Shown here piece after piece: positions 1 through 64,000 of a stretch of DNA of 64,000 bases; position 1 is the first letter of the stretch; the number at the start of each line of letters is the position of its first letter. The notes beneath the pieces are model-generated. The model was not told the DNA's origin, did not search any database, and saw nothing but the letters and a program-made list of their open reading frames with translations. The position numbers were made by a program, and so were the translations under genes. The DNA comes from Acidobacteriota bacterium (GTDB lineage Bacteria > Acidobacteriota > Thermoanaerobaculia > UBA5066 > Gp7-AA6), in assembly GCA_027307335.1 (NCBI GenBank), contig DAHUXD010000013.1, forward strand, positions 1 to 64,000, in the 5' to 3' direction.

Positions 1-1089
1 CGCCGCCGCGGCACGCCGCCGGGCCTCCCCGTCGCGGAGGAGCCCGCCGAGCGCGCGGGCGAGCGCCGCGGGATCCGCGGCGCACTCGACGGCCCCTCCC
101 GCGGCCGCGAGCTCGCGGACGATCGTTCCGCCGTGGACGGCGACGGACGGCACGCCGCCCCACGCCGCATCGAGCACGCGCGTGCGGTACGCGAGCTCGG
201 TCTCGAGCCCCGGCGAGGCGATCGAGACCGCGACGTCGGCCGCGGCATAGAGGTCCGCCCGCGCCGCGTAGGGCTGCCAGGGCGAGAAGAAGATCGACCG
301 CCCGTCCGGGTCGATCTCCCCCGCCCGCCTCCGCGCGCCGGCGAAGGCCCGCTGGGGCGTCGACTCGGGATTGGGGTTTTCGAAGAAGACGAGGCGCGCG
401 TCGGGGTGCTCGCGGGAGAGCGAGGGCCATGCCTCGAGCAGCGGACCGGGGTCGTACCAGTCGTAGATGCCTCCGAAGAGGACGAGCGGGCCCGAATCCG
501 GCACGCCGAGGGCGCGCCGGCCGCGCGCGCGATCCCCATCCGCGGGCGCCTCCGGAACGCCGAACGGCACGATCCCGAGGAGGCCGGCGAGCGAGGGATC
601 GCCCGGGAAGTTGCCGCCGCCGATCCGGCCGGCCGCGAAGAGCGCGCCCGCGTAGAAGAGCCGCTGCTCCGGCGAGGCGCACAGGAAGAAGTCCGCCCGC
701 GCCAGAGCCAGCGCCAGGCTCTCGCGATCGTGCCGCGCCGTCGCCTCGCCGAGGAGGGCCGCGTAGTGGAGGTTCTCGACCGGATACGGATCGTAGAGGT
801 CGCAGGCGACCGGCACGTCGGGCACCTGGTGGAACCACGAGTTCGCGGCGTGACCGGACACGACGGCCGCGCGCGCGCCGCGCGCCGCGCTGCCCACCGA
901 CTCCGCCGCGGCGCGAACGATTTCGAGGCCCCCGGCGACCTCGCTCGCCTCGGCGGGGTCGTTCGGGACGAGGAGCCGCACCGGAGACTCGGCGGCGAGC
1001 GCGCGGGCGAGCTCCATCGCGCGAATTCCCATGCCCGCCATCCGCGGCCGGATCGGCTCGGGCGCGAGGACCGCGACCGGTCCGCTCAC
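1..1089 (-). CDS. Glycosyltransferase, GT4-like, 3' end cut by window edge
   Basis: Open frame of 363 codons running off the left edge, so the C-terminus is missing. The GTG start at 1089 overlaps the TGA of the upstream PIG-L/GT2 gene (GTGA junction), which decides the start. The translation shows a GT-B type layout: an N-terminal acceptor-like half beginning VAVLAPEPIRPRMAGMG, then a donor-half with LVLFGGIYDWYDPGPLL, FFSPWQPYAARADLYAAADV and TRVLDAAWGGVPSVA, the usual order of a GT4 nucleotide-sugar domain. It would transfer a sugar to a growing surface glycan at the cytoplasmic face. It is the distal gene of the glycan operon visible here. Donor and acceptor cannot be told from sequence. 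Confidence 0.8.
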   Translation of the reverse strand, partial: MSGPVAVLAPEPIRPRMAGMGIRAMELARALAAESPVRLLVPNDPAEASEVAGGLEIVRAAAESVGSAARGARAAVVSGHAANSWFHQVPDVPVACDLYDPYPVENLHYAALLGEATARHDRESLALALARADFFLCASPEQRLFYAGALFAAGRIGGGNFPGDPSLAGLLGIVPFGVPEAPADGDRARGRRALGVPDSGPLVLFGGIYDWYDPGPLLEAWPSLSREHPDARLVFFENPNPESTPQRAFAGARRRAGEIDPDGRSIFFSPWQPYAARADLYAAADVAVSIASPGLETELAYRTRVLDAAWGGVPSVAVHGGTIVRELAAAGGAVECAADPAALARALGGLLRDGEARRRAAAA

Positions 1090-2909
1090 CGCCGGCCGCG
1101 CAGGCGTTCCAGGAGGAGGTGCAGCTTCCAGGTGCGGGACCGGTAGATGCGATCGAGGGTGGCGCGCCAGACCTGGGCCTCCTCGAGCTGGCGCTCGGTC
1201 TCCGCGGCGCGTTCGTGGAGGAGCTCGTTCTCCGTCCGGAGGCGGCCCGTCTCGCTCGCCCGCTCGCGCTCGGATCGAGCGAGCGACTCCGTCGCGCGGC
1301 GCAGGTTCTCGCGCAGCTGCTTGAGCTCGCCCTGGGAGAGGCCGTCGCGGTCGTACCAAGCCGCGACCTGCGCGCGCATGCGGTCGAGCACGCGGCCGAG
1401 CCCCGCGTCCGTGCGCCGCGCCGCATAGCGCTCGAAGATCTTGCGCCGCGCGTCCTGGAAAGCGCCGGAGCCGGCCGCCGCATGGCCCGGATCGCTCGCG
1501 AGCGGCTCGAACACGCGGTACTCGCACGTCACCGCGCGGACGTGGCGCAGCGGCGCCTCGGCCGAGAGGCGGATGAGGAAGTCCCAGTCCTCGGAGTACT
1601 CCAGGCTCTCCTCGAAACCGCCGACCTTCCGATAGAGCTCGCGCGGCAGCAGCAGCGTGTGGATCGGAATGTAGTTGGCGTAGAGCAGGTAGTCCGGGTC
1701 GTAGTCGAGCGAGTACTGGAGCGCCCGGACGCGCGGCACCCAGCCGCCCTCGCCGGGGCCGTAGACGACCGTGACAGCGTCGGAGTAGACGGCCGGCTCC
1801 GGCCCCTCCCGCTGCGCGCGCGCGAGGATCGCGAGGTGATCGGGAAAGCAGACGTCGTCGTCGTCGAGGAACGCGACGAGGCCCTCCGTCGCGAGCGCGA
1901 CGCCGCGATTCGCGGCCGCCGAGCGCCCCTGCCGCTGCTTCGGCTCCTCGAGGACGAGAACGAACGATTCGCGGAAGGCGTCCGTCACCTCGCGCGGCGA
2001 GGCGCCGCCGTCGTTGACGACCACGACCTGCCGCGGGCGCGCGGTCTGCGTGCGCAGGCTCTCGAGCGCCTCGCGCAGGAGCGCGGGGCGATTGCGGGTC
2101 CGGATCACGACGGAGACCGGCGCGGGACCGCGCTCGCCCCCCTCGATCGCCGAAGGGCCGATCGCGCGGCGGAAGTCCTCGAGCGACGTCGTCGACGCCT
2201 CCGCGTAGGTCACGACGCGGAACGCCTCGACCGGTCCGCGGCCGTCGAGCGTGAGGCGCCGGTATGCGTTCAGGCCCTGGACCGCGCTGGCGTAGTCGCG
2301 GACGGCCTGCTGGGAGGCGAACGCGACGAGCGCGTCCTCCTTCTTCCGCGCCTCGGCCGAGATGTCGACCAGGACGTTCGGCAGGAGCGGGTGGGACAGC
2401 TCGTAGAACGCGAGGCGGAGGAAGCGGAAGCGGTCGTGGTCGGGATCGCCCGCGCGGGAGGCGGCGACGAGGGCGTAGAGCGCGTCGGCGAGCGCGCGGT
2501 GATCGGGGTGGATCTCGACCGGCGACGGCGCGAGGACGAGGTCGGGCGAGAACGCCTCGAGCTCCGCCGCGAGGGCCGCGCGCAGGGCGTCCGTCTCCTC
2601 GGCGAGGCTCCGGTCACCGAGCCCGCCGAAGCGCGGCGGCTCGGTCAGGCCCAGCGCGGCGGCGGCCCGCACGGCCTCGTCCCGCCGGCGCGCGGCGTAG
2701 GCGGCGAGGTCGCCGGGGCCGACGCCCTCCTGCGACGTGCCGTCGGTCGCGATCCAGATGCGGATCGCCTGGGCCTTCCCCGCGCTCTTGGCGATCGTGC
2801 CGCCCGCCCCGAGGGACTCGTCGTCGGGGTGCGCGGCCAGGACGAGGATGCGGGCGCCGGTCAGATCGGAAGCCGCGTAGGGAATCAGGGCGTCTTCGCG
2901 TTGAATCAA
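1086..2909 (-). CDS. PIG-L family deacetylase fused to GT2 glycosyltransferase
   Basis: 607 residues with a TTG start at 2909; no better in-frame start precedes the first domain. Residues about 20-250 are a PIG-L/LmbE zinc-dependent N-deacetylase: AHPDDE at 26-31 and HPDH at 134-137 carry the expected metal ligands. Residues about 262-470 are a GT-A GT2 domain: PVSVVIRTRNRPALL, VVVND near 298 and the DDDD metal/nucleotide motif at 339-342. The last 100 residues are charged and predicted coiled coil, ending in an LxxLLERLRGRR tail. The family knowledge suggests a deacetylated amino sugar made or used by the same polypeptide that transfers sugar; that coupling is inference. Overlaps the next gene by 4 bases. 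Confidence 0.88.
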   Translation of the reverse strand: MIQREDALIPYAASDLTGARILVLAAHPDDESLGAGGTIAKSAGKAQAIRIWIATDGTSQEGVGPGDLAAYAARRRDEAVRAAAALGLTEPPRFGGLGDRSLAEETDALRAALAAELEAFSPDLVLAPSPVEIHPDHRALADALYALVAASRAGDPDHDRFRFLRLAFYELSHPLLPNVLVDISAEARKKEDALVAFASQQAVRDYASAVQGLNAYRRLTLDGRGPVEAFRVVTYAEASTTSLEDFRRAIGPSAIEGGERGPAPVSVVIRTRNRPALLREALESLRTQTARPRQVVVVNDGGASPREVTDAFRESFVLVLEEPKQRQGRSAAANRGVALATEGLVAFLDDDDVCFPDHLAILARAQREGPEPAVYSDAVTVVYGPGEGGWVPRVRALQYSLDYDPDYLLYANYIPIHTLLLPRELYRKVGGFEESLEYSEDWDFLIRLSAEAPLRHVRAVTCEYRVFEPLASDPGHAAAGSGAFQDARRKIFERYAARRTDAGLGRVLDRMRAQVAAWYDRDGLSQGELKQLRENLRRATESLARSERERASETGRLRTENELLHERAAETERQLEEAQVWRATLDRIYRSRTWKLHLLLERLRGRR

Positions 2910-2955
2910 CCCGGGGAGTTTACCAAGGTGGACGCGAGCTGATCTTTTTCGGAAT

Positions 2956-2982
2956 CGCGGCCCGGACGCTGTCCGGACCGCG
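2956..2982 (-). terminator. Strong hairpin without U-tract between GNAT and PIG-L/GT2 genes
   Basis: A 12-bp inverted repeat (2956-2967 with 2971-2982, three-base loop GCT/AGC, one G-U in the minus-strand RNA) lies in the 103-bp gap downstream of the GNAT stop. There is no T-run on the minus strand, so it may be a weak terminator, an attenuator or an RNA-stability hairpin. Confidence 0.4.
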
Positions 2983-3012
2983 ACTTCCGACGCGGCGTTC
3001 TCTCGCCGCGGG

Positions 3013-3954
3013 TCAGGTCAGGTCGTAGAGCGAGGGCACGAGGTGCACGCGCTCGCCGAAGCGGCGGACGGCCTCCTCGTCGTGGACGCGGACGATCACG
3101 GGAAACCCCGCGTCGGCGCGCTCGCCGGGGAGCGCCGCGATCGGAGCGCGCCCGGGTCCCCCGGGCGTCTCCCAGAAGACGAGCGCGGCGGCGCCGAGGC
3201 GGCGCGCCTCGTCGGCGGCGGCGGCGAAGAGCGGCGGCAGGTCGCCGCCGTCCGGTTCCCGCCCGAGGTAGTCGGCCACCGTCGCCTCCCGCCCGAAGAC
3301 CGAGAGGACCGCCCAGGAGACGAGCTCCCGGCCCTGACGGCGCCAGACCATCCGGTAGTAGCGCGTGGGGCGGGCGTGGAAGCGCCAGTTGACGCGCACC
3401 CGGTCGCGCACGGCGGCGTGCGTGAACGCGCGCCGCGCGGCCGCCCAGAGGGGGTCGAACGACTCGTCCACGAAGTCGCCCGACTCGGCGTCGGCGGGGG
3501 GCGCGCCGAAGGCCTCGACGGGCGTCTTCCGGAGCACGACGGGCAGGAGCGTCCTCGACCCCACGATCCGCTCGCTCACCTGCTTGTGCCGCTCCCCGGG
3601 AAAGCCGAAACAGAACGGGACGTCGGGAAAGACGCGGGCGTAGAACGCCTCGGCCATCGCCCGGAACACGCTCCGACGGCCGCCGAGCGCGCGCACGGTC
3701 GGCTCGGTCGCCACGTCGCCCACGGCATAGAGCAGACGCTCGCGCCCGTCGACGAGGAAGCGCATCCCCCAGCCCGCGTAGTTGCCGACGACGCGCCCGT
3801 CGACGACCGCCACGACGCCGTACCAGCCGTCGGGATCGCGCTCGAACTTCCACGACCACTCCTCCTCGGAGAGCGGCGTCCGGAACACCCGTTCGAAGAG
3901 CAGCCGGATCCCGGGCGCGTCGGCGGCGGTCGCCGTCCGGATCTCGAAGCTCAC
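3013..3954 (-). CDS. GNAT-type N-acetyltransferase
   Basis: 313 residues. Start taken as GTG at 3954, overlapping the TGA of the upstream GT2 gene (GTGA); a much longer frame upstream is only that gene's shadow. The N-terminus IRTATAADAPGIRLLFERVF and the following EEEWSWKFERDPDGWYGVV, then VVDGRVVGNYAGWGMRFLVDG are typical of GNAT beta1-alpha1 and beta strands; a second half may be a second, degenerate GNAT-like fold. Such proteins are common in polysaccharide loci, where they acetylate amino sugars or related amines using acetyl-CoA. The substrate is not readable from sequence. It is encoded within the coupled run of glycosyltransferase genes. Confidence 0.7.
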   Translation of the reverse strand: MSFEIRTATAADAPGIRLLFERVFRTPLSEEEWSWKFERDPDGWYGVVAVVDGRVVGNYAGWGMRFLVDGRERLLYAVGDVATEPTVRALGGRRSVFRAMAEAFYARVFPDVPFCFGFPGERHKQVSERIVGSRTLLPVVLRKTPVEAFGAPPADAESGDFVDESFDPLWAAARRAFTHAAVRDRVRVNWRFHARPTRYYRMVWRRQGRELVSWAVLSVFGREATVADYLGREPDGGDLPPLFAAAADEARRLGAAALVFWETPGGPGRAPIAALPGERADAGFPVIVRVHDEEAVRRFGERVHLVPSLYDLT

Positions 3955-4970
3955 GCCTTCCGCCACACGAAGGTCTCGAGGGGCCGTCCGTCCGCCTCGC
4001 GGAAGACCCGCAGCCAGACGAGCCCCGGCGGAAGGGACGCGAGGACGTCGTCGGGCAGCCGGAAGTCCCGGTCGAGGGCCGCGCCCGCGAACGGGACGAA
4101 CGAAGGATTGGTCGACACGGCGAGCCACGCGCCGGCGCGGGCCGGAATCGCGGGCTCGGCGAGGGACGTCGCCGCCGGCACTCGCGGCGACCGCGCGGCC
4201 GCCCGGTCGAGCAGGAGGCGTCCGAGCCTTCCCCACCGGCGTTCGCGGTAGAGCCGGCGGGAGACGGCGCGGCGCCGCTCGGTGTCGGGATTGCGGCCGG
4301 CGCTGCGCGCGTAGAGGTGGCGCACGCGCGCTTCGGGGACGAAGCGGAGCCGCAGGCCGGCCCCGCGCACGCGGTCCTCCCACTCGGTCTCCTCGTACTC
4401 GAAGAGGAAGCGCTCGTCGAAGCGGCCGATGCGGTCGAAGACGTCGCGGCGCGCCGCGAGGACCGCGCCCGGCAGGTGGTTCGCGTCGCCGCCGCTTCGC
4501 CACAGCGCGAGCGTGCGCCGCGCGAACGGCGCGAAGTGGAGCTGGCCGAGCTCGCCGAAGAAGCCGGAGGCCGGGTCGGCCGGCAGGCGCAGGCGCTCGC
4601 CTTCGTCCCACAGGCAGAGCGGCGCGGCCGCGCCGACGCGCCGGTCCTCGAGCGCCGCGAGGAGCGCCGTCAGCGCGCCCGGCAGGAACACGACGTCGGC
4701 GTTCGAGACGACGAGGCGGTCCGCCCGGGCGCGCGCGAGGCCCGCGTTGGCGCCGCCCGAGTAGCCGCGGTTCTCATCGAGGAACACCTCGGCGTCGGCG
4801 GCGATGGCGCGGAGCGCGCGGACCTCGTCGTCACCCGAGGCGCAGTCGACGAGCACGAGCTCGCCCGCGATCGCCTCGCGGGTGAACGCCGCGCGCAGCG
4901 ACTCCGCGCACGCCGCCGCCTCGGCGGCGCTGCGGTGGTTGACGACGACGACCGAGACGCGCGGCGTCAC
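3951..4970 (-). CDS. GT2 family glycosyltransferase
   Basis: 339 residues from a GTG at 4970 that has a GGGGAGG ribosome-binding site upstream; the longer upstream frame is arginine-rich shadow. GT-A signatures: RVSVVVVNHRSAAEA at the N-terminus, ELVLVDCASGDD, the rhamnosyltransferase-like ENRGYSGGANAGLARA, VVSNADVVF as the DxD-type position, and a GRFDERFLFEYEETEWEDRV segment that provides the ED general base and the acidic acceptor region. Most like the rhamnosyl/N-acetylglucosaminyl subgroup with the RG[YF]GxGxN pattern, so it probably extends an O-antigen- or exopolysaccharide-like chain. Overlaps the GNAT gene by 4 bases. Confidence 0.88.
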   Translation of the reverse strand: MTPRVSVVVVNHRSAAEAAACAESLRAAFTREAIAGELVLVDCASGDDEVRALRAIAADAEVFLDENRGYSGGANAGLARARADRLVVSNADVVFLPGALTALLAALEDRRVGAAAPLCLWDEGERLRLPADPASGFFGELGQLHFAPFARRTLALWRSGGDANHLPGAVLAARRDVFDRIGRFDERFLFEYEETEWEDRVRGAGLRLRFVPEARVRHLYARSAGRNPDTERRRAVSRRLYRERRWGRLGRLLLDRAAARSPRVPAATSLAEPAIPARAGAWLAVSTNPSFVPFAGAALDRDFRLPDDVLASLPPGLVWLRVFREADGRPLETFVWRKA

Positions 4971-4982
4971 GCGGCCCTCCCC

Positions 4983-4999
4983 GGCGGCGTCACGCCGCC
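4983..4999. repeat. 17-bp palindrome containing the stop of the upstream GT4 gene
   Basis: GGCGGCGTCACGCCGCC, perfect about a central base. The TGA of the GT4 gene lies in its centre. The same 17 bases recur at 50568-50584 inside the DNA polymerase III delta gene. In such GC-rich DNA an exact 17-mer repeat is not by itself significant. Confidence 0.35.
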
Positions 5000-6000
5000 C
5001 TTCCGGAAAGCGCCTCGGCAAACGCCGCCTCGAGCCGCTCGGCCACGCGCGACGCGTCGTGGCGCGACGCCTCGGCCGGACCCGCGACGCGCGCGCGGGC
5101 GCGCGCCTCGGAAGCGAGCAGGGCCGGCAGCGTGGCCGCGAGGCTCTCCGCATCGCCGTCTTCGAAGTACCAGGCGGCGTCGCCGCCGAGCGCGCGGTGC
5201 CGCGGCGTGTCGGAGAGCAGCGTCGGCACGCCGCAGGAGAGAGCCTCGAGTGACGGCAGGTCGAAGCCCTCGACGGCGCGCGAGGGGCCCACGTACAGGT
5301 CGGCGGCGCGGTACGCGAAGGGCATCCGCCCGGGGGGAAGACCGTGGTGGTACTCGTCGGTCAGCCCGCGCCGCCGCTCGGCGTCCGTCGGCGGCGTCGC
5401 CGAAACGCGCCGCAGCCGGAAGCGGCCGCCCCGCTCGCGCCAGAGGGCGAGCCCGTCCAGCGCGATCGGGATGCCCTTGGTCGGACCCTCGTAGGGGCCC
5501 ACGAGCAGCACGACCGGCGGGTCCGCGGCAGCGCGCTCGGGGCCCGGCGAGAACTCGCGCGCGTCGAAGACCTGTCCGACGTCCACGACGGGCCCGAACC
5601 CGCGCTCCGCGAGGCGCTCCGCGAGGGGCGCGGACACGGCGAGCTTGCGCGTCGGCAACCGGTACGCGGCCTCGATCGCGGGCCACGCGTCGCGGTAGAA
5701 GTCGAACTCGCCCTCGAATCCCTGGCAGAGGTGGAACACGGGCCCCCGCGCGCCCTCGACCGCCAGAGCGGCCGTCGTCCAGAAGGTCGCGACGCGCACG
5801 TCGGCGTCCGCGAGCGCCGGGGATCGATCGAACGCCGCGCGCTCGAAGCGGGCCCACCGCAGCGGATGCCACGCGGGCGGCGCGTCCGGCGAGACGACGG
5901 TCACCCGATGGCCGCGGCGCGCGAGCGCCTCCGCTTGCCCGAGGGCGACCTTCACGCCGCCGCAGAGCTCCGTCGAGGCGAGGAGGTAGGCGACTCTCAT
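4990..6000 (-). CDS. Glycosyltransferase family 4 protein
   Basis: 336 residues from ATG at 6000; the ATG overlaps the TGA of the methyltransferase gene (ATGA), which fixes the start. Opens with MRVAYLLASTELCGGVKVAL, the glycine-rich loop of GT-B transferases, continues with a donor-binding half starting PPVVLLVGPYEGPTKG (the conserved K of the K/R-E pair follows) and the E-x7-E-like block AVEGFDLPSLEALSCGVPTLLSD. This is a retaining GT4 enzyme acting on a nucleotide-sugar donor at the inner membrane. It sits in the coupled glycan operon between a methyltransferase and a GT2 enzyme. Sugar specificity is unknown. Confidence 0.9.
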   Translation of the reverse strand: MRVAYLLASTELCGGVKVALGQAEALARRGHRVTVVSPDAPPAWHPLRWARFERAAFDRSPALADADVRVATFWTTAALAVEGARGPVFHLCQGFEGEFDFYRDAWPAIEAAYRLPTRKLAVSAPLAERLAERGFGPVVDVGQVFDAREFSPGPERAAADPPVVLLVGPYEGPTKGIPIALDGLALWRERGGRFRLRRVSATPPTDAERRRGLTDEYHHGLPPGRMPFAYRAADLYVGPSRAVEGFDLPSLEALSCGVPTLLSDTPRHRALGGDAAWYFEDGDAESLAATLPALLASEARARARVAGPAEASRHDASRVAERLEAAFAEALSGRAA

Positions 6001-7100
6001 GCCTCGTTCGCCGCCGTCGCGATCCACTGGTAGGTGGCCAGGCTCTCGACGTCGCGGCCGGGCCAGCCCTCGGTCGCCGCGAGAAATCCGCCGGCGTCGG
6101 GCGGCGGCGCGCCGCGCTCGCTCTCGATCGACACGGCGCGCCAGCCCGCCTCGGCGATCGTCTCGGCGAGGAAAGGCCGGGTGAACCAGCGGAGATGGCC
6201 GGCGTCGGTCAGCCCCGCGGGGAGGAGATCGAATCGGCCGGCGACGAGGTCGCGGACGAGAGAGAGATGGCCGGCGTTCGGCACGCTGACGAGGAGGAGC
6301 GCGCCCGGCGCGGCCACGCGGCGGGCGGCCGCGAGCGCCGCGTCGGGATCCTCGAGGTGCTCGAGCACGTCGGCGAAGACGAGCGCGTCGAACCGCTCGC
6401 CGGCCCGCTCGAGCTCGGGCAGCACGCGCCGCAGGTCGCCCTCGAGGATGCGCGCGCATCGCCCCCGCGCCCGCCGCGCGAGCTCCGGATCCGCCTCGAT
6501 GCCCGTCACGCGCCAGCCCGGCCGCCGGACCGCGGCCGACGCGATGGCGCCGCCCGCGCCGCAGCCGGCGTCGAGAATCGCGAGCGGCCCTTCCGGCAGC
6601 CGCGACGTCAGCTCCGGGCGCTCGGCCCCGCCGGGAGCGGAAAACGGCGCGGCGGCGAGCCGCGCGTCCTCGAGCGAGGCCCCCTCGCGCCCGCGGAGCC
6701 GCTCGATCCATGCGGCGACGGACTCCGCCGGCGCCGGAGGGAAATCCGACGGCCGGAAGAGGAGGGCCGCGGGCTCGGCGGCGGGGCGCCGCGCGAGACG
6801 GGCGTGCTCGAGCTCGCGGAGCGTGTGCACGGGAGGCGGGCCGTCGGGCGACGCCTCCGCGGCGGCGACGACGCGGCCCGGGATCGCCGACGGCGGCTCG
6901 GCCGAAGGCACCGGCAGCGCGGTCGGGTCCAGGACGACGAGCCACTCGGCGGCGCCGGTGAGCCCACGGCCGGCGAGGTCCCCCGGCTTCCAGGACGACG
7001 CGGAGGCCGCGCCGGCGAGGCGCCGCCACCGGAGCCGCTGGAGGCGCGCGCCGTAACCGGGCGGCGCGCCGGCCTCGAGGAAGGCGACGGCGAGGCTCAA
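5997..7100 (-). CDS. SAM-dependent methyltransferase with N-terminal extension
   Basis: Taken as 367 residues from a TTG at 7100 that overlaps the TGA of the ABC ATPase gene (TTGA junction), matching the overlaps of its neighbours; an ATG 270 bases further up lies entirely inside that gene. The C-terminal 190 residues are a class I methyltransferase: LDAGCGAGG as motif I, GIEADPEL as the acidic ribose-binding loop, FDALVFADVLEHLEDP and PGALLLVSVPNAGHLSL, the pattern of Methyltransf_11/23 and UbiG-like enzymes. The roughly 150-residue N-terminal part is not recognised. In this context it probably methylates a glycan terminal residue, which in ABC-dependent O-antigen systems can act as the chain-stop signal recognised by the ATPase; this is inference. 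Confidence 0.75.
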   Translation of the reverse strand: MSLAVAFLEAGAPPGYGARLQRLRWRRLAGAASASSWKPGDLAGRGLTGAAEWLVVLDPTALPVPSAEPPSAIPGRVVAAAEASPDGPPPVHTLRELEHARLARRPAAEPAALLFRPSDFPPAPAESVAAWIERLRGREGASLEDARLAAAPFSAPGGAERPELTSRLPEGPLAILDAGCGAGGAIASAAVRRPGWRVTGIEADPELARRARGRCARILEGDLRRVLPELERAGERFDALVFADVLEHLEDPDAALAAARRVAAPGALLLVSVPNAGHLSLVRDLVAGRFDLLPAGLTDAGHLRWFTRPFLAETIAEAGWRAVSIESERGAPPPDAGGFLAATEGWPGRDVESLATYQWIATAANEA

Positions 7101-8344
7101 GACGAGGCGGCGACGCCTCCGGCCGCGGGGAGCGCCTCGGGAGCGTCGTCGGCCTCGGCGAGCGTCCATTGGTGGCGCGGGGCGACGACGCCGACGACGT
7201 ATTCCGGCGCCGCCACCGTGAATCCCGGCCTCAGGATGCGGACGTCGTGCACGTGCAGCGCCTTCTCGTCGCCGACGTAGGCGTACACCTCGAAGTCTCC
7301 CTGCGCGAGCGGCAGCTCCGGCAGGACGAGACGGACGCGATAGCGGCGGCGGCCCGAGAGCGGCGCCCACGCCTCGTCGCGCGTGTCGACCGCGAAGGCC
7401 TGCATGCCGTCGTCCCGGTCGACGCCGACGCGCACGTGGAAAGCGAGGGCCGGATCGTCCGTTTCGAACGCGACGTCGACCGCGAGCGCCTCGCCCGCCG
7501 CGAACTCGGTCCGCGGATACCCCGAGCCGTCGTGAACGACGACGTCCGTCAGCCGCGCGGGCTTCCGGCCGTCGGTCGCCGCGGGGCGCGCCGTCTCGAA
7601 CTCCCGCGCCGGCTCCTTCTTGCGCAGAAACGACTCGTATTCGCGCACGACCGGGAGCGCCCTCCCCTGCGCGGCGACCGAGCCGTTCTTCAGCCAGACC
7701 GCCGAGTCGCAGAGGAGCGCGACGTAATACATCGCGTGCGAGCAGAAGAGGAGCGTTCCCCCGCGGCGGTGAAACTCGGTGATCCGGTCGACCGACTTCT
7801 TCTGGAAATAGCCGTCCCCGACGGAGAGCGCCTCGTCGACGATGAGGACCTCCGCATCGCCATGGGTCGCCACGGCGAACGCGAGCCGCAGCACCATCCC
7901 GGACGAGTAGGTGCGCACGGGGCGGTCGAAGAAGTCTCCGAGCTCGGCGAAGTCGGCGATCTCCGGGATGCGGCGCCGGATCTCGGACGGGCCGAGGCCC
8001 AGGATCGCCGCGTTCAGGCGCGCGTTTTCCCGGCCGGTGAACTCCGGGTGGAATCCCATGCCGAGCTCGAGGATCGAGGCGACCGTCCCCCGGCGCTCGA
8101 CGGTGCCCGACGTCGCGCGGGTGGTTCCCGCCACGATCTTCAGCAGCGTGGACTTGCCGGCTCCGTTCTCGCCGATCAGGCCGAGCGCGCGGCCGCGCGG
8201 CAGCTCGAACGAGACGTCCGACAGCGCGCGGAACTCCTGGTGCCGCGGACGACGGAAGATCAGCTCCCTCAGCCGGTCGGCGCCGGACGCGTACACGCGA
8301 TACGTCTTCGACACGCGGTCGGCGCGAACGGCGAGCTCGCTCAC
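7097..8344 (-). CDS. Polysaccharide ABC transporter ATP-binding protein, Wzt-like
   Basis: 415 residues from GTG at 8344, whose first base is the last base of the TAG of the radical SAM gene. ATPase domain about 1-245: Walker A GENGAGKST, a Q-loop region near LELGMGFHPEF, signature YSSGM, Walker B VLIVDEALSVGD and switch SHAM. This is the TagH/Wzt subgroup. Residues about 270-400 form a beta-rich C-terminal domain (RVGVDRDDGMQAFAVDTRDE) as in Wzt proteins that bind the finished O-polysaccharide. It needs an ABC-2 permease; the only candidate nearby is the gene ending at 17745, about 9 kb upstream in the same orientation. Confidence 0.9.
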   Translation of the reverse strand: MSELAVRADRVSKTYRVYASGADRLRELIFRRPRHQEFRALSDVSFELPRGRALGLIGENGAGKSTLLKIVAGTTRATSGTVERRGTVASILELGMGFHPEFTGRENARLNAAILGLGPSEIRRRIPEIADFAELGDFFDRPVRTYSSGMVLRLAFAVATHGDAEVLIVDEALSVGDGYFQKKSVDRITEFHRRGGTLLFCSHAMYYVALLCDSAVWLKNGSVAAQGRALPVVREYESFLRKKEPAREFETARPAATDGRKPARLTDVVVHDGSGYPRTEFAAGEALAVDVAFETDDPALAFHVRVGVDRDDGMQAFAVDTRDEAWAPLSGRRRYRVRLVLPELPLAQGDFEVYAYVGDEKALHVHDVRILRPGFTVAAPEYVVGVVAPRHQWTLAEADDAPEALPAAGGVAASS

Positions 8345-9459
8345 TAGTCTCCCAGCGCGAACTCGCAGCGGCGGCAGAGGAAGTCCGCCGGCGCCTCCTC
8401 GACGCCGTAGGTCCAGCGGCGCAGCCGCGCCATCGTGTCGCCGGCGAGGAGCCCGGCCACGGTCTCCTGCTTCAGGTCGCCGACCGTGAGGTGCTCGTAG
8501 TAGTCCTGGCAGCAGAGGACCGCCTTCGCCGTCGCGGTGACGTGCAGGTGCTCGAACGGCCGCGAGCCCATCAGCTCGCACCCGCGCAGCCGCTTCTTCG
8601 GCGGCGGCTCCGGCAGGTACGTGCCGCTCGAGGGGCGGCTGCGGATCTTGAACGGCTTGACGTCCCAGCCCTTCGGGCCGAAGCGCTCGCGGATCGCGGC
8701 GACGTCGCGGCGGTGCGCCTCGTCTTCGTCTCCGAGGACCACGATGGCCGTCTCCTCGGCCAGCCGGCGCGCGCGCAGCGCGTCGACGTTGGCGACGACG
8801 CGCGCGAGGTCCTTCGTTCCGTGCAGCTTCTCGTACCGGTCGGGGTCTAAGGTCGGCAGGTTGATCCCGACGTAGCGGAAGCGCCCCATCGCCTCGATCC
8901 GCGCGGCGCGCTCGGCGTCCAAATGAGAGGCGTTCGTCAGGATCGAGACCGGAAGGCCGTGGTCGAACAGGACGCGGCACCGCTCCTCGAAGAGGGGGTC
9001 GACGGTCGGCTCGTTGTAGTTGGAAAGGAAAACGACGACGTCGCGGCCGGCCGCGGCGACGACCTGGTCGACCAGCGAGGTGAAGAGTTCCTGGCTCATG
9101 ACCTCCTTGTCGCGCGGATCCACGGACACCGGGCAGAACGGGCAGCGGTGGTTGCAGCTCGTGCAGGTTTCGAGCGACACGTAGAGCAGGTGGGTGCGGC
9201 GCGCCTCCGCGAAGACGTCCTCGATCAGGAACCGCGCCGAGCGCAGGTGCGCCAGCAGGGCCGGGTCCGCGACCGCGGCCGGGTCTTCCCCGGCCTCGAT
9301 CCGCCGGAGGGCTGCGTAGGCCGGGCCGTCCTTCGAGAGCGAAGCCCCCGTCGACGGGTTGTACACCTCCGTCCCGCGATCGTGCAGGAAGGGGGTGGGC
9401 CGCTCCGCCGCGAGCACCGCGGCGCCCCGAGCGCCCTTCGAGGGGCCACTGTCGCTCAT
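8344..9459 (-). CDS. Radical SAM/SPASM protein with N-terminal RRE-like segment
   Basis: 371 residues, ATG at 9459. Residues about 20-85 (PTPFLHDRGTEVYNPSTGAS and following) resemble the PqqD-like winged helix that often precedes SPASM enzymes. The radical SAM cluster is C102-x3-C106-x2-C109, binding the 4Fe-4S that cleaves S-adenosylmethionine. The C-terminal part has several more cysteines (CEL near 293, VLCCQDYY near 314, CRRCEF near 366), the SPASM pattern for auxiliary clusters. The substrate is unknown: family members modify peptides, carbohydrates or cofactors. No short precursor-peptide gene is visible nearby, so a glycan substrate is at least as likely. It overlaps the Wzt-like gene by one base. 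Confidence 0.85.
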   Translation of the reverse strand: MSDSGPSKGARGAAVLAAERPTPFLHDRGTEVYNPSTGASLSKDGPAYAALRRIEAGEDPAAVADPALLAHLRSARFLIEDVFAEARRTHLLYVSLETCTSCNHRCPFCPVSVDPRDKEVMSQELFTSLVDQVVAAAGRDVVVFLSNYNEPTVDPLFEERCRVLFDHGLPVSILTNASHLDAERAARIEAMGRFRYVGINLPTLDPDRYEKLHGTKDLARVVANVDALRARRLAEETAIVVLGDEDEAHRRDVAAIRERFGPKGWDVKPFKIRSRPSSGTYLPEPPPKKRLRGCELMGSRPFEHLHVTATAKAVLCCQDYYEHLTVGDLKQETVAGLLAGDTMARLRRWTYGVEEAPADFLCRRCEFALGD

Positions 9460-9508
9460 CCGAATGATCTTACCGCCGACGCTCGGGCTCGAGGGCCGAG
9501 CCGAGGAT

Positions 9509-9538
9509 CCCCTCCCCCCGGTGTTCCGGAGGGAGGGG
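9509..9538 (-). terminator. GC-rich hairpin after the PKD protein gene
   Basis: A 13-bp stem (9509-9521 with 9526-9538, loop TGTT, one wobble in the minus-strand RNA) lies 15 bases after the stop of the PKD gene. There is no T-run after it, so termination would be inefficient or factor-assisted; partial read-through into the radical SAM operon is possible. Confidence 0.5.
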
Positions 9539-9553
9539 AAGGAGTCACGGTCT

Positions 9554-12500
9554 CTAGGGGCTCCCGCAGACGAACGTGCCGAAGTCCTGCACGGGCGCGA
9601 AGGGCGTCCCGTCCGTATTGACGTAGGCCTTGCTCGCGCCCTTCAGCGTGTCGGTCACGGTCAGGTTGACGCCCAGGTTCGTCAGGCCGCTGGCGAACAC
9701 CCAGAAGTGGCCGCCGATCGAGCAGGCGTCGAGGACCTTGACGATGACCTCGGTGTTCGACGAGCTGAAGAACCAGAAGTAGCCGGTATCGGAGGTCAGG
9801 CTCGTGGCGGTGCCGTGGCCGCTCGTGGCCGACGCGCCGGAGCCGGTGGCCCAGTCGGCCGTGACGGTGAACCGGTTGTTCGTCAGGTGCAGCGTGTAGG
9901 GATCGGTGACCGTCAGGCGAATCGTGGCGGTGGCGCTGCCCGAAGTGGTCGTGCCGTCGCCGACGACCGTGAGCTTGACGCTGACGCTGGCGTTCGCCGT
10001 GTACGTGTGCGTCACGGTCGCTCCGGTGTCGCTCGAGCCGTCGCCGAAGTCCCACGTGTACGACTGCGCGTGCGTCTCGAGCGCCGTGAACGTCACCGGC
10101 ACGTTGACGGCGGCGATCCAGGGCGACGACGGCGACGTCCGCGTCGCGCCGCTCGTAATCGAGTAGGCGACGGACGGCGGCGGCGGTCCGGTTGAGGCGC
10201 CCACGGTGAAGCTGACGTCGGCGCTCGCCGACTGGCTGCCCGAGGTCGCCACGACGGTCACGATCTGCGTGCCGGCCGTGGTGAAGACGTGCGTGTTGGT
10301 GCCGTCGGCGGGACCTGGAGTCGGCGGGCATCCGAAGCTGATGCAGCCGTCGAAATCCCAGGCGTAGGAAACCGTGCCGCCGAAGCCCGACGCCGTCGCG
10401 ACGAAGCTGACGGTGTCCCCCACTGCCGGGTTGGACGGGCTCGGCGTCGCGAGCGCCACCGACGGAGCCGTCGTCGCCCGCGACTGGGCATTCAGAACCT
10501 CGCCGGCGGTGCAGGCTTCGTACTGCACGTCCTGAATCGGCCGGAAGGCCGTGCCCTCGGAGTTGTCGTAGGTCTTGGTGACGTTGGTCTGCGTGTCGAG
10601 GACCGTGAGCTGGACCTCGAGGTTCGTCAGGCCGCCCGCGAACACCCAGTGGAAACCGTTGACGTTGCAGGCGTCGAGGACCTTGACGACGAGTTCGAGA
10701 TTGTCGGGGTTGAAGAACCAGAAGTAGCCCGAGTCCGGCGTCAGCACGACCGCCGTGCCGGTGCCGCTCGTGCCCTGCGAGGAGCTCGCCCACGCGGCCT
10801 TGACCTGGTAGCGGCCGCTCGGACCGAGCGAGAGGACTCCGGGATCGAACACCGAGAAGCTCGCGGCGCCCGTGGTGGTGCCGACCGTGTTGGTTCCGTC
10901 GCCCGTAACCGTGAGCGTCACGTTGGGCGAACCCACGGCGGTGAACGTGTGCGTGACCGTCGCCCCGCTGTCGGTCGTGCCGTCGCCGAAGCTCCAATCC
11001 CACGACGTCGCGTGCGTCTCCGCCGCGGTGAACGTGATCGGGACGCCGACGGGGGCCTGCCAGGCGTTGTTCGAGAAGGAAGCGCCGGAGACCGTGAAGC
11101 CGCCGGAGGGCGCGGGAGTTCCGCCGATCGTGATCGAGGTGGTCGCCGTCTTGACGGTCGAGCCGTTGGAGGCCGTCACCGTGACGGTGTGCGTGCCGGG
11201 GTTGACGTAGGTGTAGGTGTTCGGGTTCGGCCCCGACACGGCGGCCTTCGGGGCCGCGGAGGCCCTCGCCGCCGGGACGGTCGAGCAGACGCGAACCACC
11301 CCGCATCCATCACCGCCGCCGCCCCCGCTTCCGCCGCTGCCGCCGCCCGAGCCGGCCGCGACGTCGCCGAAGTCCCACATGAACTGCGTCGGAGAGAAGC
11401 CCTGCGCGGTCGCCGTGAAGGTCACGGGCGCGCCGACCGCCGCGGTCGTCGGGGTGCCGGTGACGGACAGCGTGGCGCCGCCACCGCCGCATTGAGGCGG
11501 CTGGCACCCGCCGGCGCTCACCACGTACGCGGCGACGCCGAGACTGGTGGCGCCAGGGACCAGGGCCTTGAAGTAGCCGCTCGACTGGCTCGACGCCGCG
11601 AACGTCACCGGCCCGGTGCTGGTGGAGCTGCCGATGAGCGTGTCATTCGAGATCGAGGCCGGGCTAGTGTCGCCATTCGCGCTCCTGTAGAAGGTCACTC
11701 CGGGATACACGACGCCGGCGGGAACGCTCTCGTCGTCGAACAGGTAATACGTGTGGCCCTGCGTCATCTGGTACCCGGAGGGAGGGACGTAGTTGACGTC
11801 GCCCGAGTGGCTGGAGCTCGTGTACGCACCGACCGCAGGATTCGGCGAAAAGTCGATGACCGTCAGCGGCAGCGAGACCTGGGACGAGCGCGCCTGGCCC
11901 GTGTGGTCGACATAGTTGTAGGTCAGCTGAACCGTGTACGAACCGGCCGACGCGGGCGCCGTGGTCGGCGCGGTGCCGCCGGCCGCCAGGAACGACGTCG
12001 GCATGTTCCCGGAGAGGCCGCCCGGGGTGAGGAGATAGGTCACGGAGTTGAGCGTCGCGGCCGTCGCCTTCTGCATGAGGTTCTTCAGCGTCAGCGTCGC
12101 GCCCTTCAGCACCGGGTTCGGCGTCATCGAGAAGTTCGGCACGAGGTCGACCTGGGCGACGGCCTTGTTGAGGATCGAAACGGTGTAACCGCCCTTGTAG
12201 GTCGCCGTGAGCGAGAAGCCGGTCGCGGTCGTCGGCACCGTGACGACGGGCCCGCTCGCCGAGCCGGACGGCTGGAACGTCCAGGCGAACGTCGCCTCCG
12301 CCACGTTGCCCTGGGACCCGCTCGCGTCGCCGTTGTTCGCGTTGCCGGCGAGGACCTGCAGCGTCGCCCCGTCGAAGCCCGCGATCGAGACCGCCGGCGG
12401 AACGATCGTGATGCCGGGAGAAACCCACGGCGGAACGCCGTTCCCGTTGACGTTGTGCGTCTGGTCGCCGACGTAGAACGTTCCACCGCTCGCGGGCGAG

Positions 12501-14137
12501 CCGACGCTCGCGTAGCAGTTTGCGCCGGTGGAGGGATTACCGGCGGAGGCGGCGGCAGGGTCGCAGGGAAGGTAGATCGGTGAGAGGGTATTCAAGGGCT
12601 GCCCGCTGCTGCCGTACGCACCACTGAACGCGGCGTCCGGCGCGAAGTTGGCCACGACGCCGCCCGGAAGGTTGATGTCCCAGCTGATCGTGTCGATCGG
12701 CGCGTACGACACTGATTGGTCGGACAGCGAGAACTTGTCGCCGTAGTAATACGTCGTGCGGCCCTGCGCCTGCGCCGTCAGGTCGGTGATGGCGGCGCTG
12801 TTGACCGGAGGCGCGTTCGGATCCGCGTCGATGCACGAGATGTCGAACGTGTCGGTCCGCATGGGACTCTCGACGGTGGGAAGACCGGGCGGCGGCGGAA
12901 CCAGCTCGCGATAGAGATACGCGGTCAGCGTCGATCCGGACGCCTGTACCAGCGCCTCGAACCCGTAGTTGATGTAGTGGGCGCCGTCGCTCGAACCGAA
13001 TCCCGGAATCGAGCGAGCATGCAGCGGCGAGCCGCCCTGGGTCAGCCACTTCGTGTCGTAGACGTCGATCGACGACGCGGACGCGTCGCCGCTGTGGATG
13101 AACAGGCCGGGGAACGGCTGCGGACCCCGCACGATCGCGCGGCGCGCGTTGCCCGAAAACAGGTGGACCTGGCTGACCGTGCCGGCCACCGGATCGTACT
13201 TGAGCACCTGGGTGCCCGCGGCGCCCTCTGCCGCGAAGATGAAGATCTGTCCGTTCACCGTCGCGATGTCCATCTGCTGCGGGTTCGCGATGGCGGCGCC
13301 CGACGCGACCTCGGTCAGCGCGCCGGTGGCCGCGTTGATCTCGGCCACGTGCATCACCAGATCGGGCGTCGTGCCGACGAGGATGTATGCGTCGTAGTTC
13401 GGAATGCTGACGTGCTCGGCGCGAAGACGCACGGCGGTCTGGCCGCTCTGCCAGCTGATCGCGAGCGACGTGTCGATCGGGTTGTGGTAGTCGGGCAGAC
13501 CGCTTGGACTCGACAGATCCGCGAGATAGACGCCGTCACTGTCGATGGGCAGATAGGCGAAATACTTGCCATTGCCCGTGTAGACGACCGTCGACCGGCC
13601 GCCCGGCGGCACTCGGTTCGGGAGGTCGACCTGCTGACCGAAACCCGGAGCGCCGGCGCCGGTGGCCATCGTCGCCTGCGCGGGAAGCCCCGAGAAGTTG
13701 CCGTTCGGATCGTTCGGGGGCGGGGGGCCGCCCTGGGTCCACGGGATCCAGTCCTCGATCATCCGGGCCGTGCCGCTGCCGTCCGAGTTCTCGGCGACAT
13801 CGAAGAACTGCGAACCCTGGTGGCAGTCGCAGAGGATCGGGATGATTCCGACGCTCGAACCGCCTTCGCGTCCGACGATGACCGAGTTGTAGCCGGTCGG
13901 ATTGCCGGGGTTGTTCGCGAGCGAGACCCGGGAGATTCCCCACTGTGTCAGGACGTAGAGGTAGTCCCCGTTGACGCCGAGGGCCATGTCGCCCGACGGC
14001 GGAATCGTGCCGCTCCCCGAGGGCAGCGGTGTCTGTGCCACCACGGGCGGCGTCTGATCACAGACCTGGGCGAGGGCGGGCGACGCCAGGGCCAGGAGCC
14101 CGAGAGCCACACCGAGAGCCAGGGGTTTCCTGAGCAT
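9554..14137 (-). CDS. Large exported PKD-domain protein with duplicated C-terminal modules
   Basis: 1527 residues. The start is the ATG at 14137, which has GGAGG upstream and begins a signal peptide (MLRKPLALGVALGLLALASP, cleavage after AQ near residue 25); an upstream ATG adds only non-secretory sequence. Residues about 25-430 look like a repetitive beta-propeller-type region. PKD/Ig-like cores follow, with WDFGD near 921, WSFGDG near 1050, WDFDG near 1262 and WDFGDG near 1363. Two copies of a further module, each with GYFWFF, a VKVLDAC block and a final cysteine, lie at about 1100-1210 and 1415-1527; together with the preceding PKD they form a tandem [PKD + module] duplication. No membrane anchor or sorting signal is seen. 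Likely a secreted or cell-surface adhesion/structural protein; function unknown. Confidence 0.85.
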   Translation of the reverse strand: MLRKPLALGVALGLLALASPALAQVCDQTPPVVAQTPLPSGSGTIPPSGDMALGVNGDYLYVLTQWGISRVSLANNPGNPTGYNSVIVGREGGSSVGIIPILCDCHQGSQFFDVAENSDGSGTARMIEDWIPWTQGGPPPPNDPNGNFSGLPAQATMATGAGAPGFGQQVDLPNRVPPGGRSTVVYTGNGKYFAYLPIDSDGVYLADLSSPSGLPDYHNPIDTSLAISWQSGQTAVRLRAEHVSIPNYDAYILVGTTPDLVMHVAEINAATGALTEVASGAAIANPQQMDIATVNGQIFIFAAEGAAGTQVLKYDPVAGTVSQVHLFSGNARRAIVRGPQPFPGLFIHSGDASASSIDVYDTKWLTQGGSPLHARSIPGFGSSDGAHYINYGFEALVQASGSTLTAYLYRELVPPPPGLPTVESPMRTDTFDISCIDADPNAPPVNSAAITDLTAQAQGRTTYYYGDKFSLSDQSVSYAPIDTISWDINLPGGVVANFAPDAAFSGAYGSSGQPLNTLSPIYLPCDPAAASAGNPSTGANCYASVGSPASGGTFYVGDQTHNVNGNGVPPWVSPGITIVPPAVSIAGFDGATLQVLAGNANNGDASGSQGNVAEATFAWTFQPSGSASGPVVTVPTTATGFSLTATYKGGYTVSILNKAVAQVDLVPNFSMTPNPVLKGATLTLKNLMQKATAATLNSVTYLLTPGGLSGNMPTSFLAAGGTAPTTAPASAGSYTVQLTYNYVDHTGQARSSQVSLPLTVIDFSPNPAVGAYTSSSHSGDVNYVPPSGYQMTQGHTYYLFDDESVPAGVVYPGVTFYRSANGDTSPASISNDTLIGSSTSTGPVTFAASSQSSGYFKALVPGATSLGVAAYVVSAGGCQPPQCGGGGATLSVTGTPTTAAVGAPVTFTATAQGFSPTQFMWDFGDVAAGSGGGSGGSGGGGGDGCGVVRVCSTVPAARASAAPKAAVSGPNPNTYTYVNPGTHTVTVTASNGSTVKTATTSITIGGTPAPSGGFTVSGASFSNNAWQAPVGVPITFTAAETHATSWDWSFGDGTTDSGATVTHTFTAVGSPNVTLTVTGDGTNTVGTTTGAASFSVFDPGVLSLGPSGRYQVKAAWASSSQGTSGTGTAVVLTPDSGYFWFFNPDNLELVVKVLDACNVNGFHWVFAGGLTNLEVQLTVLDTQTNVTKTYDNSEGTAFRPIQDVQYEACTAGEVLNAQSRATTAPSVALATPSPSNPAVGDTVSFVATASGFGGTVSYAWDFDGCISFGCPPTPGPADGTNTHVFTTAGTQIVTVVATSGSQSASADVSFTVGASTGPPPPSVAYSITSGATRTSPSSPWIAAVNVPVTFTALETHAQSYTWDFGDGSSDTGATVTHTYTANASVSVKLTVVGDGTTTSGSATATIRLTVTDPYTLHLTNNRFTVTADWATGSGASATSGHGTATSLTSDTGYFWFFSSSNTEVIVKVLDACSIGGHFWVFASGLTNLGVNLTVTDTLKGASKAYVNTDGTPFAPVQDFGTFVCGSP

Positions 14138-14285
14138 GAGGAGCCTCCGGACGGGGTTCGGCGATACTCGAGGCCGACGTAATCCACGATCCGATTTCAC
14201 TTTTCCTCCGTAGCCTCCACGTGGGCTGCAGGGGGAAAACCGAAATCGGACCATTCGGGATCGGGCTGGAAGCAGCGAACCACCA

Positions 14286-14324
14286 TGAAAAAGAAAGGTG
14301 GGCGGGGCGCATGCCCCGCCCACC
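14286..14324 (-). terminator. Rho-independent terminator after the 480-residue exported protein
   Basis: A 12-bp perfect stem (14297-14308 with 14313-14324, loop GCAT) is followed on the minus strand by TTTCTTTTTC. It begins 13 bases after the TAA at 14337, ending that transcript before the PKD gene. Confidence 0.88.
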
Positions 14325-14336
14325 GAAGAGATTCGA

Positions 14337-15779
14337 TTAGATACCGATGCCGGTCGGGATCGCCGGAACTGCCGGAGTGATCGTGAACGTCGACGTCTCG
14401 GTGCCGAGCGGGTTGCAGGTCGACGGATCGAGCTGCGTGCCCGGGACGAGGATCGACTCGAGAGCGATGTTGCCCTCGAACGTGTAGTTGACCCACGCCT
14501 GATCGAAGATGCTTCCCTGAACGGTGTTCAGGAAGTTCATGCTGACCCAGCCCGCCGCCGCCGACGGATGACCGAAGGCGCTGATGTTGGTCTGCTGGGT
14601 TTCCAGCGGGAAGTTGTCGACGGTCGTGGAGCAGGGCGAAATGCATCCGCCCTGGGTGATCGTGTTCTCGTCCTCGTCGAAGAACGTGAGAACGACGGTC
14701 GGGCCGTTCACGTCGCAGCTCGCGCCGTTGTACGGTCCGCGCCAAACCTGGAAGTTCGAGGTCAGGATCTCGAGACCCGACGTCGTGTCGGCCAGGTCGA
14801 ACCAGCGGGCGCCGTAGCGCAGGCCGAGGGGCTCGCGCATGTCGCCGTAGCCGATGTTCCAGGGCGAGGAGAGGTTGAGGTCGGTCGTCGGATTGCCGGA
14901 GCCGCAGTTGGCGCACGTCGGGCCGCCCGTGACCGTGCCGGTGATACCGCTGTTGTCGCCGGCGTTCCAGTAACGCGCGTAGAACGTGCGCACCGGAGTC
15001 GCCGAGCTCTGCGCCGCGAGGCCGAACGCGGAGTCGGCCTCGAGGTTGACCGTCGACAGGCCGTAGGTGGGGAGACCGAGACCCGAGGTGAAGATGATTT
15101 CACCGAACAGGTTGTTCTCCATGCCCGCGGCGTTGTTCTGCCAGTAGGCCGGATCCGACGGGTTCGACAGGTTGCAGTAGTTGGCCATGTCGATCGTCAT
15201 GTAGCCCTGGGCGAGACCCAGCGAGCTCCCACCGGCGCAGTCGTTGGTCAGCGAGGTGATGAGGCCATTCGAGAAGGCGGGGCCGAACGCCGGGCTCGGG
15301 TAGTCCGAGATCGCGCGGCTGTTGTCGAGACCCGTCGCCGGGGAGGGCGGATTCACGCGCAGGAAGCCGGCCGGGTAAACCCCGCCGCCCTCGTGCTGGC
15401 AAACGCCGCCGCCGACCGTGGAACCCGCGCTCGGCAGGTTTCCGGCCAGGATGTCCGACATGCGCATCGCCTGAACGTCAAAGCCCGTCAGCGCGACGTT
15501 GAAGTCGAGAAGGAACGACGAATTCCGGTCGTACACGCTGACGTGAGCGACCATCGGCGCCGCCGAAGCGTTGGCGATGGTGACGATCGTGTCGCGCGCG
15601 CCGACGCCGGTGGAGACCAGGGCGGGCGTCGCACCGGTCATGTCGTAGCTGACCTGGAAATAGGGGACGAGCAGCGTCGCAGCCGGGTGCTGGTCGCTGG
15701 TGCACGTCACGGCGGACGCCGAGTTCGCGAACGCGAACACCGCGGCGACAGCCAGACACGCGATGAGAACTTTCTTCAT
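14337..15779 (-). CDS. Exported protein of unknown function (PAATLLVPYF family)
   Basis: 480 residues. The ATG at 15779 has GAGGAGA upstream and starts a clear signal peptide (MKKVLIACLAVAAVFAFANS, cleavage after ASA). The mature N-terminus, CTSDQHPAATLLVPYFQVSY followed by TIVTIANASAAPMVAHVSVY and DFNVALTGFDVQAMRMSDI, matches a type of secreted protein I have seen in many copies in Acidobacteriota-like genomes, but I know of no assigned function. Several cysteine pairs (CQHEGGG, CANCGSG, CISPC) suggest disulfides. Base usage is slightly less GC-rich than the neighbouring enzymes. It has its own terminator and likely its own promoter in the 245-bp upstream gap. Confidence 0.8.
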   Translation of the reverse strand: MKKVLIACLAVAAVFAFANSASAVTCTSDQHPAATLLVPYFQVSYDMTGATPALVSTGVGARDTIVTIANASAAPMVAHVSVYDRNSSFLLDFNVALTGFDVQAMRMSDILAGNLPSAGSTVGGGVCQHEGGGVYPAGFLRVNPPSPATGLDNSRAISDYPSPAFGPAFSNGLITSLTNDCAGGSSLGLAQGYMTIDMANYCNLSNPSDPAYWQNNAAGMENNLFGEIIFTSGLGLPTYGLSTVNLEADSAFGLAAQSSATPVRTFYARYWNAGDNSGITGTVTGGPTCANCGSGNPTTDLNLSSPWNIGYGDMREPLGLRYGARWFDLADTTSGLEILTSNFQVWRGPYNGASCDVNGPTVVLTFFDEDENTITQGGCISPCSTTVDNFPLETQQTNISAFGHPSAAAGWVSMNFLNTVQGSIFDQAWVNYTFEGNIALESILVPGTQLDPSTCNPLGTETSTFTITPAVPAIPTGIGI

Positions 15780-15966
15780 TGAGATCTCCTCGTTACGGTT
15801 AACTCTTCGAAAACACACGATCGAGATTTCCTTCCCTCGAACGATCCCATCACCTCCCACACTTCGATTTATTACACCCGGAAAATTTTGAATTCACGCT
15901 CCTGGCGGGCCTTCCGACCCGTGTATGGATCGGATGATGGGCTTCGTCCTGCCGCCTGTCAAGCAG

Positions 15967-16000
15967 AAAAACCCCTTTTTATGCTCCGGGGTCATAAAAG
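15967..16000 (-). terminator. Possible terminator after the FG-GAP gene
   Basis: In the 245-bp gap 15780-16024 the inverted repeat CTTTTATG/CATAAAAAG, or alternatively CCCC/GGGG followed by TTTTT on the minus strand, lies about 25-60 bases after the stop of the FG-GAP gene. Either fold is modest. The remainder of the gap is AT-richer leader of the 480-residue protein gene, with no clear promoter hexamers. Confidence 0.45.
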
Positions 16001-16024
16001 CCGGCTCAACCCCTTCTGGCCGCC

Positions 16025-17656
16025 CTACTTCCTCCGGTTGAGATACACGTCGAAACCGCCTTTTTCCGTGGGATTCGAGGCGACGACGGTGCGCGACACG
16101 ATCACGTCGAGACGGCCGTCCCGGTCGAGGTCGGCGAGCCGGACGCACTGGCCCGGCGAGGTCAACTTGGGCTCGTCCGCTTCGTCCGCCTCCGCGAACG
16201 ACCCGTCGGACTGCTGGTACAAAATCCGGACGCGGCGAGCATCGCTGTCGAGAAATACGACATCGTCGAGGCCGTCCCCGTCGAGGTCTCCCATCGCGAG
16301 CCCGAAAGTGGTGGACCGGGGATTCTTCGCGCGCCAGAGCCGATGGGCCGTCCACGCGCCGGAGTCGAACGCGTACAGCGTCACTCCCTGCGCCCGGGGA
16401 GGATCCTTCACGCCGAGGGCCATCACGGCGAAGGACGCGGCGAAAGCGGGCCGGCGCGCCTTGCCCCAGGTGCCGGGCGCGGTGGCGTAGGTGTACGAAA
16501 ATCCCTGGACTTCGGGAAAGTAGGCCGATCGGAAGGTGCCGTCGCCCTCGTTGTTCCAAAGGAGGCCGAGCCCGCCGTAGTTGTGACTCGCGGTCAGGAG
16601 GTCCTTTCGGCCGTCGCCGTCGTAGTCCCAGGCGGTCAGGCAATTGGAGTAGTTCGCGTTCTGGATGCCGTCCTTCCGGAACTCCCAGCCCTTGTCCCGT
16701 CCGCGGAAGAGATAGAGACGCACCTGCGCCTTGTCGAGCGTGCGCTCGTCCGCCTGCGGGGCGTCGCGCGAGGCGAGCACGTCGAGCTTGCCGTCGCCGT
16801 CGGCATCGATCAGCGCGACGGCCTGGCTCGAGAAGTCCCGGCCCGGAAGCCCCGCGCGGACGACCTCGAAGCCGCCCTTGCCGTCGCCGAAGAACGAGAC
16901 GAGGCCGGTGCCGTGGGACGCCGACATGACGTCGGCATGGCCGTCGCCGTCGATGTCGCCGACCGCGACGCCGCCGTAGTCGATGGGCGCTCGCGTCAAG
17001 GGCTTGCCGCCCTCCGTGAAGTGGAGGGGCCAGTCGGTGAACCGGCCCTTGCCGTCGCCGATCCAGACGTGCAGGCGCGCGTCGCCCAGGCGCGCGGGCG
17101 GCGCGACGATGTCCGGGATGCCGTCGCCGTTGACGTCCGCCACGACGAACGACGCCCGCCACATGCCGCCGTCCGGCAGCGACGTGTTCGCGACGGGCTC
17201 GAGGCGGACGCGCCCCGGAATGCGGGGCGGCGTGACCGCCTCGAACTCCGAGGGGGGAAGCGCCTTGCCCCCCGAGGGCGGCTCGTTTGGCGGCGGCGCC
17301 GCGGCGTGCTCGGCCTCGGCCGCCGCGCGGCGCTGCCGCTCGGCCTCGATCTCCTCGGGCAGCGCCTTGCCGACGCGGACGTAGTAGTACTGGTCGTCCT
17401 CCTTGTAGAACTCGATCGGCTGCTCGATCATCGGGTTCTTCACGTGCGACGCGTCCACCCTGATGTAGTCCTTCTTCGGCAGGCGCTCGACGTAGTACGT
17501 GTCGGTCTCCTCGACGACGTTCGGATTGATGCGCGCGAGGATGCTCGGCGTCGGCGAGGGCGCGGGAGCGCTGGCGGGCGGGGGCGCCATGGGCTTCTGA
17601 CTCGAGCTCGAGCAGCACACGGTGGCCAGGGCGAGCAGGAGCGCCGTCCGTCTCAT
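16025..17656 (-). CDS. FG-GAP/VCBS repeat surface protein, probable lipoprotein
   Basis: 543 residues, ATG at 17656. A short hydrophobic N-terminus ending in two cysteines (LLALATVCCSSSS) suggests a lipoprotein signal, though the lipobox is not canonical. A proline-rich linker follows. The rest carries calcium-binding FG-GAP/VCBS blades with the DxDGDGxxD loop: VADVNGDGIPDIV near 171, VGDIDGDGHADVM near 232, LIDADGDGKLDVL near 281, AWDYDGDGRKDLL near 341, MGDLDGDGLDDVV near 455 and LADLDRDGRLDVI near 506, so a six- or seven-bladed propeller is likely. Such propellers act in adhesion or polysaccharide binding outside the cell. It sits directly behind the Wzm-like permease gene, 88 bp apart, on the same strand. 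Confidence 0.82.
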   Translation of the reverse strand: MRRTALLLALATVCCSSSSQKPMAPPPASAPAPSPTPSILARINPNVVEETDTYYVERLPKKDYIRVDASHVKNPMIEQPIEFYKEDDQYYYVRVGKALPEEIEAERQRRAAAEAEHAAAPPPNEPPSGGKALPPSEFEAVTPPRIPGRVRLEPVANTSLPDGGMWRASFVVADVNGDGIPDIVAPPARLGDARLHVWIGDGKGRFTDWPLHFTEGGKPLTRAPIDYGGVAVGDIDGDGHADVMSASHGTGLVSFFGDGKGGFEVVRAGLPGRDFSSQAVALIDADGDGKLDVLASRDAPQADERTLDKAQVRLYLFRGRDKGWEFRKDGIQNANYSNCLTAWDYDGDGRKDLLTASHNYGGLGLLWNNEGDGTFRSAYFPEVQGFSYTYATAPGTWGKARRPAFAASFAVMALGVKDPPRAQGVTLYAFDSGAWTAHRLWRAKNPRSTTFGLAMGDLDGDGLDDVVFLDSDARRVRILYQQSDGSFAEADEADEPKLTSPGQCVRLADLDRDGRLDVIVSRTVVASNPTEKGGFDVYLNRRK

Positions 17657-17744
17657 CGAACCTCCTTCGGGGGAAAGCCATCGGAAAGCCGGTCGATGGC
17701 GCTGCAGGAAACTCGCTCGCCCGGCCGTTTATTCGCGCTCTTTC

Positions 17745-18533
17745 TCACAGCAGATCGGCGAAATGCGGGCGGGCCCGCGAAAACAGCGCGGCGCCCGCCA
17801 GGGCCGCCAGGGCGCTCGCGGCCGCGAGTCCCGCGAGCGGCGCGGCCGGCGGCGGCGCGTGGAGCGTGAACGCGCGCCGGTACAGGTCGACGAGAGCGCT
17901 CACGGGATTCGCGTCGATCCAGGGGCGAAACCGCGCCGGCACGAGCGACGCGGGGTACACGATCGGCGTCGCATAGAACGCGACCGTCAGCGCGATCCCG
18001 ATCGCGTGCGCGGTGTCGCGGAGAAACACGGTCAGCGTGGCGGCGATGCAGCCGAGGCCGAAGGTCAGGAGCCCCTGCAGGACGAGCGCCGGCCCGACGA
18101 GCCAGAGCCAGGCCGGCGATAAGTGGCCGAGGAGCGCCACGTACACGCCGTACACCGCGAGGGCGATGACCTCGTTGACCATCGCGGCGAGGACGACCGA
18201 CAGCACGAGCATCTCGAGCGGGAAGACGGTCTTCTTCACCATAGGGGCGTTGTCGATGAGGCAGGAGGACGACCGCGAGATTCCCTCCGAGATCGCCATC
18301 CACGGCAGGAGCCCCGCCATGAGAAACTCGGGGAAGCTCGCGTAAGCGGGATCGACGGGGACCCGGAGCACCAGGCCGAAGACGCCCGTATAGAGCAGCA
18401 TCCAGAGGATCGGCATCGCGAACGCCCAGAGGATGCCGAGGCCGGAGCCGGCATAGCGCGCCCGCACGTCGCGCGTGACCATCTCCTTGAGCAGGAAGAG
18501 CTTGGAAGCGAAGGGGCTCGCGTGTTCCGGCAT
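17745..18533 (-). CDS. Polysaccharide ABC transporter permease, Wzm-like (ABC-2)
   Basis: 262 residues, ATG at 18533 with GAGG upstream. Starts with the conserved cytoplasmic segment KLFLLKEMVTRDVRARYAGS, then GLGILWAFAMPILWMLLYTG and about six hydrophobic helices, including the amphipathic FPEFLMAGLLPWMAISEGIS and the FPLEMLVLSVVLAAMVNEVI block; this is the Wzm/TagG family order. It forms the membrane channel for an undecaprenyl-linked glycan and needs a Wzt-type ATPase. The likely partner is the gene at 7097-8344, in the same direction but separated by three exported-protein genes and the radical SAM gene. Transcribed from a good promoter in the divergent gap with the XRE gene. Confidence 0.88.
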   Translation of the reverse strand: MPEHASPFASKLFLLKEMVTRDVRARYAGSGLGILWAFAMPILWMLLYTGVFGLVLRVPVDPAYASFPEFLMAGLLPWMAISEGISRSSSCLIDNAPMVKKTVFPLEMLVLSVVLAAMVNEVIALAVYGVYVALLGHLSPAWLWLVGPALVLQGLLTFGLGCIAATLTVFLRDTAHAIGIALTVAFYATPIVYPASLVPARFRPWIDANPVSALVDLYRRAFTLHAPPPAAPLAGLAAASALAALAGAALFSRARPHFADLL

Positions 18534-18550
18534 GGGCCTCGAGGCGGCCG

Positions 18551-18579
18551 ATTATATTTCGATGCCGACCTATGGTCTA
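18551..18579 (-). promoter_or_regulatory. Sigma-70 promoter of the permease gene
   Basis: On the minus strand TAGACC and a perfect TATAAT (18556 to 18551) are spaced by 17 bases; the predicted transcript would start about 10 bases before the ATG at 18533. The 67-bp gap is shared with the divergent XRE gene, so both could be controlled from the same site. Confidence 0.65.
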
Positions 18580-18600
18580 ATAGCATTTCCGGAAAAACAC

Positions 18601-18990
18601 ATGTCTTCCCACTCGCCCCGCAAGATCGCTCTCGTCGGATCCCGAATTCGCGAACTGCGGAAGGGACGTCACCTCACGCAGACCGAGCTCTCGGAGAAGA
18701 TCGGCGTCGCCCAGTCGGATCTCTCGCGGATGGAGCAGGGCGAATACAAGGTCGGCCTCGACACTCTCTTCAAGATCCTGCAGGTCTTCGATCTGAAGAT
18801 GGGCGAGTTCTTCGGCGAGACCGAGTCGCCCGCGGAGCGCGAATCGCGCGAGCTCGTCACGGAATTTCAGATGCTGTCGGAGGAGGCCCGCCAGGAAGTG
18901 CGCGACTTCGTCCGCTTCAAGAAGCTCCAGGAGACGACCGAGGAATCGTCGAGTGACACGGCGCACGTCAACGAGCGGGACGAGGAATAA
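18601..18990 (+). CDS. XRE-family HTH transcriptional regulator
   Basis: 129 residues. ATG at 18601 is preferred, with GGAAAA upstream; an ATG at 18562 would overlap the putative divergent promoter. Residues about 10-70 form an HTH_3 domain: VGSRIRELRKGRHLTQTELS, EKIGVAQSDLSRMEQGEYKV and a following LFKILQVFDLKMGEFF helix. The acidic C-terminal tail (MLSEEARQEVRDFVRFKKLQ) is predicted helical and may dimerise. It is divergent from the Wzm-like permease gene and 61 bp ahead of a TPR protein. A role in controlling the surface-glycan locus and itself is inferred only from position. Confidence 0.85.
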   Translation: MSSHSPRKIALVGSRIRELRKGRHLTQTELSEKIGVAQSDLSRMEQGEYKVGLDTLFKILQVFDLKMGEFFGETESPAERESRELVTEFQMLSEEARQEVRDFVRFKKLQETTEESSSDTAHVNERDEE

Positions 18991-18995
18991 AAGCC

Positions 18996-19023
18996 TTGAG
19001 TTGGAGACCTCAGAGCCTAGAAT
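18996..19023 (+). promoter_or_regulatory. Sigma-70-type promoter of the TPR gene
   Basis: TTGAGT at 18996-19001 and TAGAAT at 19018-19023 are 16 bases apart, just after the XRE stop at 18990 and about 28 bases before the chosen ATG at 19052. The TPR and secreted-protein genes can therefore be expressed apart from the regulator. Confidence 0.6.
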
Positions 19024-19051
19024 GACCGGATGGGGCTCCGGGCCGGAGGAC

Positions 19052-19954
19052 ATGAGCGACCGGCGTAAACACCTCGAGTTTCTGCGCAAGACCGCCCGCG
19101 ACGCGATCTGGAGCGGAGACTACGAGCGCGCGTTGACTCTCTACGAGGACGGGCTCGCGCTCGCCCGCTCGTGGAAGGACCGCGAGCTCGAGGACCTCTT
19201 CACCTGCAACCGCGCGACGACTCTCCTCGAGATGGACCGGCAGGACTTCGACCTGTCCCGGCTGAAGGAGATCGTCCTGCGCAGCCCCCGCAGCCCGAAC
19301 GCCGTGCTCGCGGGCTACGCCGCGGCCCACGCGCACGAGGTGCGCGGGGAATACGGGAAGGCGTCCTTCTACGCCCAGGGCGCGCTCCAGAAGAGCCGGG
19401 AGCTCGGCCTCGAGGAGTGGACCGCGGCGTCGCTCAACCTGCTCGCGAATCTCGAGCTCCACGAGAGCCGGTTCGAGCAGGCGCGCGGCCTCTTCCAGGA
19501 GGCGCTCGACCGCTTCGAATCGGAAGGCCGCGCCGAGTGCGCCGAGGCGGCCGTCGTCGCGGACAACCTGGGGTACTGCCACATCGCGCTCGACGCGGTT
19601 CCCGTCGGCCTGCCGCTCGTCGAGCGCTCGCTGCGGCTCCTTGAGGGGCTCGGCTCGCGCCAGGCGATGGACTATCCGTGCCTCGACCTGTGCTTCGCGT
19701 CGCTGAAGCTGTCGAAGATCGACGCGGCGGAGACGTGGGGCACGCGCGCCCTCGAGCTCGGACGCGAGTTCGGCCGCAACGACGTCGTGAAGAACGCGCA
19801 CTACCTGCTCGCCGAGACCTACGGCGAGATGGGACGCGAGAGCGCGGCCGACGAGCACTACGAGGCGCTCGCGTCGTACTACCCGGATTTCCCGGCCTTG
19901 AAGAACTACCTCCATCAGATCAGCCTCATGGGGCTGATCAACCTGAGAGCCTGA
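19052..19954 (+). CDS. TPR-repeat protein
   Basis: 300 residues. Of three in-frame ATGs (18953, 19022, 19052) the last is preferred, because GGAGGAC sits directly before it; the first would overlap the XRE gene. The protein is almost entirely helical with TPR units: AIWSGDYERALTLYEDGLAL, HEVRGEYGKASFYAQGALQK, ANLELHESRFEQARGLFQEA and LAETYGEMGRESAADEHYEA. No signal peptide or enzymatic domain, so it is a cytosolic scaffold or regulator of the MalT/Rgg-like TPR type. Its stop overlaps the start of a secreted protein gene, implying co-translation. XRE plus TPR neighbours often act together, but no direct evidence is present here. Confidence 0.82.
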   Translation: MSDRRKHLEFLRKTARDAIWSGDYERALTLYEDGLALARSWKDRELEDLFTCNRATTLLEMDRQDFDLSRLKEIVLRSPRSPNAVLAGYAAAHAHEVRGEYGKASFYAQGALQKSRELGLEEWTAASLNLLANLELHESRFEQARGLFQEALDRFESEGRAECAEAAVVADNLGYCHIALDAVPVGLPLVERSLRLLEGLGSRQAMDYPCLDLCFASLKLSKIDAAETWGTRALELGREFGRNDVVKNAHYLLAETYGEMGRESAADEHYEALASYYPDFPALKNYLHQISLMGLINLRA

Positions 19955-21051
19955 TGCGGCGCGCGCGTTTTCTCCCGCTCTTCGCCGCGCTGGCGCTCCT
20001 CCTCCCGGCGGGCGCCGCGCGCGCGCTCGAGGAGGTGTCGCTCCTGACGACCGACGGGACGCTGCACGACCTGCGCGCGGGCACGGCGATCGAGCTCGGC
20101 GTGGACGGTCCCGGCATCCGCCCCGATTCGAATCTGATCGAGTGGGCCGCGAAGGCGCAGGATGGCACGGTGTCCCTCGCCATCCTTCCGGACACCGTCT
20201 CCTCCGCGGTCAAGCACGACCTGCAGCTCGCCTTCGACGACCAGACGGCGACCCTGCTTCTCCTGTGGACGGAAGATGGGCCGTACTCGCAGGTGCGCGT
20301 GGGAACGCTCAATGCCGGCGTCTGGACCAACGCGGGACTGCTGCCGAGCCAGGGTCTCTCGCATGCGTACAACGCGCGCATGCTCGTCACCCACCAGCCG
20401 GTCTTCTGGCTCGACGAGACCGGCACGCCCCAGTCGAAGACGACCTCGATCCTCTCGATCGTGTGGTGGGAGGAGGCGCTCGTCGGCCAGGCGCGCCTGG
20501 CGACGGTGTTCCTCGACGAGCAGAGCTTCGATCCCGCGAACGTGACCGTCTACGACCTGCCGGCGATGACGGGCGGCGGCGGCCCGGTGTCCTACGACGG
20601 CATCCCCGACGGCGCCTATCTCTATCCGGCCGTGCAGGCCGACGGCCTGTCGGGCGCCGTGCTCGCGAGCTTCGCCGACTTGAACGCCCAGAAGGAGCGC
20701 GTGCTCCGCCTCCAGTTCCCGAACAACTGGGGCAAGCCCTCGGACCCGGACCCGAACTCGCCGAACAGCGTCAACTGGAAGCGCCGCCACATCCCGATCG
20801 TCGGCATCGCGAGCGAGGGACCGGTCAACCGCATGGCGCCGCAGGTGGCCGACACGCGCGACGGCGTGCGGACGACCATCGGCCGCGGCTACGCGCCGAC
20901 GCTGTCGTGGGGCAACTCGGCGTCCTCCTCCGTCAACTACACGCGCTGGAACGGCGCGGACTGGGATCCGATCCGCTCGATCGCCATCGACGACACGATG
21001 ACCTACGAGCACGCGCTCGATCTCGTGTCCGGCATGGCGCAGCGCAACTAG
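19954..21051 (+). CDS. Exported protein of unknown function
   Basis: 365 residues from ATG at 19954, inside the TGATG junction with the TPR gene. N-terminal signal peptide RFLPLFAALALLLPAGAARA, cleaved near residue 24. The mature part is rich in beta-strand and Trp/Tyr residues, with repeating phrases such as TATLLLLWTEDGPYSQVRVG, TSILSIVWWEEALVGQARLA and GAVLASFADLNAQKERVLRL spaced like propeller blades. I do not recognise a named family. Co-translation with a TPR protein and proximity to the glycan locus suggest a periplasmic or surface role. A 6-bp UUC-looped hairpin follows the stop at 21066-21080. Confidence 0.75.
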   Translation: MRRARFLPLFAALALLLPAGAARALEEVSLLTTDGTLHDLRAGTAIELGVDGPGIRPDSNLIEWAAKAQDGTVSLAILPDTVSSAVKHDLQLAFDDQTATLLLLWTEDGPYSQVRVGTLNAGVWTNAGLLPSQGLSHAYNARMLVTHQPVFWLDETGTPQSKTTSILSIVWWEEALVGQARLATVFLDEQSFDPANVTVYDLPAMTGGGGPVSYDGIPDGAYLYPAVQADGLSGAVLASFADLNAQKERVLRLQFPNNWGKPSDPDPNSPNSVNWKRRHIPIVGIASEGPVNRMAPQVADTRDGVRTTIGRGYAPTLSWGNSASSSVNYTRWNGADWDPIRSIAIDDTMTYEHALDLVSGMAQRN

Positions 21052-21059
21052 CTCGGATT

Positions 21060-21118
21060 CTGAGCGGCCGCTTCGCGGCCAACCGGACAGAGAGGGAACG
21101 TCTCTTCCGGACTCTCTT
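21060..21118. repeat. Intergenic hairpin repeat, copy A
   Basis: After the stop at 21051 lies GGCCGC-TTC-GCGGCC (21066-21080) followed by a GAGAGGGAA...GTCTCT...CTCTCTTCC block. The same order of elements recurs after the gene ending at 27760 (27757-27820). The two copies are diverged but share the core GAGAGGGAAnGTCTCT. Confidence 0.45.
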
Positions 21119-21140
21119 CCACGAATCAAGATCAAACCGT

Positions 21141-21146
21141 TAGAAT
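21141..21146 (+). promoter_or_regulatory. TAGAAT -10-like box upstream of bcp
   Basis: TAGAATCCGC at 21141-21150, 25 bases before the bcp ATG; the same ten bases precede rpmE and murA. No good -35 hexamer is seen. Confidence 0.45.
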
Positions 21147-21171
21147 CCGCCTCCTTCAGCAGGGAGGCGAG

Positions 21172-21639
21172 ATGGCTCTTCTCGAGGTCGGCGACAAGGC
21201 TCCCGCATTCCGGGCGAAGGATCAGGAAGGCGAGACGGTCTCGCTCTCGGATTTCAAGGGAAAGAAGCTCGTTCTCTACTTCTACCCGAAGGACGACACG
21301 CCGGGCTGCACGAAGGAAGCGTGCTCGTTCCGGGACGGCTGGTTGAAGTTCCGCAAGCGCGGCATCGCCGTCCTCGGCGTCTCGACCGACGACGAGAAGT
21401 CGCACCGGAAGTTCGCCGACAAGTTCTCGCTGCCGTTCCCGCTCCTCGCCGACCCGGAGAAGAAGATCGTGACCGACTACGGCGTCTGGGGCGAGAAGAG
21501 CATGTACGGGCGGAAGTACATGGGCACGCACCGCGTCACGTACGTCATCGACGAGAAGGGAAAGATCGCCGCGGTGTGGCCGAAGGTGAAGCCGGACGGC
21601 CACGCGGACGAGATCCTCGAGGCGATCTCTTCGACGTAG
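21172..21639 (+). CDS. bcp: Thioredoxin-dependent thiol peroxidase (Bcp/PrxQ)
   Basis: 155 residues, ATG at 21172 preceded by GGGAGGCGAG. Full-length PrxQ-type peroxiredoxin: [40 protein letters not shown] with peroxidatic Cys46 and a resolving Cys51 five residues later, then [20 protein letters not shown] and the C-terminal [14 protein letters not shown]. It reduces hydrogen peroxide and alkyl hydroperoxides in the cytosol using thioredoxin. Its TAG stop forms the left end of a REP-like palindrome shared with the convergent dnaJ gene. Confidence 0.95.
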
Positions 21640-21687
21640 GGGCGGGGCTTGCCCCCGCCCGCGGGCGGCCGCGAGGGCCGCCCCTAC
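21636..21687. repeat. REP-like palindrome, copy 1 (supplies two stop codons)
   Basis: About 52 bp beginning GTAGGGGCGG and ending CCGCCCCTAC, with internal GC-rich inverted repeats (CTTGCCCCCGC, GCGGGCGGCCGCGAGGGCC). Its left TAG is the bcp stop and its right CTA is the reversed TAG stop of dnaJ. A 48-bp near-identical copy lies at 55094-55141. Between convergent genes it could also act as a bidirectional terminator. Confidence 0.8.
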
Positions 21688-22730
21688 AGTCCCTTCGGCA
21701 GGTCGGCTCGCACGTCGGCGTCGTAGAGCGAGTCGAGCAGGGTCGCGGCGTCGGAGCCCGCGGGCGTCACGGTCTTCGGCACCATCACGCGCACCGTGTA
21801 GATGTGGTCCCCGAGCTGCCCGGTCCGCGGGTCCTTCGCTCCGCGGCCGCGCAGACGGAACTTCTGGCGGCTCTGGGTCGACGGCGGCACCTTTGCGCGC
21901 ATCGTGCCGTGGATCGTCGGCACGTCGATCTCGGCGCCGGCATACGCCTCCTTCACGGTGACCGGCACGATGCCGTGGATGTCGTTGCCGTGGCGCTCGA
22001 AGTACGGATGAGGCGTGACGCGCACGGTGACGTAGAGGTCTCCCGCCGATCCGCCGGAGGCGCCCGACTCCCCCTTGCCCGGGATGCGGATCACGCCGCC
22101 GTCCTCGGTGCCCTCGGGGATCCGCACGCGGATGCGCTCGGACTCCGCCACGATGCCGGCGCCGCGGCACGTCGGACACGGGCCCTTCCCCTGGCGTCCG
22201 GTTCCGCCGCACGTCGGACACGCGGTCTCTCGCCGGAGCATCAGCGTCTGCGTGCCACCGAGGACCGCGTCCCGAAACGGCACTTCGATCTCGGCCTGCT
22301 TGTCGCCGCCGGGCTGAGGGCCGGCGGGCCGGCCGCCCCGCCGCCCGCCGAAGAGATTGCCGAAGATGTCGCCGAGGTCGCCCGACTCGAAGTGAAACGT
22401 CTCGAACGGCGAGCCCTGCCCGGCCCCGGCTCCCCCGAACCCTCCGCCGAACCCGCCTCCCGGCGCCCGGGGGTCGAATCCGGCGCCGCCGAACCCCGGC
22501 CCGGCGCCCGGCCCGGCATGACCGAACCGGTCGTAGGCCCGGCGCTTCTCCTCGTCCTTGAGGACCTCGTAGGCCTCCTGGACCTCCTGGAAGCGCTTCT
22601 GGGCGGCTTTGTCGCCTGGATTGACGTCCGGGTGGAGCTTCCGGGCCAGCCGGCGGTAGGCCTTCTTGATGTCGGCCTCCGAGGCCCCCCGGGCGACCCC
22701 CAGGACCTCGTAGTAGTCCCGCTTCGCCAT
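21684..22730 (-). CDS. dnaJ: DnaJ-type co-chaperone with a half zinc finger
   Basis: 348 residues, ATG at 22730. J domain 1-70 with HPD at 33-35 stimulates DnaK ATPase. A Gly/Phe-rich linker covers about 72-130. The cysteine-rich part has only two CxxCxGxG motifs (CPTCGGTG at 171 and CPTCRGAG at 185), where classical DnaJ has four, so one zinc site could form at most. The substrate-binding C-terminal domains follow ([60 protein letters not shown]). No grpE or dnaK is adjacent. It could be a second, specialised DnaJ. A TATAAT at 22748-22743 (minus strand) lies only 12 bases before the ATG. Confidence 0.88.
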
Positions 22731-22742
22731 GCCCTTGAAGGG

Positions 22743-22748
22743 ATTATA
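22743..22748 (-). promoter_or_regulatory. TATAAT -10 box of dnaJ
   Basis: A perfect TATAAT on the minus strand 12 bases before the dnaJ ATG, predicting a very short leader. No convincing -35 hexamer; no CIRCE-like inverted repeat in the gap. Confidence 0.5.
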
Positions 22749-22768
22749 GAAGAGCCCAAATTAGGCCA

Positions 22769-22796
22769 TTGACAGCCTGCGGAAGGCTAATATTAT
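22769..22796 (+). promoter_or_regulatory. Sigma-70 promoter of the Lrp/AsnC gene
   Basis: Perfect TTGACA (22769-22774) and TATTAT (22791-22796) separated by 16 bases in an AT-rich island; predicted start near 22803, about 48 bases before the ATG. The spacer carries an inverted repeat AGCCT-n5-AGGCT (22774-22788) that is a candidate autoregulatory operator. Confidence 0.8.
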
Positions 22797-22850
22797 TAGT
22801 CGTAACCTTCGAAGTATCTAATCTTATAAGGCTGAGTTTTAGACGCCGCC

Positions 22851-23354
22851 ATGAGCATCGACGAGATCGACCTGCGGATTCTGGACATGCTCCAGCGCAA
22901 CGGGAAGCTCTCGCAGGCCCGGATCGCGGGGGCCGTGGGCCTGACCACTCCGTCTGTCAACGAACGGATCAAGAAGATGGAGCGCCACGGCATGATCCGT
23001 GGATTCGTCGCGCTCCTCGATCACGAGAAGATGGGCCTGCCCCTGACGGCCTACGTGGACGTCAGCCTCGAGCACCCCCGGTTCGAGAAGGGATTCGTCG
23101 ACGATCTCGAGAAGCTCCTCGCCGTTCAGGAGTGTCATTACCTGGCCGGCGAATTCGGATACCGGCTGAAGGTCAAGGCGGCCGACCCCGCGGCGCTCGC
23201 GGATTTCCTCCAGCGGCGGGTGATGGGGATCAAGGGTGTGACGCGGATCCAGGCCCAGATCTCGCTGTCCTCGAAGAAGGATTCGACCCTGCTGCCGCTG
23301 ATCCCCGAGAAGCCCGAGGCGAAGGACGTCAAGGAGCCGAAGGAACCGAAGTAA
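22851..23354 (+). CDS. Lrp/AsnC-family transcriptional regulator
   Basis: 167 residues, ATG at 22851. N-terminal winged HTH: DEIDLRILDMLQRNGKLSQA, RIAGAVGLTTPSVNERIKKM. Residues about 65-145 are the RAM/ASNC ligand-binding domain (VDVSLEHPRFEKGFVDDLEK, QECHYLAGEFGYRLKVKAAD). A short lysine/proline-rich tail follows. Members sense amino acids and form octamers around DNA. The target is unknown; a strong promoter with an inverted repeat in its spacer is consistent with autoregulation. Proline dehydrogenase lies 1.5 kb downstream, so amino-acid catabolism is a possible target, but only by proximity. Confidence 0.9.
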   Translation: MSIDEIDLRILDMLQRNGKLSQARIAGAVGLTTPSVNERIKKMERHGMIRGFVALLDHEKMGLPLTAYVDVSLEHPRFEKGFVDDLEKLLAVQECHYLAGEFGYRLKVKAADPAALADFLQRRVMGIKGVTRIQAQISLSSKKDSTLLPLIPEKPEAKDVKEPKEPK

Positions 23355-23381
23355 CTCCTCCCGATCCCGGTTCCGTCCCGC

Positions 23382-23963
23382 CTAGAACCTCGCCACCAGT
23401 CCCGCATCCGCGTTGAAGAACTGCCGTCGCGGATCGGCGGAGATGTTGTGGTACGTCAGCCGCAGGACGATCTCGAGGTGCTTCATCACCCGGAACGTGC
23501 CGTCGACTCCCAGGTTGAAGCCGAAGTACTTCTTGTTCGGGTCCTGGTAGGCCTCGAAGCCCTCCGGCATCGGATCGGGACTGTACTGGTATCCCCCGAT
23601 CCCGCCGAAGATGCCTCCCGTGTAGAAGTCCTCGCCGAAGAGGTAGGACGCGTCGGCCGTGACGTAGTTCACATGCTCCTTCGCCGACGGGACGAACACC
23701 CCGTTGATCGTCTGACCGACGAGCGCCTGCTGCGTCCACATCGAGCCGTACGTGAAGCGCAGTAGCGCCTCGTGCTCGAAGTGGTAGTCGAAGAAGACCG
23801 TGTACTCGCTCGGCTTGAATCCGGAGAGGTTGAAGGAATGGCTGATGTCGTTGACGGATCCGTAGGTGGCGCCGATCCCGAACAGCTGCACCTGCGCCCG
23901 CGCCGGCATCGCGAGCACGAACCCCGCGAGCACGCCGAGCCCCCATCGTTTCCAGGTCCCCAC
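23382..23963 (-). CDS. Small outer-membrane beta-barrel-like protein
   Basis: 193 residues. Start is the GTG at 23963 with AGGAGG five bases upstream; it begins a signal peptide (KRWGLGVLAGFVLAMPARAQ). The mature part alternates polar and aromatic residues as in 8-stranded barrels: GATYGSVNDISHSFNLSGFK, EYTVFFDYHFEHEALLRFTY, NYVTADASYLFGEDFYTGGI, HLEIVLRLTYHNIS, and ends in ADAGLVARF with a C-terminal phenylalanine, the usual signal for outer-membrane insertion. No close family recognised. Monocistronic, convergent with the Lrp gene. Confidence 0.75.
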   Translation of the reverse strand: MGTWKRWGLGVLAGFVLAMPARAQVQLFGIGATYGSVNDISHSFNLSGFKPSEYTVFFDYHFEHEALLRFTYGSMWTQQALVGQTINGVFVPSAKEHVNYVTADASYLFGEDFYTGGIFGGIGGYQYSPDPMPEGFEAYQDPNKKYFGFNLGVDGTFRVMKHLEIVLRLTYHNISADPRRQFFNADAGLVARF

Positions 23964-24091
23964 ATCGCCTCCTCGTGTCGCCGCGATTCGATGTCGTCTC
24001 ACTCTAACGGATAAACGCGCCGCCGCGAGCGGATACAATCGCGCCGCTTTCCAGTTGTACGGAGGCCGCCACGCCAACGCCGGGGACAACG

Positions 24092-24829
24092 TTGCTCGCC
24101 CCGCTCGCGCGCCGCGCGGCGAGCTTCCTTTTTCCCTCCCGCTGTCTCGCGTGCGACGCGGGCTTCGTCGAACGCCTCTGGCAGGGCGGCGTGTGCGACG
24201 CCTGCTGGAGCGCGATCCCGCCGCTCGCGGCCCCGCGTTGCGCCCGCTGCGACGAAGCGCTCCCGGGAGCGGAGGCGGACGCGCGCTGCGGCCGCTGCCT
24301 GCTCGACCCGCCGGCCTTCGACGCGCTGCGCGCCGCGGCCCCGTACGCGGGCTCCGCCCGCCGGATCCTCCTCGCGTTCAAGTTCCGGGGCGCCGACTAT
24401 CTCGCCGAGCGTCTCGCCGGAGCGATGTCGGCCCGGCTGCCCTCCCCCGATGCAGACGAGGTCGTTGCCGTGCCCGCGACCGCGCGGAGGCGCCGGGAGC
24501 GCGGCTACCATCCGGCCGCCCTCCTCGCAGCCGCCCTGGCGCGGCACCTCGATCGGCCACATCGATCCGCGCGGCTCCGCAAGGTCCGCGAGACCGAGCG
24601 GCAGAGCCTGGTCCCCGCGGCCCGCCGGACCGCCAACGTTCGCCGGGCCTTCGCGGTGGAGGGAACGCCGGCCTCGCGCGTGCTCCTCGTCGACGACGTC
24701 GCGACGTCCGGCGCGACGGCCCGGGAGTGCGCGGCGCGCCTGCGGGCCGCCGGCGCGGAGCGGGTCGTCGTGTGGTGTTTCGCCCGCGCCTCGCGAACGG
24801 ACGTCTTCGACCCGGAGACCGGGCCATGA
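24092..24829 (+). CDS. comF: ComF-family phosphoribosyltransferase-like protein
   Basis: 245 residues from a TTG at 24092 with GGGGAC upstream; no ATG or GTG lies closer in frame, so the start is uncertain. Four Cys pairs in the N-terminal third (CLAC, CDAC, CARC, CGRC) form the double zinc ribbon of ComF/GntX proteins. The C-terminal part has the PRPP loop VLLVDDVATSGAT, and FKFRGADYLAERLAG and ARRRRERGYHPA typical of the family. ComF is needed for DNA uptake in competent bacteria; many homologues have unknown roles. Its TGA overlaps the ATG of proline dehydrogenase. Confidence 0.85.
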   Translation: MLAPLARRAASFLFPSRCLACDAGFVERLWQGGVCDACWSAIPPLAAPRCARCDEALPGAEADARCGRCLLDPPAFDALRAAAPYAGSARRILLAFKFRGADYLAERLAGAMSARLPSPDADEVVAVPATARRRRERGYHPAALLAAALARHLDRPHRSARLRKVRETERQSLVPAARRTANVRRAFAVEGTPASRVLLVDDVATSGATARECAARLRAAGAERVVVWCFARASRTDVFDPETGP

Positions 24830-25743
24830 ATCCGCTCCACCGGCTCATCGTCCGCTCGCTGCCGCTCGTGCCGCGCTCGGTCGTGCGCAACGTCGCGTCG
24901 CGCTACGTCGCTGGCGAGACGATCGACGACGCGCTCTCGACCGTGCGCTCGCTCAACGCCGGGGGCTGCATGGCGACGCTCGACGTGCTCGGCGAGGACA
25001 TCACCCGGCTCGACGAGACCGAGCCGACCGTGCTCGAGTACCAGCGGGCGCTCTCCGAGATCGCCGCGCGCCGCGTCGACTCGAACATCTCCGTGAAGCT
25101 GACCGCGCTCGGGCTGAAGCTCGACCCGGACCACTGCCGCCGCGAGTTCGCGCGCATCGTCGAGGCGGCCCGCGCCCACGGCATCTTCGTCCGCATCGAC
25201 ATGGAGGACTCGTCGGTCACGGAGATCACGCTCCAGATCTTCTTCGAGTTCCTGCGGCGGTACGAGAAGGTCGGCATCGTGCTGCAGGCGTACCTCCGCC
25301 GCAGCGCCGCCGACGCGCGCCGAGTCGCCGAGGCGGGCGGCAACGTGCGCGTGTGCAAGGGCATCTACGTCGAGCCGCCGTCGATCGCCTTCCAGGACCG
25401 CGAGGAGATCCGCGGCAGCTACATGGCGCTCGTCGAGTCGCTCCTGTCGGCCGGCCGGCACGTGGGCATCGCCACGCACGATCCCGAGCTCGTCGACCGC
25501 TCGCTCGCGCTCATCGCCCGCCGGAAGCTCGATCGGAAGGTCTACGAGTTCCAGATGCTGCTCGGCGTGGCGCGAGCGCTCCGCGAGCGGCTCGTCGCCG
25601 ACGGGCACCCGCTGCGGGTGTACGTCCCCTACGGGCACGCCTGGTACGCCTACTCGGTGCGCCGCCTGAAGGAGAATCCCGCGATCGCGGGCAACGTCCT
25701 GAAGGGCCTGTTTCGTCCTCGGGAAAGGGCACCTCGTCCCTGA
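24826..25743 (+). CDS. Proline dehydrogenase
   Basis: 305 residues, monofunctional PRODH (the size of bacterial PutB/PruA-linked forms rather than PutA). ATG at 24826 inside the ATGA overlap with comF. TIM-barrel motifs: ISVKLTALGLKLDPDHCRRE, VRIDMEDSSVTEITLQIFFE, GIVLQAYLRRSAADARRV, RVCKGIYVEPPSIAFQDREE, ATHDPELVDRSLALI, EFQMLLGV and the flavin/proline-binding RVYVPYGHAWYAYSVRRLKE. It oxidises L-proline to pyrroline-5-carboxylate with FAD, passing electrons to quinone at the inner membrane. The partner P5C dehydrogenase is not in the window. Pairing with comF looks like chance compaction. Confidence 0.93.
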   Translation: MNPLHRLIVRSLPLVPRSVVRNVASRYVAGETIDDALSTVRSLNAGGCMATLDVLGEDITRLDETEPTVLEYQRALSEIAARRVDSNISVKLTALGLKLDPDHCRREFARIVEAARAHGIFVRIDMEDSSVTEITLQIFFEFLRRYEKVGIVLQAYLRRSAADARRVAEAGGNVRVCKGIYVEPPSIAFQDREEIRGSYMALVESLLSAGRHVGIATHDPELVDRSLALIARRKLDRKVYEFQMLLGVARALRERLVADGHPLRVYVPYGHAWYAYSVRRLKENPAIAGNVLKGLFRPRERAPRP

Positions 25744-25810
25744 GACGCGGCCGCCGCCGGGAAATCCGGACTTCCGGACGATTCGGACCCTGTCAGGCCT
25801 CCTGAGGGCC

Positions 25811-25840
25811 TTGGCATTTGACTTTGGAGAAATCTATACT
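25811..25840 (+). promoter_or_regulatory. Sigma-70 promoter of the beta-barrel protein gene
   Basis: TTGGCA (25811-25816) and TATACT (25835-25840) are 18 bases apart, predicting a start near 25847 and so excluding the upstream ATG at 25811 as the translation start. Confidence 0.65.
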
Positions 25841-25867
25841 CCGTCCTGGACCCTCGGGGCCCGGTAT

Positions 25868-27760
25868 ATGAAACGGCACGGCACCGTCCTCGCCGCCTCG
25901 GCCCTCTTCCTCGCTCTCGGAGCGGGCGAGGCTTTTGCGGGTCCGCCCGCGCCCCCGATCTCCGGTGTCGTGCGTCACGCCGCGCCGAGCGATGCGCCGA
26001 TCCCCGGGGTGCTCGTGATCTTCGTCAACATCGGCGACAACTCCCTCACGCGTCTGCGGACGGCGAGCGACGGCACGTTCGTCCTGCCCTCCGCTCCCGC
26101 GGGCGTGTACGACCTCGTCGCCTACAAGAAGGGCTTCGAGCCCGCGCTGCAGCGGCTCTGGCACCAGGCCGGGATGGCGCAGGTTTCGTCCGTCTCGATC
26201 GCGCTCAAGCCGAAGGATCAGCGCGCGCCGAGCGACCCCGAGCCCCAGACGATCTGGGACATGCGCGAGCGCCTGCCGACCGACGTGCTCCGCGAGATCG
26301 CGATCGAGGAGGTCGCGGACCAGCAGACGACGCCGACTCAGCGCGTGCAGCTGAACAAGCTGCTCGCCGGACAGGTCAGCACGATGACCGAGACCGCGAA
26401 CTCGAATGCCGCGCTCTCGCGGGCCGCCGTCGGCCTCCAGGGCGGACTCCCCAATGGATGGCAGTACGGCATCTCGGGCGATTACGCGCGGCTCGGCAAC
26501 ATGGACGTGCCGGGCGAGGTGACGACCGGCAACGCCGCCGGCGTGGCGCTTTCCGTCGCGCCGTCCTCCGACGAGCACGTGCAGGTCTCGACGCGGCACA
26601 ACAACCTGTCGTTCTCCGACAGCCCCGCATCCCTCCAGACGAACTCCGTCAGCTGGAGCCGCGGCGAGGAGCAGGGCCGCGTCGAATCGGTCGCCGCGCG
26701 CTACATCGAGGAGACGAATCTCTATCGCGAGACGTCCCTCGGCGGCACGATCTTCCCGCTCGCGTCGAGGACCTGGGTCGTCGACGCGCAGTACGGGAGG
26801 CCGGCCTCCGTCGATGCGGCGGGCGTGTCCGTCGGAATGACGTATCGCCACTGGGAGGCGAGCGTCGGGCCGTCCGGCATCGGCGCCGACGGCGGGTTCG
26901 TGCAGGCGGCTCCGGACGCGGACCTTTCGGCCTCGACCTCCTTCAAGGTCACCGATCACGCGGTGGTCGAGGGCGGCGTGGTCGCCCGCTATCTCGGCGC
27001 CGCGCCGGGCGCGTACGGCATCGCGCCGGTCGCGACGGTGCGCTACGACATCGGACCCGCCACCCTCTACGCGCGCGGCTTGTATCGGGTCCTCGGCTCG
27101 ACGTCGCAGGCGACCTCGGTGATGCCGCGCATCGCCTCGGTCGAAGAGAGCCTCGACCCCGCGGCGACCCGCGCGCTCTCGGTCGGACTGCAGCGCAAGG
27201 TCGGCGCCGACTCTGAGATCGCCTTCGAGGCGTCCGAGGCCCGCATCGGCGAGATCGTCCGCACCTTCTTCCAGGGCGACTTCCTGACCGACTTCGACAG
27301 CGTGTACCTGCTCGACGGCAACTCCGTCCGTCAGGTCAAGGGCTCGGTGACGCAGCGGCTCTCGAACAAGCTGTCCGCCAACGTCTCGGTGCGTTACGGG
27401 TCGATCGACGGACGCGTGAACGCGCCGAGCGCCGAGGCCTACGGCATCTCGTCGAACGCCGGCCGCTTCTGGACCGCCAGCGCCTCCGTGCAGGTCCTCC
27501 CGACGCAGACCGGCATCGCGGTGCTCGTGCGCAACATCCGCCAGGAGGTGGGGACCCCCGCCGCCCTCCTCGAGAACAACTCCGACAAGCTGGCGCTTCA
27601 GGTGTCGCAGGACCTCTCGATCCTCGGCATCACGCCCTTCGGCGCCGGCGTGAAGCTCCTCGTCGCGATCGAAAACGCGAAGGGAACCGGCATCGCCGAG
27701 CACAAGGACGAGTCGGTCACCGCCAACCGCCTGCTCGCGGGAGTCGGCGTAGCTTTTTGA
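25868..27760 (+). CDS. Carboxypeptidase-regulatory-domain / beta-barrel outer-membrane protein
   Basis: 630 residues from ATG at 25868; an in-frame ATG at 25811 lies within the promoter. Signal peptide MKRHGTVLAASALFLALGAG, cut near 24. Residues about 28-125 form a CarboxypepD_reg/CNA-B-like fold (ISGVVRHAAPSDAPIPGVLV, RTASDGTFVLPSAPAGVYDL). The rest is a long run of antiparallel amphipathic strands ending in NRLLAGVGVAF, a C-terminal phenylalanine barrel signal. There is no recognisable TonB plug or TonB box, so it is a reduced relative of the SusC/TonB-receptor class or a separate porin-like type. Function unknown; monocistronic. Confidence 0.75.
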   Translation: MKRHGTVLAASALFLALGAGEAFAGPPAPPISGVVRHAAPSDAPIPGVLVIFVNIGDNSLTRLRTASDGTFVLPSAPAGVYDLVAYKKGFEPALQRLWHQAGMAQVSSVSIALKPKDQRAPSDPEPQTIWDMRERLPTDVLREIAIEEVADQQTTPTQRVQLNKLLAGQVSTMTETANSNAALSRAAVGLQGGLPNGWQYGISGDYARLGNMDVPGEVTTGNAAGVALSVAPSSDEHVQVSTRHNNLSFSDSPASLQTNSVSWSRGEEQGRVESVAARYIEETNLYRETSLGGTIFPLASRTWVVDAQYGRPASVDAAGVSVGMTYRHWEASVGPSGIGADGGFVQAAPDADLSASTSFKVTDHAVVEGGVVARYLGAAPGAYGIAPVATVRYDIGPATLYARGLYRVLGSTSQATSVMPRIASVEESLDPAATRALSVGLQRKVGADSEIAFEASEARIGEIVRTFFQGDFLTDFDSVYLLDGNSVRQVKGSVTQRLSNKLSANVSVRYGSIDGRVNAPSAEAYGISSNAGRFWTASASVQVLPTQTGIAVLVRNIRQEVGTPAALLENNSDKLALQVSQDLSILGITPFGAGVKLLVAIENAKGTGIAEHKDESVTANRLLAGVGVAF

Positions 27761-27832
27761 GCGGCGCGCCCCGCGCCGGAGAGAGAGGGAAAGTCTCTCC
27801 CGGGCCCTCTCCCAGAAAGACCTAGGCCGCTC
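27757..27832. repeat. Intergenic hairpin repeat, copy B
   Basis: Starts at the stop codon of the barrel gene. GAGCGGC (27759-27765) pairs with GCCGCTC (27826-27832), enclosing GAGAGAGGGAAAGTCTCTCCC and CCCTCTCCC segments. It resembles copy A at 21060-21118 and may serve as a terminator. Confidence 0.5.
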
Positions 27833-27921
27833 AGCGCACCCCGGGAGGCCCGTCTACTCGGGGGTCACGGACTTTTTTGGACTATATTCAATAAGTTGAT
27901 TCGCCCGGGAAACCGGACTAA

Positions 27922-30735
27922 ATGGCTTGCGTGTCAACTGCTGAAATGCAAGGGTTTACATCGGAAAATTCGGCCACTTTGGATGGCATTCGGATTGCTG
28001 AATCCGAGCGCGTGCCCAGGCTCGTCAAGCCCGCGATCGTTGCGCTGCTGTCGGCGCTGACGCTTTCGACCGTCGCGATCGGCTTCGTCTCCTTCGCGCG
28101 CAAAGTCGACAGCTTCACCGCTCCCGGGTTCTCGACGTTGCGCGACGGCGGCTCCCTCGTGATCCGCTCGATCGAGCCGGACGGCGCCGCGGCGCGCGCG
28201 GGACTCTCGGCCGGAGACCGCATTCTTCTCGCCGACGGCCAGACCGCCGGATCCCTCGATGCGCCCGATCGGCTGCTCGCACGCAAGCCGTTTCCGCACG
28301 CGCTCGTCGTCCTCTCGCCCGCGGGCGAAGTCCGGGGCGTCTCGCTCGGCGCGCCGACGGTCCGTTTCGACACGACGTATCTGTTCCTCGCGTTCGTCGG
28401 GATCCTCTATCTGCTCATCGGCGTCTTCACGATCGCGCGGGACCGCAGCGGCCCGGCGATGCTCTTCTGGGGCCTTTGCCTTTCGTCCTTCGCGATCTAC
28501 CTGATCACGCCCGCCGGTCCGCGCGACGCGATGTGGCGGGTCTCCTGGCTGGTCGAGGACTTCTACCGCGCGTTCCTTCCGGCGATCCTGCTGCACTTCT
28601 TCCTGCTGTTCCCGCGCCCGATCCGGCACCGGCGCGTCGTGCCGCTCCTGTACGCTCCGGCCGCCGTCTACCTGATCGCCGAGTTCTCGGTGCTCGGCGC
28701 CCGCGCCACGCCGGCCGCCGCCGCGTACCTCGAGGCCTGCGAGCGCTTCTGGTTCGTCTATTTCGTCGTCTACGTGTGCGGCGTCCTCGCCCGGCTGCTC
28801 GATCTCATGCGGCGGCGGCGCGACGATGCCGAGGCCGAGAAGCAGGTGCGCTGGATCGCGCTCGGCGTGATCGTCGGACTCGCGCCCTTCCTCCTCCTCT
28901 CGGCGCTGCCCCGCGCCTTCGGCCTCGAGTCGCCGCTCCTCTCGAGCGTGGCCGTCGTGCCCCTCGTGCTGATCCCGCTCGCGTTCGCGTACGCGATCCT
29001 CAAGTGGCGCCTCTGGGACGTCGAGATCTTCGTCCGGGAGGCGATCGGCACCACGGGCGCCGTGCTCCTCGGCGGGCTCGCGTTCGTGCTGCTGAACTCG
29101 CTGCTCGACCGCACGCTCGTCGGCATGGCGGCGGCCGGGAAGAACGTCGTCGCTTTTTCCTCGGGCATCGTCCTCGCGTCGCTGCTCGTGCCGGTGAAGA
29201 AGCGCATCACCGACGTGCTCGAGCGGATCCAGTACCACGACACGTACCGAGCGCGGCGCGCGCTCCTCGACATCGCTCGCGACTTCGCGACGCCGCGTCC
29301 GCGCGAGGAGCTCGTGCAGACGATCGTGCGCCGCGTCGAGGAGGCGCTCCGCGTGGTGCCCTGCTCGCTGTTCCTGTTCGAGGGGCCGGACCGCGCGCCG
29401 GACGCGGCCGCGCTCGCCGAGGCGCTCGCGCGGGACGAGCGCCTGCGCCTGCGCGGCGCCGCGCTCGGGCCCACGCCGCCCGCGGCGCTGCTGCGCCTCC
29501 ACGCCCTCGGCTACCGCGCGTTCTTCGCGATGCGCTGCGGCGGCGAGCTCGTGGGCGCCCTCGGTGTCGGCCACAAGGACGGCCGCATCCCGCTCTCCTC
29601 GGAGGACGAGGCGCTCCTGACCGCGGTGCTCGCGCAGGCGAGCCTCGCCTACGAGAACGCGCGGCTCTACGGCGCGCTCGCCGAACGGCTGGCCGAGATC
29701 CGGACGCTCCAGGAGTACCAGGAGAGCGTGATCCGCTCGTCGTCCTCCGGCATCGTCGTGCTCGACGCCGACGGACGCATCCACACGGCCAACCCGGCCT
29801 TCGCGCAGCTGGTGGGACGTGCCGAGGCCGATCTCGAGGGGGTCGCCCTCTCGGAGGCCCTCCCGGGCGTCTCGCTCGGCGAGCCCCCCACGGACGGCGA
29901 GGAGTGGCGGTTCCAGGCCCATCTGGACGGCCCGGACGGCCAGGAACGCGACCTGCAGCTGTCGGTGTCGGCCTTCCGCGGCGCGCCGGACCGGCGCGTC
30001 GTCGTCGTCGAGGACATGACCGACCGCATCCGCTCGGAGCGCGCGCTCGCCGAGCGCGAGCGCCTGGCCTCGCTCGGCGTCCTCGCGGCGGGCGTCGCGC
30101 ACGAGGTCAACACGCCGATCGCCGGCCTCTCCTCGTACGCCCAGCTGCTGCTGTCCGAGACCGGCCCCGAGGACCCCCGCTACCCGATCCTGAAGAAGAT
30201 GGAGCGGCAGACATTCCGGGCCGCCCATCTCGTCAACAACCTCCTCGAGTTCGCGCGGCCCCGGCCGCGCACGCCGGTCGAGACGGACCTCCGCGGCGTG
30301 CTCGTGAACGCGGCCGAGTCCGTCGAGACCGCCTTCGCCGGCCGCCGCCTCGAGATCGAGACGGATCCGGCCGGTCCGCCCGCCCGCGTGATCGGCGATC
30401 CGCGCGATCTCGAGCAGGTCTTCGTCAACCTCCTCGCGAACGCGCGCGATGCCTCGCCCGAAGGCGGCGTCGTGGACTGCCGGCTCGAGCGGGTCAACGG
30501 CGCCGTGCGCGTCACCGTTGCCGACCGCGGGCCCGGCCTGTCCGCCGCGGCGGCCGAGCGCGCGTTCCAGCCCTTCTACACGACCAAGAAGTCGGGCGGC
30601 ACCGGCCTCGGCCTCGCGATCTCGCGCGACATCGTGCAGAAGCACGGCGGCACGATCGTCCTCTCGCCGCGCGCCGGCGGCGGCACCGAGGCCCTCGTCG
30701 AGCTGCCGCTCGTGCCGGAAGGGAGGCCGTCGTGA
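27922..30735 (+). CDS. Membrane sensor histidine kinase (PDZ, 7TM-like, GAF, PAS)
   Basis: 937 residues, ATG at 27922 (27946 is an alternative). One helix near 30-55, then a PDZ-like segment about 75-130 (SLVIRSIEPDGAAARAGLSA, GDRILLADGQ), then about seven hydrophobic helices (155-400). Residues about 435-595 are GAF, about 600-715 PAS (SGIVVLDADGRIHTANPAFA), then HisKA with phosphorylated His727 (AAGVAHEVNTPIAG) and HATPase_c with NLLANARDA, DRGPGL and GTGLGLAIS. It autophosphorylates on an unknown membrane or periplasmic cue and passes phosphate to the coupled sigma-54 regulator. GTGA overlap with that gene. Confidence 0.9.
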   Translation: MACVSTAEMQGFTSENSATLDGIRIAESERVPRLVKPAIVALLSALTLSTVAIGFVSFARKVDSFTAPGFSTLRDGGSLVIRSIEPDGAAARAGLSAGDRILLADGQTAGSLDAPDRLLARKPFPHALVVLSPAGEVRGVSLGAPTVRFDTTYLFLAFVGILYLLIGVFTIARDRSGPAMLFWGLCLSSFAIYLITPAGPRDAMWRVSWLVEDFYRAFLPAILLHFFLLFPRPIRHRRVVPLLYAPAAVYLIAEFSVLGARATPAAAAYLEACERFWFVYFVVYVCGVLARLLDLMRRRRDDAEAEKQVRWIALGVIVGLAPFLLLSALPRAFGLESPLLSSVAVVPLVLIPLAFAYAILKWRLWDVEIFVREAIGTTGAVLLGGLAFVLLNSLLDRTLVGMAAAGKNVVAFSSGIVLASLLVPVKKRITDVLERIQYHDTYRARRALLDIARDFATPRPREELVQTIVRRVEEALRVVPCSLFLFEGPDRAPDAAALAEALARDERLRLRGAALGPTPPAALLRLHALGYRAFFAMRCGGELVGALGVGHKDGRIPLSSEDEALLTAVLAQASLAYENARLYGALAERLAEIRTLQEYQESVIRSSSSGIVVLDADGRIHTANPAFAQLVGRAEADLEGVALSEALPGVSLGEPPTDGEEWRFQAHLDGPDGQERDLQLSVSAFRGAPDRRVVVVEDMTDRIRSERALAERERLASLGVLAAGVAHEVNTPIAGLSSYAQLLLSETGPEDPRYPILKKMERQTFRAAHLVNNLLEFARPRPRTPVETDLRGVLVNAAESVETAFAGRRLEIETDPAGPPARVIGDPRDLEQVFVNLLANARDASPEGGVVDCRLERVNGAVRVTVADRGPGLSAAAAERAFQPFYTTKKSGGTGLGLAISRDIVQKHGGTIVLSPRAGGGTEALVELPLVPEGRPS

Positions 30736-32144
30736 GGGTGCTCGTCGTCGACGACGAGGAGGTCATCCGCGACGTCCTCGGCACGCTGCTGACCCGGGAG
30801 GGCTATCAGGTCGCCGCGGCGGCCTCGGCCGGGGAGGCGGTCTCGCTGTTCGAATCCGAGCCGTACGACGTCGTGCTGCTCGACCTGATGCTGCCCGATC
30901 GGCCCGGCCTCGACGTGCTGCGCGACGTCCTCCGCCGCGATCCCGACGCGGTGGTCGTGATCGTGACCGCGTATTCGTCGATCGAGGGCGCGATCGAGGC
31001 GATGCGGCTCGGCGCCTTCCACTACATCCCCAAGCCGTTCCAGAACGAGGAGGTGCTGCTGACGCTCCGCAAGGGAGCGGAGGCGCGCCGCCTGACCGAG
31101 GAGAACCGGCGGCTCCGGGAGGAGCTGTCGCAGCGCTACGGCCTCGGCCGCATCGTGGGCAAGTCCGACAGCATGAGGAAGGTCTTCGAGCTCGTCCGGC
31201 TCGCCGGCCCGTCCCGCTCGACGATCCTCGTCGAGGGCGAGAGCGGCACCGGCAAGGAGCTCGTGGCCCGCGCGATCCACACGCACTCGCTGCGCTCGAG
31301 CGCGCCCTTCGTGACGGTCAACTCCGGCTCGATGCCGGCCGACCTCCTCGAGTCGAACCTCTTCGGCCACGTCAAGGGCGCGTTCACCGGCGCGATCGCG
31401 AACAAGAAGGGCCTGTTCGAGGCGGCCGACGGCGGGTCCATCTTCTTCGACGAGATCGGCACGGTCAGCCTGGAGACCCAGGCGAAGCTGCTGCGCGTGA
31501 TCCAGGAGAAGGAGTTCATGCGCGTCGGCAGCGTCGAGACGCAGAAGGTCGACGTCCGCATCATCGCGGCGACGAACGTGGACCTGAAGAAGATGGTGGC
31601 GGAGGGCCGCTTCCGCGACGACCTCTACTACCGGCTCTGCGTCATCACGATCTCGATTCCGCCCCTGCGCGACCGGCGCGAGGACATCCCGCTCCTCGCG
31701 GAGCACTTCATGCGGATCTACGCCTCCGAGAACGCGAAGCCGATCTCAGGCATCGATCCCGAGGCGTATCGCGCGCTGATCGACCACGACTGGCCGGGCA
31801 ACGTGCGCGAGCTCGAGAACGCGATCGAGCGGGCCGTCGTGCTCTGCCCTCCCGGCGGCCAGATCGGCCTCGCGCTGCTGCCCGAGACCGTGCTGACCCC
31901 CGACCGCGGCGAGCTCCCGGTGCGATTGCCCGAGAACGGCGCGACGTACAAGCAGCTCGTCGAGGACTACGAGCGGCGCCTGATCCGCACGGCGCTGCGG
32001 CGCACGGGAGGCGTCCAGAAGCGCGCGGCCGAGCTTCTGAAGATCAAGCCGACCACCCTGCACGAGATCATCAAGAGGCTGGAGATCAAGGAGGCCAACG
32101 GGACGCGTGACACGGGCTCCGTGAGCCGGGCCGAGACGGGTTAA
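30732..32144 (+). CDS. NtrC-family sigma-54-dependent response regulator
   Basis: 470 residues; GTG at 30732 overlaps the kinase stop, with GGGAGG upstream. Receiver 1-115 with acidic D7/D8, phospho-acceptor D51 (VVLLDLMLPDRPG) and K near 103. AAA+ domain about 140-380: Walker A GESGTGKE, GAFTGA loop (HVKGAFTGAIANKKG) that contacts sigma-54, Walker B GGSIFFDEIG, and WPGNVRELENAIERAVVLCP. C-terminal Fis-type HTH: RTGGVQKRAAELLKIKPTTL. It activates sigma-54 promoters when phosphorylated. Its TAA shares bases with the TAA of the convergent phosphatase gene. Confidence 0.95.
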   Translation: MRVLVVDDEEVIRDVLGTLLTREGYQVAAAASAGEAVSLFESEPYDVVLLDLMLPDRPGLDVLRDVLRRDPDAVVVIVTAYSSIEGAIEAMRLGAFHYIPKPFQNEEVLLTLRKGAEARRLTEENRRLREELSQRYGLGRIVGKSDSMRKVFELVRLAGPSRSTILVEGESGTGKELVARAIHTHSLRSSAPFVTVNSGSMPADLLESNLFGHVKGAFTGAIANKKGLFEAADGGSIFFDEIGTVSLETQAKLLRVIQEKEFMRVGSVETQKVDVRIIAATNVDLKKMVAEGRFRDDLYYRLCVITISIPPLRDRREDIPLLAEHFMRIYASENAKPISGIDPEAYRALIDHDWPGNVRELENAIERAVVLCPPGGQIGLALLPETVLTPDRGELPVRLPENGATYKQLVEDYERRLIRTALRRTGGVQKRAAELLKIKPTTLHEIIKRLEIKEANGTRDTGSVSRAETG

Positions 32145-33805
32145 ACGGGCAGTCTCCGCACCATCACCAGCGTCCGGTCGTCCGCGTAGGGCTCGCCCTT
32201 CGCGTGCTCCTCGAGCGCCTCGCCGAGCGCCTTCTCGACGTCCCCGGCCGACTTGCCGAGCTGCACACCGAGAAACTCCTTCAGGCGCGGCATGCCGAAC
32301 TCGTTGCCCTCGGGATCGTTCGCCTCCGTGACTCCGTCCGTGTACAGCAGGAGCAGGTCGGTCGGCGCGAGCGTCAACTTCGACGAGCCGTACGGCTTGC
32401 CGGGGAAGAGCGCGAGGGGCAGGCCGTGGGAGCCGAGCTCCTCGATCGCACCGCCGCCGCGAAGCAGGAGCCCGGGGTTGTGGCCCGCGTTCGTGTACTC
32501 GATCTCCCCCGTCGCCGGATCGAGAAGCAGCAGGAAGAACGTGATGAAGCGGTCGGGTCCGGTGCGCCGCGAGATCGCTTCCGAGAGCCGCCCGGTCATC
32601 TCCGCGACCGGAACGCCCTCGTCGGCCCAGGCGTGGAACGAGGCCTGGAGCGAAGCCATCAGCAGCGCCGGGCCGACGCCCTTGCCGCAGACGTCCGCGA
32701 TCGTCGCGTAGATCTTCCCGTCGGGCCTCGGGCGGAAGTCGAAGTAGTCGCCGGAGACCTGGCGCGACGCGACGTTCGAGCCGTGCAGCTCGTACCCGGC
32801 GAGCGGCGGCGGGTCCTCGGGGAGGAGCCGCTGCTGAATCTCGCGCGCCAGCGCGAACTCGCGGTCCATCTGCCGCTTCTCGGCGTTCTCCTCCTGGAGG
32901 CGCGCGTTCTGGATCTTGGCCGCGGCGACGTTCGCGAGCGAGGTCAGGAGGCGCAGGTCCGCCTCCTCGAAGGAGCGGTGCCCGACGCGGCAGTCGACGT
33001 AGATCAGGCCGACGACCTCGCCCGCGTTCTCGAGCGGCGCCGCGAGGACGGATTTGATGCCGGAGAGCCGGATGGAGTCGGCGAGCGACACGCCCGATCC
33101 GGTCATCGTGTCCATCAGGAGCAGGCCGTTGCGCTTCTCGACGACCGCGGCGACCAGCGTCTTCGACAGACGGATGTCCTCGGCCGAGATGCCCTCGGCG
33201 ACCCGGACGACGGCCGGCACGAGCTCGCCGGTGGCGCGGGACTTCAGCAGGACCAGCCCGCGGTCGGGCTTGAGCGTCTCGAACACCTTGTCCATGAGGA
33301 AGCCGAGCAGCTCGTCGACCGAGATGTCGCGGAGGAGCTCGACCGTGAGCTCGTTGACGACGCGCAGCGACTCGATGAGCTTGCCCATCTGCTCGGCGGG
33401 CAGGCGCGGGTCGGTCTCGGTCGCGTGAGCCCTCAGGAGCTCGGCGGACGCCTTCAGGATCGTGTTGTCGAGCGGGTCCTCCCCGCCGCCCTCGATGCGG
33501 ACGCGGGTCGTGGACTCCGACTCCACCTTCAGCGTGACGCCGCCGACGGTGATCCGGTCGCCGGGCTTCAAGACCTGAACGGTCGTCAGGCGCTCGCCGT
33601 TCAAGAACGTGCCGTTGCGGGAGCCCAGGTCCTCGACGGTGAAGCCGCCGTCGCTCGTCCGCACGATGCGCGAGTGCTGCCGGGAGAGCATCTTGTCGGA
33701 GATCGGCAGGTCGTTCATCGAGGACCGGCCGATGGTGGTCACCGGCCGGTCCAGAGAGACCTTGCGCGCAGCCATGCCGGGAGCGGTGACGTACAGGTAA
33801 AACAC
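32141..33805 (-). CDS. FHA-GAF-SpoIIE (PP2C-type) serine phosphatase
   Basis: 554 residues, ATG at 33805. FHA domain 1-95 ([41 protein letters not shown]) binds phosphothreonine proteins. GAF about 150-310. A short helical linker ([20 protein letters not shown]) leads to a SpoIIE/RsbU domain with metal-binding [38 protein letters not shown] and [14 protein letters not shown]. Members dephosphorylate anti-sigma-factor antagonists (STAS proteins); a SpoIIAA-like protein is encoded 4 kb away but no anti-sigma kinase is nearby. Convergent with the response regulator, sharing TTAA. A TAGAAT box precedes it at 33830-33825 (minus). Confidence 0.93.
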
Positions 33806-33824
33806 GGTCGAACTTGAGGTTGCG

Positions 33825-33852
33825 ATTCTACATTCTCCGGAAAACGGCCCAA
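33825..33852 (-). promoter_or_regulatory. TAGAAT promoter of the phosphatase gene
   Basis: On the minus strand TTGGGC (33852-33847) and TAGAAT (33830-33825) are 16 bases apart, 19 bases before the ATG. It is divergent from the rpmE promoter in the same 116-bp gap. Confidence 0.5.
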
Positions 33853-33882
33853 GAAGGCCGAATCGCCCTAGAACCGGGGGGG

Positions 33883-33911
33883 TTGCGCCGGTCGGCTCGA
33901 GTGCGTAGAAT
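33883..33911 (+). promoter_or_regulatory. TAGAAT promoter of rpmE, near-leaderless
   Basis: TTGCGC (33883-33888) and TAGAAT (33906-33911) are 17 bases apart; only 10 bases separate the -10 box from the ATG at 33922, so the transcript would have almost no leader. Confidence 0.55.
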
Positions 33912-33921
33912 CCGCCGTCCC

Positions 33922-34146
33922 ATGAAAGAGAAGATCCACCCCGAGCTGCACACGGTCCTCGTCCACTGCGCCTGCGGCGAGACCTGGACGACGCGCTCCA
34001 CGAAGAAGGAGCTGCGCATCGAGATCTGCAGCAAGTGCCATCCGTTCTTCACGGGCAAGCAGAAGCTCGTCGACTCCGCGGGCCGCGTCGAACGGTTCCG
34101 GCAGCGCTACGAGAAGAAGAAGGCGGCCGGGTCCCCGGCCTCTTAG
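33922..34146 (+). CDS. rpmE: Ribosomal protein bL31 (zinc-binding type)
   Basis: 74 residues, ATG at 33922; a longer frame upstream is not supported by promoter position. Conserved MKEKIHPEL start, zinc ligands C16 and C18 (HCACGE) and C36/C39 ([12 protein letters not shown]), then [19 protein letters not shown]. The C+ form needs zinc and is normally replaced by a C-minus form under zinc starvation. First gene of the rpmE-prfA-prmC-murA run. No SD is visible immediately before it, consistent with a leaderless message. Confidence 0.95.
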
Positions 34147-34266
34147 CTGCCCGACCGCGGGGATGCGCCCCACCGGACCCCGGCCCCTGCTCTCCGACGC
34201 CCTTTAGCGCCGACAATGGAAGTCCGTTCCGCTGACGGCCCGGCGCCGCCAGCCTGAGGGCCGCCC

Positions 34267-35346
34267 ATGTTCGAGAAGCTCGAAGACATCCGCCGCAAGT
34301 ACGAGGAGGTTCGAAACCGCCTCGCGGACCCGGACTTCGTGCAGGACCACCGGGCGGTGCGTGACGCTCAAAAAACCCTGACGGAGCTCGAGCCGGTCGT
34401 CGCGAAGATCGCCGAGCAGCGCCAGGTCCAGAAGGAGCTCGAAGGCGCCCGCGAGATGGTCGAGTCCCTCGCCCCGGGCGACGAGCTCTACCAGATGGCG
34501 GCGGCCGAGCGCGCCACGCTGACCGAGCGCCTGGCGGCGATCGACCAGGAGCTGAAGGTGCTGCTCCTGCCGAGGGACCCGAACGACGCCCGCAACGTCT
34601 TCCTCGAGATCCGGGCCGGCACCGGCGGCGAGGAGGCGGCGTTGTTCGCCGCGGAGCTCTTCCGCATGTACCAGCGCTACGCGGAGCGCATGCGCTGGAA
34701 GGTCGAGATCGTGGACCGCGAGGACACGGGCATCGGCGGCCTGAAGAACGTCACCGCGATCGTCGAGGGAGAGGGCGCCTACTCGCGGCTCAAGTACGAG
34801 GGCGGCGTCCACCGCGTGCAGCGCGTGCCGGCGACCGAGGCCTCGGGCCGCATCCACACGTCCGCGGCGACCGTGGCCGTTCTGCCGGAGGCCGAGGACG
34901 TGGACGTCAAGGTCGACGACAAGGACATCCGCGTCGACCGCTTCTGCGCGTCGGGCCCGGGCGGTCAGGGCGTCAACACGACCTACTCCGCCGTGCGTCT
35001 CACTCATCTGCCGACGGGCCTCGTCGTGCAGTGCCAGGACGAGCGCAGCCAGATCAAGAACAAGGCGAAGGCGATGCGCGTGCTGAAGGCTCGCCTGCTC
35101 GAGATCGAGCAGGCGAAGCAGGAGGGCGCGATCGCAGCCGAGCGCAAGAAGATGGTGGGCTCGGGAGACCGCTCGGAGAAGATCCGCACGTACAACTTCC
35201 CCCAGTCGCGGATCACGGACCACCGCATCGGCTTCACGACGCACCGCATGCAGGACGTGCTCGACGGCAATCTCGACGAGCTCGTCGAACCGATCTCCGC
35301 CCACTTCCAGGCCGAGCGCCTGAAGGAAGAGCTGGCGAAGGCGTAA
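34267..35346 (+). CDS. prfA: Peptide chain release factor 1
   Basis: 359 residues, ATG at 34267, normal length. The PAT tripeptide that reads UAA/UAG is present in RVPATEASGRIHTSAATVAV, distinguishing it from RF2 (SPF), and the catalytic GGQ lies in FCASGPGGQGVNTTYS. N-terminal helical domain 1-100 and C-terminal QSRITDHRIGFTTHRMQDVL are standard. It releases nascent peptides at ribosomal stop codons and is N5-methylated on the GGQ glutamine by the product of the next gene, 16 bp downstream. Confidence 0.97.
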   Translation: MFEKLEDIRRKYEEVRNRLADPDFVQDHRAVRDAQKTLTELEPVVAKIAEQRQVQKELEGAREMVESLAPGDELYQMAAAERATLTERLAAIDQELKVLLLPRDPNDARNVFLEIRAGTGGEEAALFAAELFRMYQRYAERMRWKVEIVDREDTGIGGLKNVTAIVEGEGAYSRLKYEGGVHRVQRVPATEASGRIHTSAATVAVLPEAEDVDVKVDDKDIRVDRFCASGPGGQGVNTTYSAVRLTHLPTGLVVQCQDERSQIKNKAKAMRVLKARLLEIEQAKQEGAIAAERKKMVGSGDRSEKIRTYNFPQSRITDHRIGFTTHRMQDVLDGNLDELVEPISAHFQAERLKEELAKA

Positions 35347-35361
35347 GGCCCCACCCGGTCC

Positions 35362-36249
35362 ATGACCATCGGAGAGCTCCTCAAGGAAGCGGCCGAGCGC
35401 GCGGCGAAGGCCGGCGCGGACGGGAGCCTGTGGGACGCGCGCCTGCTCCTCGCCCACGTCCTCGGGGGCGTGCCTCCCCTCGCCCTCGATCCGAGGCAGA
35501 CCCTCGACGAGGCGATCGTCGTCCGGTTCCGCTCGTTCTGGGAGCGGCGGCTCGGCGGCGCCCCCGTCCAGCACCTGATCGGCGAGTGGGACTTCTACGG
35601 CCGGACGTTCCGGGTGGACGGGCGCGCGCTCGTCCCGAGGCCGGAGACCGAGATCCTGGTCCAGCTCGCGCTGAAGGAGGCGCCCGACGCGAAGCGGCTC
35701 CTCGATGCAGGCACGGGCAGCGGCATCATCGCGATCACGTGCCTGCTCGAGCGGCCCGAGGCGCGGGCGGTCGCGCTCGACATCTCGCTCGACGCGCTCG
35801 CGCTCGCCCGGCAGAACGGGGCGCTCCACGCGGTCCTCCCCCGCCTCTCGCTGCTCGCGTCCGACTGGCTGACGGCGCTCGCGCCGGCGCCGTTCGACGT
35901 CATCCTCTCCAACCCGCCCTATCTCGCGATCGGGGAGTCGCCGCACCTGCCGCCGACCGTGCGCGACCACGACCCCCGCCGGGCCCTCTTCGCGGGCGAG
36001 GACGGCCTCGCGGCGATCCGGCAGCTCCTCGCGACGGCCGCCCCCTACCTCGCGCCCGGAGGCCTCCTCGTCTTCGAGATCGGTTTCGGCCAGGGCGAGG
36101 CGGTGCGCTCGGAGATCCTCGCGCGGCCGGCCTGGCGCTTCCTGAAGATCGAGCCCGATCTCGAGGGCATTCCCCGCATCTGCCTCGCCCGCCTCGAGTC
36201 CGCGGCGGAGCGAGTCAGTAGAATCCGCAAGCCGTGGACCGGTTCGTAA
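35362..36249 (+). CDS. prmC: Release factor glutamine methyltransferase
   Basis: 295 residues, ATG at 35362. N-terminal helical substrate domain (MTIGELLKEAAERAAKAGAD), VPRPETEILVQLAL, SAM motif LLDAGTGSGIIAI and the NPPY catalytic signature (ILSNPPYLAIGES) followed by DPRRALFAGEDGLAAIRQLL. It methylates the GGQ glutamine of RF1/RF2. The last 16 bases overlap the murA start, and a TAGAAT promoter box for murA lies inside its final codons. Confidence 0.95.
   Translation: MTIGELLKEAAERAAKAGADGSLWDARLLLAHVLGGVPPLALDPRQTLDEAIVVRFRSFWERRLGGAPVQHLIGEWDFYGRTFRVDGRALVPRPETEILVQLALKEAPDAKRLLDAGTGSGIIAITCLLERPEARAVALDISLDALALARQNGALHAVLPRLSLLASDWLTALAPAPFDVILSNPPYLAIGESPHLPPTVRDHDPRRALFAGEDGLAAIRQLLATAAPYLAPGGLLVFEIGFGQGEAVRSEILARPAWRFLKIEPDLEGIPRICLARLESAAERVSRIRKPWTGS
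36219..36224 (+). promoter_or_regulatory. TAGAAT box inside prmC, upstream of murA
   Basis: TAGAATCCGC at 36219-36228 lies nine bases before the murA GTG and within the prmC coding sequence. Identical ten bases precede bcp and rpmE. No clear -35. Confidence 0.45.
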
Positions 36250-37484
36250 TCGAGGGCCCCGTCCGTCTCGCCGGCGAGGTGACGGTCTCGGGCGCGAAGA
36301 ACGCCGCCCTGCCCTGCCTCGCCGCCGCGCTGCTGACCGCGGACGCCGTGCGTCTCGAGAACCTGCCCGACGTCGCCGACATCCGGACCCTCGGCAAGCT
36401 CCTCCAGCAAGTCGGCGCCGAGGTCGTGCGCGACCGGCGCTGCGCGGCGATCGAGGCGCGCACGATCGGATCCGCCGACGCGCCGTACGACCTCGTCAAG
36501 ACCATGCGGGCTTCGGTGCTCGTCCTCGGGCCGCTCCTCGCCCGGGTCGGCGAGGTGCGGGTGTCGCTGCCGGGCGGCTGCGCGATCGGCGTGCGGCCCA
36601 TCAACCTGCATCTGGCCGCGTTCGAAAAGCTCGGCGCCGAGGTGCGCCTCGAGCACGGCTACGTCGAGGCGCGGGCGGCGCGCCTGAAGGGCGCCGACGT
36701 CGCGTTCGACACGGTGACCGTCACCGGCACCGAGAACGTGATGCTCGCGGCGACGCTCGCCCGCGGCACGACGCGCCTCCGGAACGCGGCGCGCGAGCCC
36801 GAGGTCGTGGATCTCGCGCGGCTCCTGATCGCGATGGGCGCCCGGATCGAGGGTGCGGGCACCGACACGATCGTCATCGAGGGCGTCGAAACGCTGCACG
36901 GCGCGGATCACGCCGTCATCCCCGACCGGATCGAGGCCGGGACCTACGCGGTCGCGGCCGCGGCGACTCGGGGAGACGTGCGCATCGCCCGCTGCGCCCC
37001 GGAGCACCTCGGGGCGCTCGTGGCCCGCCTGCGGGCGACCGGCGCGAGCGTCGAGAGCGAGGGCGACGTGCTGCGGGTGCGCGCGGACGGGCCGCTCCTG
37101 TCGCACGACGTCGCGACGGCGCCCTATCCCGGCTTCCCCACCGACCTGCAGGCGCAGTGGATGGCGCTCGCGACCGGGCTCGACGGCATCGCGACGATCA
37201 CCGAGACCATCTTCGAGAACCGCTTCCAGCACGTCGCCGAGCTCGTTCGCATGGGGGCGAACATCCGCCTCGAGGGCCGGTGGGCGGTCGTCGAGGGCCC
37301 GTCCCGGCTGACCGGCGCGCGCGTGATGGCGAGCGACCTGCGCGCCTCGGCCGCGCTCGTCCTCGCGGCGCTCGCGGCCGAGGGCGAGACGACGATCGAG
37401 CGCGTCTATCATCTCGACCGGGGTTACCAGCGCATGGAGGAGAAGCTCCGCGCCCTCGGGGCGCGCGTGCGGAGGGTGTCATGA
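36234..37484 (+). CDS. murA: UDP-N-acetylglucosamine 1-carboxyvinyltransferase
   Basis: 416 residues from GTG at 36234. EPT fold with K22-N23 in GEVTVSGAKNAALPCLAA, the catalytic cysteine in the loop LPGGCAIGVRPINLHL (a Cys, so expected fosfomycin-sensitive), and DIRTLGKLLQQVGAEV, GIATITETIFENRFQHVAEL, ASDLRASAALVLAALAAEGE. First committed step of peptidoglycan synthesis: enolpyruvyl transfer from PEP to UDP-GlcNAc in the cytosol. Overlaps prmC by 16 bases and the HIT gene by 4 (ATGA). Confidence 0.97.
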   Translation: MDRFVIEGPVRLAGEVTVSGAKNAALPCLAAALLTADAVRLENLPDVADIRTLGKLLQQVGAEVVRDRRCAAIEARTIGSADAPYDLVKTMRASVLVLGPLLARVGEVRVSLPGGCAIGVRPINLHLAAFEKLGAEVRLEHGYVEARAARLKGADVAFDTVTVTGTENVMLAATLARGTTRLRNAAREPEVVDLARLLIAMGARIEGAGTDTIVIEGVETLHGADHAVIPDRIEAGTYAVAAAATRGDVRIARCAPEHLGALVARLRATGASVESEGDVLRVRADGPLLSHDVATAPYPGFPTDLQAQWMALATGLDGIATITETIFENRFQHVAELVRMGANIRLEGRWAVVEGPSRLTGARVMASDLRASAALVLAALAAEGETTIERVYHLDRGYQRMEEKLRALGARVRRVS

Positions 37485-37819
37485 GCGACTGCCTGTTCTG
37501 CAAGATCGTCGCGGGCGAGATTCCGTCGAGGAAGGTGTACGCCGACGACCGGATCTACGCCTTTCACGACATCGCGCCGAAGGCTCCGACCCACGTGCTC
37601 GTCGTGCCCCGCCGCCACATCGGCCGGCTCGCCGACGCGGGCGCCGCCGACCGGGAGCTCCTCGGGGACGTCGTCGCGGGCGCGGCGTCGGTCGCCCGCG
37701 ACCTCGGCCTCGAGCACTACCGTCTCGTCATCAACAACGGCGAGGGAGCGGGCCAGACGGTCTTCCACCTCCACGTGCACCTGCTGGGAGGGAGACCGAT
37801 GGCGTGGCCGCCGGGGTAA
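37481..37819 (+). CDS. HIT-family (HINT-type) nucleotide hydrolase
   Basis: 112 residues, ATG at 37481 overlapping the murA stop. The Hint signature is complete: CLFCKIVAGEIPSRKVYADD, AFHDIAPKAPTHVLVVPRRH, YRLVINNGEGAGQTVFHLHV with the H-x-H-x-H-xx histidine triad. Members hydrolyse adenosine phosphoramidates. Last gene of the rpmE-murA run; a 7-bp stem hairpin follows at 37879-37897. Confidence 0.95.
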   Translation: MSDCLFCKIVAGEIPSRKVYADDRIYAFHDIAPKAPTHVLVVPRRHIGRLADAGAADRELLGDVVAGAASVARDLGLEHYRLVINNGEGAGQTVFHLHVHLLGGRPMAWPPG

Positions 37820-37878
37820 AAACCCCCCTCTCCCTCCGGGAGCCGCCCACCGAAGGCAGACCCTCGGCAGTAGGCAAC

Positions 37879-37897
37879 GCCGGCCGTCGAGGCCGGC
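37879..37897. terminator. Hairpin between convergent HIT and SpoIIAA-like genes
   Basis: GCCGGCC-GTCGA-GGCCGGC, 7-bp perfect stem, in the 122-bp gap 37820-37941. No T-run on either strand. The gap also has CTCCC-tcc-GGGAG and GGTGAGGGG segments similar to 57835-57875. Confidence 0.45.
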
Positions 37898-37941
37898 GGT
37901 ATCGGGCCGGGGTGAGGGGATGACTGGCGCCGACCCCGTCC

Positions 37942-38313
37942 CTAGAAGCTCTCCAGCCACTGCTCCGCCGAGGCGACGTCGCGGAAGGTCTTGAGCGCGG
38001 CGAAGTACGGCCGGGCGAAGACCTCGAACATCCGCGCCATGCCGAACATCGACTCGCTGTTGGTCACGATGGCGCAGGCGCCGAAGACGAGACCCTCCAT
38101 GAGACTGACGCGATCGGCGACCGCCTGCAGCTGCGGCGCCTCCGGCGGCGCCGCCATGTCCCGCAGATCGAGCAGGACGTCCAGGCGATCGGGCCGGTTC
38201 GGGTCCCGCTGCAGCACGTCGAAGTGCGCGATGACGTCGGGCAGCCGCACGGGGCCGGAGCAGGTCGTGCGGATGAGGCTCCGGGTGGGGTCGATCTCGT
38301 AGGTGATCGGCAT
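37942..38313 (-). CDS. SpoIIAA/STAS-like protein
   Basis: 123 residues, ATG at 38313. Matches the SpoIIAA-like (STAS-related) fold: MPITYEIDPTRSLIRTTCSG, VIAHFDVLQRDPNRPDRLDV, LLDLRDMAAPPEAPQLQAVA, FGACAIVTNSESMFGMARMF, ARPYFAALKTFRDVASAEQW. The phosphorylatable serine seen in true anti-anti-sigma factors is not evident, so this is likely the lipid/nucleotide-binding branch. Function unknown. Lies 37 bp upstream of a CocE-type hydrolase on the same strand. Confidence 0.7.
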   Translation of the reverse strand: MPITYEIDPTRSLIRTTCSGPVRLPDVIAHFDVLQRDPNRPDRLDVLLDLRDMAAPPEAPQLQAVADRVSLMEGLVFGACAIVTNSESMFGMARMFEVFARPYFAALKTFRDVASAEQWLESF

Positions 38314-38350
38314 GGGGAGGGAACGCCCCTCCGATTATCGCCGAATCGCG

Positions 38351-40087
38351 TCAGCGAGCGGAATCGCGGACGAGCGGGAGCACCAGGCGGGACGGGTGGG
38401 CGGCGTCGTGGTGGATCGTGAGCCGGGCCGGCCGCGTCTGTGCCGAAATCGTCTCGGAGAGCCCCGTCTGCGGGTTCCGCGAGAAGTGCGGCATGAAGCT
38501 GCCGCAGAGCACGACACGGACGCGGTGCCCTTTCCCGAACAGGTTGCCGGTACGCAGATTCGGGAAGCGCAGGAGCACGGGCTCGCCGGAAACGAGCATC
38601 CGGGGTGGCCCGGCCTCGCGCTCGCTCGCCCGCAGGACGTCGGTGCCGGGGCTCGAGAGGTTCCACGCCGTGCCGTCCGGCGCGACGTCCTCGAGCAGCG
38701 CCCAGAGGTCCGCGTCCGGCGCGTCCGCCGAGAGCCAGATCTCGACGCCGATCGGCCCGAGGACGCGCAGGTCTTCTGTCAGCGGCGGCGTCTCGAAGAC
38801 GGCGACGTCCTGGCGCTGCGCGAGCGCGCGGTAGTCGTGCGCTCCCTCGCGGGTGCCGTACGGGTCCACGACGGGATGCGCGGGGTCGGACTCGAAGGCG
38901 CTGCTCGAGGCCTCCGCCCCGGGCGCCGCCTCGACCAGGCGGCCGCCTCCCGCGAGGTACAGCGCCTTTTCGCGCGTGTCGGGCAGCGGCATGGTTTCGC
39001 CGGTCCGCCACGCGTTCTCGCCCATGACGAAGGCCTTGACGCGCGGATCGCGGTTGGCGCCGTTGTCGATCCCGCGCACGTAACGGTCCATGAACCGAAG
39101 GATCATTCCGGCGTAGTCGATCGGCGCCTTCGGGCCGAACCGGCGATCGCCGGAGTGGTCCGCGTCCTCGCCCCCGTGGGTCCAGGGTCCGAGCACCAGC
39201 TGCGTCCGCGGGTCCGCGTCGCCGCGCCGCGCCGCGAGGAGGCCGAGGAAGTTCGTGATCGCCCCCTCCGGCCCGTACGCCTCGTCGTGCCAGCCCGAGA
39301 AGTTGAGGACGGCCGCGCCGACCTTCCCGTACCGGCCGCGCAGCTCCGCCCAGTCCCACCACGCGTCCCACGGACGGTGCGCGAGCCAGTCGAAGTAATA
39401 CGGCGCGACGCCGCGGAGCTCCGGCAGATTCGTCAGCGGCAGCCGGTACGGCAGGACGTTCTGGAGATCCTTCCACTCCCTCCCCGCCTCGCGCCCCGTG
39501 CGCGGCCCGGGAAGGTTTTCGCGGGCGCGCTGGTCCGGCGCGATGTTGTCCCAGATCCAGGGGATCCACGAGAGGTCCCACGCGCCCCCCGCGTAGAAGA
39601 AGTTGCGCGGCGACGAGAACGTCATCGCCGGGACCATCGCCTTCAGGTGCGGCGGCGACTCGACCGCGGCGAGCCACTGCACGGCGCCCGGATAGGAGAG
39701 CCCGAACGTGCCGATCTCCCCCGTCGACCAGGGCTGCGCCGCGGCCCATTCGATCGTGTCGAAGCCGTCGCGCCCCTCGTTGACGTAGGGCGTGAAGGCG
39801 CCTTCCGAGCCGTAGCGGCCGCGCACGTCCTCGAGGACGACGGCGTAGCCGCGCGCGAGCGCCTGGACGAGGACCCCGTTGTCCTCCGAGCGCTTCCGGT
39901 CGTAGGGAGTTCGATACACGAGCGTCGGGTAGCGGCCCTCCTTCGCGGGGCGGTAGACGTCCGCCCGGAGCCGGACGCCGTCGCGCATCGGCACGGCGAC
40001 GTCGCGGTCGACGGCGCGCTCGGCCGGCGCGGCGGCGAGCGTGCCCGCGGCGAGGACCGCGGCGAGGAGGAGAGGGCGGCGCCTCAT
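38351..40087 (-). CDS. CocE/NonD family hydrolase (S15 X-Pro dipeptidyl-peptidase-like)
   Basis: 578 residues. ATG at 40087 overlaps the upstream stop (ATGA) and begins a signal peptide (RRRPLLLAAVLAAGTLAAAP), so it is exported. Alpha/beta hydrolase core: DVAVPMRDGVRLRADVYRPA, PTLVYRTPYDRKRSEDNGVL, VLEDVRGRYGSEGAF and the nucleophile elbow IGTFGLSYPGAVQWLAA (GxSYxG). Later GWHDE and LGPWTHGG provide the acid and histidine positions of the family, and the C-terminal half is the galactose-binding-like jelly roll (RFPNLRTGNLFGKGHRVRVV). Probable peptidase or acylase in the periplasm; substrate unknown. Confidence 0.88.
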   Translation of the reverse strand: MRRRPLLLAAVLAAGTLAAAPAERAVDRDVAVPMRDGVRLRADVYRPAKEGRYPTLVYRTPYDRKRSEDNGVLVQALARGYAVVLEDVRGRYGSEGAFTPYVNEGRDGFDTIEWAAAQPWSTGEIGTFGLSYPGAVQWLAAVESPPHLKAMVPAMTFSSPRNFFYAGGAWDLSWIPWIWDNIAPDQRARENLPGPRTGREAGREWKDLQNVLPYRLPLTNLPELRGVAPYYFDWLAHRPWDAWWDWAELRGRYGKVGAAVLNFSGWHDEAYGPEGAITNFLGLLAARRGDADPRTQLVLGPWTHGGEDADHSGDRRFGPKAPIDYAGMILRFMDRYVRGIDNGANRDPRVKAFVMGENAWRTGETMPLPDTREKALYLAGGGRLVEAAPGAEASSSAFESDPAHPVVDPYGTREGAHDYRALAQRQDVAVFETPPLTEDLRVLGPIGVEIWLSADAPDADLWALLEDVAPDGTAWNLSSPGTDVLRASEREAGPPRMLVSGEPVLLRFPNLRTGNLFGKGHRVRVVLCGSFMPHFSRNPQTGLSETISAQTRPARLTIHHDAAHPSRLVLPLVRDSAR

Positions 40088-40800
40088 CGCGGCGGGCTGA
40101 CGGCCGGCGTCGGTGCCGCGAACAGCTCGACGGGAGCGCGATCGGAGGGCACCGCGACCGGCAGGCGGAAGATCGAGATGCGGGCCTTCTGGCGCAGGTC
40201 CTTCAGCCAGCGGGCAACCTGCTCGTCGAACGCGCGCACCGAGTAGCGGCGCCGCATCTCGGATGCGACCTGGTCGTACGGCGCCGGCGTGCGGCCCGCC
40301 GCCTTCTCGTCCGGCACGTAGCGCTTCTCGTACTCTTCCCTGGCCTGCTCCTCGTCGGCGTAGGAGACCGGCGCGAAGCGCTCGCGCACGTACGCCGCGA
40401 TGACGAGCTGACGCTCGATCGACGCGCGCACCTCGTCGACGCTCAGGCCGGCCGCCGCGAACTCGGCGTCGGGGTCCTTGCCGGAGGCCTTCAGCCGCTG
40501 CCGCAGGTTTTCCATCGCCTTGCCGATCTCGGCTGCGTCGGGCGGCGCCAGCCCGAACCGCTGCGCGTCGTCGTACTCCAGCCGCTCCTCGATCAGCGCG
40601 TCGAGCACGCGGGAGCGGTACGCATCCTCGCTCTCGCCGGGCAGCCGCTCCAGCGCGGACACGACCATGGCGCGGCGCAGCTCGCTCTCCGGGATCGCGG
40701 CGTCGTTGACCGTGGCGGCGATCCGGTCGACGACCTCGGCGGCGGCGGCCGCGCCGAGGAGCGCGAACACGATGGCGAGTCCGCGGCGCGGCGCTCTCAT
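40084..40800 (-). CDS. SurA N-terminal-domain periplasmic protein
   Basis: 238 residues, ATG at 40800; an upstream ATG adds residues before the signal peptide. Signal peptide RRGLAIVFALLGAAAAAEVV, then DRIAATVNDAAIPESELRRA, the start of SurA/PpiD chaperone domains, and a helical core with SVDEVRASIERQLVIAAYVR. There is no parvulin PPIase domain, so it is a chaperone-only or degenerate form. Possibly assists folding of exported proteins such as the coupled hydrolase. GC-rich, promoter not identified. Confidence 0.75.
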   Translation of the reverse strand: MRAPRRGLAIVFALLGAAAAAEVVDRIAATVNDAAIPESELRRAMVVSALERLPGESEDAYRSRVLDALIEERLEYDDAQRFGLAPPDAAEIGKAMENLRQRLKASGKDPDAEFAAAGLSVDEVRASIERQLVIAAYVRERFAPVSYADEEQAREEYEKRYVPDEKAAGRTPAPYDQVASEMRRRYSVRAFDEQVARWLKDLRQKARISIFRLPVAVPSDRAPVELFAAPTPAVSPPR

Positions 40801-40859
40801 GGGCGGGCATGATACCCAACGCCTTTTCGCGGCGCTCAACGCCGCGTCGAAGCCGGGGC

Positions 40860-40874
40860 CGAGCGCAGCGAGGG
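40860..40874. repeat. Fragment of the CGAGCGCAGCGAGGG repeat
   Basis: CGAGCGCAGCGAGGG, matching 60911-60925 exactly, in the gap upstream of rsmI. It is the left half of the element at 60903-60991 without its partner arm. Confidence 0.5.
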
Positions 40875-40913
40875 CCCGGGGTCCAAAAGGTCCGTGCTAT
40901 TTTCTGCGTCCCG

Positions 40914-41798
40914 GTGACGCACTCTCGAAATCGCGGACGGCTGCTCGTCGTCGGGACGCCGATCGGCAATCTGGACGATCTCTCCCCGCGCGGCCGCCGC
41001 GCGCTCGCCGAGGCCGACGCGCTGTTCTGCGAGGACACGCGCGTCACCGCGAAGCTCGCCGCCCGCTTCGGGTTGCGCGCGCCCCGCGTCGCGTGCCCGG
41101 CGCCCCGCGAGGCGTCCGGCGTGCGCGAGCTCCTCGAGCGGCTCGGCCGCGGCGAAACCGTGGCCCTCGTCTCCGACGCCGGAATGCCGACGCTGTCGGA
41201 CCCGGGCGCCCGGCTCGTCGAGGCCGCGCGCGAGGCGGGCCACGACGTCGCCGTCGTTCCGGGGCCCTCGGCGCCCGCCGCCGCCCTCGCGCTGTCGGGA
41301 CTCTCGGCGGTGCCGCACACGTTCCTCGGATTCCTGCCCGCTCGCGACGGCGAGCGCCGGCGATTCCTCGAGGGCCTGCGCGAGCGTCCGGAGACGCTCG
41401 TCTGGTTCGAGGCGCCCCACCGGCTCACCGCGTCGCTCGACGCCGCGGCCGCGGTCCTCGGCCCGCGCCGGGCGTGCGTGGCGCGCGAGCTGACCAAGGT
41501 GCACGAGGAGGCCCTCCGCGGGACGTTGCCGGAGCTGGCGAGCCTCTTTCGCGAGCGCGGCACCGTCCGCGGCGAGATCACCGTCGTCGTCGAGGGCGCG
41601 ACCGCGCCGACGAAGACGTCCGAGGCGGAGGACCCCGGCAGCCTCGACGCGCTCATCCGCGCCGGGCTCGAGGCCGGCGAAACGGTCAAGGCGCTGTCCC
41701 GGCGGCTGGCGCCCGGGTCCGGCCGGAGCGCCCGGGCGATCTACGCCCGCGCGCTCGCGCTGCGCGACGGCTCCGACGGGACACGGCGAGCGCCGTGA
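40914..41798 (+). CDS. rsmI: 16S rRNA (cytidine-2'-O)-methyltransferase
   Basis: 294 residues; GTG at 40914 chosen as the last plausible start before the conserved RLLVVGTPIGNLDDLSPRGR. Other tetrapyrrole-methylase-fold blocks: ADALFCEDTRVTAKLA, VALVSDAGMPTLSDPGARLV, VAVVPGPSAPAAALALSGL, FLGFLPARDGERRRFLE, ARELTKVHEEALRGTL. It 2'-O-methylates C1402 of 16S rRNA with SAM. Its stop overlaps the GTG of an ABC ATPase gene (GTGA). Confidence 0.95.
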   Translation: MTHSRNRGRLLVVGTPIGNLDDLSPRGRRALAEADALFCEDTRVTAKLAARFGLRAPRVACPAPREASGVRELLERLGRGETVALVSDAGMPTLSDPGARLVEAAREAGHDVAVVPGPSAPAAALALSGLSAVPHTFLGFLPARDGERRRFLEGLRERPETLVWFEAPHRLTASLDAAAAVLGPRRACVARELTKVHEEALRGTLPELASLFRERGTVRGEITVVVEGATAPTKTSEAEDPGSLDALIRAGLEAGETVKALSRRLAPGSGRSARAIYARALALRDGSDGTRRAP

Positions 41799-42790
41799 CG
41801 GAACCGATCGTCCGCGTCGAGCGCCTGACGAAGGTCTTCCGCTCGTACCGCCGGGAGGAGGGCCTGCGCGCCGCGCTCAAGTCGCTCGTGCGGCGAAAGA
41901 GCTCCGAGGTCGCCGCCGTCGCCGACGTGACCTTCACGATCGGCCGCGGCGAGATGGTCGGCTACATCGGCGCCAACGGCGCCGGCAAGTCCACGACGAT
42001 CAAGATGCTCACCGGCATCCTCACGCCGACGTCGGGGGACGTCGTCGGCAACGGCTTCGTGCCCTGGCGCGATCGCACCCGTTACGTCGCGACGATCGGC
42101 GTGGTGTTCGGCCAGCGCACGCAGCTCTGGTGGGACATCGCGGTCGTCGAGTCGTTCCGGCTCCTCAAGGAGATCTACGGCCTCTCCGAGGCCGAGTACC
42201 GCGAGCGCATGGCGCTCTTCGACAAGGTCCTCGGCCTCGGCGCCTACCTCCACCAGCCGGTCCGGAAGCTCTCGCTCGGCGAGCGGATGCGCTGCGATCT
42301 CGCCGCCTCGCTGCTCCACCGGCCGCCGCTGCTCTTCCTCGACGAGCCCACGATCGGCCTCGACATCGTCGCGAAGGCGAACGTCCGCGAGTTCCTCGAG
42401 GAGATCAACCGGCAGGAGGGGACGACCGTCCTGCTCACGACCCACGACCTCGCTGACATCGAGACGCTCTGCAGGCGGGTCATCGTCATCGACCACGGGA
42501 AGCTCCTCTTCGACGGGGCGCTCGACGAGCTCCGCGACCGCATCCTGCCCATCACGTCGATCGTCTTCGACGTCAAGCGCGCGCCCGACGCGAGGGACCT
42601 CGAGTGGAACGGCCGCCCGATCCGGGAGGTCGGGCTCCACCGCTACCGGCTCGACCTCGACCGGCGCGAGGCGGCCCCGGCCACGGCCGTCAAGGAGATC
42701 GTCAACCGCTTCGACGTCTCGGACCTGAAGATCGAGGAGCCCGAGATCGAGGCGGTCGTCAAGCGCATCTACCAGGAGGGCATCTCGTGA
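41795..42790 (+). CDS. ABC-2 type exporter ATP-binding protein
   Basis: 331 residues, GTG at 41795. Walker A GANGAGKST, Q-loop FGQRTQLWW, signature LSLGERMRCDL, Walker B LLFLDEPTIGLD and switch LLTTHDLADIE are complete. The FGQRTQLWWD segment and the long linker before the ATPase (RSYRREEGLRAALKSLVRRK) mark the subclass paired with DUF990-like permeases, which follow at once. It would power export by the two membrane proteins downstream. Substrate unknown; the class is linked to lipids and drugs as well as glycans. Confidence 0.9.
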   Translation: MTEPIVRVERLTKVFRSYRREEGLRAALKSLVRRKSSEVAAVADVTFTIGRGEMVGYIGANGAGKSTTIKMLTGILTPTSGDVVGNGFVPWRDRTRYVATIGVVFGQRTQLWWDIAVVESFRLLKEIYGLSEAEYRERMALFDKVLGLGAYLHQPVRKLSLGERMRCDLAASLLHRPPLLFLDEPTIGLDIVAKANVREFLEEINRQEGTTVLLTTHDLADIETLCRRVIVIDHGKLLFDGALDELRDRILPITSIVFDVKRAPDARDLEWNGRPIREVGLHRYRLDLDRREAAPATAVKEIVNRFDVSDLKIEEPEIEAVVKRIYQEGIS

Positions 42791-43608
42791 GCGCCGTCCG
42801 CGGCGAGGGAACGCCGTGGCGCGCGGCGCTGCCGTTCGCGCGCATCGGCTTCCTCAACATGCTCGCGTTCCGCGCGCGCTACTACGTCGGCGTTCTGACC
42901 TATCTCTTCAACGTCGCCGTGTACTACTTCATCTGGCGCGCGGTCTTCCGGCAGGGCGGCTCCGTCGCGGGCATGACGCTCGAGGACATGGTCACGTACG
43001 TCGCCGTCGGCTGGGCGATCCGCTCCTTCTACTTCAACGAGATCGACCGCGAGCTCGGCACGCAGGTGCAGGAGGGCAAGCTCGCGATGAACCTGATCCG
43101 GCCGGTGGACTTCCAGACGGTCATGATCGCCGACGCCGCCGGGCAGTCGGCGTTCCGGGCCGTCCTGTTCACGATCCCGATCGCGATCGTTCTCGCGCTC
43201 GTCTTCCCGCTGAAGCCGCCCGCCTCGCCGCTCGCGGCCCTGCTCTTCCTCGTGTCGGCGACCCTGTCGTTCTTCCTCGTCGCCGCGCTCAACTTCCTCG
43301 TCGGCCTCGTCGCGATCCGCTCGAAGTCGATCCTCGGGATCCTGCGGGCGAAGTACCTCGTGTTCGAGCTCCTGTCGGGCCTCCTCATCCCGACGACGCT
43401 CTTCCCGCAGCCACTCCGCTCGATCCTCTTCGCCTCGCCGTTCCCGCACATCAACTTCACGCCGGCCGCGCTCTACCTGGGCCAGGCCGCCGGGACGCGG
43501 GCGCTCGGCCTGCTCGCGCTGCAGGCGGGGTGGACCGCGGGCCTCCTCGCCCTGGGCCAGTATGCGTGGCGCCGCTCGCGGCGGCGCATCACGATCCAGG
43601 GAGGCTGA
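42787..43608 (+). CDS. ABC-2 exporter permease (ABC-2_4/DUF990-type), first subunit
   Basis: 273 residues, GTG at 42787 overlapping the ATPase stop. Six predicted helices: NMLAFRARYYVGVLTYLFNV, the TLEDMVTYVAVGWAIRSFYF coupling segment, ELGTQVQEGKLAMNLIRPVD cytoplasmic loop, then FRAVLFTIPIAIVLALVFPL, ALLFLVSATLSFFLVAALNF and a C-terminal helix. The loop EGKLAMNLIRPV is diagnostic for this permease class. Forms a heterodimer with the next protein. Confidence 0.85.
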   Translation: MSAVRGEGTPWRAALPFARIGFLNMLAFRARYYVGVLTYLFNVAVYYFIWRAVFRQGGSVAGMTLEDMVTYVAVGWAIRSFYFNEIDRELGTQVQEGKLAMNLIRPVDFQTVMIADAAGQSAFRAVLFTIPIAIVLALVFPLKPPASPLAALLFLVSATLSFFLVAALNFLVGLVAIRSKSILGILRAKYLVFELLSGLLIPTTLFPQPLRSILFASPFPHINFTPAALYLGQAAGTRALGLLALQAGWTAGLLALGQYAWRRSRRRITIQGG

Positions 43609-44413
43609 GATCGTCGCGGCCTTCCGGCGCCACCTGCGGCTCTTCGTGCTGTACTTCTCGCAGTACGCGAAGGCACGGCTCGAGTACCGCCTGGATTTCT
43701 TCTCGAGCGTGTTCGCGTCCTTCCTCGGGACGGCGGCCGCCTTCGGATTCCTCCTGATCGTCTTCTCGCGGGTCCCGGCGGTGCACGGCTGGACCTTCGA
43801 GGAGATGGTGTTCCTCTACGGCTTCTCGCTCATCCCGCTCGGGATCTTCAACGTCCTGTCGTGGAACCTCTATCTCTTCTCCGACCGTTACTTGATCGAG
43901 GGCCGCTTCGACCGCGTGCTGGTGCGGCCGGTCAACTCGATCTTCCAGGTCCTCTTCGAGGCCTTCCGCCTGGAGTCGCTGCAGGAGAGCGTGACCGGGA
44001 TCGCGGCGGTCGTCTGGGCGTCGCGAAAGATGGGGCTCTCGTTCTCCGCGCCCGACGTCGTCCTCTTCGTCCTGTGGACCTTCTGCGGCGCCGCCATCTA
44101 CCTCGCGATCTTCATCGGGCTGACCGCGACCTCCTTCTGGATCGAGGACCGGATCGGCATCGTGCCGCCCGTCTTCAACCTGATGCAGTTCGGCCGCTAT
44201 CCGCTCACGATCTACGACGGCTGGATCCGCTTCACGCTCTCCTTCGTGATCCCGTTCGCGTTCGCGTCCTTCTATCCGGTCGTGCACTTCCTGAAGCGGG
44301 GCGAGTTCGCGCGCGAGTTCTGGGCCGTCCCGCTGATCGCCGCCGCCTGCCTCGCGATCGCATGGACGATCTGGGACCGCGGGGTGCGCCGGTACCACTC
44401 GACGGGAAGCTAG
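43562..44413 (+). CDS. ABC-2 exporter permease (ABC-2_6-type), second subunit
   Basis: 283 residues from ATG at 43562, which overlaps the preceding gene by 47 bases. GGGAGG lies after this ATG, just before an ATC at 43610, so the true start may lie further in; no ATG, GTG or TTG is there. Homologous to its partner: LFVLYFSQYAKARLEYRLDF, WTFEEMVFLYGFSLIPLGIF, the loop DRYLIEGRFDRVLVRPVNSI, then helices and FAREFWAVPLIAAACLAIAW. It pairs with the preceding permease. Confidence 0.85.
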   Translation: MRGAARGGASRSREAEIVAAFRRHLRLFVLYFSQYAKARLEYRLDFFSSVFASFLGTAAAFGFLLIVFSRVPAVHGWTFEEMVFLYGFSLIPLGIFNVLSWNLYLFSDRYLIEGRFDRVLVRPVNSIFQVLFEAFRLESLQESVTGIAAVVWASRKMGLSFSAPDVVLFVLWTFCGAAIYLAIFIGLTATSFWIEDRIGIVPPVFNLMQFGRYPLTIYDGWIRFTLSFVIPFAFASFYPVVHFLKRGEFAREFWAVPLIAAACLAIAWTIWDRGVRRYHSTGS

Positions 44414-44416
44414 CCG

Positions 44417-45835
44417 GTGTCTCGACGCGCGATCGGGGCTCTCCTCGTCACCGGCACCGCCGTCGCGGCCGCCGTTCTCCTCTTCGGCGCGGGGTACCCG
44501 ACGCCGATCTACGACGGCTGGGGCTACTACCAGCTCTCGATGATCCTGCGCGCGCACGGCCTCGGAAGCTTTCCCGCCGGAATCCGGACCTACGGCTATC
44601 CGTTCTTCACGCTGATCGCCACGGGGTTCCGGCCTTTCTCGCCGGAGGGCTTTCGCCTCGTCGTGTTCCTGGCGCAGCTCGCGATCTACCTCGGCGCCTG
44701 TGCCCTCGCCGCCCGCCGCCTCGCGCGCCTGACCGGCTCGGCCGGGATCGGCCTCCTCGCGTACGCGCTCGCCGCCGTAAACCCCGCTCTGCTCGCGCAG
44801 GCGACCGAGCCGCTCACCGATCTCGTGTCGGCGGCGCTGATCCTCGCGGCGGCGGCGCTCGCCTGGCGCATGCCCGGCGCGCCGCGGCCCGGCGCGGCGT
44901 GGCGCGAGACCTTTCCGAGCTTTCTCTGCGCGGGCCTCGCGGTGGCCGTCCGCCCGGCCAACCTCGCCGCGGCGGCGGGGCTCGCGGTGGCCTGGGCGGT
45001 GCGCGCCGCGCGCTGGAGGGAGCCCCGGGTGCGCGGGCTCGCCGCCGCGCTCGTCGGGTTCGCCGTGCCGCTCGCTCCTCAGATGCTCGCCCGGCGCGCG
45101 CAGACCGGCGCGTTCCTGCCCCTCGTCGACTCCGGCCTCTACCGCGACCAGGCGGCCTGGGGCATGCGCGTGCTGAAGTACGGCACGCTCGTGGCCGACG
45201 GGCGCACCCCGTTCCTGGTGTGGGCGAACCCGCTCTACCGCGGCGCGGCGACGCCCGGGGCGTTCGCCGGCCGCGATCCGCTCGCCTACGCCGGCACGCT
45301 CCTCCTGCACGGCTTCGCGATGGTCGACCGGGATCTGCCGTTCACCTACGTCACGGACCTCCACGCCTGGTACGCGCGCCCGCTGGCGGTCGCCAATCTT
45401 CTCCTCCTCGCGTTCGCGCTCGTTCTTCTCGTCGCCGCCGGGACGCGCGTCGTGCGCCGCGGCCGGAGAACCTTCGACGAGCCGGCGTTCGCGGCCGTGG
45501 CGCTCCTGCTCGTGGGCGGCGCGTACGCGGCCGTCTATCTCCCGGTCGCGGTCGAGGCGCGGTTCGGCGCTCCCCTGCAGGCGCTCGCGCCGGCGGCGAT
45601 CGCCCTCGGCATCGCGGAGCTGTGCGGCGCGCCCTCCCCCGGGACGCGGCGCGCCGTCTTCGCCGGAGCGGCGCTCCTCGCGGCGGGAGGCGTCGTCCTC
45701 TCCGCCTGGATCGACCGGCAGCGGAGCAACCCGCCGGATCTGCGCGGACTCTGGCCGGAGATCAGCGGGGCGTCGGCGAATCCGGCTCCGGGACCGGAGC
45801 CGGGGCAGACGCCGGCGGCGGGGGTGGGACGCTGA
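44417..45835 (+). CDS. Polytopic glycosyltransferase-like membrane protein
   Basis: 472 residues, GTG at 44417 just after the permease stop. About ten hydrophobic helices. The first extracytoplasmic loop has PIYDGWGYYQLSMILRAHGL, positioned like the catalytic D/E of GT39/ArnT/PMT-type enzymes that use polyprenyl-phosphate sugars, and PFFTLIATGFRPFSPEGFR. No second family motif is certain, so GT-C is a tentative call. It follows the ABC exporter genes and may act on the same product. The 3' end overlaps the convergent CPBP gene by 74 bases. Confidence 0.65.
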   Translation: MSRRAIGALLVTGTAVAAAVLLFGAGYPTPIYDGWGYYQLSMILRAHGLGSFPAGIRTYGYPFFTLIATGFRPFSPEGFRLVVFLAQLAIYLGACALAARRLARLTGSAGIGLLAYALAAVNPALLAQATEPLTDLVSAALILAAAALAWRMPGAPRPGAAWRETFPSFLCAGLAVAVRPANLAAAAGLAVAWAVRAARWREPRVRGLAAALVGFAVPLAPQMLARRAQTGAFLPLVDSGLYRDQAAWGMRVLKYGTLVADGRTPFLVWANPLYRGAATPGAFAGRDPLAYAGTLLLHGFAMVDRDLPFTYVTDLHAWYARPLAVANLLLLAFALVLLVAAGTRVVRRGRRTFDEPAFAAVALLLVGGAYAAVYLPVAVEARFGAPLQALAPAAIALGIAELCGAPSPGTRRAVFAGAALLAAGGVVLSAWIDRQRSNPPDLRGLWPEISGASANPAPGPEPGQTPAAGVGR

Positions 45836-48800
45836 ATCCTCCCGCGAGCGCCGGCTCCCGCGGCGGCGTCTCGCGCCGCCTTCCCGAGAACAGGACGAGG
45901 GCCGCCAGGCCGAGGAGCACCGCGGCGACGGCGCCGGCACCGCGGTCCGCGCCGGCCGGCTGATCGAGCAGCTCGAGCGCGACGCGCCCGCCGAACGCGA
46001 GGATGCCGAAGAGCGCCCAGGCGGCGGCATGGTCCCGCAGGAGCCCGAAGGCGCACACGGCCGCCCACGCGGCGAACAGGAGACCGGTGAGCAGCTCGAA
46101 TCCGAACCCCGCGCCGGACCGCAGCTCCGACGGGAAGAGCGCGAGCACGATCGCGGCGGCGCCGAGGGCGCGGCCGGCGCGCGTGCGGAAGAACGCCGTC
46201 CGCCACGCGAGCGCCGCGGCCGCGGCGATCGACGCGGCGACGAAGGCTCCGCGCGCCGCGCTCCACACGGCGTCGATCCCGGGGACCGCCGTCGCGAGGC
46301 TGCCCGGGAGCGCGGGGTCCGGCTCGTACAGCGACGGCACGCGAAGCGCGATCACGTGGAACCACCGCGCGAGCCCCGCGGCGATCGCGACCGACAGGAC
46401 GGCACGGACGAGCGCATCGCCGAACGAGCCGCGGCGGCGCAGCGCCGCCGGCCAGCCCGGCCGCGCGGCGCCGAGCAGGACGAACCCGAGGCACGCCACA
46501 ACCAGGATCGCGGCGAGCGAGAGCGTCAGCGAGAGGACGAGCCCCAGGCGGAACAGCGTCATCGGCTTCTCGGTGTCGTACACGCGGAAGAGCGCCGGCC
46601 AGGTGTTGGCGAGCCCGGCACCGGCGACGAGCGCCGTCCAGGCGAGGGGGCGGAGGAGACGCCGCCAGCGGAAGTCGGGCTCGCGCACGCGGCGCAGGAA
46701 GAGCACCACCGCGACGCCGACGAGCGACCCGGCGGCGAGCACCCGCACCGCCGTGAGCACGACCTCCGCCGAAGTGCGCCGCCGCTGCTCGCGCAGGTAG
46801 TCCTCGGGGATGTCGATCGACGGGAGGAACGAAGCCAGGCGCGGACCGTGGAAGACCGCGGTCAGCCGCGGACGGGCGCGGCCGACGCCCGGCGGCCGCG
46901 ATTCGAGCACCACGGTCGTGTCCACCCGCTTCGGGCGCGCCTCGGTGCCCACCTCGAGGACCGAGTACTCGCCGGCCGGGTACCCGAGGAGCCCGGCCGC
47001 CGCCGCCGCCCGCCGCCGCGCGTCGCCCTCGGGCACGGGCGGGCCTTCCGGCGCGTCCTCGCCGATCGGGTGCACGAACGCGACGACCCGTCCGCGCCGC
47101 GCGTCGAGCAGGACCTTCCACTCCTCCTTGCTCTCGGGCCGGTAGAAGCGCACCACCCAGTACGCGAGCGGCAGCTGGCGCTCCGCGAGTCGCCGGAACG
47201 CGGCGACGCCCCCCTGCTCGACGACGTAGCGGGCGGCCGCGTCCGAGAAGCCGGGGACGCCCGAGGCGTCCTGGGGCCGCGCCTCGCGGACGCTCTGGTC
47301 GTAGGGAAAGCCGGTTCCCGTGTAGACCGCGGTCGACCACCGGACGGGGTCCGCGCCGTTCGCCTTCAGGAAGCGGCCCGCGATCGCCTCGGCTTCGGCG
47401 CGGCTGGTCGCGTCCTCGACGAGCGGCCGGTCGCCGTCCGCCGGGACGAGGAAGGACGAGGCGAGCAGGAGGGCGGCGATGGCGGCGAACGCCAGCACGC
47501 TCCGCGACAGCGGGCGCACGTTCGCCGCCGCCTCGTCCATCAGCGCGGTGCGCGGCGGCTCGGGCACGAATCCGGCGTCGGCGTTGGTCAGCCCGGCGGT
47601 CGGAAGGAAGCCGCCGCGCCGGGCGGCGAGCACGATCGACACGATCAGCGGCAGCACGAGGATGAAGGCGGCCACCGCTCCCGAGACGACGTAGTAGGTG
47701 TTCGCGGAGCGCAGCAGCAGGAGCGCCGTGTACAGCGCGTCCACGGTGAAGTGCCAGACGAGCAGCGGCAGGACGCCGTAGCGCAGGAACACGAGGCCGA
47801 TCACGACGCCGGCGCAGCCGACCTCGACGCCCCGGATGTAGAAGGGCTGATTGGGGTACGTCGAGTGGCCGAACCCCCAGATGAAGGCCGGCACGACCAC
47901 CGCGACGAAGCGTCCCGCGCCGAGCCGGTCCAGGAACGAGATCGAGAACATCCGGCTGATGCCCTCCTCGGACACGGCCGGCAGGAATCCGATGAGCAGC
48001 ACCTCGGCCCAGGGAAGCGCGGTGTTGAGCATGTCGCTGTACGGCACGTCGGCGGGGGCCCATGCGCCGAAATGGTCCGCGACCACGTAGAAGACCGCCT
48101 GGTAAGCGAAGAAGAACGCGACGAGCGCGTAGCCGAGCGCGACGCTCCGCAGGAACTCGCGCGTGCGGATGCCCGGCAGCGAGAACGCGCTCGAGAGCGA
48201 CAGCGGCCTCGGAAACCGTTCGCGATAGATCGGCTCCGCCGATGCCACGACGATTGCGATGCCCGCGCCGGTCGCGACGGCGAGCAAAACGGCGACGACG
48301 ATGCGGTTCGTCAGATACGCCGACAGCGGGCTCGCCGTGTCGTAGCCGTACAGCGCGAGCGGCAGCTCGTTGAGCTGCGACAGCAGCTGCAACAGCACGG
48401 CGACGCCGCCGAACGCGGCCACGAGACCCCAGCGCACGTCCTTGAGCACGATCTTCCGGACGAGCACCCCGAGCATCGCGAGCAGGGTCGCGAACAGGGC
48501 GACGGTCGCCACCTGCCCCGCCGCCTCGTTCTTCGAGCGGAGGCGCTGGTAGTCGCGCGTCCAGGCCTCGGGCACGTGGAGGAACTCCCCGTACGCCGTG
48601 ACCCGGTCTCCGGAGACGGCCGCCTCGTAGCGCAGCGTCGCGTCGCCCCAGCGGACGCCCTTCTTCTCGAACACGAAATTCCAGTCCGAGCGGTTCGGCC
48701 GGGAGACCGGCGTCGCCTCGATCGGCGCGAGGGCGTCGGCCGCGAGCCCCCGGGCGGCGAGCTCGCGCAGGGCGAGCGCCCGGGCCTGACCCTCCGTCAG

Positions 48801-49226
48801 GCGCGGCCCCGGCGCGTCCTCGGGCAGGACCGAGCGATAGTCGACGAGCGCGCCGAGCGGCGAGACCGCGACGCGCTCCTCGGCCTTCACCCCCGAGCGG
48901 AACCAACGCATCCGCCACTGCCAGATCCTGACCTCGCGCCCGTAGATGCGGCTCGCGCGTTCGAGGCCGAGCACCCGCTCGAGATAGACCTTCGCGGCGT
49001 CGTCCACGTCGAACTCGCCCGCGAACCGCGCGCCCTTCACGTCGCGGCCGCGCTCGGCGAGGAGCCTCTCCCCCAGGGCGCGCGCCTGCGTCCGATTCAC
49101 CCGGAATTCGATCGAGGCCTCGGGGAACGCGCGCCGGAAGAGGGCGCCCGTCACGAGCGCGCCGAGGACGATGGCCGCCGCGCAGGCCGCGAGAAAGCGG
49201 CGGTCCCGGCGGTCGAGCTTCTCCAT
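45762..49226 (-). CDS. Very large CPBP-family intramembrane metalloprotease-like protein
   Basis: 1154 residues, ATG at 49226, against about 200-350 for ordinary CPBP proteins. The protease core lies at about 360-500: SEEGISRMFSISFLD (EExxxR near 419), WGFGHSTYPNQPF (near 452) and LVWHFTVDALY (near 491), the glutamates and histidines of the ABI/CPBP zinc site. Each half has an extracytoplasmic domain (ARALGERLLAERGRDVKGAR; EAEAIAGRFLKANGADPVRW), with matching ends (AYGEFLHVPEAWTRDYQRLR; FLPSIDIPEDYLREQRRRTS), then helices; the second half has no protease motif. This suggests a duplication. Proline-rich C-tail. Likely substrate: membrane-anchored signals or lipids. Confidence 0.85.
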   Translation of the reverse strand: MEKLDRRDRRFLAACAAAIVLGALVTGALFRRAFPEASIEFRVNRTQARALGERLLAERGRDVKGARFAGEFDVDDAAKVYLERVLGLERASRIYGREVRIWQWRMRWFRSGVKAEERVAVSPLGALVDYRSVLPEDAPGPRLTEGQARALALRELAARGLAADALAPIEATPVSRPNRSDWNFVFEKKGVRWGDATLRYEAAVSGDRVTAYGEFLHVPEAWTRDYQRLRSKNEAAGQVATVALFATLLAMLGVLVRKIVLKDVRWGLVAAFGGVAVLLQLLSQLNELPLALYGYDTASPLSAYLTNRIVVAVLLAVATGAGIAIVVASAEPIYRERFPRPLSLSSAFSLPGIRTREFLRSVALGYALVAFFFAYQAVFYVVADHFGAWAPADVPYSDMLNTALPWAEVLLIGFLPAVSEEGISRMFSISFLDRLGAGRFVAVVVPAFIWGFGHSTYPNQPFYIRGVEVGCAGVVIGLVFLRYGVLPLLVWHFTVDALYTALLLLRSANTYYVVSGAVAAFILVLPLIVSIVLAARRGGFLPTAGLTNADAGFVPEPPRTALMDEAAANVRPLSRSVLAFAAIAALLLASSFLVPADGDRPLVEDATSRAEAEAIAGRFLKANGADPVRWSTAVYTGTGFPYDQSVREARPQDASGVPGFSDAAARYVVEQGGVAAFRRLAERQLPLAYWVVRFYRPESKEEWKVLLDARRGRVVAFVHPIGEDAPEGPPVPEGDARRRAAAAAGLLGYPAGEYSVLEVGTEARPKRVDTTVVLESRPPGVGRARPRLTAVFHGPRLASFLPSIDIPEDYLREQRRRTSAEVVLTAVRVLAAGSLVGVAVVLFLRRVREPDFRWRRLLRPLAWTALVAGAGLANTWPALFRVYDTEKPMTLFRLGLVLSLTLSLAAILVVACLGFVLLGAARPGWPAALRRRGSFGDALVRAVLSVAIAAGLARWFHVIALRVPSLYEPDPALPGSLATAVPGIDAVWSAARGAFVAASIAAAAALAWRTAFFRTRAGRALGAAAIVLALFPSELRSGAGFGFELLTGLLFAAWAAVCAFGLLRDHAAAWALFGILAFGGRVALELLDQPAGADRGAGAVAAVLLGLAALVLFSGRRRETPPREPALAGGFSVPPPPPASAPAPVPEPDSPTPR

Positions 49227-49245
49227 GCGCTCCCGCCGGCGGGCG

Positions 49246-50016
49246 TCAGCCCGCGAGAACGCTCCCGCCGTTGACGTTGACCACCTCGCCCTGGAGGTGG
49301 CGCGCGAGATCGGACACGAGGAACAGCACCGGTCCCGCGATGTCCGCGGCGGAGGCGACCCGGCCGATCGGGATCAACTTCACGATCTGGGCGTACTCCG
49401 CCGGGTCCGCCAGCGAGGCGGCGGACATGTCGGTGTCCACCCAGCCGGGCGCGACGCAGTTGACGCGGATTCCGCGCGGCCCGAGCTCGGCGGCGAGGGA
49501 CTTCGTGTAGGAGATCAGCGCGCCCTTCGAGGCAGCGTACGCCGAGTGCCGCGCCTCGCCGCGCTGGCCCGCCGTGGAGGAGACGAACACGACCGAGCCG
49601 CGAGTCTTCTCGAGGTGGGGCACGGCCGCGTCGGTCACGAGGAAGCAGCCGCGCACGTTGATCGCGTAGGTCCGGTCCCAGACGTCGAGGCGGCCCTCTC
49701 CCGCCGGGTCCTCCAGCCAGACGCCGGCGTTGTTGACGACGATGTCGAGGCGCTGCCATGCCGCCACGACGTCGCGCACGAGCTGTCGGGCGTCCTCCGG
49801 CTTCGAGACGTCGCCCGCGAGCGCCATCGCCTCGCCGCCGGCGGCGCGAATCTCGCGCACGGCCGCGTTCGCGGCGGCCTCGTCCCGGACGAAGTTCAAG
49901 GCGACCCGCGCTCCGGCGCGGGCGAGGAGGTCCGCGCAGGCGCGGCCGATCCCGCGCGAGCCGCCCGTGACGAGCGCGGTCCGGGACGAGAGGTCGATCG
50001 AGTACCCGTCGGCCAC
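49246..50016 (-). CDS. Short-chain dehydrogenase/reductase (FabG-like)
   Basis: 256 residues, GTG at 50016. Classical SDR: TALVTGGSRGIGRA nucleotide loop, DVSKPED acidic site, IVVNNAGVW, catalytic Ser in SVVFVSSTAGQ and YAASK with Tyr and Lys, then VNCVAPGWVDTDM and NVNGGSVLAG. An NADPH-dependent 3-oxoacyl-ACP or ketone reductase; FabG identity is possible but no fatty-acid synthesis genes flank it. A 20-bp spacer precedes the CPBP gene on the same strand. Confidence 0.9.
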   Translation of the reverse strand: MADGYSIDLSSRTALVTGGSRGIGRACADLLARAGARVALNFVRDEAAANAAVREIRAAGGEAMALAGDVSKPEDARQLVRDVVAAWQRLDIVVNNAGVWLEDPAGEGRLDVWDRTYAINVRGCFLVTDAAVPHLEKTRGSVVFVSSTAGQRGEARHSAYAASKGALISYTKSLAAELGPRGIRVNCVAPGWVDTDMSAASLADPAEYAQIVKLIPIGRVASAADIAGPVLFLVSDLARHLQGEVVNVNGGSVLAG

Positions 50017-50123
50017 GAGCGCTCTTATATCCCAGACCCGGCGCCGCTACGCCCCGGCGACGTCCCGAGGAGCGCCGCGACGAGGGATCCCTCCGGCGCC
50101 GAAAGGGTCCCGACTTGCCGCGC

Positions 50124-51482
50124 CTACTTCCCCGCGACCAGTTCCCCCACGTAACGCGAGAACGTCTCGAGCACGGGCGCCGAAGACTTCAGCTCGACGT
50201 CCACGTCCGCGGCGCGGGCCAGCGCCCGGGCGAGCTCGGCGGTCGAATACGCGGAGCAGCGCTTCGCGCTCATGTACAGCGCGTACGGCTTCGGCGGCCG
50301 CGCGTACGGCGACCGCCCGAACGGGGCGATCGGGGCGATCAGGCTGGGGTAGAGCCGGGACTCGAAGGCGCGCGGCGACATCGCGGCGTCGAATCCGCCG
50401 ACCTCGTCGAGCCGCGCGCGGAGCGTGAGCATGCGCCGGACCTCGCCGGTGATGATGCCGAGGAGCTGCTGCGGCCAGATCTCTTCGGCGACCTCCATCT
50501 CGTTCCTCCCCTGCCGGACCGCGCGCCGGTCGATCTCGAGGAGTCGTTCGATGCGCGTGAGCGCCGCGGCGGCGTCACGCCGCCCGAGCGCCTCGAAGAA
50601 GTCGTACACGTCCTCGGAAGACTCGTCGACGACGCTCGCGACGACATCGTCGGCGCGGATGCGGCCGCCCTTCCCGGCCCAGTCGAGGAGGCGCTCGAGC
50701 TCCGCGGCGAACAGCGCGGGATCGCCGTCGGCGTCGGTGCGCTGGATCAGCCGCTGGACGGCGCCGTTCTCGAGCGAGACCTCCCGCTCTTTCGCCTTCG
50801 ACGCAGCGAGCCGCTGCAGCTCGGAGCCCGCGTTCTCCCCAACGCTCTTCTCGAGCACCAGTCCCCGGGCGGCGATCTCCTCGAGCAGGTCGACGCCCGC
50901 CGGCGGCGCGACGGCGGTCAGGACCGCGACGGTCCCGTCGTTCCCGCCCCGCTCGAGGAGGGCCCGGACGGCGCCGCGCAGGACCGCGATGCCGCCGCCC
51001 TTCTCCTCCGGCAGCTCCCGCAGAACCTCCGTCAGCGCGGCCGCCTCGCCCTTCTTGCGGGCCCGCCGGGCCGCCGCCTCGGCGTTCTCCGCGGGGTCGG
51101 CGGTCGGGGAGAGATCCAGCGCCGCCAGGAGCGCCCGCGCGTTCTTGAAGGCCTTCCGACGGCCGCCCCCCCCTCCCTCGGCCCAGCCCGCGAGCGCCGC
51201 CTCGAGCAGAGCGCCCGGAGTCTCCGTGCCGAGCAGGCGCGAGACGTCGAGCGACACGATCCGCCGCGCGGCGAAGAGCGAGCGGTTGAGCAGCGCGTCG
51301 GACACGGCCTCGGCCGGCGCGTCGTCGTCGAAGTGGATCACCTCGCTCTCTTCGTTCGCGAGCGCCGCGCGCACATGCGCCGCCGCCTCGTCGACGAAGA
51401 ACTCCACCGGTCCGGCGACGAGAACGACGGCGGGCGCGTCGTCGAACGAAGGGATCGCATCCCGGTCAAACGCCTTCCTCAT
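50124..51482 (-). CDS. holA: DNA polymerase III subunit delta (HolA-like)
   Basis: 452 residues, ATG at 51482; longer than the usual 340 because of a loop after the first domain (WAEGGGGGRRKAFKNARAL) and charged insertions. Pattern: VVLVAGPVEFFVDEAAAHVR (P-loop-like but degenerate), DALLNRSLFAARRIVSLDVS, VAVLTAVAPPAGVDLLEEIA, LFAAELERLLDWAGKGGRIR, VDESSEDVYDFFEALGRRDA and ALYMSAKRCSAYSTAELARA. It is the wrench of the clamp loader that opens the sliding clamp. Follows the DksA gene, beyond a terminator. Confidence 0.82.
   Translation of the reverse strand: MRKAFDRDAIPSFDDAPAVVLVAGPVEFFVDEAAAHVRAALANEESEVIHFDDDAPAEAVSDALLNRSLFAARRIVSLDVSRLLGTETPGALLEAALAGWAEGGGGGRRKAFKNARALLAALDLSPTADPAENAEAAARRARKKGEAAALTEVLRELPEEKGGGIAVLRGAVRALLERGGNDGTVAVLTAVAPPAGVDLLEEIAARGLVLEKSVGENAGSELQRLAASKAKEREVSLENGAVQRLIQRTDADGDPALFAAELERLLDWAGKGGRIRADDVVASVVDESSEDVYDFFEALGRRDAAAALTRIERLLEIDRRAVRQGRNEMEVAEEIWPQQLLGIITGEVRRMLTLRARLDEVGGFDAAMSPRAFESRLYPSLIAPIAPFGRSPYARPPKPYALYMSAKRCSAYSTAELARALARAADVDVELKSSAPVLETFSRYVGELVAGK
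50568..50584. repeat. 17-bp palindrome within holA
   Basis: Same GGCGGCGTCACGCCGCC as at 4983-4999, here coding for RRDAA. May be coincidence in GC-rich sequence. Confidence 0.3.
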
Positions 51483-51503
51483 CGAGGCGTCAGTCTAGCG
51501 AAA

Positions 51504-51539
51504 CGAAAAAGGCCCCCGCCGGCGAAACCGACGGGGGCC
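51504..51539 (-). terminator. Rho-independent terminator of the DksA-like gene
   Basis: On the minus strand GGCCCCCGTCGG and CCGGCGGGGGCC form a long stem (51511-51539) followed by TTTTTCG (51510-51504), 25 bases after the stop. Confidence 0.93.
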
Positions 51540-51563
51540 ACGTGAGCAGAGGAACCGTGAAGG

Positions 51564-51953
51564 TTAGTTCTGGAGCATCCCTTTCTCGGAGAGCTCCTGG
51601 CAGTCGAGGCAGTACGGCGCCCAGGGCACCGCGTTCAGCCGCTTCTCGGTCATGAGCTGGCCGCAGTTCAAGCAGAGGCCGTAGTTGCCCTCGTCGATCC
51701 GCGCGAGCGCGTCGTCGATGTGCAGGAGCGTGTTGCGCTCGCCGTCGGTCAGCGAGTAGAGAAACTCGCGCGTGTACGAGGAGACCGCCTTGTCCGCGAT
51801 GTCCTGCGTCGACTCCTCGGTCGTCTCTTCCTCCGCGCTGCGCGTCTTGGCGATCTCGGCCGAGAGCGACGACTTCTTGTCGTCCAGGAGCCGCCGGTAC
51901 TTCTCCATCTCCTTCTTGGTCATTCGGGCGGCCTTGGTGGCTGTCGAAGGCAT
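51564..51953 (-). CDS. DksA/TraR-family zinc-finger protein
   Basis: 129 residues, ATG at 51953 with GGAGA nine bases upstream; a longer frame starting near 52352 is shadow. Coiled coil with KKEMEKYRRLLDDKKSSLSA and acidic DIADKAVSSYT, then the four-cysteine zinc finger: LCLNCGQLM and YCLDCQELSEKG. The family binds the RNA polymerase secondary channel to modulate ppGpp-dependent promoters; here the tip of the coiled coil lacks the classical DxxDxA exactly but shows DALARIDEGNYG. Monocistronic, with a promoter at 52019-52046 and its own terminator. Confidence 0.9.
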   Translation of the reverse strand: MPSTATKAARMTKKEMEKYRRLLDDKKSSLSAEIAKTRSAEEETTEESTQDIADKAVSSYTREFLYSLTDGERNTLLHIDDALARIDEGNYGLCLNCGQLMTEKRLNAVPWAPYCLDCQELSEKGMLQN

Positions 51954-52018
51954 TCGTGGGTCTCCTTTTCTTACGGCCCCCACCCTCAGCAAAACCCGGG
52001 CCGTTTTCGGGATGCGAG

Positions 52019-52046
52019 ATGATACAAGAATCCTTCGCGAAGTCCA
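52019..52046 (-). promoter_or_regulatory. Sigma-70 promoter of the DksA-like gene
   Basis: On the minus strand TGGACT (52046-52041) and TATCAT (52024-52019) are 16 bases apart, giving a leader of about 60 bases. Confidence 0.55.
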
Positions 52047-52060
52047 GACGTCTCCGTGAC

Positions 52061-53026
52061 TTAACGCACTTTTTGCGACTTCGCTCTTTCGCGTTCCCAG
52101 AGGAATTTTCGGGACACTCCGAGGCGTTTTGCGGCCAGCGAGCGGTTGCCGCCGGCGCGCCGCACTGTCTCCGCGATGAACGCATCGGTCAGCTGCTTGA
52201 GCGTCCAGCGGTCCTGGATCGCGGTCTCGAGCAGCGACTCCGGAGCGCCGAGCGCTCCGGCCGGCAGGTCCTCCGGTCCGATCTCCGCGCCGCCCGCGCC
52301 GAGCACCGCCTTCTCGACCACGTGCGCGAGCTCGCGAACGTTTCCCGGCCACGGATGCCGCGCGAGCGTCGCCTCGGCCTCCTCCGTGAAGCGGCGCGCC
52401 GGCCGCGCGTAGGCGCGCGCCGCCCGGCGCAGGAAGCCGCGCGCGAGCGGCAGGACGTCCTCGCGCCGGTCCCGGAGGCGAGGCAGCCGGATCGACACGA
52501 CGTCGATGCGATAGAAAAAGTCGTCCCGGAAGGCCCCCTTCTCCACGAGCGTCGCCAGGTCCCGCCGCGACGACACGACGAGGCGAGCGCGGAACGGATG
52601 CGAGGCGACGCCGGCGAGCCTCCGGAAACTCTTCTCCTGCAGCACGCGCAGGAACTTCGCCTGCGCGGCCGGCGACAGCGACGACACCTCGTCGAGATAG
52701 ACGGTGCCGGCCTCGGCGACTTCCAGGAGGCCCCGCTTGGACGCAATCGCGCCGGTGAAGGCTCCCCGCTCGTGGCCGAAGAGCTCGCTCTCGAAGAGCT
52801 CGTCCGAGAGGTTCGCCGCGTCGACCCGGACGAAGGGACTGGCCGAACGGTTCGAGACGTCGTGGAGCGCCCGGGCGAGGCGGTCCTTGCCGGTGCCGCT
52901 CTCGCCGAGGATCAGGATCGTCGAGGGCGAGTCGACGGCCCGGCCGAGCGCGTCGATCTCCCGCGCGAGGGCCTTGTTCCGGGTCGGGAAATGCGACCGG
53001 AGGGAAGAAGCCCTCTTTTCCGCCAT
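52061..53026 (-). CDS. Receiver-less sigma-54 activator (PspF-like)
   Basis: 321 residues, ATG at 53026. Begins almost directly with the AAA+ domain: GESGTGKDRLARALHDVSNR, SELFGHERGAFTGAIASKRG with the GAFTGA loop, GTVYLDEVSSLSPAAQAKFL Walker B, FFYRIDVVSIRLPRLRDRRE, HPWPGNVRELAHVVEKAVLG. C-terminal Fis HTH: VRRAGGNRSLAAKRLGVSRK. It lacks a phospho-receiver, so activity must be set by another protein or by level, as in PspF. Last gene of the rplU-rsfS run, 8 bp after rsfS. Confidence 0.93.
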   Translation of the reverse strand: MAEKRASSLRSHFPTRNKALAREIDALGRAVDSPSTILILGESGTGKDRLARALHDVSNRSASPFVRVDAANLSDELFESELFGHERGAFTGAIASKRGLLEVAEAGTVYLDEVSSLSPAAQAKFLRVLQEKSFRRLAGVASHPFRARLVVSSRRDLATLVEKGAFRDDFFYRIDVVSIRLPRLRDRREDVLPLARGFLRRAARAYARPARRFTEEAEATLARHPWPGNVRELAHVVEKAVLGAGGAEIGPEDLPAGALGAPESLLETAIQDRWTLKQLTDAFIAETVRRAGGNRSLAAKRLGVSRKFLWERERAKSQKVR

Positions 53027-53034
53027 GGATGCGG

Positions 53035-53424
53035 CTAATCCGGCCGCTGACTCACGTCCGGCGGCGTCGAGCCGCCGCTGCGAAAAACTCCGGTCTCGTT
53101 CGGGGCGTCGCCCCAGAGCCGCTCGAGCGCATAGAAGCGACGCGCCTCCTCCTGGAAGACGTGGAAGACGACGTCGCCGTAGTCCATCAGGATCCAGTTG
53201 GCCGTCCGCAGGCCCTCGACGGAGCTCGCGGGCCCGAGCTTCTCGGTGATGGCCTCGGCGATGGCGCGGGCCTGACGGTCGGAGCTCGCCGTCGACAGGA
53301 CGAAATAGTCCGCCATCGTCGTCAGGTCGGTCAGGTTGAAGACGAGGACCGCGGCGGCTTTGCGGTCGAGCGCCGCGGTGAGACCTTCCCGGACCTTGTC
53401 CCGGGACGAGAGGCCGGGATTCAA
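53035..53424 (-). CDS. rsfS: Ribosome silencing factor
   Basis: 129 residues, ATG at 53424 overlapping the nadD stop (ATGA). Core of the DUF143/RsfS family: AAAVLVFNLTDLTTMADYFV, LSTASSDRQARAIAEAITEK, ANWILMDYGDVVFHVFQEEA, RRFYALERLWGDAP. It binds uL14 on the 50S subunit and blocks subunit joining under starvation. The C-terminal 20 residues (FRSGGSTPPDVSQRPD) are an extension encoded by a GC palindrome (GGCGGC-GTCGA-GCCGCC near 53060) rather than conserved sequence. Confidence 0.95.
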   Translation of the reverse strand: MNPGLSSRDKVREGLTAALDRKAAAVLVFNLTDLTTMADYFVLSTASSDRQARAIAEAITEKLGPASSVEGLRTANWILMDYGDVVFHVFQEEARRFYALERLWGDAPNETGVFRSGGSTPPDVSQRPD

Positions 53425-54029
53425 CGCTGGGACATCCCGGGCTTGTAGAGACCCTGCTTCGTCATGTACTCCGCGACCGGCCCCGGAACCTTTCCCCCGA
53501 TGCTCCTGCCCTCCGCCAGCGCGTTCCGGACGTCCGTCGCGGAGATTTTAACCGATCCCGCGTCGAAAACGGACAGGCGATCGGCAAGTCCAGGGACGAC
53601 CGGGACGCGGACGTTCGCGCCGGCGAACGGCTCGCGCTGGAAGGCGGCGATCCGCGCGATCGAGAGGATCGCCTCGGGCTCCCGCCACCGGTCGAAGCCC
53701 GCGAGGATGTCGGTGCCCATGAGGAGCCACAGTTCGTCGTCCGGGTGGCGGGCGGCGACCGCGCGCAGCGTGTCGATCGTGTAGGAGGGCGGCTCCCGGT
53801 CGAGCTCTTCGAGGTCGATCGACCAGTCGGGCCGGCCCTCGAGCGCGAGCGCGAGCATCGCGACGCGGTGCCGCGCGTCCGTGGGCTTCGTGTCTCCCTT
53901 GTGCGGCGAGAGCCGGGCGGGGACGTAGAAGACCCGCCGGAGCTGAAACTTCATGGCCGCCGCCTCGACGGGCAGCAGGTGACCGAAGTGGACCGGGTCG
54001 AAAGTTCCCCCGAAGACGCCGATGCGCAT
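53421..54029 (-). CDS. nadD: Nicotinate-nucleotide adenylyltransferase
   Basis: 202 residues, ATG at 54029. Nucleotidyltransferase signature GVFGGTFDPVHFGHLLPVEA with the HxGH-type histidines, VFYVPARLSPHKGDTKP, SYTIDTLRAV, LWLLMGTDILAGFDRWREPE and a C-terminal ISATDVRNALAEGRSIGGKV. It makes deamido-NAD from nicotinate mononucleotide and ATP. In the conserved obgE-nadD-rsfS order with 8 bp and -4 bp spacing. Confidence 0.97.
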   Translation of the reverse strand: MRIGVFGGTFDPVHFGHLLPVEAAAMKFQLRRVFYVPARLSPHKGDTKPTDARHRVAMLALALEGRPDWSIDLEELDREPPSYTIDTLRAVAARHPDDELWLLMGTDILAGFDRWREPEAILSIARIAAFQREPFAGANVRVPVVPGLADRLSVFDAGSVKISATDVRNALAEGRSIGGKVPGPVAEYMTKQGLYKPGMSQR

Positions 54030-54037
54030 GCGGGAGG

Positions 54038-55081
54038 TTACTCCGCGCCGTCCCCGACAGGCTCGTCCGTCGCGATCGGGGCCGGCGCCGACGCCGCGAA
54101 CTCGTGGAAGAGGAAGCCGACGAGCTCCTTCAATCCCGCCCCCGTCGCGGCCGAGATCTCGAGAAAAGGCCGTCCGCGCCGCTCGGCGGCGGCTCGGATC
54201 GAGGCGACCCGCTCGGGCGACGAGGCCGCGTCCATCTTCGACGCGACGACGACCCTGGGCCGGGCGGCGACCTCGGGCGAGAAGGCGGCGAGCTCCCGCT
54301 CGATCGACGCCACGTCCCGTTCGGCGTCCCCTTCCGCCGACGCGTCGACGAGGTGGCAGAGCAGGCGGCAGCGCTCGACGTGCTTGAGGAAGCGGATGCC
54401 GAGCCCCGCCCCGCGGTGCGCGCCCTCGATCAGCCCGGGGATGTCCGCGACGACGAGTGTGCGCGTGTCGTGATGGGACGTGACGACGCCGAGGTGCGGC
54501 ACGAGGGTCGTGAACGGGTAGTCGGCGATCTTCGGCTTCGCCGCGGAGATCGCGGCGATGAGCGTGGACTTGCCGGCGTTCGGGAATCCGACGATCGCGA
54601 CGTCCGCCAGGAGCTTCAGCTCGATCGAGAGACGCCGCTCCTCGCCCGGCAGGCCCGGCTTCGCGAAGCGCGGCGCCTGGCGCGTCGGCGTCGCGAAGTG
54701 CTGGTTGCCCCAGCCGCCGTTGCCGCCCTTCACGAGCTTCACGCGCTCCCCCGCGCGGACGAGATCGGCGAGCCGCTCGCCGCTGTCGGCGTCGGTGACG
54801 ACCGAGCCGAGCGGCAGATGGACCTCGACGTCCTCTCCGGTCTTGCCGTGGCGGTTCGATCCCATGCCGTGCTCGCCCCGGCCGGCGCGGAAGCGGTTCT
54901 GGTGTCGAAGGTGGTAGAGCGTGTTGTAGGCGGGGTCCGCGACCGCCCAGACCGAGCCGCCGTGGCCGCCGTCGCCGCCCGAGGGTCCGCCCCGGGGAAC
55001 GAATTTCTCCCGCCGGAAGGCGACGCAGCCGTTGCCGCCGTCGCCCGCCTTGACCTCGATTTCAGCCGAATCGATGAACAT
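54038..55081 (-). CDS. obgE: GTPase ObgE/CgtA
   Basis: 347 residues, ATG at 55081. Glycine-rich Obg fold 1-158 ([31 protein letters not shown]), then the GTPase domain: G1 [11 protein letters not shown]2 [12 protein letters not shown]3 [19 protein letters not shown]4 VASKMDAA. Involved in late 50S assembly and stringent response. No long C-terminal OCT domain. The 56-bp spacer to rpmA is filled by a REP-like palindrome. Confidence 0.97.
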
Positions 55082-55093
55082 GGGACCGACGCT

Positions 55094-55141
55094 GTAGGGG
55101 CGGCGCTTGCCCCCGCGGGCGGCCGCGAGGGCCGCCCCTAC
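55094..55141. repeat. REP-like palindrome, copy 2 (supplies the rpmA stop)
   Basis: 48 bp, GTAGGGGCGG to CCGCCCCTAC, with the same interior as 21636-21687. On the minus strand its right-hand CTA is the rpmA TAG stop. It fills the rpmA-obgE spacer and could fold in the polycistronic mRNA. Confidence 0.8.
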
Positions 55142-55398
55142 GAGGCGAGGGGCTCGACGGAGATGTGGCGGCCGAGGCGTCCCTTGTCGTGGAAGCGGAC
55201 GGTTCCCGTGACCTTGGCGAAGAGCGTGTCGTCCTTGCCGCGGCCGACGTTGACGCCCGGAAAGAACTTGGTGCCGCGCTGGCGGACGATGATCGAGCCG
55301 CCGGGGACGACCTGGCCGGAAAAGACCTTCACGCCGAGCCGCTGCGAGTTCGAGTCGCGGCCGTTGCGGGAGGAACCCTGACCTTTCTTGTGTGCCAT
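55138..55398 (-). CDS. rpmA: Ribosomal protein bL27
   Basis: 86 residues, ATG at 55398. [20 protein letters not shown] followed by [40 protein letters not shown] and [20 protein letters not shown], the complete protein. Its stop lies in the REP-like palindrome. Confidence 0.98.
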
Positions 55399-55408
55399 CG
55401 GATCCTCC

Positions 55409-55735
55409 CTAGCCCTCGATCGCCTCGATCCGGACCTGGATCATGGTCTGCCGGTGGCCCTTCGTGCGGCGGTACTGCTTGGTCCGCTTCTTCTTGAAGA
55501 CGAGGACCTTGCGCGTCCGGATCTCGCCGAGGACCTTCGCCTGGACGGTGACGCCCTTCAGCGCGTCGGCGCCCGTGCGCACGTTGCCGTCGCCGGAGAC
55601 GAGGATGACGCTGCCGCCCGAGAGCGCGAGCGTCTCGCCCTTCTTGATCTTCTCGCCGGCGGGCCGCTCGATGCGGACGACATCCCCCGCGGCGACCTTC
55701 AGCTGCTTTCCGCCGGAGCGGACGATCGCGTACAT
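55409..55735 (-). CDS. rplU: Ribosomal protein bL21
   Basis: 108 residues, ATG at 55735. [73 protein letters not shown]. First gene of the rplU-rpmA-obgE-nadD-rsfS-sigma-54 activator run. Its promoter lies just upstream. Confidence 0.98.
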
Positions 55736-55746
55736 AAGAGCCGCGA

Positions 55747-55774
55747 ATCATAAGGGTTTTCGGCGCAAAGTCAA
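55747..55774 (-). promoter_or_regulatory. Sigma-70 promoter of the rplU operon
   Basis: On the minus strand TTGACT (55774-55769) and TATGAT (55752-55747) are 16 bases apart; only 11 bases lie between the -10 and the rplU ATG, so the leader is very short. Confidence 0.8.
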
Positions 55775-55810
55775 GCCCCAGCGGGCTCAGACACTTAGGT
55801 TCGGGCCGGG

Positions 55811-56239
55811 TCAGTCGTGGTCGATGGTGTCCGGGAGCTCGTTCTGGTCCTTCTTCCTCCGAGGGAAGTGGCGGGCGAGGACCGCGCCGACGCGCTCGAC
55901 GCCCGCGATGACTCCCTCGGTCAGCTTCCCCTCCCGGAAGTGCGCCTCCATGGCGGCGGCCACCTCCTTCCAGAAGTCCTCGCCGCACTTCTCGTGGATC
56001 GCGGTGTCGCCGAGGATCCGGAACCGCCGCGCGCGCGGCGCGAGATAGATGAGGACCCCGTTGCGCTCGGCCGTCTTCGTCATGCCGAGGAGGTGGAAGC
56101 GCCGGACCGCCCGCATCTCGAGATCCTTCGGCACGCGGCGCGTCACGTGGACGCGGATCTCGCCGGACGTCTGCTTCTCGGCGGCCGCGATGGCGGCGAC
56201 GATGCGGTCCGAGTCGAACTGCGCGAAGACCTTGGCCAC
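55811..56239 (-). CDS. TPM-domain (DUF477) protein, soluble
   Basis: 142 residues from GTG at 56239, with GGAGGAAG upstream; the longer frame runs back into the preceding gene's glycine-rich region in another phase. TPM fold: IVAAIAAAEKQTSGEIRVHV, RAVRRFHLLGMTKTAERNGV, LIYLAPRARRFRILGDTAIH, EKCGEDFWKEVAAAMEAHFR. No signal peptide or membrane helix. Second TPM protein of the lemA cluster, possibly a cytosolic partner. Confidence 0.82.
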   Translation of the reverse strand: MAKVFAQFDSDRIVAAIAAAEKQTSGEIRVHVTRRVPKDLEMRAVRRFHLLGMTKTAERNGVLIYLAPRARRFRILGDTAIHEKCGEDFWKEVAAAMEAHFREGKLTEGVIAGVERVGAVLARHFPRRKKDQNELPDTIDHD

Positions 56240-56309
56240 GGACTTCCTCCAGGGCACGGTCCGGGCGATGCCCGCCCCGTGCTTCAGGCGCGGCGTTCCC
56301 TCGCCGCGC

Positions 56310-57104
56310 TCACCAGCTCCCCGAGGCGCCGCCGCCGCCGAAGGAGCCGCCGCCACCCGAGAACCCGCCCCCGCCGAATCCACCGCCGCCCCCGAAACCG
56401 CCGCCGCCAAATCCTCCGCCGATGAAGGGTCCGCCGAACCCGCCCCACCATCCGCCGCCGCCGTGCGTCCGGAAGCGGCTCCGCCGGAAGATCATGGGAA
56501 GAACGAAAAAGATCCCGAAGAAGATCGCCATCGTCAGGCACGAGCCGAACTGGTCGTTGTGCCGACGCTTCCCCTCGTCGACGGTGCGGCCCGTCCCCTT
56601 GTACTCGCCTTTGACGGCGGCCATCATCGCGCTCGCGCCGGCGACGATGCCACCCGGGAAATCGCCCGAGCGGAAGCGCGGGACGATCTCGTCCTGGATG
56701 ATGCGATTGGCGATCGCGTCGGGGAGCGGTCCCTCGAGCCCGTAGCCGACCTCGATGCGGACCTTCCGGTCCTCGGTGAAGACGAAGAGGATCGCCCCGT
56801 TGTCTTCCTTCTTCTGCCCCGCTCCCCACTTCTGCGCCGCGCGGATCGTGAAGTCCTCGAGGGTGAAGCCCTCCGGGATCTTCCGGTCGACCCAGACGAG
56901 GAGCTGGTCGGAGGTGTCCCGCTCGAACTGCTCCAGTCGGGCGTTCAGCGCCTCGGCCTCGCCGGGACCGAAGACGCCGGCGCGGTCCGTGACGTACCGC
57001 TGCGGCTTCTCCGGGATGAGCGCGTCGTAGCGGTCGCCGAGCGCGGCGGCCGCGATGAGCGCGACCGCGAACGCCGCGAGAACGACCGCCCTGTGACGGG
57101 CCAC
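56310..57104 (-). CDS. TPM-domain membrane protein, YgcG-like
   Basis: 264 residues, GTG at 57104. Signal-anchor HRAVVLAAFAVALIAAAALG, then the extracytoplasmic TPM domain (RYVTDRAGVFGPGEAEALNA, QLLVWVDRKIPEGFTLEDFT, AILFVFTEDRKVRIEVGYGL, PDAIANRIIQDEIVPRFRSG), a transmembrane helix near 195-215 and a long glycine-rich tail ending in SGSW. LemA and TPM proteins are often adjacent; roles are unclear, with photosystem II repair known only for plant TLP18.3. Confidence 0.9.
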   Translation of the reverse strand: MARHRAVVLAAFAVALIAAAALGDRYDALIPEKPQRYVTDRAGVFGPGEAEALNARLEQFERDTSDQLLVWVDRKIPEGFTLEDFTIRAAQKWGAGQKKEDNGAILFVFTEDRKVRIEVGYGLEGPLPDAIANRIIQDEIVPRFRSGDFPGGIVAGASAMMAAVKGEYKGTGRTVDEGKRRHNDQFGSCLTMAIFFGIFFVLPMIFRRSRFRTHGGGGWWGGFGGPFIGGGFGGGGFGGGGGFGGGGFSGGGGSFGGGGASGSW

Positions 57105-57140
57105 GCGCGCTCGCCTGCCTCCCGCCTCTCCCGGCCCGCG

Positions 57141-57788
57141 CTACTTCGCGGGCGCCGGCGCCGCCGTCGGCGCCGCGTTGCCGAAGTTGAACTGGACCTT
57201 CGGCGCCTGCTCCGCGCCCGGAGTCGTCGCCTTGAAGTACGGCCGCTCCTTGAACCCGAACATCTGGCCGATGAAGTTCGTCGGGAAGCGCTTCAGGACG
57301 GTGTTGTACTGCTGCGCGGAGTCGTTGAACCGGCCGCGCGCGACCGTGATCCGGTTCTCGGTCCCCTCGAGCTGCGCCTGGAGGTCGCGGAAGTTCTGGT
57401 TGGCGCGGAGCTCGGGGTAACGCTCCGAGACGACGAGGAGCCGCTGCAGCGCGGAGCCCAGCTGGTCCTGCGCCGCCTGGTAGCGGGCGAGCGTCTCGGG
57501 ATCCGTGGGCGCCTTGCCGGGGGTGACCGTGGCCCGACCGACCGACGCGCGCGCCTCGGTGACGGCGGTCAGCGTCTCCTTCTCGAAGTTCGCCGCGCCC
57601 TGCACCGTCTGCACGAGGTTGGGGATCAGGTCGGCGCGGCGCTGATACTGGTTCTCGACCTCGGACCACTGCTTGTCCACGTCCTGCCCGAGGGTCACGA
57701 GCTTGTTGTAGGTGCCGGCGAACGAGATCGCGCAGATCACGACGACGACCAGGAGAATCCCGAGGCACCCGAGTGCGAGCTTACCCAT
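57141..57788 (-). CDS. lemA: LemA family protein
   Basis: 215 residues, ATG at 57788 with AGGAGGATTGGC upstream. N-terminal membrane helix LGCLGILLVVVVICAISFAG, then the LemA helical bundle: YNKLVTLGQDVDKQWSEVEN, QYQRRADLIPNLVQTVQGAA, LLVVSERYPELRANQNFRDL, QAQLEGTENRITVARGRFND, FPTNFIGQMFGFKERPYFKA. Alanine/proline-rich tail. First gene of the lemA-TPM-TPM run; family role is unknown. Confidence 0.95.
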   Translation of the reverse strand: MGKLALGCLGILLVVVVICAISFAGTYNKLVTLGQDVDKQWSEVENQYQRRADLIPNLVQTVQGAANFEKETLTAVTEARASVGRATVTPGKAPTDPETLARYQAAQDQLGSALQRLLVVSERYPELRANQNFRDLQAQLEGTENRITVARGRFNDSAQQYNTVLKRFPTNFIGQMFGFKERPYFKATTPGAEQAPKVQFNFGNAAPTAAPAPAK

Positions 57789-57821
57789 GCCAATCCTCCT
57801 TAGACGCGCGTGCGAAGCACG

Positions 57822-57901
57822 CTCCACCTTGAAACCCTCTCGCTCCGGGAGAGGGTAGGGTGAGGGGCGTCCCTTCGCCGGCTGTCATCGTTCGGGTGGA
57901 G
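57822..57901. repeat. Intergenic inverted-repeat element upstream of lemA
   Basis: CTCCACC (57822-57828) and GGTGGAG (57895-57901) bound a segment holding CCCTCTC-n7-GAGAGGG (57835-57855) and GGGTGAGGGGCG. Similar CTC-hairpin plus GGTGAGGGG blocks occur at 37828-37920. Possible MITE-like or REP-like sequence. Confidence 0.45.
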
Positions 57902-57932
57902 TCTACAGGAGGATCGAAGGGTGACCGGGAGC

Positions 57933-58451
57933 TCAGTCCCCGCCCGAGGCGATCCGCGCGAGGACCCTGGGCGGCAGGAGCGCGCGCAGCGACCCTGGCC
58001 CCGAGCCGTCCCACTCGACGCGCGCGACCGCCGCCTTCTTCATCGGAATCGCGTGACCGCCCCGGCCGAGAACGAGCCGGCCGAGGAGGGCCCCCATGTG
58101 GGGCTCGTGGCCGACCAGGAGCACCGACTCGACGCGCTCCGCCCGAACCTCCTCGAGGATCTCGGCGGGATCGCGGTCGGGCTCGAGCGCGGCGGTCTCG
58201 CGGAGGCGTCCGGAGAGCTTCAGGGCGCGCGCCGCGGGCTCCGCCGTCTGACGCGCCCGCGCGTAGGGCGACGTGAGCACGAGTTCGATGCCCGGCTCGA
58301 GGGCGGCGAGACCGCGCGCCACTTCCCGAGCGCGCTTGTGCCCGTCCTCGGTCAGCGTCCGGTCGGCGTCGCGTCCCGACGAAGCCCGCTCCTCGGCGGC
58401 CGCATGGCGCAGGAGCCAGATCTCCACGGCCGCCCAGTTTAGCGCGCTCAT
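57933..58451 (-). CDS. sixA: SixA-type phosphohistidine phosphatase
   Basis: 172 residues from ATG at 58451 (GTG at 58427 is an alternative that begins directly at VEIWLLRHA). RHG motif LLRHAAAEE provides the catalytic histidine; LTEDGHKRAREVARGL, SPYARARQTAEPAARAL and LLVGHEPHMGALLG supply the other histidine and arginine. It removes phosphate from phosphohistidine proteins such as HPt or NPr. The ATG is at the edge of a 16-bp inverted repeat. Confidence 0.9.
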   Translation of the reverse strand: MSALNWAAVEIWLLRHAAAEERASSGRDADRTLTEDGHKRAREVARGLAALEPGIELVLTSPYARARQTAEPAARALKLSGRLRETAALEPDRDPAEILEEVRAERVESVLLVGHEPHMGALLGRLVLGRGGHAIPMKKAAVARVEWDGSGPGSLRALLPPRVLARIASGGD

Positions 58452-58512
58452 GGGGTCAGGTCTCTCACGGAGTCGAGTCAACAAAAGATTCACCAATGAG
58501 AGACCTGACCCC
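58452..58512. repeat. 16-bp inverted repeat flanking the sixA / kinase intergenic gap
   Basis: GGGGTCAGGTCTCTCA (58452-58467) and its exact complement (58497-58512), 29 bases apart. Similar GGGGTCAGGTCT palindromes are a common dispersed repeat in several phyla. It occupies almost the whole divergent gap and must include both genes' control regions. Confidence 0.85.
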
Positions 58513-58526
58513 GATATCCTTGACGA

Positions 58527-59570
58527 GTGGCGCTCTCGACGGGCGAACAGCTCGGGCCTTACGAGATCCTGGCGCCCCTCGGCAAGGGCGGGATGGGCGA
58601 GGTGTATCGCGCCCGCGACAACCGCCTGCGGCGCGAAGTCGCGCTGAAGCTCCTCCTCGACGCGGCCGCCAACGACCAGGACAGCCTCCGCCGCTTCGAG
58701 CGCGAGACGCGGGCGGTCGCGACCCTGAATCACCCGTCGATCCTGGCGATCCACGACACGGGCACCCACCGGGCCGTGCCCTACGCCGTCACCGAGCTCC
58801 TCCAGGGCGAGACGCTCGCGGAGCGCCTGCGCGGCGGTCCGGTCCACCCCGAAAAGGCCGTCGAGATCGCGTGCCAGGTCGCCGAGGGCCTCGCCGCCGC
58901 GCACGGGAAGGGGATCATTCACCGGGACATCAAGCCCGACAACATCTTCCTGACGAACGAGGGGCGAGCGAAGATCCTCGACTTCGGCATCGCGCGCATC
59001 GAGCAGCCGGCGCGGACCGCCGGGCTCTCGGGCGACACGATCACCGGCCGGCGCGGCTCGAGCTCGCAGTTCCTCGTCGGCACCGCGGGCTACATGTCGC
59101 CCGAGCAGGTGCGGGGCAAGGCGATCGACGCACGGACCGACGTGTTCTCCCTCGGCGCCACGTTCTTCGAGATGCTCACCGGACGCCGCGCGTTCTCCCG
59201 GGACAGCCCGGTCGAGACGCTCGGCTCCGTGCTGCGGGACGACCCGCGCAAGTTCCCGGAGGCGGAGAAGATCCCGGAGTCGATCCGCGTGTTCGTGTTC
59301 CGCTGCCTCGAGAAGGATCCGGCCGACCGCTACCAGTCCGCCTCGGACCTGGTCCTCGACCTGCGCGCGTACCAGGCCGAGCGGATCTCCCGCGCCGCCG
59401 AGCGCGTCACGTTCCGGTCCGAGCCGCCCTGGAAGCACCGCCGGACGCGCGTGCTCCTGCGCACGGTCGGCGCGATCGTGCTCACGATCGCCGCGTTCTG
59501 GGCCGGCTCCTGCTGGGAGCACGGACGGCACGGATCGATCACGGTGCGCGGGAACCCGTCCGCCCGCTGA
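58527..59570 (+). CDS. Membrane-anchored Ser/Thr protein kinase
   Basis: 347 residues, GTG at 58527. Hanks-type kinase: YEILAPLGKGGMGEVYRARD glycine loop, K41 in EVALKLLL, HRDIKPDNIFLT catalytic loop, DFGIARIE magnesium loop, GTAGYMSPEQVRGKAIDART (APE-like SPE), and FVFRCLEKDPADRYQSASDL. The C-terminal part has one transmembrane helix (LLRTVGAIVLTIAAFWAGSC) and a short outer tail, without PASTA or TPR repeats. It phosphorylates unknown targets. Divergent from sixA across the inverted repeat. Confidence 0.94.
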   Translation: MALSTGEQLGPYEILAPLGKGGMGEVYRARDNRLRREVALKLLLDAAANDQDSLRRFERETRAVATLNHPSILAIHDTGTHRAVPYAVTELLQGETLAERLRGGPVHPEKAVEIACQVAEGLAAAHGKGIIHRDIKPDNIFLTNEGRAKILDFGIARIEQPARTAGLSGDTITGRRGSSSQFLVGTAGYMSPEQVRGKAIDARTDVFSLGATFFEMLTGRRAFSRDSPVETLGSVLRDDPRKFPEAEKIPESIRVFVFRCLEKDPADRYQSASDLVLDLRAYQAERISRAAERVTFRSEPPWKHRRTRVLLRTVGAIVLTIAAFWAGSCWEHGRHGSITVRGNPSAR

Positions 59571-59601
59571 TCCCGGGAATCCGGCAAGCTTCTTGAATCT
59601 C

Positions 59602-59621
59602 CCGTTTGCCATGGCAAACGG
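59602..59621. promoter_or_regulatory. 20-bp palindrome centred on the PLD start codon
   Basis: CCGTTTGCCATGGCAAACGG, a perfect palindrome, with the candidate ATG at 59611 at its centre. It could be an operator or sequester the start codon in the mRNA. Confidence 0.55.
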
Positions 59622-60894
59622 CTTGCATCGACCCCTTGCATCGGCCGTGGCGACGCTCCTGTGCGCGTTCGCGGGCTCGGGCTGCTTCGTCATTTCCGCG
59701 GTCGTCGGCAACGAGAAGCGCGAGGTCTACAGGTTCGATCGCGACCTGCGGGTCACGTCCCCGGATTTCCGGAGGTCCGCCGAGGCCCTCGGAAACCCGA
59801 TGGTCGGGGGAAATTCGGCGACCCTCCTCGAGAACGGGGACGAGATCTTCCCCGCCATGATCCGGGACATCCGCGCGGCGAAGAAGAGCGTCAACCTCGA
59901 GACCTACATCTTCCAGCCCGACAAGGCCGGCCGCATGATCGCGGACGCGTTGATCGACGCGTCCCGGCGGGGCGTCGAGGTTCGCCTGCTCGTCGATGCG
60001 TGGGGCAGCAAGTTCAAGGGGCTCGGACAGCAGCTCGAGGACGCGGGGGTGGACGCGAGAAAATATCGGCCGCTGCGCCTCTTCGCGATCCACAAGGTCG
60101 GCCGGCGCACGCACCGGAAAATCCTCGTCGTGGACGGCCGCATCGCGTACACGGGCGGCCTCGGGATCGACGACCGCTGGCTCGGCGACGCCCGCAATAC
60201 GAAGGAGTGGCGCGACACGCAGGTGCGCGCCGAGGGCCCGGTCGCGGCGCAGATGCAGGCGATCTTCAGCGAGGACTGGACGTTCACGACCGGCGAGATC
60301 CTGACCGGCGAACGCTTCTATCCGAAGATCGAAGCCGACGGGGGCACGCTCGCCCAGGCGATCAAGTCCTCGCGCGGCGACTCGACGTCCCTCGCCAAGA
60401 TGCTCTTCTACATCGCGATCGAGAGCGCGACGCACTCGATCTGGATCGAGAACGCCTACTTCCTCCCGGACAAGCAGGTGCGCGAGGCGCTGATCCAGGC
60501 GGAGCAGCGCGGGGTCGACGTCCAGATCATCGTGCCGGGCCGGAACATCGACTTGCCGATGGTCCGCTTCGCCTCCTGGAAGAGTTACGGCGCCATGCTG
60601 AAGGCGGGCGTGAAGATCTGGGAGTACCAGCCGACGATGATGCACAACAAGACGATGGTCGTGGACGGCATCTACTCCACGGTCGGCTCGATCAACTTCG
60701 AGGCGCGCTCGATGTCGATGAACGCCGAGGAGTGCCTGGCGTTCTACGACAAGGCGTTCGCGGCGAAGATGGAAGCGATGTTCGGTCAGGACCGGAAGCG
60801 CTCGCAGCAGATCACCTACGCGACCTGGAAGCATCGCGGGTTCCCGAAGAAGCTTTCCGAAACGGTGTTCTGGGCGTTCTCGCCGTATTACTGA
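59611..60894 (+). CDS. Phospholipase D / cardiolipin synthase-like protein
   Basis: 427 residues from ATG at 59611; an in-frame TTG at 59593 is the alternative. N-terminal lipoprotein-like signal (LLCAFAGSGCFVI) suggests export or membrane anchoring. Two HKD motifs: THRKILVVDGRIAYTGG and MHNKTMVVDGIYSTVGSINF, each the H-x-K-x4-D of PLD superfamily with an internal duplication. SVNLETYIFQPDKAGRMIAD and EEDFxxFWAFSPYY-type C-terminus match cardiolipin synthases (Cls), but substrate specificity is uncertain. Confidence 0.88.
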   Translation: MANGLHRPLASAVATLLCAFAGSGCFVISAVVGNEKREVYRFDRDLRVTSPDFRRSAEALGNPMVGGNSATLLENGDEIFPAMIRDIRAAKKSVNLETYIFQPDKAGRMIADALIDASRRGVEVRLLVDAWGSKFKGLGQQLEDAGVDARKYRPLRLFAIHKVGRRTHRKILVVDGRIAYTGGLGIDDRWLGDARNTKEWRDTQVRAEGPVAAQMQAIFSEDWTFTTGEILTGERFYPKIEADGGTLAQAIKSSRGDSTSLAKMLFYIAIESATHSIWIENAYFLPDKQVREALIQAEQRGVDVQIIVPGRNIDLPMVRFASWKSYGAMLKAGVKIWEYQPTMMHNKTMVVDGIYSTVGSINFEARSMSMNAEECLAFYDKAFAAKMEAMFGQDRKRSQQITYATWKHRGFPKKLSETVFWAFSPYY

Positions 60895-60902
60895 AGACGA
60901 CC

Positions 60903-60991
60903 TGTCATCCCGAGCGCAGCGAGGGATCCCTTTCTGGGAGGCGCTGCGGCTTCTGAAGGGAAGCCCTCGGGCCTCGGCCCTTGGGATGACA
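60903..60991. repeat. Intergenic repeat with TGTCATCCC termini
   Basis: 89 bp bounded by TGTCATCCC (60903-60911) and GGGATGACA (60983-60991), including CGAGCGCAGCGAGGGATCCC. Resembles the dispersed CATCCCGAGCGCAGCGAGGGATC repeat known from many genomes; a related fragment lies at 40860-40874. It separates the convergent PLD and mqnC genes. Confidence 0.8.
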
Positions 60992-61001
60992 AACCAGCGA
61001 G

Positions 61002-62171
61002 TCAGGCGGAGGCAAGGCTCGAGTCGAGAGAAACGCCCAGAACCGGCAGTCCCATCGACGGCTTGGGCTCCGGAAGCGGGCCCGTGCAGCACGCCTCCGT
61101 GCAGGCATCGTAGAGAGTGCGCCGCTGGACGGGCGTGTAGCCCGCGTCGGCAATGACGCGGCGCATCTCCGGCTGCGTCATCCGATTCCGCGCGCCCGCG
61201 GCGTAGACGACGTTCTCCTCGATCATGATCGAGCCGAGGTCGTCGGCGCCGAAGGACAGCGACACCTGCCCGATCTTCGGCCCCTGCGTCACCCAGGATC
61301 CCTGGACGTGCCGGACGTTGTCCAGGAACAGCCGCGACACCGCGAGCGTCTTGAGGTACTCGAAGCCGCCCGCCTCGTCGACCTTCCCGTCGAGCTCGGT
61401 GTTCTCCTTCTGGAACGTCCACGGGATCCACGCCGTGAAGCCGCCCGTCCGGTCCTGGAGGTCGCGCACCACCCTCATGTGCTCGACGCGTTGCGCGAGC
61501 GTCTCCCCCACGCCGAACATCATGGTCGCGGTCGTGCGCATGCCGAGGCCGTGCGCCGCCTCGTGGACCTCGACCCACTTCCCGGTCGGCGCCTTGGTCA
61601 GCGACCAGATGCGCTTCCGCACGGAATCCTCGAGGATCTCCGCGCCGCCGCCCGGGATCGACTGCAGCCCCGCGTCCCTCAGCCGCGCGACCACGTCGCG
61701 CATCGGCTTCTTCGTCAGCTTCTGCAGGAAGTAGACCTCGGGGGCCGAGAGCGCGTGAAGGTGGATCGAGGGGAACGTCGCCCGGATGTACCGGAACATG
61801 TCCTCGTAGAACTCGAAGGGCAGCCCCGCGTGGACGCCGCCCTGGAGGAGGACGCCCGTGCCCCCGAGGTCGATCGTCTCCCGGATCTTCTCGCCGATCT
61901 GCTCGTGCGAGAGCACGTATGCCTCGGGATGCTCCGCCGAGGGGCGGTAGAAGGCGCAGAACTGGCAGCGGTAGACGCAGACGTTCGTGTAGTTGATGTT
62001 CCGGTCGACGATGTAGGTCGCGACCGCGGGGTCGTTGACGCGGTTCCGCACCGCGCTCGCGGCGCCCCCGCGCGCGAGGAGGTCTCCCTCCTGGAGGAGC
62101 GTCACGGCATCGTTCTCGGACAGGCGCTCGCCCGAGAGGGCGCGGTCGAGGATGGAGGCGGTGAGACCCAC
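61002..62171 (-). CDS. mqnC: Cyclic dehypoxanthinyl futalosine synthase
   Basis: 389 residues, GTG at 62171. Radical SAM motif CVYRCQFC in YTNVCVYRCQFCAFYRPS; TGVLLQGGVHAGLPFEFYED, PEVYFLQKLTKKPMRDVVAR, SIPGGGAEILEDSVRKRIW, TATMMFGVGETLAQRVEHM, WIPWTFQKENTEL and GADDLGSIMIEENVV match MqnC (and separate it from CofH/MqnE by the GGGAEIL and HLHALSAPEV blocks). It cyclises dehypoxanthine futalosine in the menaquinone pathway; the other mqn genes are not in the window. A TAGAAT box lies six bases before the start. Confidence 0.92.
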   Translation of the reverse strand: MGLTASILDRALSGERLSENDAVTLLQEGDLLARGGAASAVRNRVNDPAVATYIVDRNINYTNVCVYRCQFCAFYRPSAEHPEAYVLSHEQIGEKIRETIDLGGTGVLLQGGVHAGLPFEFYEDMFRYIRATFPSIHLHALSAPEVYFLQKLTKKPMRDVVARLRDAGLQSIPGGGAEILEDSVRKRIWSLTKAPTGKWVEVHEAAHGLGMRTTATMMFGVGETLAQRVEHMRVVRDLQDRTGGFTAWIPWTFQKENTELDGKVDEAGGFEYLKTLAVSRLFLDNVRHVQGSWVTQGPKIGQVSLSFGADDLGSIMIEENVVYAAGARNRMTQPEMRRVIADAGYTPVQRRTLYDACTEACCTGPLPEPKPSMGLPVLGVSLDSSLASA

Positions 62172-62177
62172 CGCCCG

Positions 62178-62183
62178 ATTCTA
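62178..62183 (-). promoter_or_regulatory. TAGAAT box of mqnC, leaderless position
   Basis: On the minus strand TAGAAT (62183-62178) has six bases between it and the mqnC GTG; its TAG is also the stop of the preceding gene. No -35. Confidence 0.45.
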
Positions 62184-63401
62184 TCTTGGGCGAGCGGGGG
62201 CACCGGTCTTCGGGTCTCGCCGCTGCGCCATGTCGCGCAGCGTCAGGTTCTCGAACGCGAGCGCGACCTGGCGCGCGAGCGCGACGAGAGCGCGCGCATC
62301 CGGCGCGCCGGCGACCGCGGTGCGGCACACGAGGATGAGCGTCACCGCTCCGAGCACCGTCATCGGGATCATCAGCGCCGCGACGACGCCGCTCGCCCCC
62401 TTCGACGCGGGCACGAGGGCGCCCTCGGGCGTGCGGCGCACGAGCCCGGCGTAGGGCCGCTGCGACGTCCGCACCATCTCGAGGACGGGGACCTCCTCCT
62501 TGGCGAAAACCGTCTTCGCCGGTCCGTACGCGTCGGCGCCCCAGACGAGCGGCGAGCCGAACTGGCCGAGGACCTTGAAGCCTGCGGGCTGGCAGTGCAC
62601 GAGCGCTCCGTCCGAGTAGAGCTCGCTCGCGTACCGGAGGAGCACGAGCCCCATCTCACCCCGGCCCTGGACCGAGAACAGCTCCTCCGAGAGCGACAGG
62701 AACTTGCGCGCCGCGCGGAACGCGTCCGGGTCCGCGGCGTCGGCGCCCTCCGGCGTCGACTTCTCGTTCAGCGAGAGCAGCAGCGCCTGGACCTCCTCCT
62801 CGGCCTGCTCCTCCTGCGTCTTCGGCGCCCGGCACACCAGCGGCGCGGTGTCGTCGGCATTCTGCCGCTCGGCGAGATCGACGATGATGCGCTGCGGCTC
62901 GACGCCCTCCTCGAGCAGGAAATCGCTCGGAGACGGCGCGTCCGCGCCCGGCCACAGCACGCCCACGCGGAACTCGAACTGCCCCTCGGTCCACGACATG
63001 AGGCTCTGCACCGTGTCGGCCATCATGGCCCGGACTTCCGCCTCCACGTGTCCCCGCGTCAGCGCTCCCTTCTCGACGAGCGCGTCGCCGAGACGCATGC
63101 CCGGGAAGGACGCCATGTAGGCGGACGCCTCGTCGAGCTGCGGCCTCGTGATCACGCCCCGCTGCTCGAGCCGCTCGCCGAGCGGCTGGTAGTTCGCGGC
63201 GCCGGTGACCTGCATCATGCGGCCGTTCCGGAATAGAACGACGGCGGAGCGCCCGTCGCCGTGCGTCAGGAAGAGCCCGCCCGTCTTGCCGCTCACCTGC
63301 AGGATCTGGAGGATGTCGCAGAGCGGCAGGTCCTCGAGGCGCCCCTCGAGGGCGCGCTCCGGCGGCGTGTCGGGAACGGCGGCGGGCTCGAGCGAGCTCA
63401 T
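62181..63401 (-). CDS. PATAN (DUF4388) plus GAF-like protein
   Basis: 406 residues, ATG at 63401. N-terminal PATAN/DUF4388: LEGRLEDLPLCDILQILQVS, GKTGGLFLTHGDGRSAVVLF, FRNGRMMQVTGAANYQPLGE, then RLGDALVEKGALTRGHVEAE, MMADTVQSLMSWTEGQFEFR. The second half is GAF-like (FKVLGQFGSPLVWGADAYGP ... VALAFENLTLRDMAQ). DUF4388 proteins act in type IV pilus / gliding-type signalling in cyanobacteria and delta-proteobacteria-like bacteria; partner specificity is unknown. Overlaps the neighbouring GAF gene by 4 bases (ATGA). Confidence 0.85.
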   Translation of the reverse strand: MSSLEPAAVPDTPPERALEGRLEDLPLCDILQILQVSGKTGGLFLTHGDGRSAVVLFRNGRMMQVTGAANYQPLGERLEQRGVITRPQLDEASAYMASFPGMRLGDALVEKGALTRGHVEAEVRAMMADTVQSLMSWTEGQFEFRVGVLWPGADAPSPSDFLLEEGVEPQRIIVDLAERQNADDTAPLVCRAPKTQEEQAEEEVQALLLSLNEKSTPEGADAADPDAFRAARKFLSLSEELFSVQGRGEMGLVLLRYASELYSDGALVHCQPAGFKVLGQFGSPLVWGADAYGPAKTVFAKEEVPVLEMVRTSQRPYAGLVRRTPEGALVPASKGASGVVAALMIPMTVLGAVTLILVCRTAVAGAPDARALVALARQVALAFENLTLRDMAQRRDPKTGAPARPR

Positions 63402-64000
63402 GCCTTCTTGATGAAGTCCATCACGCGCTGGACGGTCTTCAGCTTCCGGTCGATCGAGGCGAACGACTGCGACGAGACGAGCGCGACCGCCGCCTGTCCC
63501 GAGAGGAGCTCGAGGAGCTCGCGATCGAGCGGGGTGAATGCCGCCTTGTGCGACAGCAGCGCGTAAATCGAGAGGAGGCCAATCAGCCGGTCCTCGTGGA
63601 GGAGGGGCACGCAGCAGATCGGCCCCTCCTGCTCCTCGACGGCGAAGAGGGTGCGCCTCTCGACCACCGCGGCCTGTTCGAGCGGATAGACGGGCTCGGG
63701 CAGGTGCGTGATCTCGGGCGGCAGATCGCCCTCGCGGACCCTGAGTGCGAAGTCGCTCTTGCCCTCCTCGAGCAGGTAGAGCGCGAACTCCGCGCCGCCG
63801 ATGAGATTGACCGTGATCTCGACGATGCAGTTGACGACCGCGCCGGGATCGAGCGTCGCGTGCAGCTGATAGGTCGCGGCATAGAGGTTCGCGAGATTGG
63901 CCGAGTGCTCCTCGAGCTGGACGCAGCGCCGCGCGAAGTCGCGGTTCTCGCGCTCGAGATCCGGGGCCGGGCGGGCGCCCGCCGGCGAGGGGCCGGCGGA
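63398..64000 (-). CDS. GAF-domain protein, 5' end cut by window edge
   Basis: Open frame of 200 sense codons to the right edge; the N-terminus is missing. A coiled coil (ENRDFARRCVQLEEHSANLA) leads into a GAF domain: LHATLDPGAVVNCIVEITVN, GGAEFALYLLEEGKSDFALR, AVVERRTLFAVEEQEGPICC, VPLLHEDRLIGLLSIYALLS, LDRELLELLSGQAAVALVSS. It ends with a helical tail MDFIKKA and overlaps the PATAN gene by 4 bases, so the two are co-translated and probably act together as a signalling pair. Confidence 0.85.
   Translation of the reverse strand, partial: SAGPSPAGARPAPDLERENRDFARRCVQLEEHSANLANLYAATYQLHATLDPGAVVNCIVEITVNLIGGAEFALYLLEEGKSDFALRVREGDLPPEITHLPEPVYPLEQAAVVERRTLFAVEEQEGPICCVPLLHEDRLIGLLSIYALLSHKAAFTPLDRELLELLSGQAAVALVSSQSFASIDRKLKTVQRVMDFIKKA

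Follow-up and report, generated by a model that had tools for sequence, protein, structure and literature searches.

An unnamed C-terminal domain of exported proteins in Thermoanaerobaculia, possibly an extracellular pairing module

The window analysed here, a stretch of 64,000 nucleotides from an Acidobacteriota bacterium, encodes an exported protein in which one block of about 110 residues occurs twice among PKD domains. The locus raises the question of what this block is and what it may do for the proteins that carry it. We find that the repeated block is a protein domain family without a name in the libraries searched, and that it is mainly a C-terminal domain of exported proteins in the class Thermoanaerobaculia. 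What such a domain might do once outside the cell can be approached from its predicted fold and its pattern of conservation.

The window protein and its two module copies

The protein is encoded on the minus strand. Its reading frame can be taken from a GTG; however, the ATG at residue 63 (window position 14137) is the likelier start, and a signal-peptide-like stretch follows it. The frame, its domains and the matches of the reading frames downstream are as follows.

9554-14323, minus strand: open reading frame of the exported protein, 1589 residues from the GTG, with four Pfam PKD matches
14066-14137, minus strand: signal-peptide-like N-terminus MLRKPLALGVALGLLALASPALAQ, from a rule-based scan
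11120-11488, minus strand: PKD_0, residues 946-1068, weak mutual match to PKD_B (38 bits)
10838-11122, minus strand: PKD_A, residues 1068-1162, mutual best match with PKD_C (52.6%)
10511-10846, minus strand: module copy 1, residues 1160-1271, 53% to copy 2, profile match at 4.9e-46
10238-10483, minus strand: PKD_B, residues 1281-1362, matching the PKD of locus L113 (44.7 bits) and PKD_0 (38 bits)
9896-10216, minus strand: PKD_C, residues 1370-1476, mutual best match with PKD_A
9566-9904, minus strand: module copy 2, residues 1474-1586, profile match at 1.2e-46, AlphaFold2 pLDDT 95.9
8344-9459, minus strand: match to a SPASM radical SAM protein
7097-8980, minus strand: match to an ABC/Wzt-type ATPase
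1086-2909, minus strand: match to PIG-L and to a family 2 glycosyltransferase

The last three belong to a run of minus-strand reading frames downstream of the module protein (window 1086-9459) that is probably a polysaccharide export locus. The C-terminal third of the module protein itself runs PKD_0, PKD_A, module 1, PKD_B, PKD_C, module 2, and the stop codon lies three residues past the second module. A preliminary description of this DNA had PKD domains preceding the modules, which stands; the order that it gave, PKD-module-PKD-PKD-module, does not, the Pfam scan yielding PKD-PKD-module-PKD-PKD-module. The best of the four PKD stretches (1401-1471) falls outside the modules, and PKD_0 carries a mid-domain glycine-rich insert with extra cysteines.

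Both copies contain GYFWFF, VKVLDAC, WVFAxGLTNL and a final cysteine, and they are identical at 60 of 114 positions (53%; BLASTP E 5e-39), which is more than chance. The two copies with shared motifs described previously are thereby confirmed, residues 1100-1210 of that account being copy 1 when counted from the ATG, and low similarity between the copies is excluded. Its suggestion of an in-gene duplication also fares well. In a database of 152 module-bearing reading frames, PKD_A and PKD_C are each other's best match (100 bits versus 48.9 for the next), and a careful tree of 44 rows, with L132-L134 left out, places the window copies as sisters (support 89/86, unstarred). The mutual match of the PKD domains adjoining the modules gives good support, short of proof, to an in-gene duplication of one PKD together with its module; against it, the copies are not nearest neighbours in a quick tree built from 153 rows from which end columns had been removed. 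For the larger PKD-PKD-module unit the case is only suggestive, since PKD_0 and PKD_B match weakly and PKD_B is nearer to the PKD of another protein of the same genome (L113).

A domain family at the ends of unlike exported proteins

A profile built from 30 copies of the window's own genome, both window copies included, finds 35 matches there, in 28 reading frames. Copy 2 as sole query recovers copy 1 at 1.7e-33 and 33 other places in the same genome at E 0.01 or better. Among sampled relatives the module is present in 15 of 30 genomes, the own genome included, and reaches 60 matches in one of them (G024). With a threshold of 1e-8, a sample of the phylum yielded matches in 43 of 396 genomes, namely 30 of 47 inside the class and 13 of the 349 others according to the sample's kinship column; at most 11 candidates were scored per genome, so that copy numbers are lower bounds and weak single copies may be missed.

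A scan of GTDB contigs returned 247 related stretches, and the best 80 of these 247 represent 79 loci; the family may thus extend beyond the phylum. All but seven of these loci bear titles of Acidobacteria/Acidobacteriota, Thermoanaerobaculia, Thermoanaerobaculum, Holophagales or Candidatus Multivorans, the last of which belongs to Thermoanaerobaculia. The seven (L034, L044, L047, L060, L062, L074 and L088), from the metagenome-assembled genome P_S1_bin.14, are titled Deltaproteobacteria. Six of them share their contig coordinates with matches of G393, a genome in the window's class, and the title therefore seems wrong. No relative of the module was found in viral contigs, nor in plasmids or phages when one own-genome module served as query, and an origin in mobile elements was rejected on these grounds.

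Searches of the family libraries were equally unproductive. Pfam gave no credible match to the modules of the window protein or to the 30 modules scanned (one PKD_2 at E 0.21), NCBIfam gave only chance-level matches, PHROGs gave no credible match for the seven of 30 copies scanned, and the best hit among PDB sequences stood at E 0.98. We therefore set aside the idea that the module is a known family: it is unnamed, as first described, with no confident match to a characterised family in the libraries or the PDB and no significant PDB fold match. The statement that similar sequences recur in acidobacterial secreted proteins proved correct in the own genome, the relatives, the phylum sample and a signal-peptide scan. 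A literature search by motif and topic, covering titles and the openings of abstracts, returned no description of the domain. Accessory domains at the C-terminus of exported proteins are familiar as a type; the module adds to them a family for which neither a name nor a fold relative in the PDB was found.

The related loci L031-L109 hold 175 modules in 124 reading frames, 122 of which are complete at the 3' end. Within this set the last module ends no more than nine residues from the end of the frame in 119 of the 122, and 51 of the 122 carry two or more modules. These loci were picked by similarity and include close relatives, so the own genome and G024 were checked as well. In the own genome a module lies within three residues of the end in 20 of 28 frames and is internal in the other eight; in G024, for which the count rests on 30 of its 60 matches, 21 of 24 distinct frame ends are within 10 residues of a module, a few of the matches being partial. 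Two endings recur, DTxAFxxCP and SVADTxAF. The preliminary description had recognised the module correctly; its C-terminal position, the range of its cargo and the frequency of tandem pairs were absent from that account.

In doublets the modules are separated by linkers of 20 to 62 residues. As a general rule, a split of inner and outer modules into two old lineages was rejected: on a tree of poor resolution the labels would have to change 25 and 24 times. In the 44-row tree one gene trio of the own genome does place inner and outer modules in separate clades, with sister pairs elsewhere. A longer array of diverged copies is seen in G024 (C13:254093-255553), where four weak module matches follow one another in a single open frame of 1396 residues. 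Loci L037-L042, L042 for example, each hold three to four adjoining reading frames with a terminal module; Pro-Asp-rich linkers precede the module in several of them, and two frames of L042 contain an HExxHxxGxxH-like motif.

The cargo is diverse. When compared by BLAST at 1e-10, 123 N-terminal parts fell into at least 27 clusters. The Pfam scan covered 20 of the other 27 proteins in the own genome, assigning a family at 0.01 to 14 of them, as well as 37 of the 123 related parts. The enzymes recognised were matrixin and trypsin-like proteases, a phosphoesterase, a sulfatase and GH8; the remainder included plastocyanin-like domains, sortilin/BNR, Vgb-lyase and PQQ propellers, LRR, PPC, CARDB and others. 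Under a simple rule, signal-peptide-like starts are present in 22 of 28 own-genome frames versus 2.2 in shuffles, and in 85 of 111 related frames versus 16.9. A small stand-alone protein made up of a signal peptide and a single module is shared by the own genome and six genomes from another genus. Between the 12-kb neighbourhoods of this gene in the own genome and in the six others, the module frame is the sole match among the matches listed. Around it in one of the six, ten reading frames, some overlapping, include no secretion or sorting enzyme; they comprise a peptidase S41, a histidine phosphatase, an AAA ATPase, a phosphomannose isomerase and a TM198-like match just under the cut-off.

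Predicted fold, cysteine pairs and conserved faces

AlphaFold2, supplied with 106 sequences (173 of the 175 related modules, thinned to 104 at 75% identity, and both window copies), predicts a compact fold for the single module, nearly all beta (pLDDT 95.9, pTM 0.88). Foldseek found no PDB or viral match to this model below E 0.1 (best 0.13), so that modelling and searching one module, as had been proposed, gave a confident beta fold and no significant PDB match. The best rows from VIA-align were leviviral coat proteins (PP7, PRR1 and Qbeta), at Z 5.7 and an rmsd of 3.6 over 72 of 120 residues. These coats, which are obligate beta-sheet dimers, form a recurring PDB group (Z 4.0-5.7, with one more at 3.2); however, such values lie in the range of common arrangements, the Foldseek result was non-significant and there is no sequence or functional link to the module, and the likeness was taken to be such an arrangement.

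Cysteines were counted in the same 106 rows and in the 153 that remained, after removal of near copies, from 203 of 210 modules entered (at least 86 model positions, E 1e-12). The cysteine of VLDGC and the one after the final phenylalanine occur together in 89 of the 106 rows and are both missing from 17; in the larger set the figures are 118 and 34, with one odd row in which an insertion shifts a cysteine. This covariation takes only one or two changes on the tree, and by itself is weak evidence because it amounts to one subfamily split. A leader cysteine and that of the LCL strand are both present in 128 of the 153 rows, both absent from 15 and discordant in 10. Here 14-15 tree changes are needed, few of them on well-supported branches (two independent pairs), and nine of the 10 discordant rows have another cysteine nearby, eight in CYET, these being close relatives by sequence, and one in SGC. 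Of the 153 modules, 148 have an even number of cysteines in the excerpt. Taken together, these statistics favour two disulfides, VLDGC to the terminal cysteine and leader to the LCL strand, and they favour the bond between the two cysteines that was envisaged at the outset. The leader/LCL pair is missing from both window copies, for which only the VLDGC-terminal disulfide is predicted.

The strands differ in how their faces are conserved. In strands 17-24 and 83-90 a conserved hydrophobic face alternates with a variable polar one, whereas in strands 45-51, 56-65 and 71-80 both faces are conserved, to about the same extent among single (68), inner (45) and outer (40) modules. Both faces of strand 110-117 are moderately conserved, one of them not hydrophobic. 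AlphaFold2, given 50 doublets for the L041 tandem pair, returned pLDDT 90.7 and pTM 0.85, with linker residues 124-138 and 140-145 under pLDDT 50. As a pTM of about 0.5 was estimated for modules turning freely, the program appears confident of their mutual placement, and the model points to tandem modules fixed relative to each other across a disordered linker. The doublet has no significant match in the PDB; the rows were mostly antibody-like sheets, and the best Foldseek E of 3.5e-3 came with a TM of 0.15-0.17.

A possible pairing function and its rivals

It is tempting to speculate that the module is an extracellular, disulfide-stabilised pairing domain, and we put this forward as a tentative reading, quite possible if short of probable. 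After export, two modules would pack through the strands around GYFWFF, NVELVVKVLDG and WVFAGGLTN. Tandem copies would pair inside one chain, and a single copy could find a partner module on a different exported protein, thereby dimerising or joining proteins at the cell surface or beyond it. Such pairing in trans is proposed because single modules keep the second buried face, a mark expected of a pairing surface. The two modules of the window protein, with two PKD spacers between them, could pair mutually or bridge two partners. In favour of pairing are the mainly C-terminal position, the frequent doublets, the unlike cargo, the signal-peptide-like starts, the fixed placement predicted for a tandem pair, the strands conserved on both faces and the even cysteine numbers. 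Against it stand the variable length of the doublet linkers, the internal position of the module in eight of 28 own-genome frames and the one or two tree changes behind the VLDGC-terminal covariation. Confidence in it is further held down because the same conservation would be expected of a face that binds a ligand or a machine. A bolder version, in which a lineage-specific fold acts as a C-terminal snap fastener whose inner and outer paralogues give partner specificity, we regard as doubtful.

A rather unlikely alternative, if one to be taken seriously, is that the module serves as a signal for sorting or surface attachment, its folded domain at the C-terminus being read by a dedicated outer-membrane secretion or anchoring machine and perhaps later cut off. 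Mainly C-terminal position, many unlike cargoes and high copy number all speak for it, and recall the C-terminal domain of type IX secretion (Por_Secre_tail, PF18962), which is beta-rich, sits on many unlike exported proteins, dozens per genome, and is recognised by a dedicated outer-membrane machine. The module shares that architecture, but the 30 modules scanned against Pfam include no Por_Secre_tail match, and tandem copies, a stand-alone version and two cysteine pairs set it apart. Nor was a co-occurring type IX marker found when 10 module-bearing and 10 module-free genomes were compared, and no association with the module emerged. Por_Secre_tail is found in none of the 20, the own genome included, the control genome matching only below the cut-off; SprA_N is likewise in none, though no control genome matched either; Peptidase_C25 is in six of 10 and five of 10, respectively, and absent from the own genome; and Secretin, present in all 20, is uninformative. 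The retention of the module-only protein in seven genomes, the same internal modules and the neighbours of the stand-alone gene, without a secretion or sorting enzyme in the genome inspected, also argue against a sorting role.

Unlikely too is a ligand-binding role, as an adhesin or a carbohydrate- or matrix-binding module that tethers exported enzymes to their substrate or to the cell's own polysaccharide. The conserved aromatic block GYFWFF and W73, the sulfatase, GH8 and proteases among the cargo, and the glycosyltransferase, PIG-L and Wzt-type ATPase frames of the window would suit it, as would strands conserved on both faces; yet no solved structure matches significantly, carbohydrate-binding ones included, and propeller and plastocyanin-like cargo has no obvious polysaccharide target. 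Least probable, in our estimation distinctly so, is an Ig-like cap that only stabilises or protects the C-terminus and has no partner. Its location, disulfide-like cysteines and occasional junction with PKD, PPC or CARDB domains fit, but a cap leaves the two-faced strands, the AlphaFold2 pair and the conserved stand-alone modules unexplained. Like the PKD (PF00801) and PPC (PF04151) spacers, the module is a small beta domain on the C-terminal side of the same exported proteins; unlike them, it follows at the protein end and matches neither profile credibly.

A functional analogy for the pairing reading may be the dockerin/cohesin system, in which a C-terminal module on unlike exported enzymes brings about assembly by specific pairing. 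The module is likewise C-terminal on unlike exported proteins and proposed to act by pairing, whereas its proposed partner is another copy of itself, and neither dockerin nor cohesin nor any other Pfam family matches it.

Some genomes hold 35 to 60 copies of a domain that is absent from the libraries searched, so that dozens of exported proteins in each go without an annotated C-terminus. The family can serve to mark exported proteins in a class represented here almost exclusively by metagenome-assembled genomes. It adds a fold that is predicted with confidence and has no detected solved relative, together with a testable model of extracellular protein organisation. Were the bolder snap-fastener version true, each genome would join dozens of its exported enzymes, propellers and copper proteins, with one or two module copies apiece, into extracellular assemblies.
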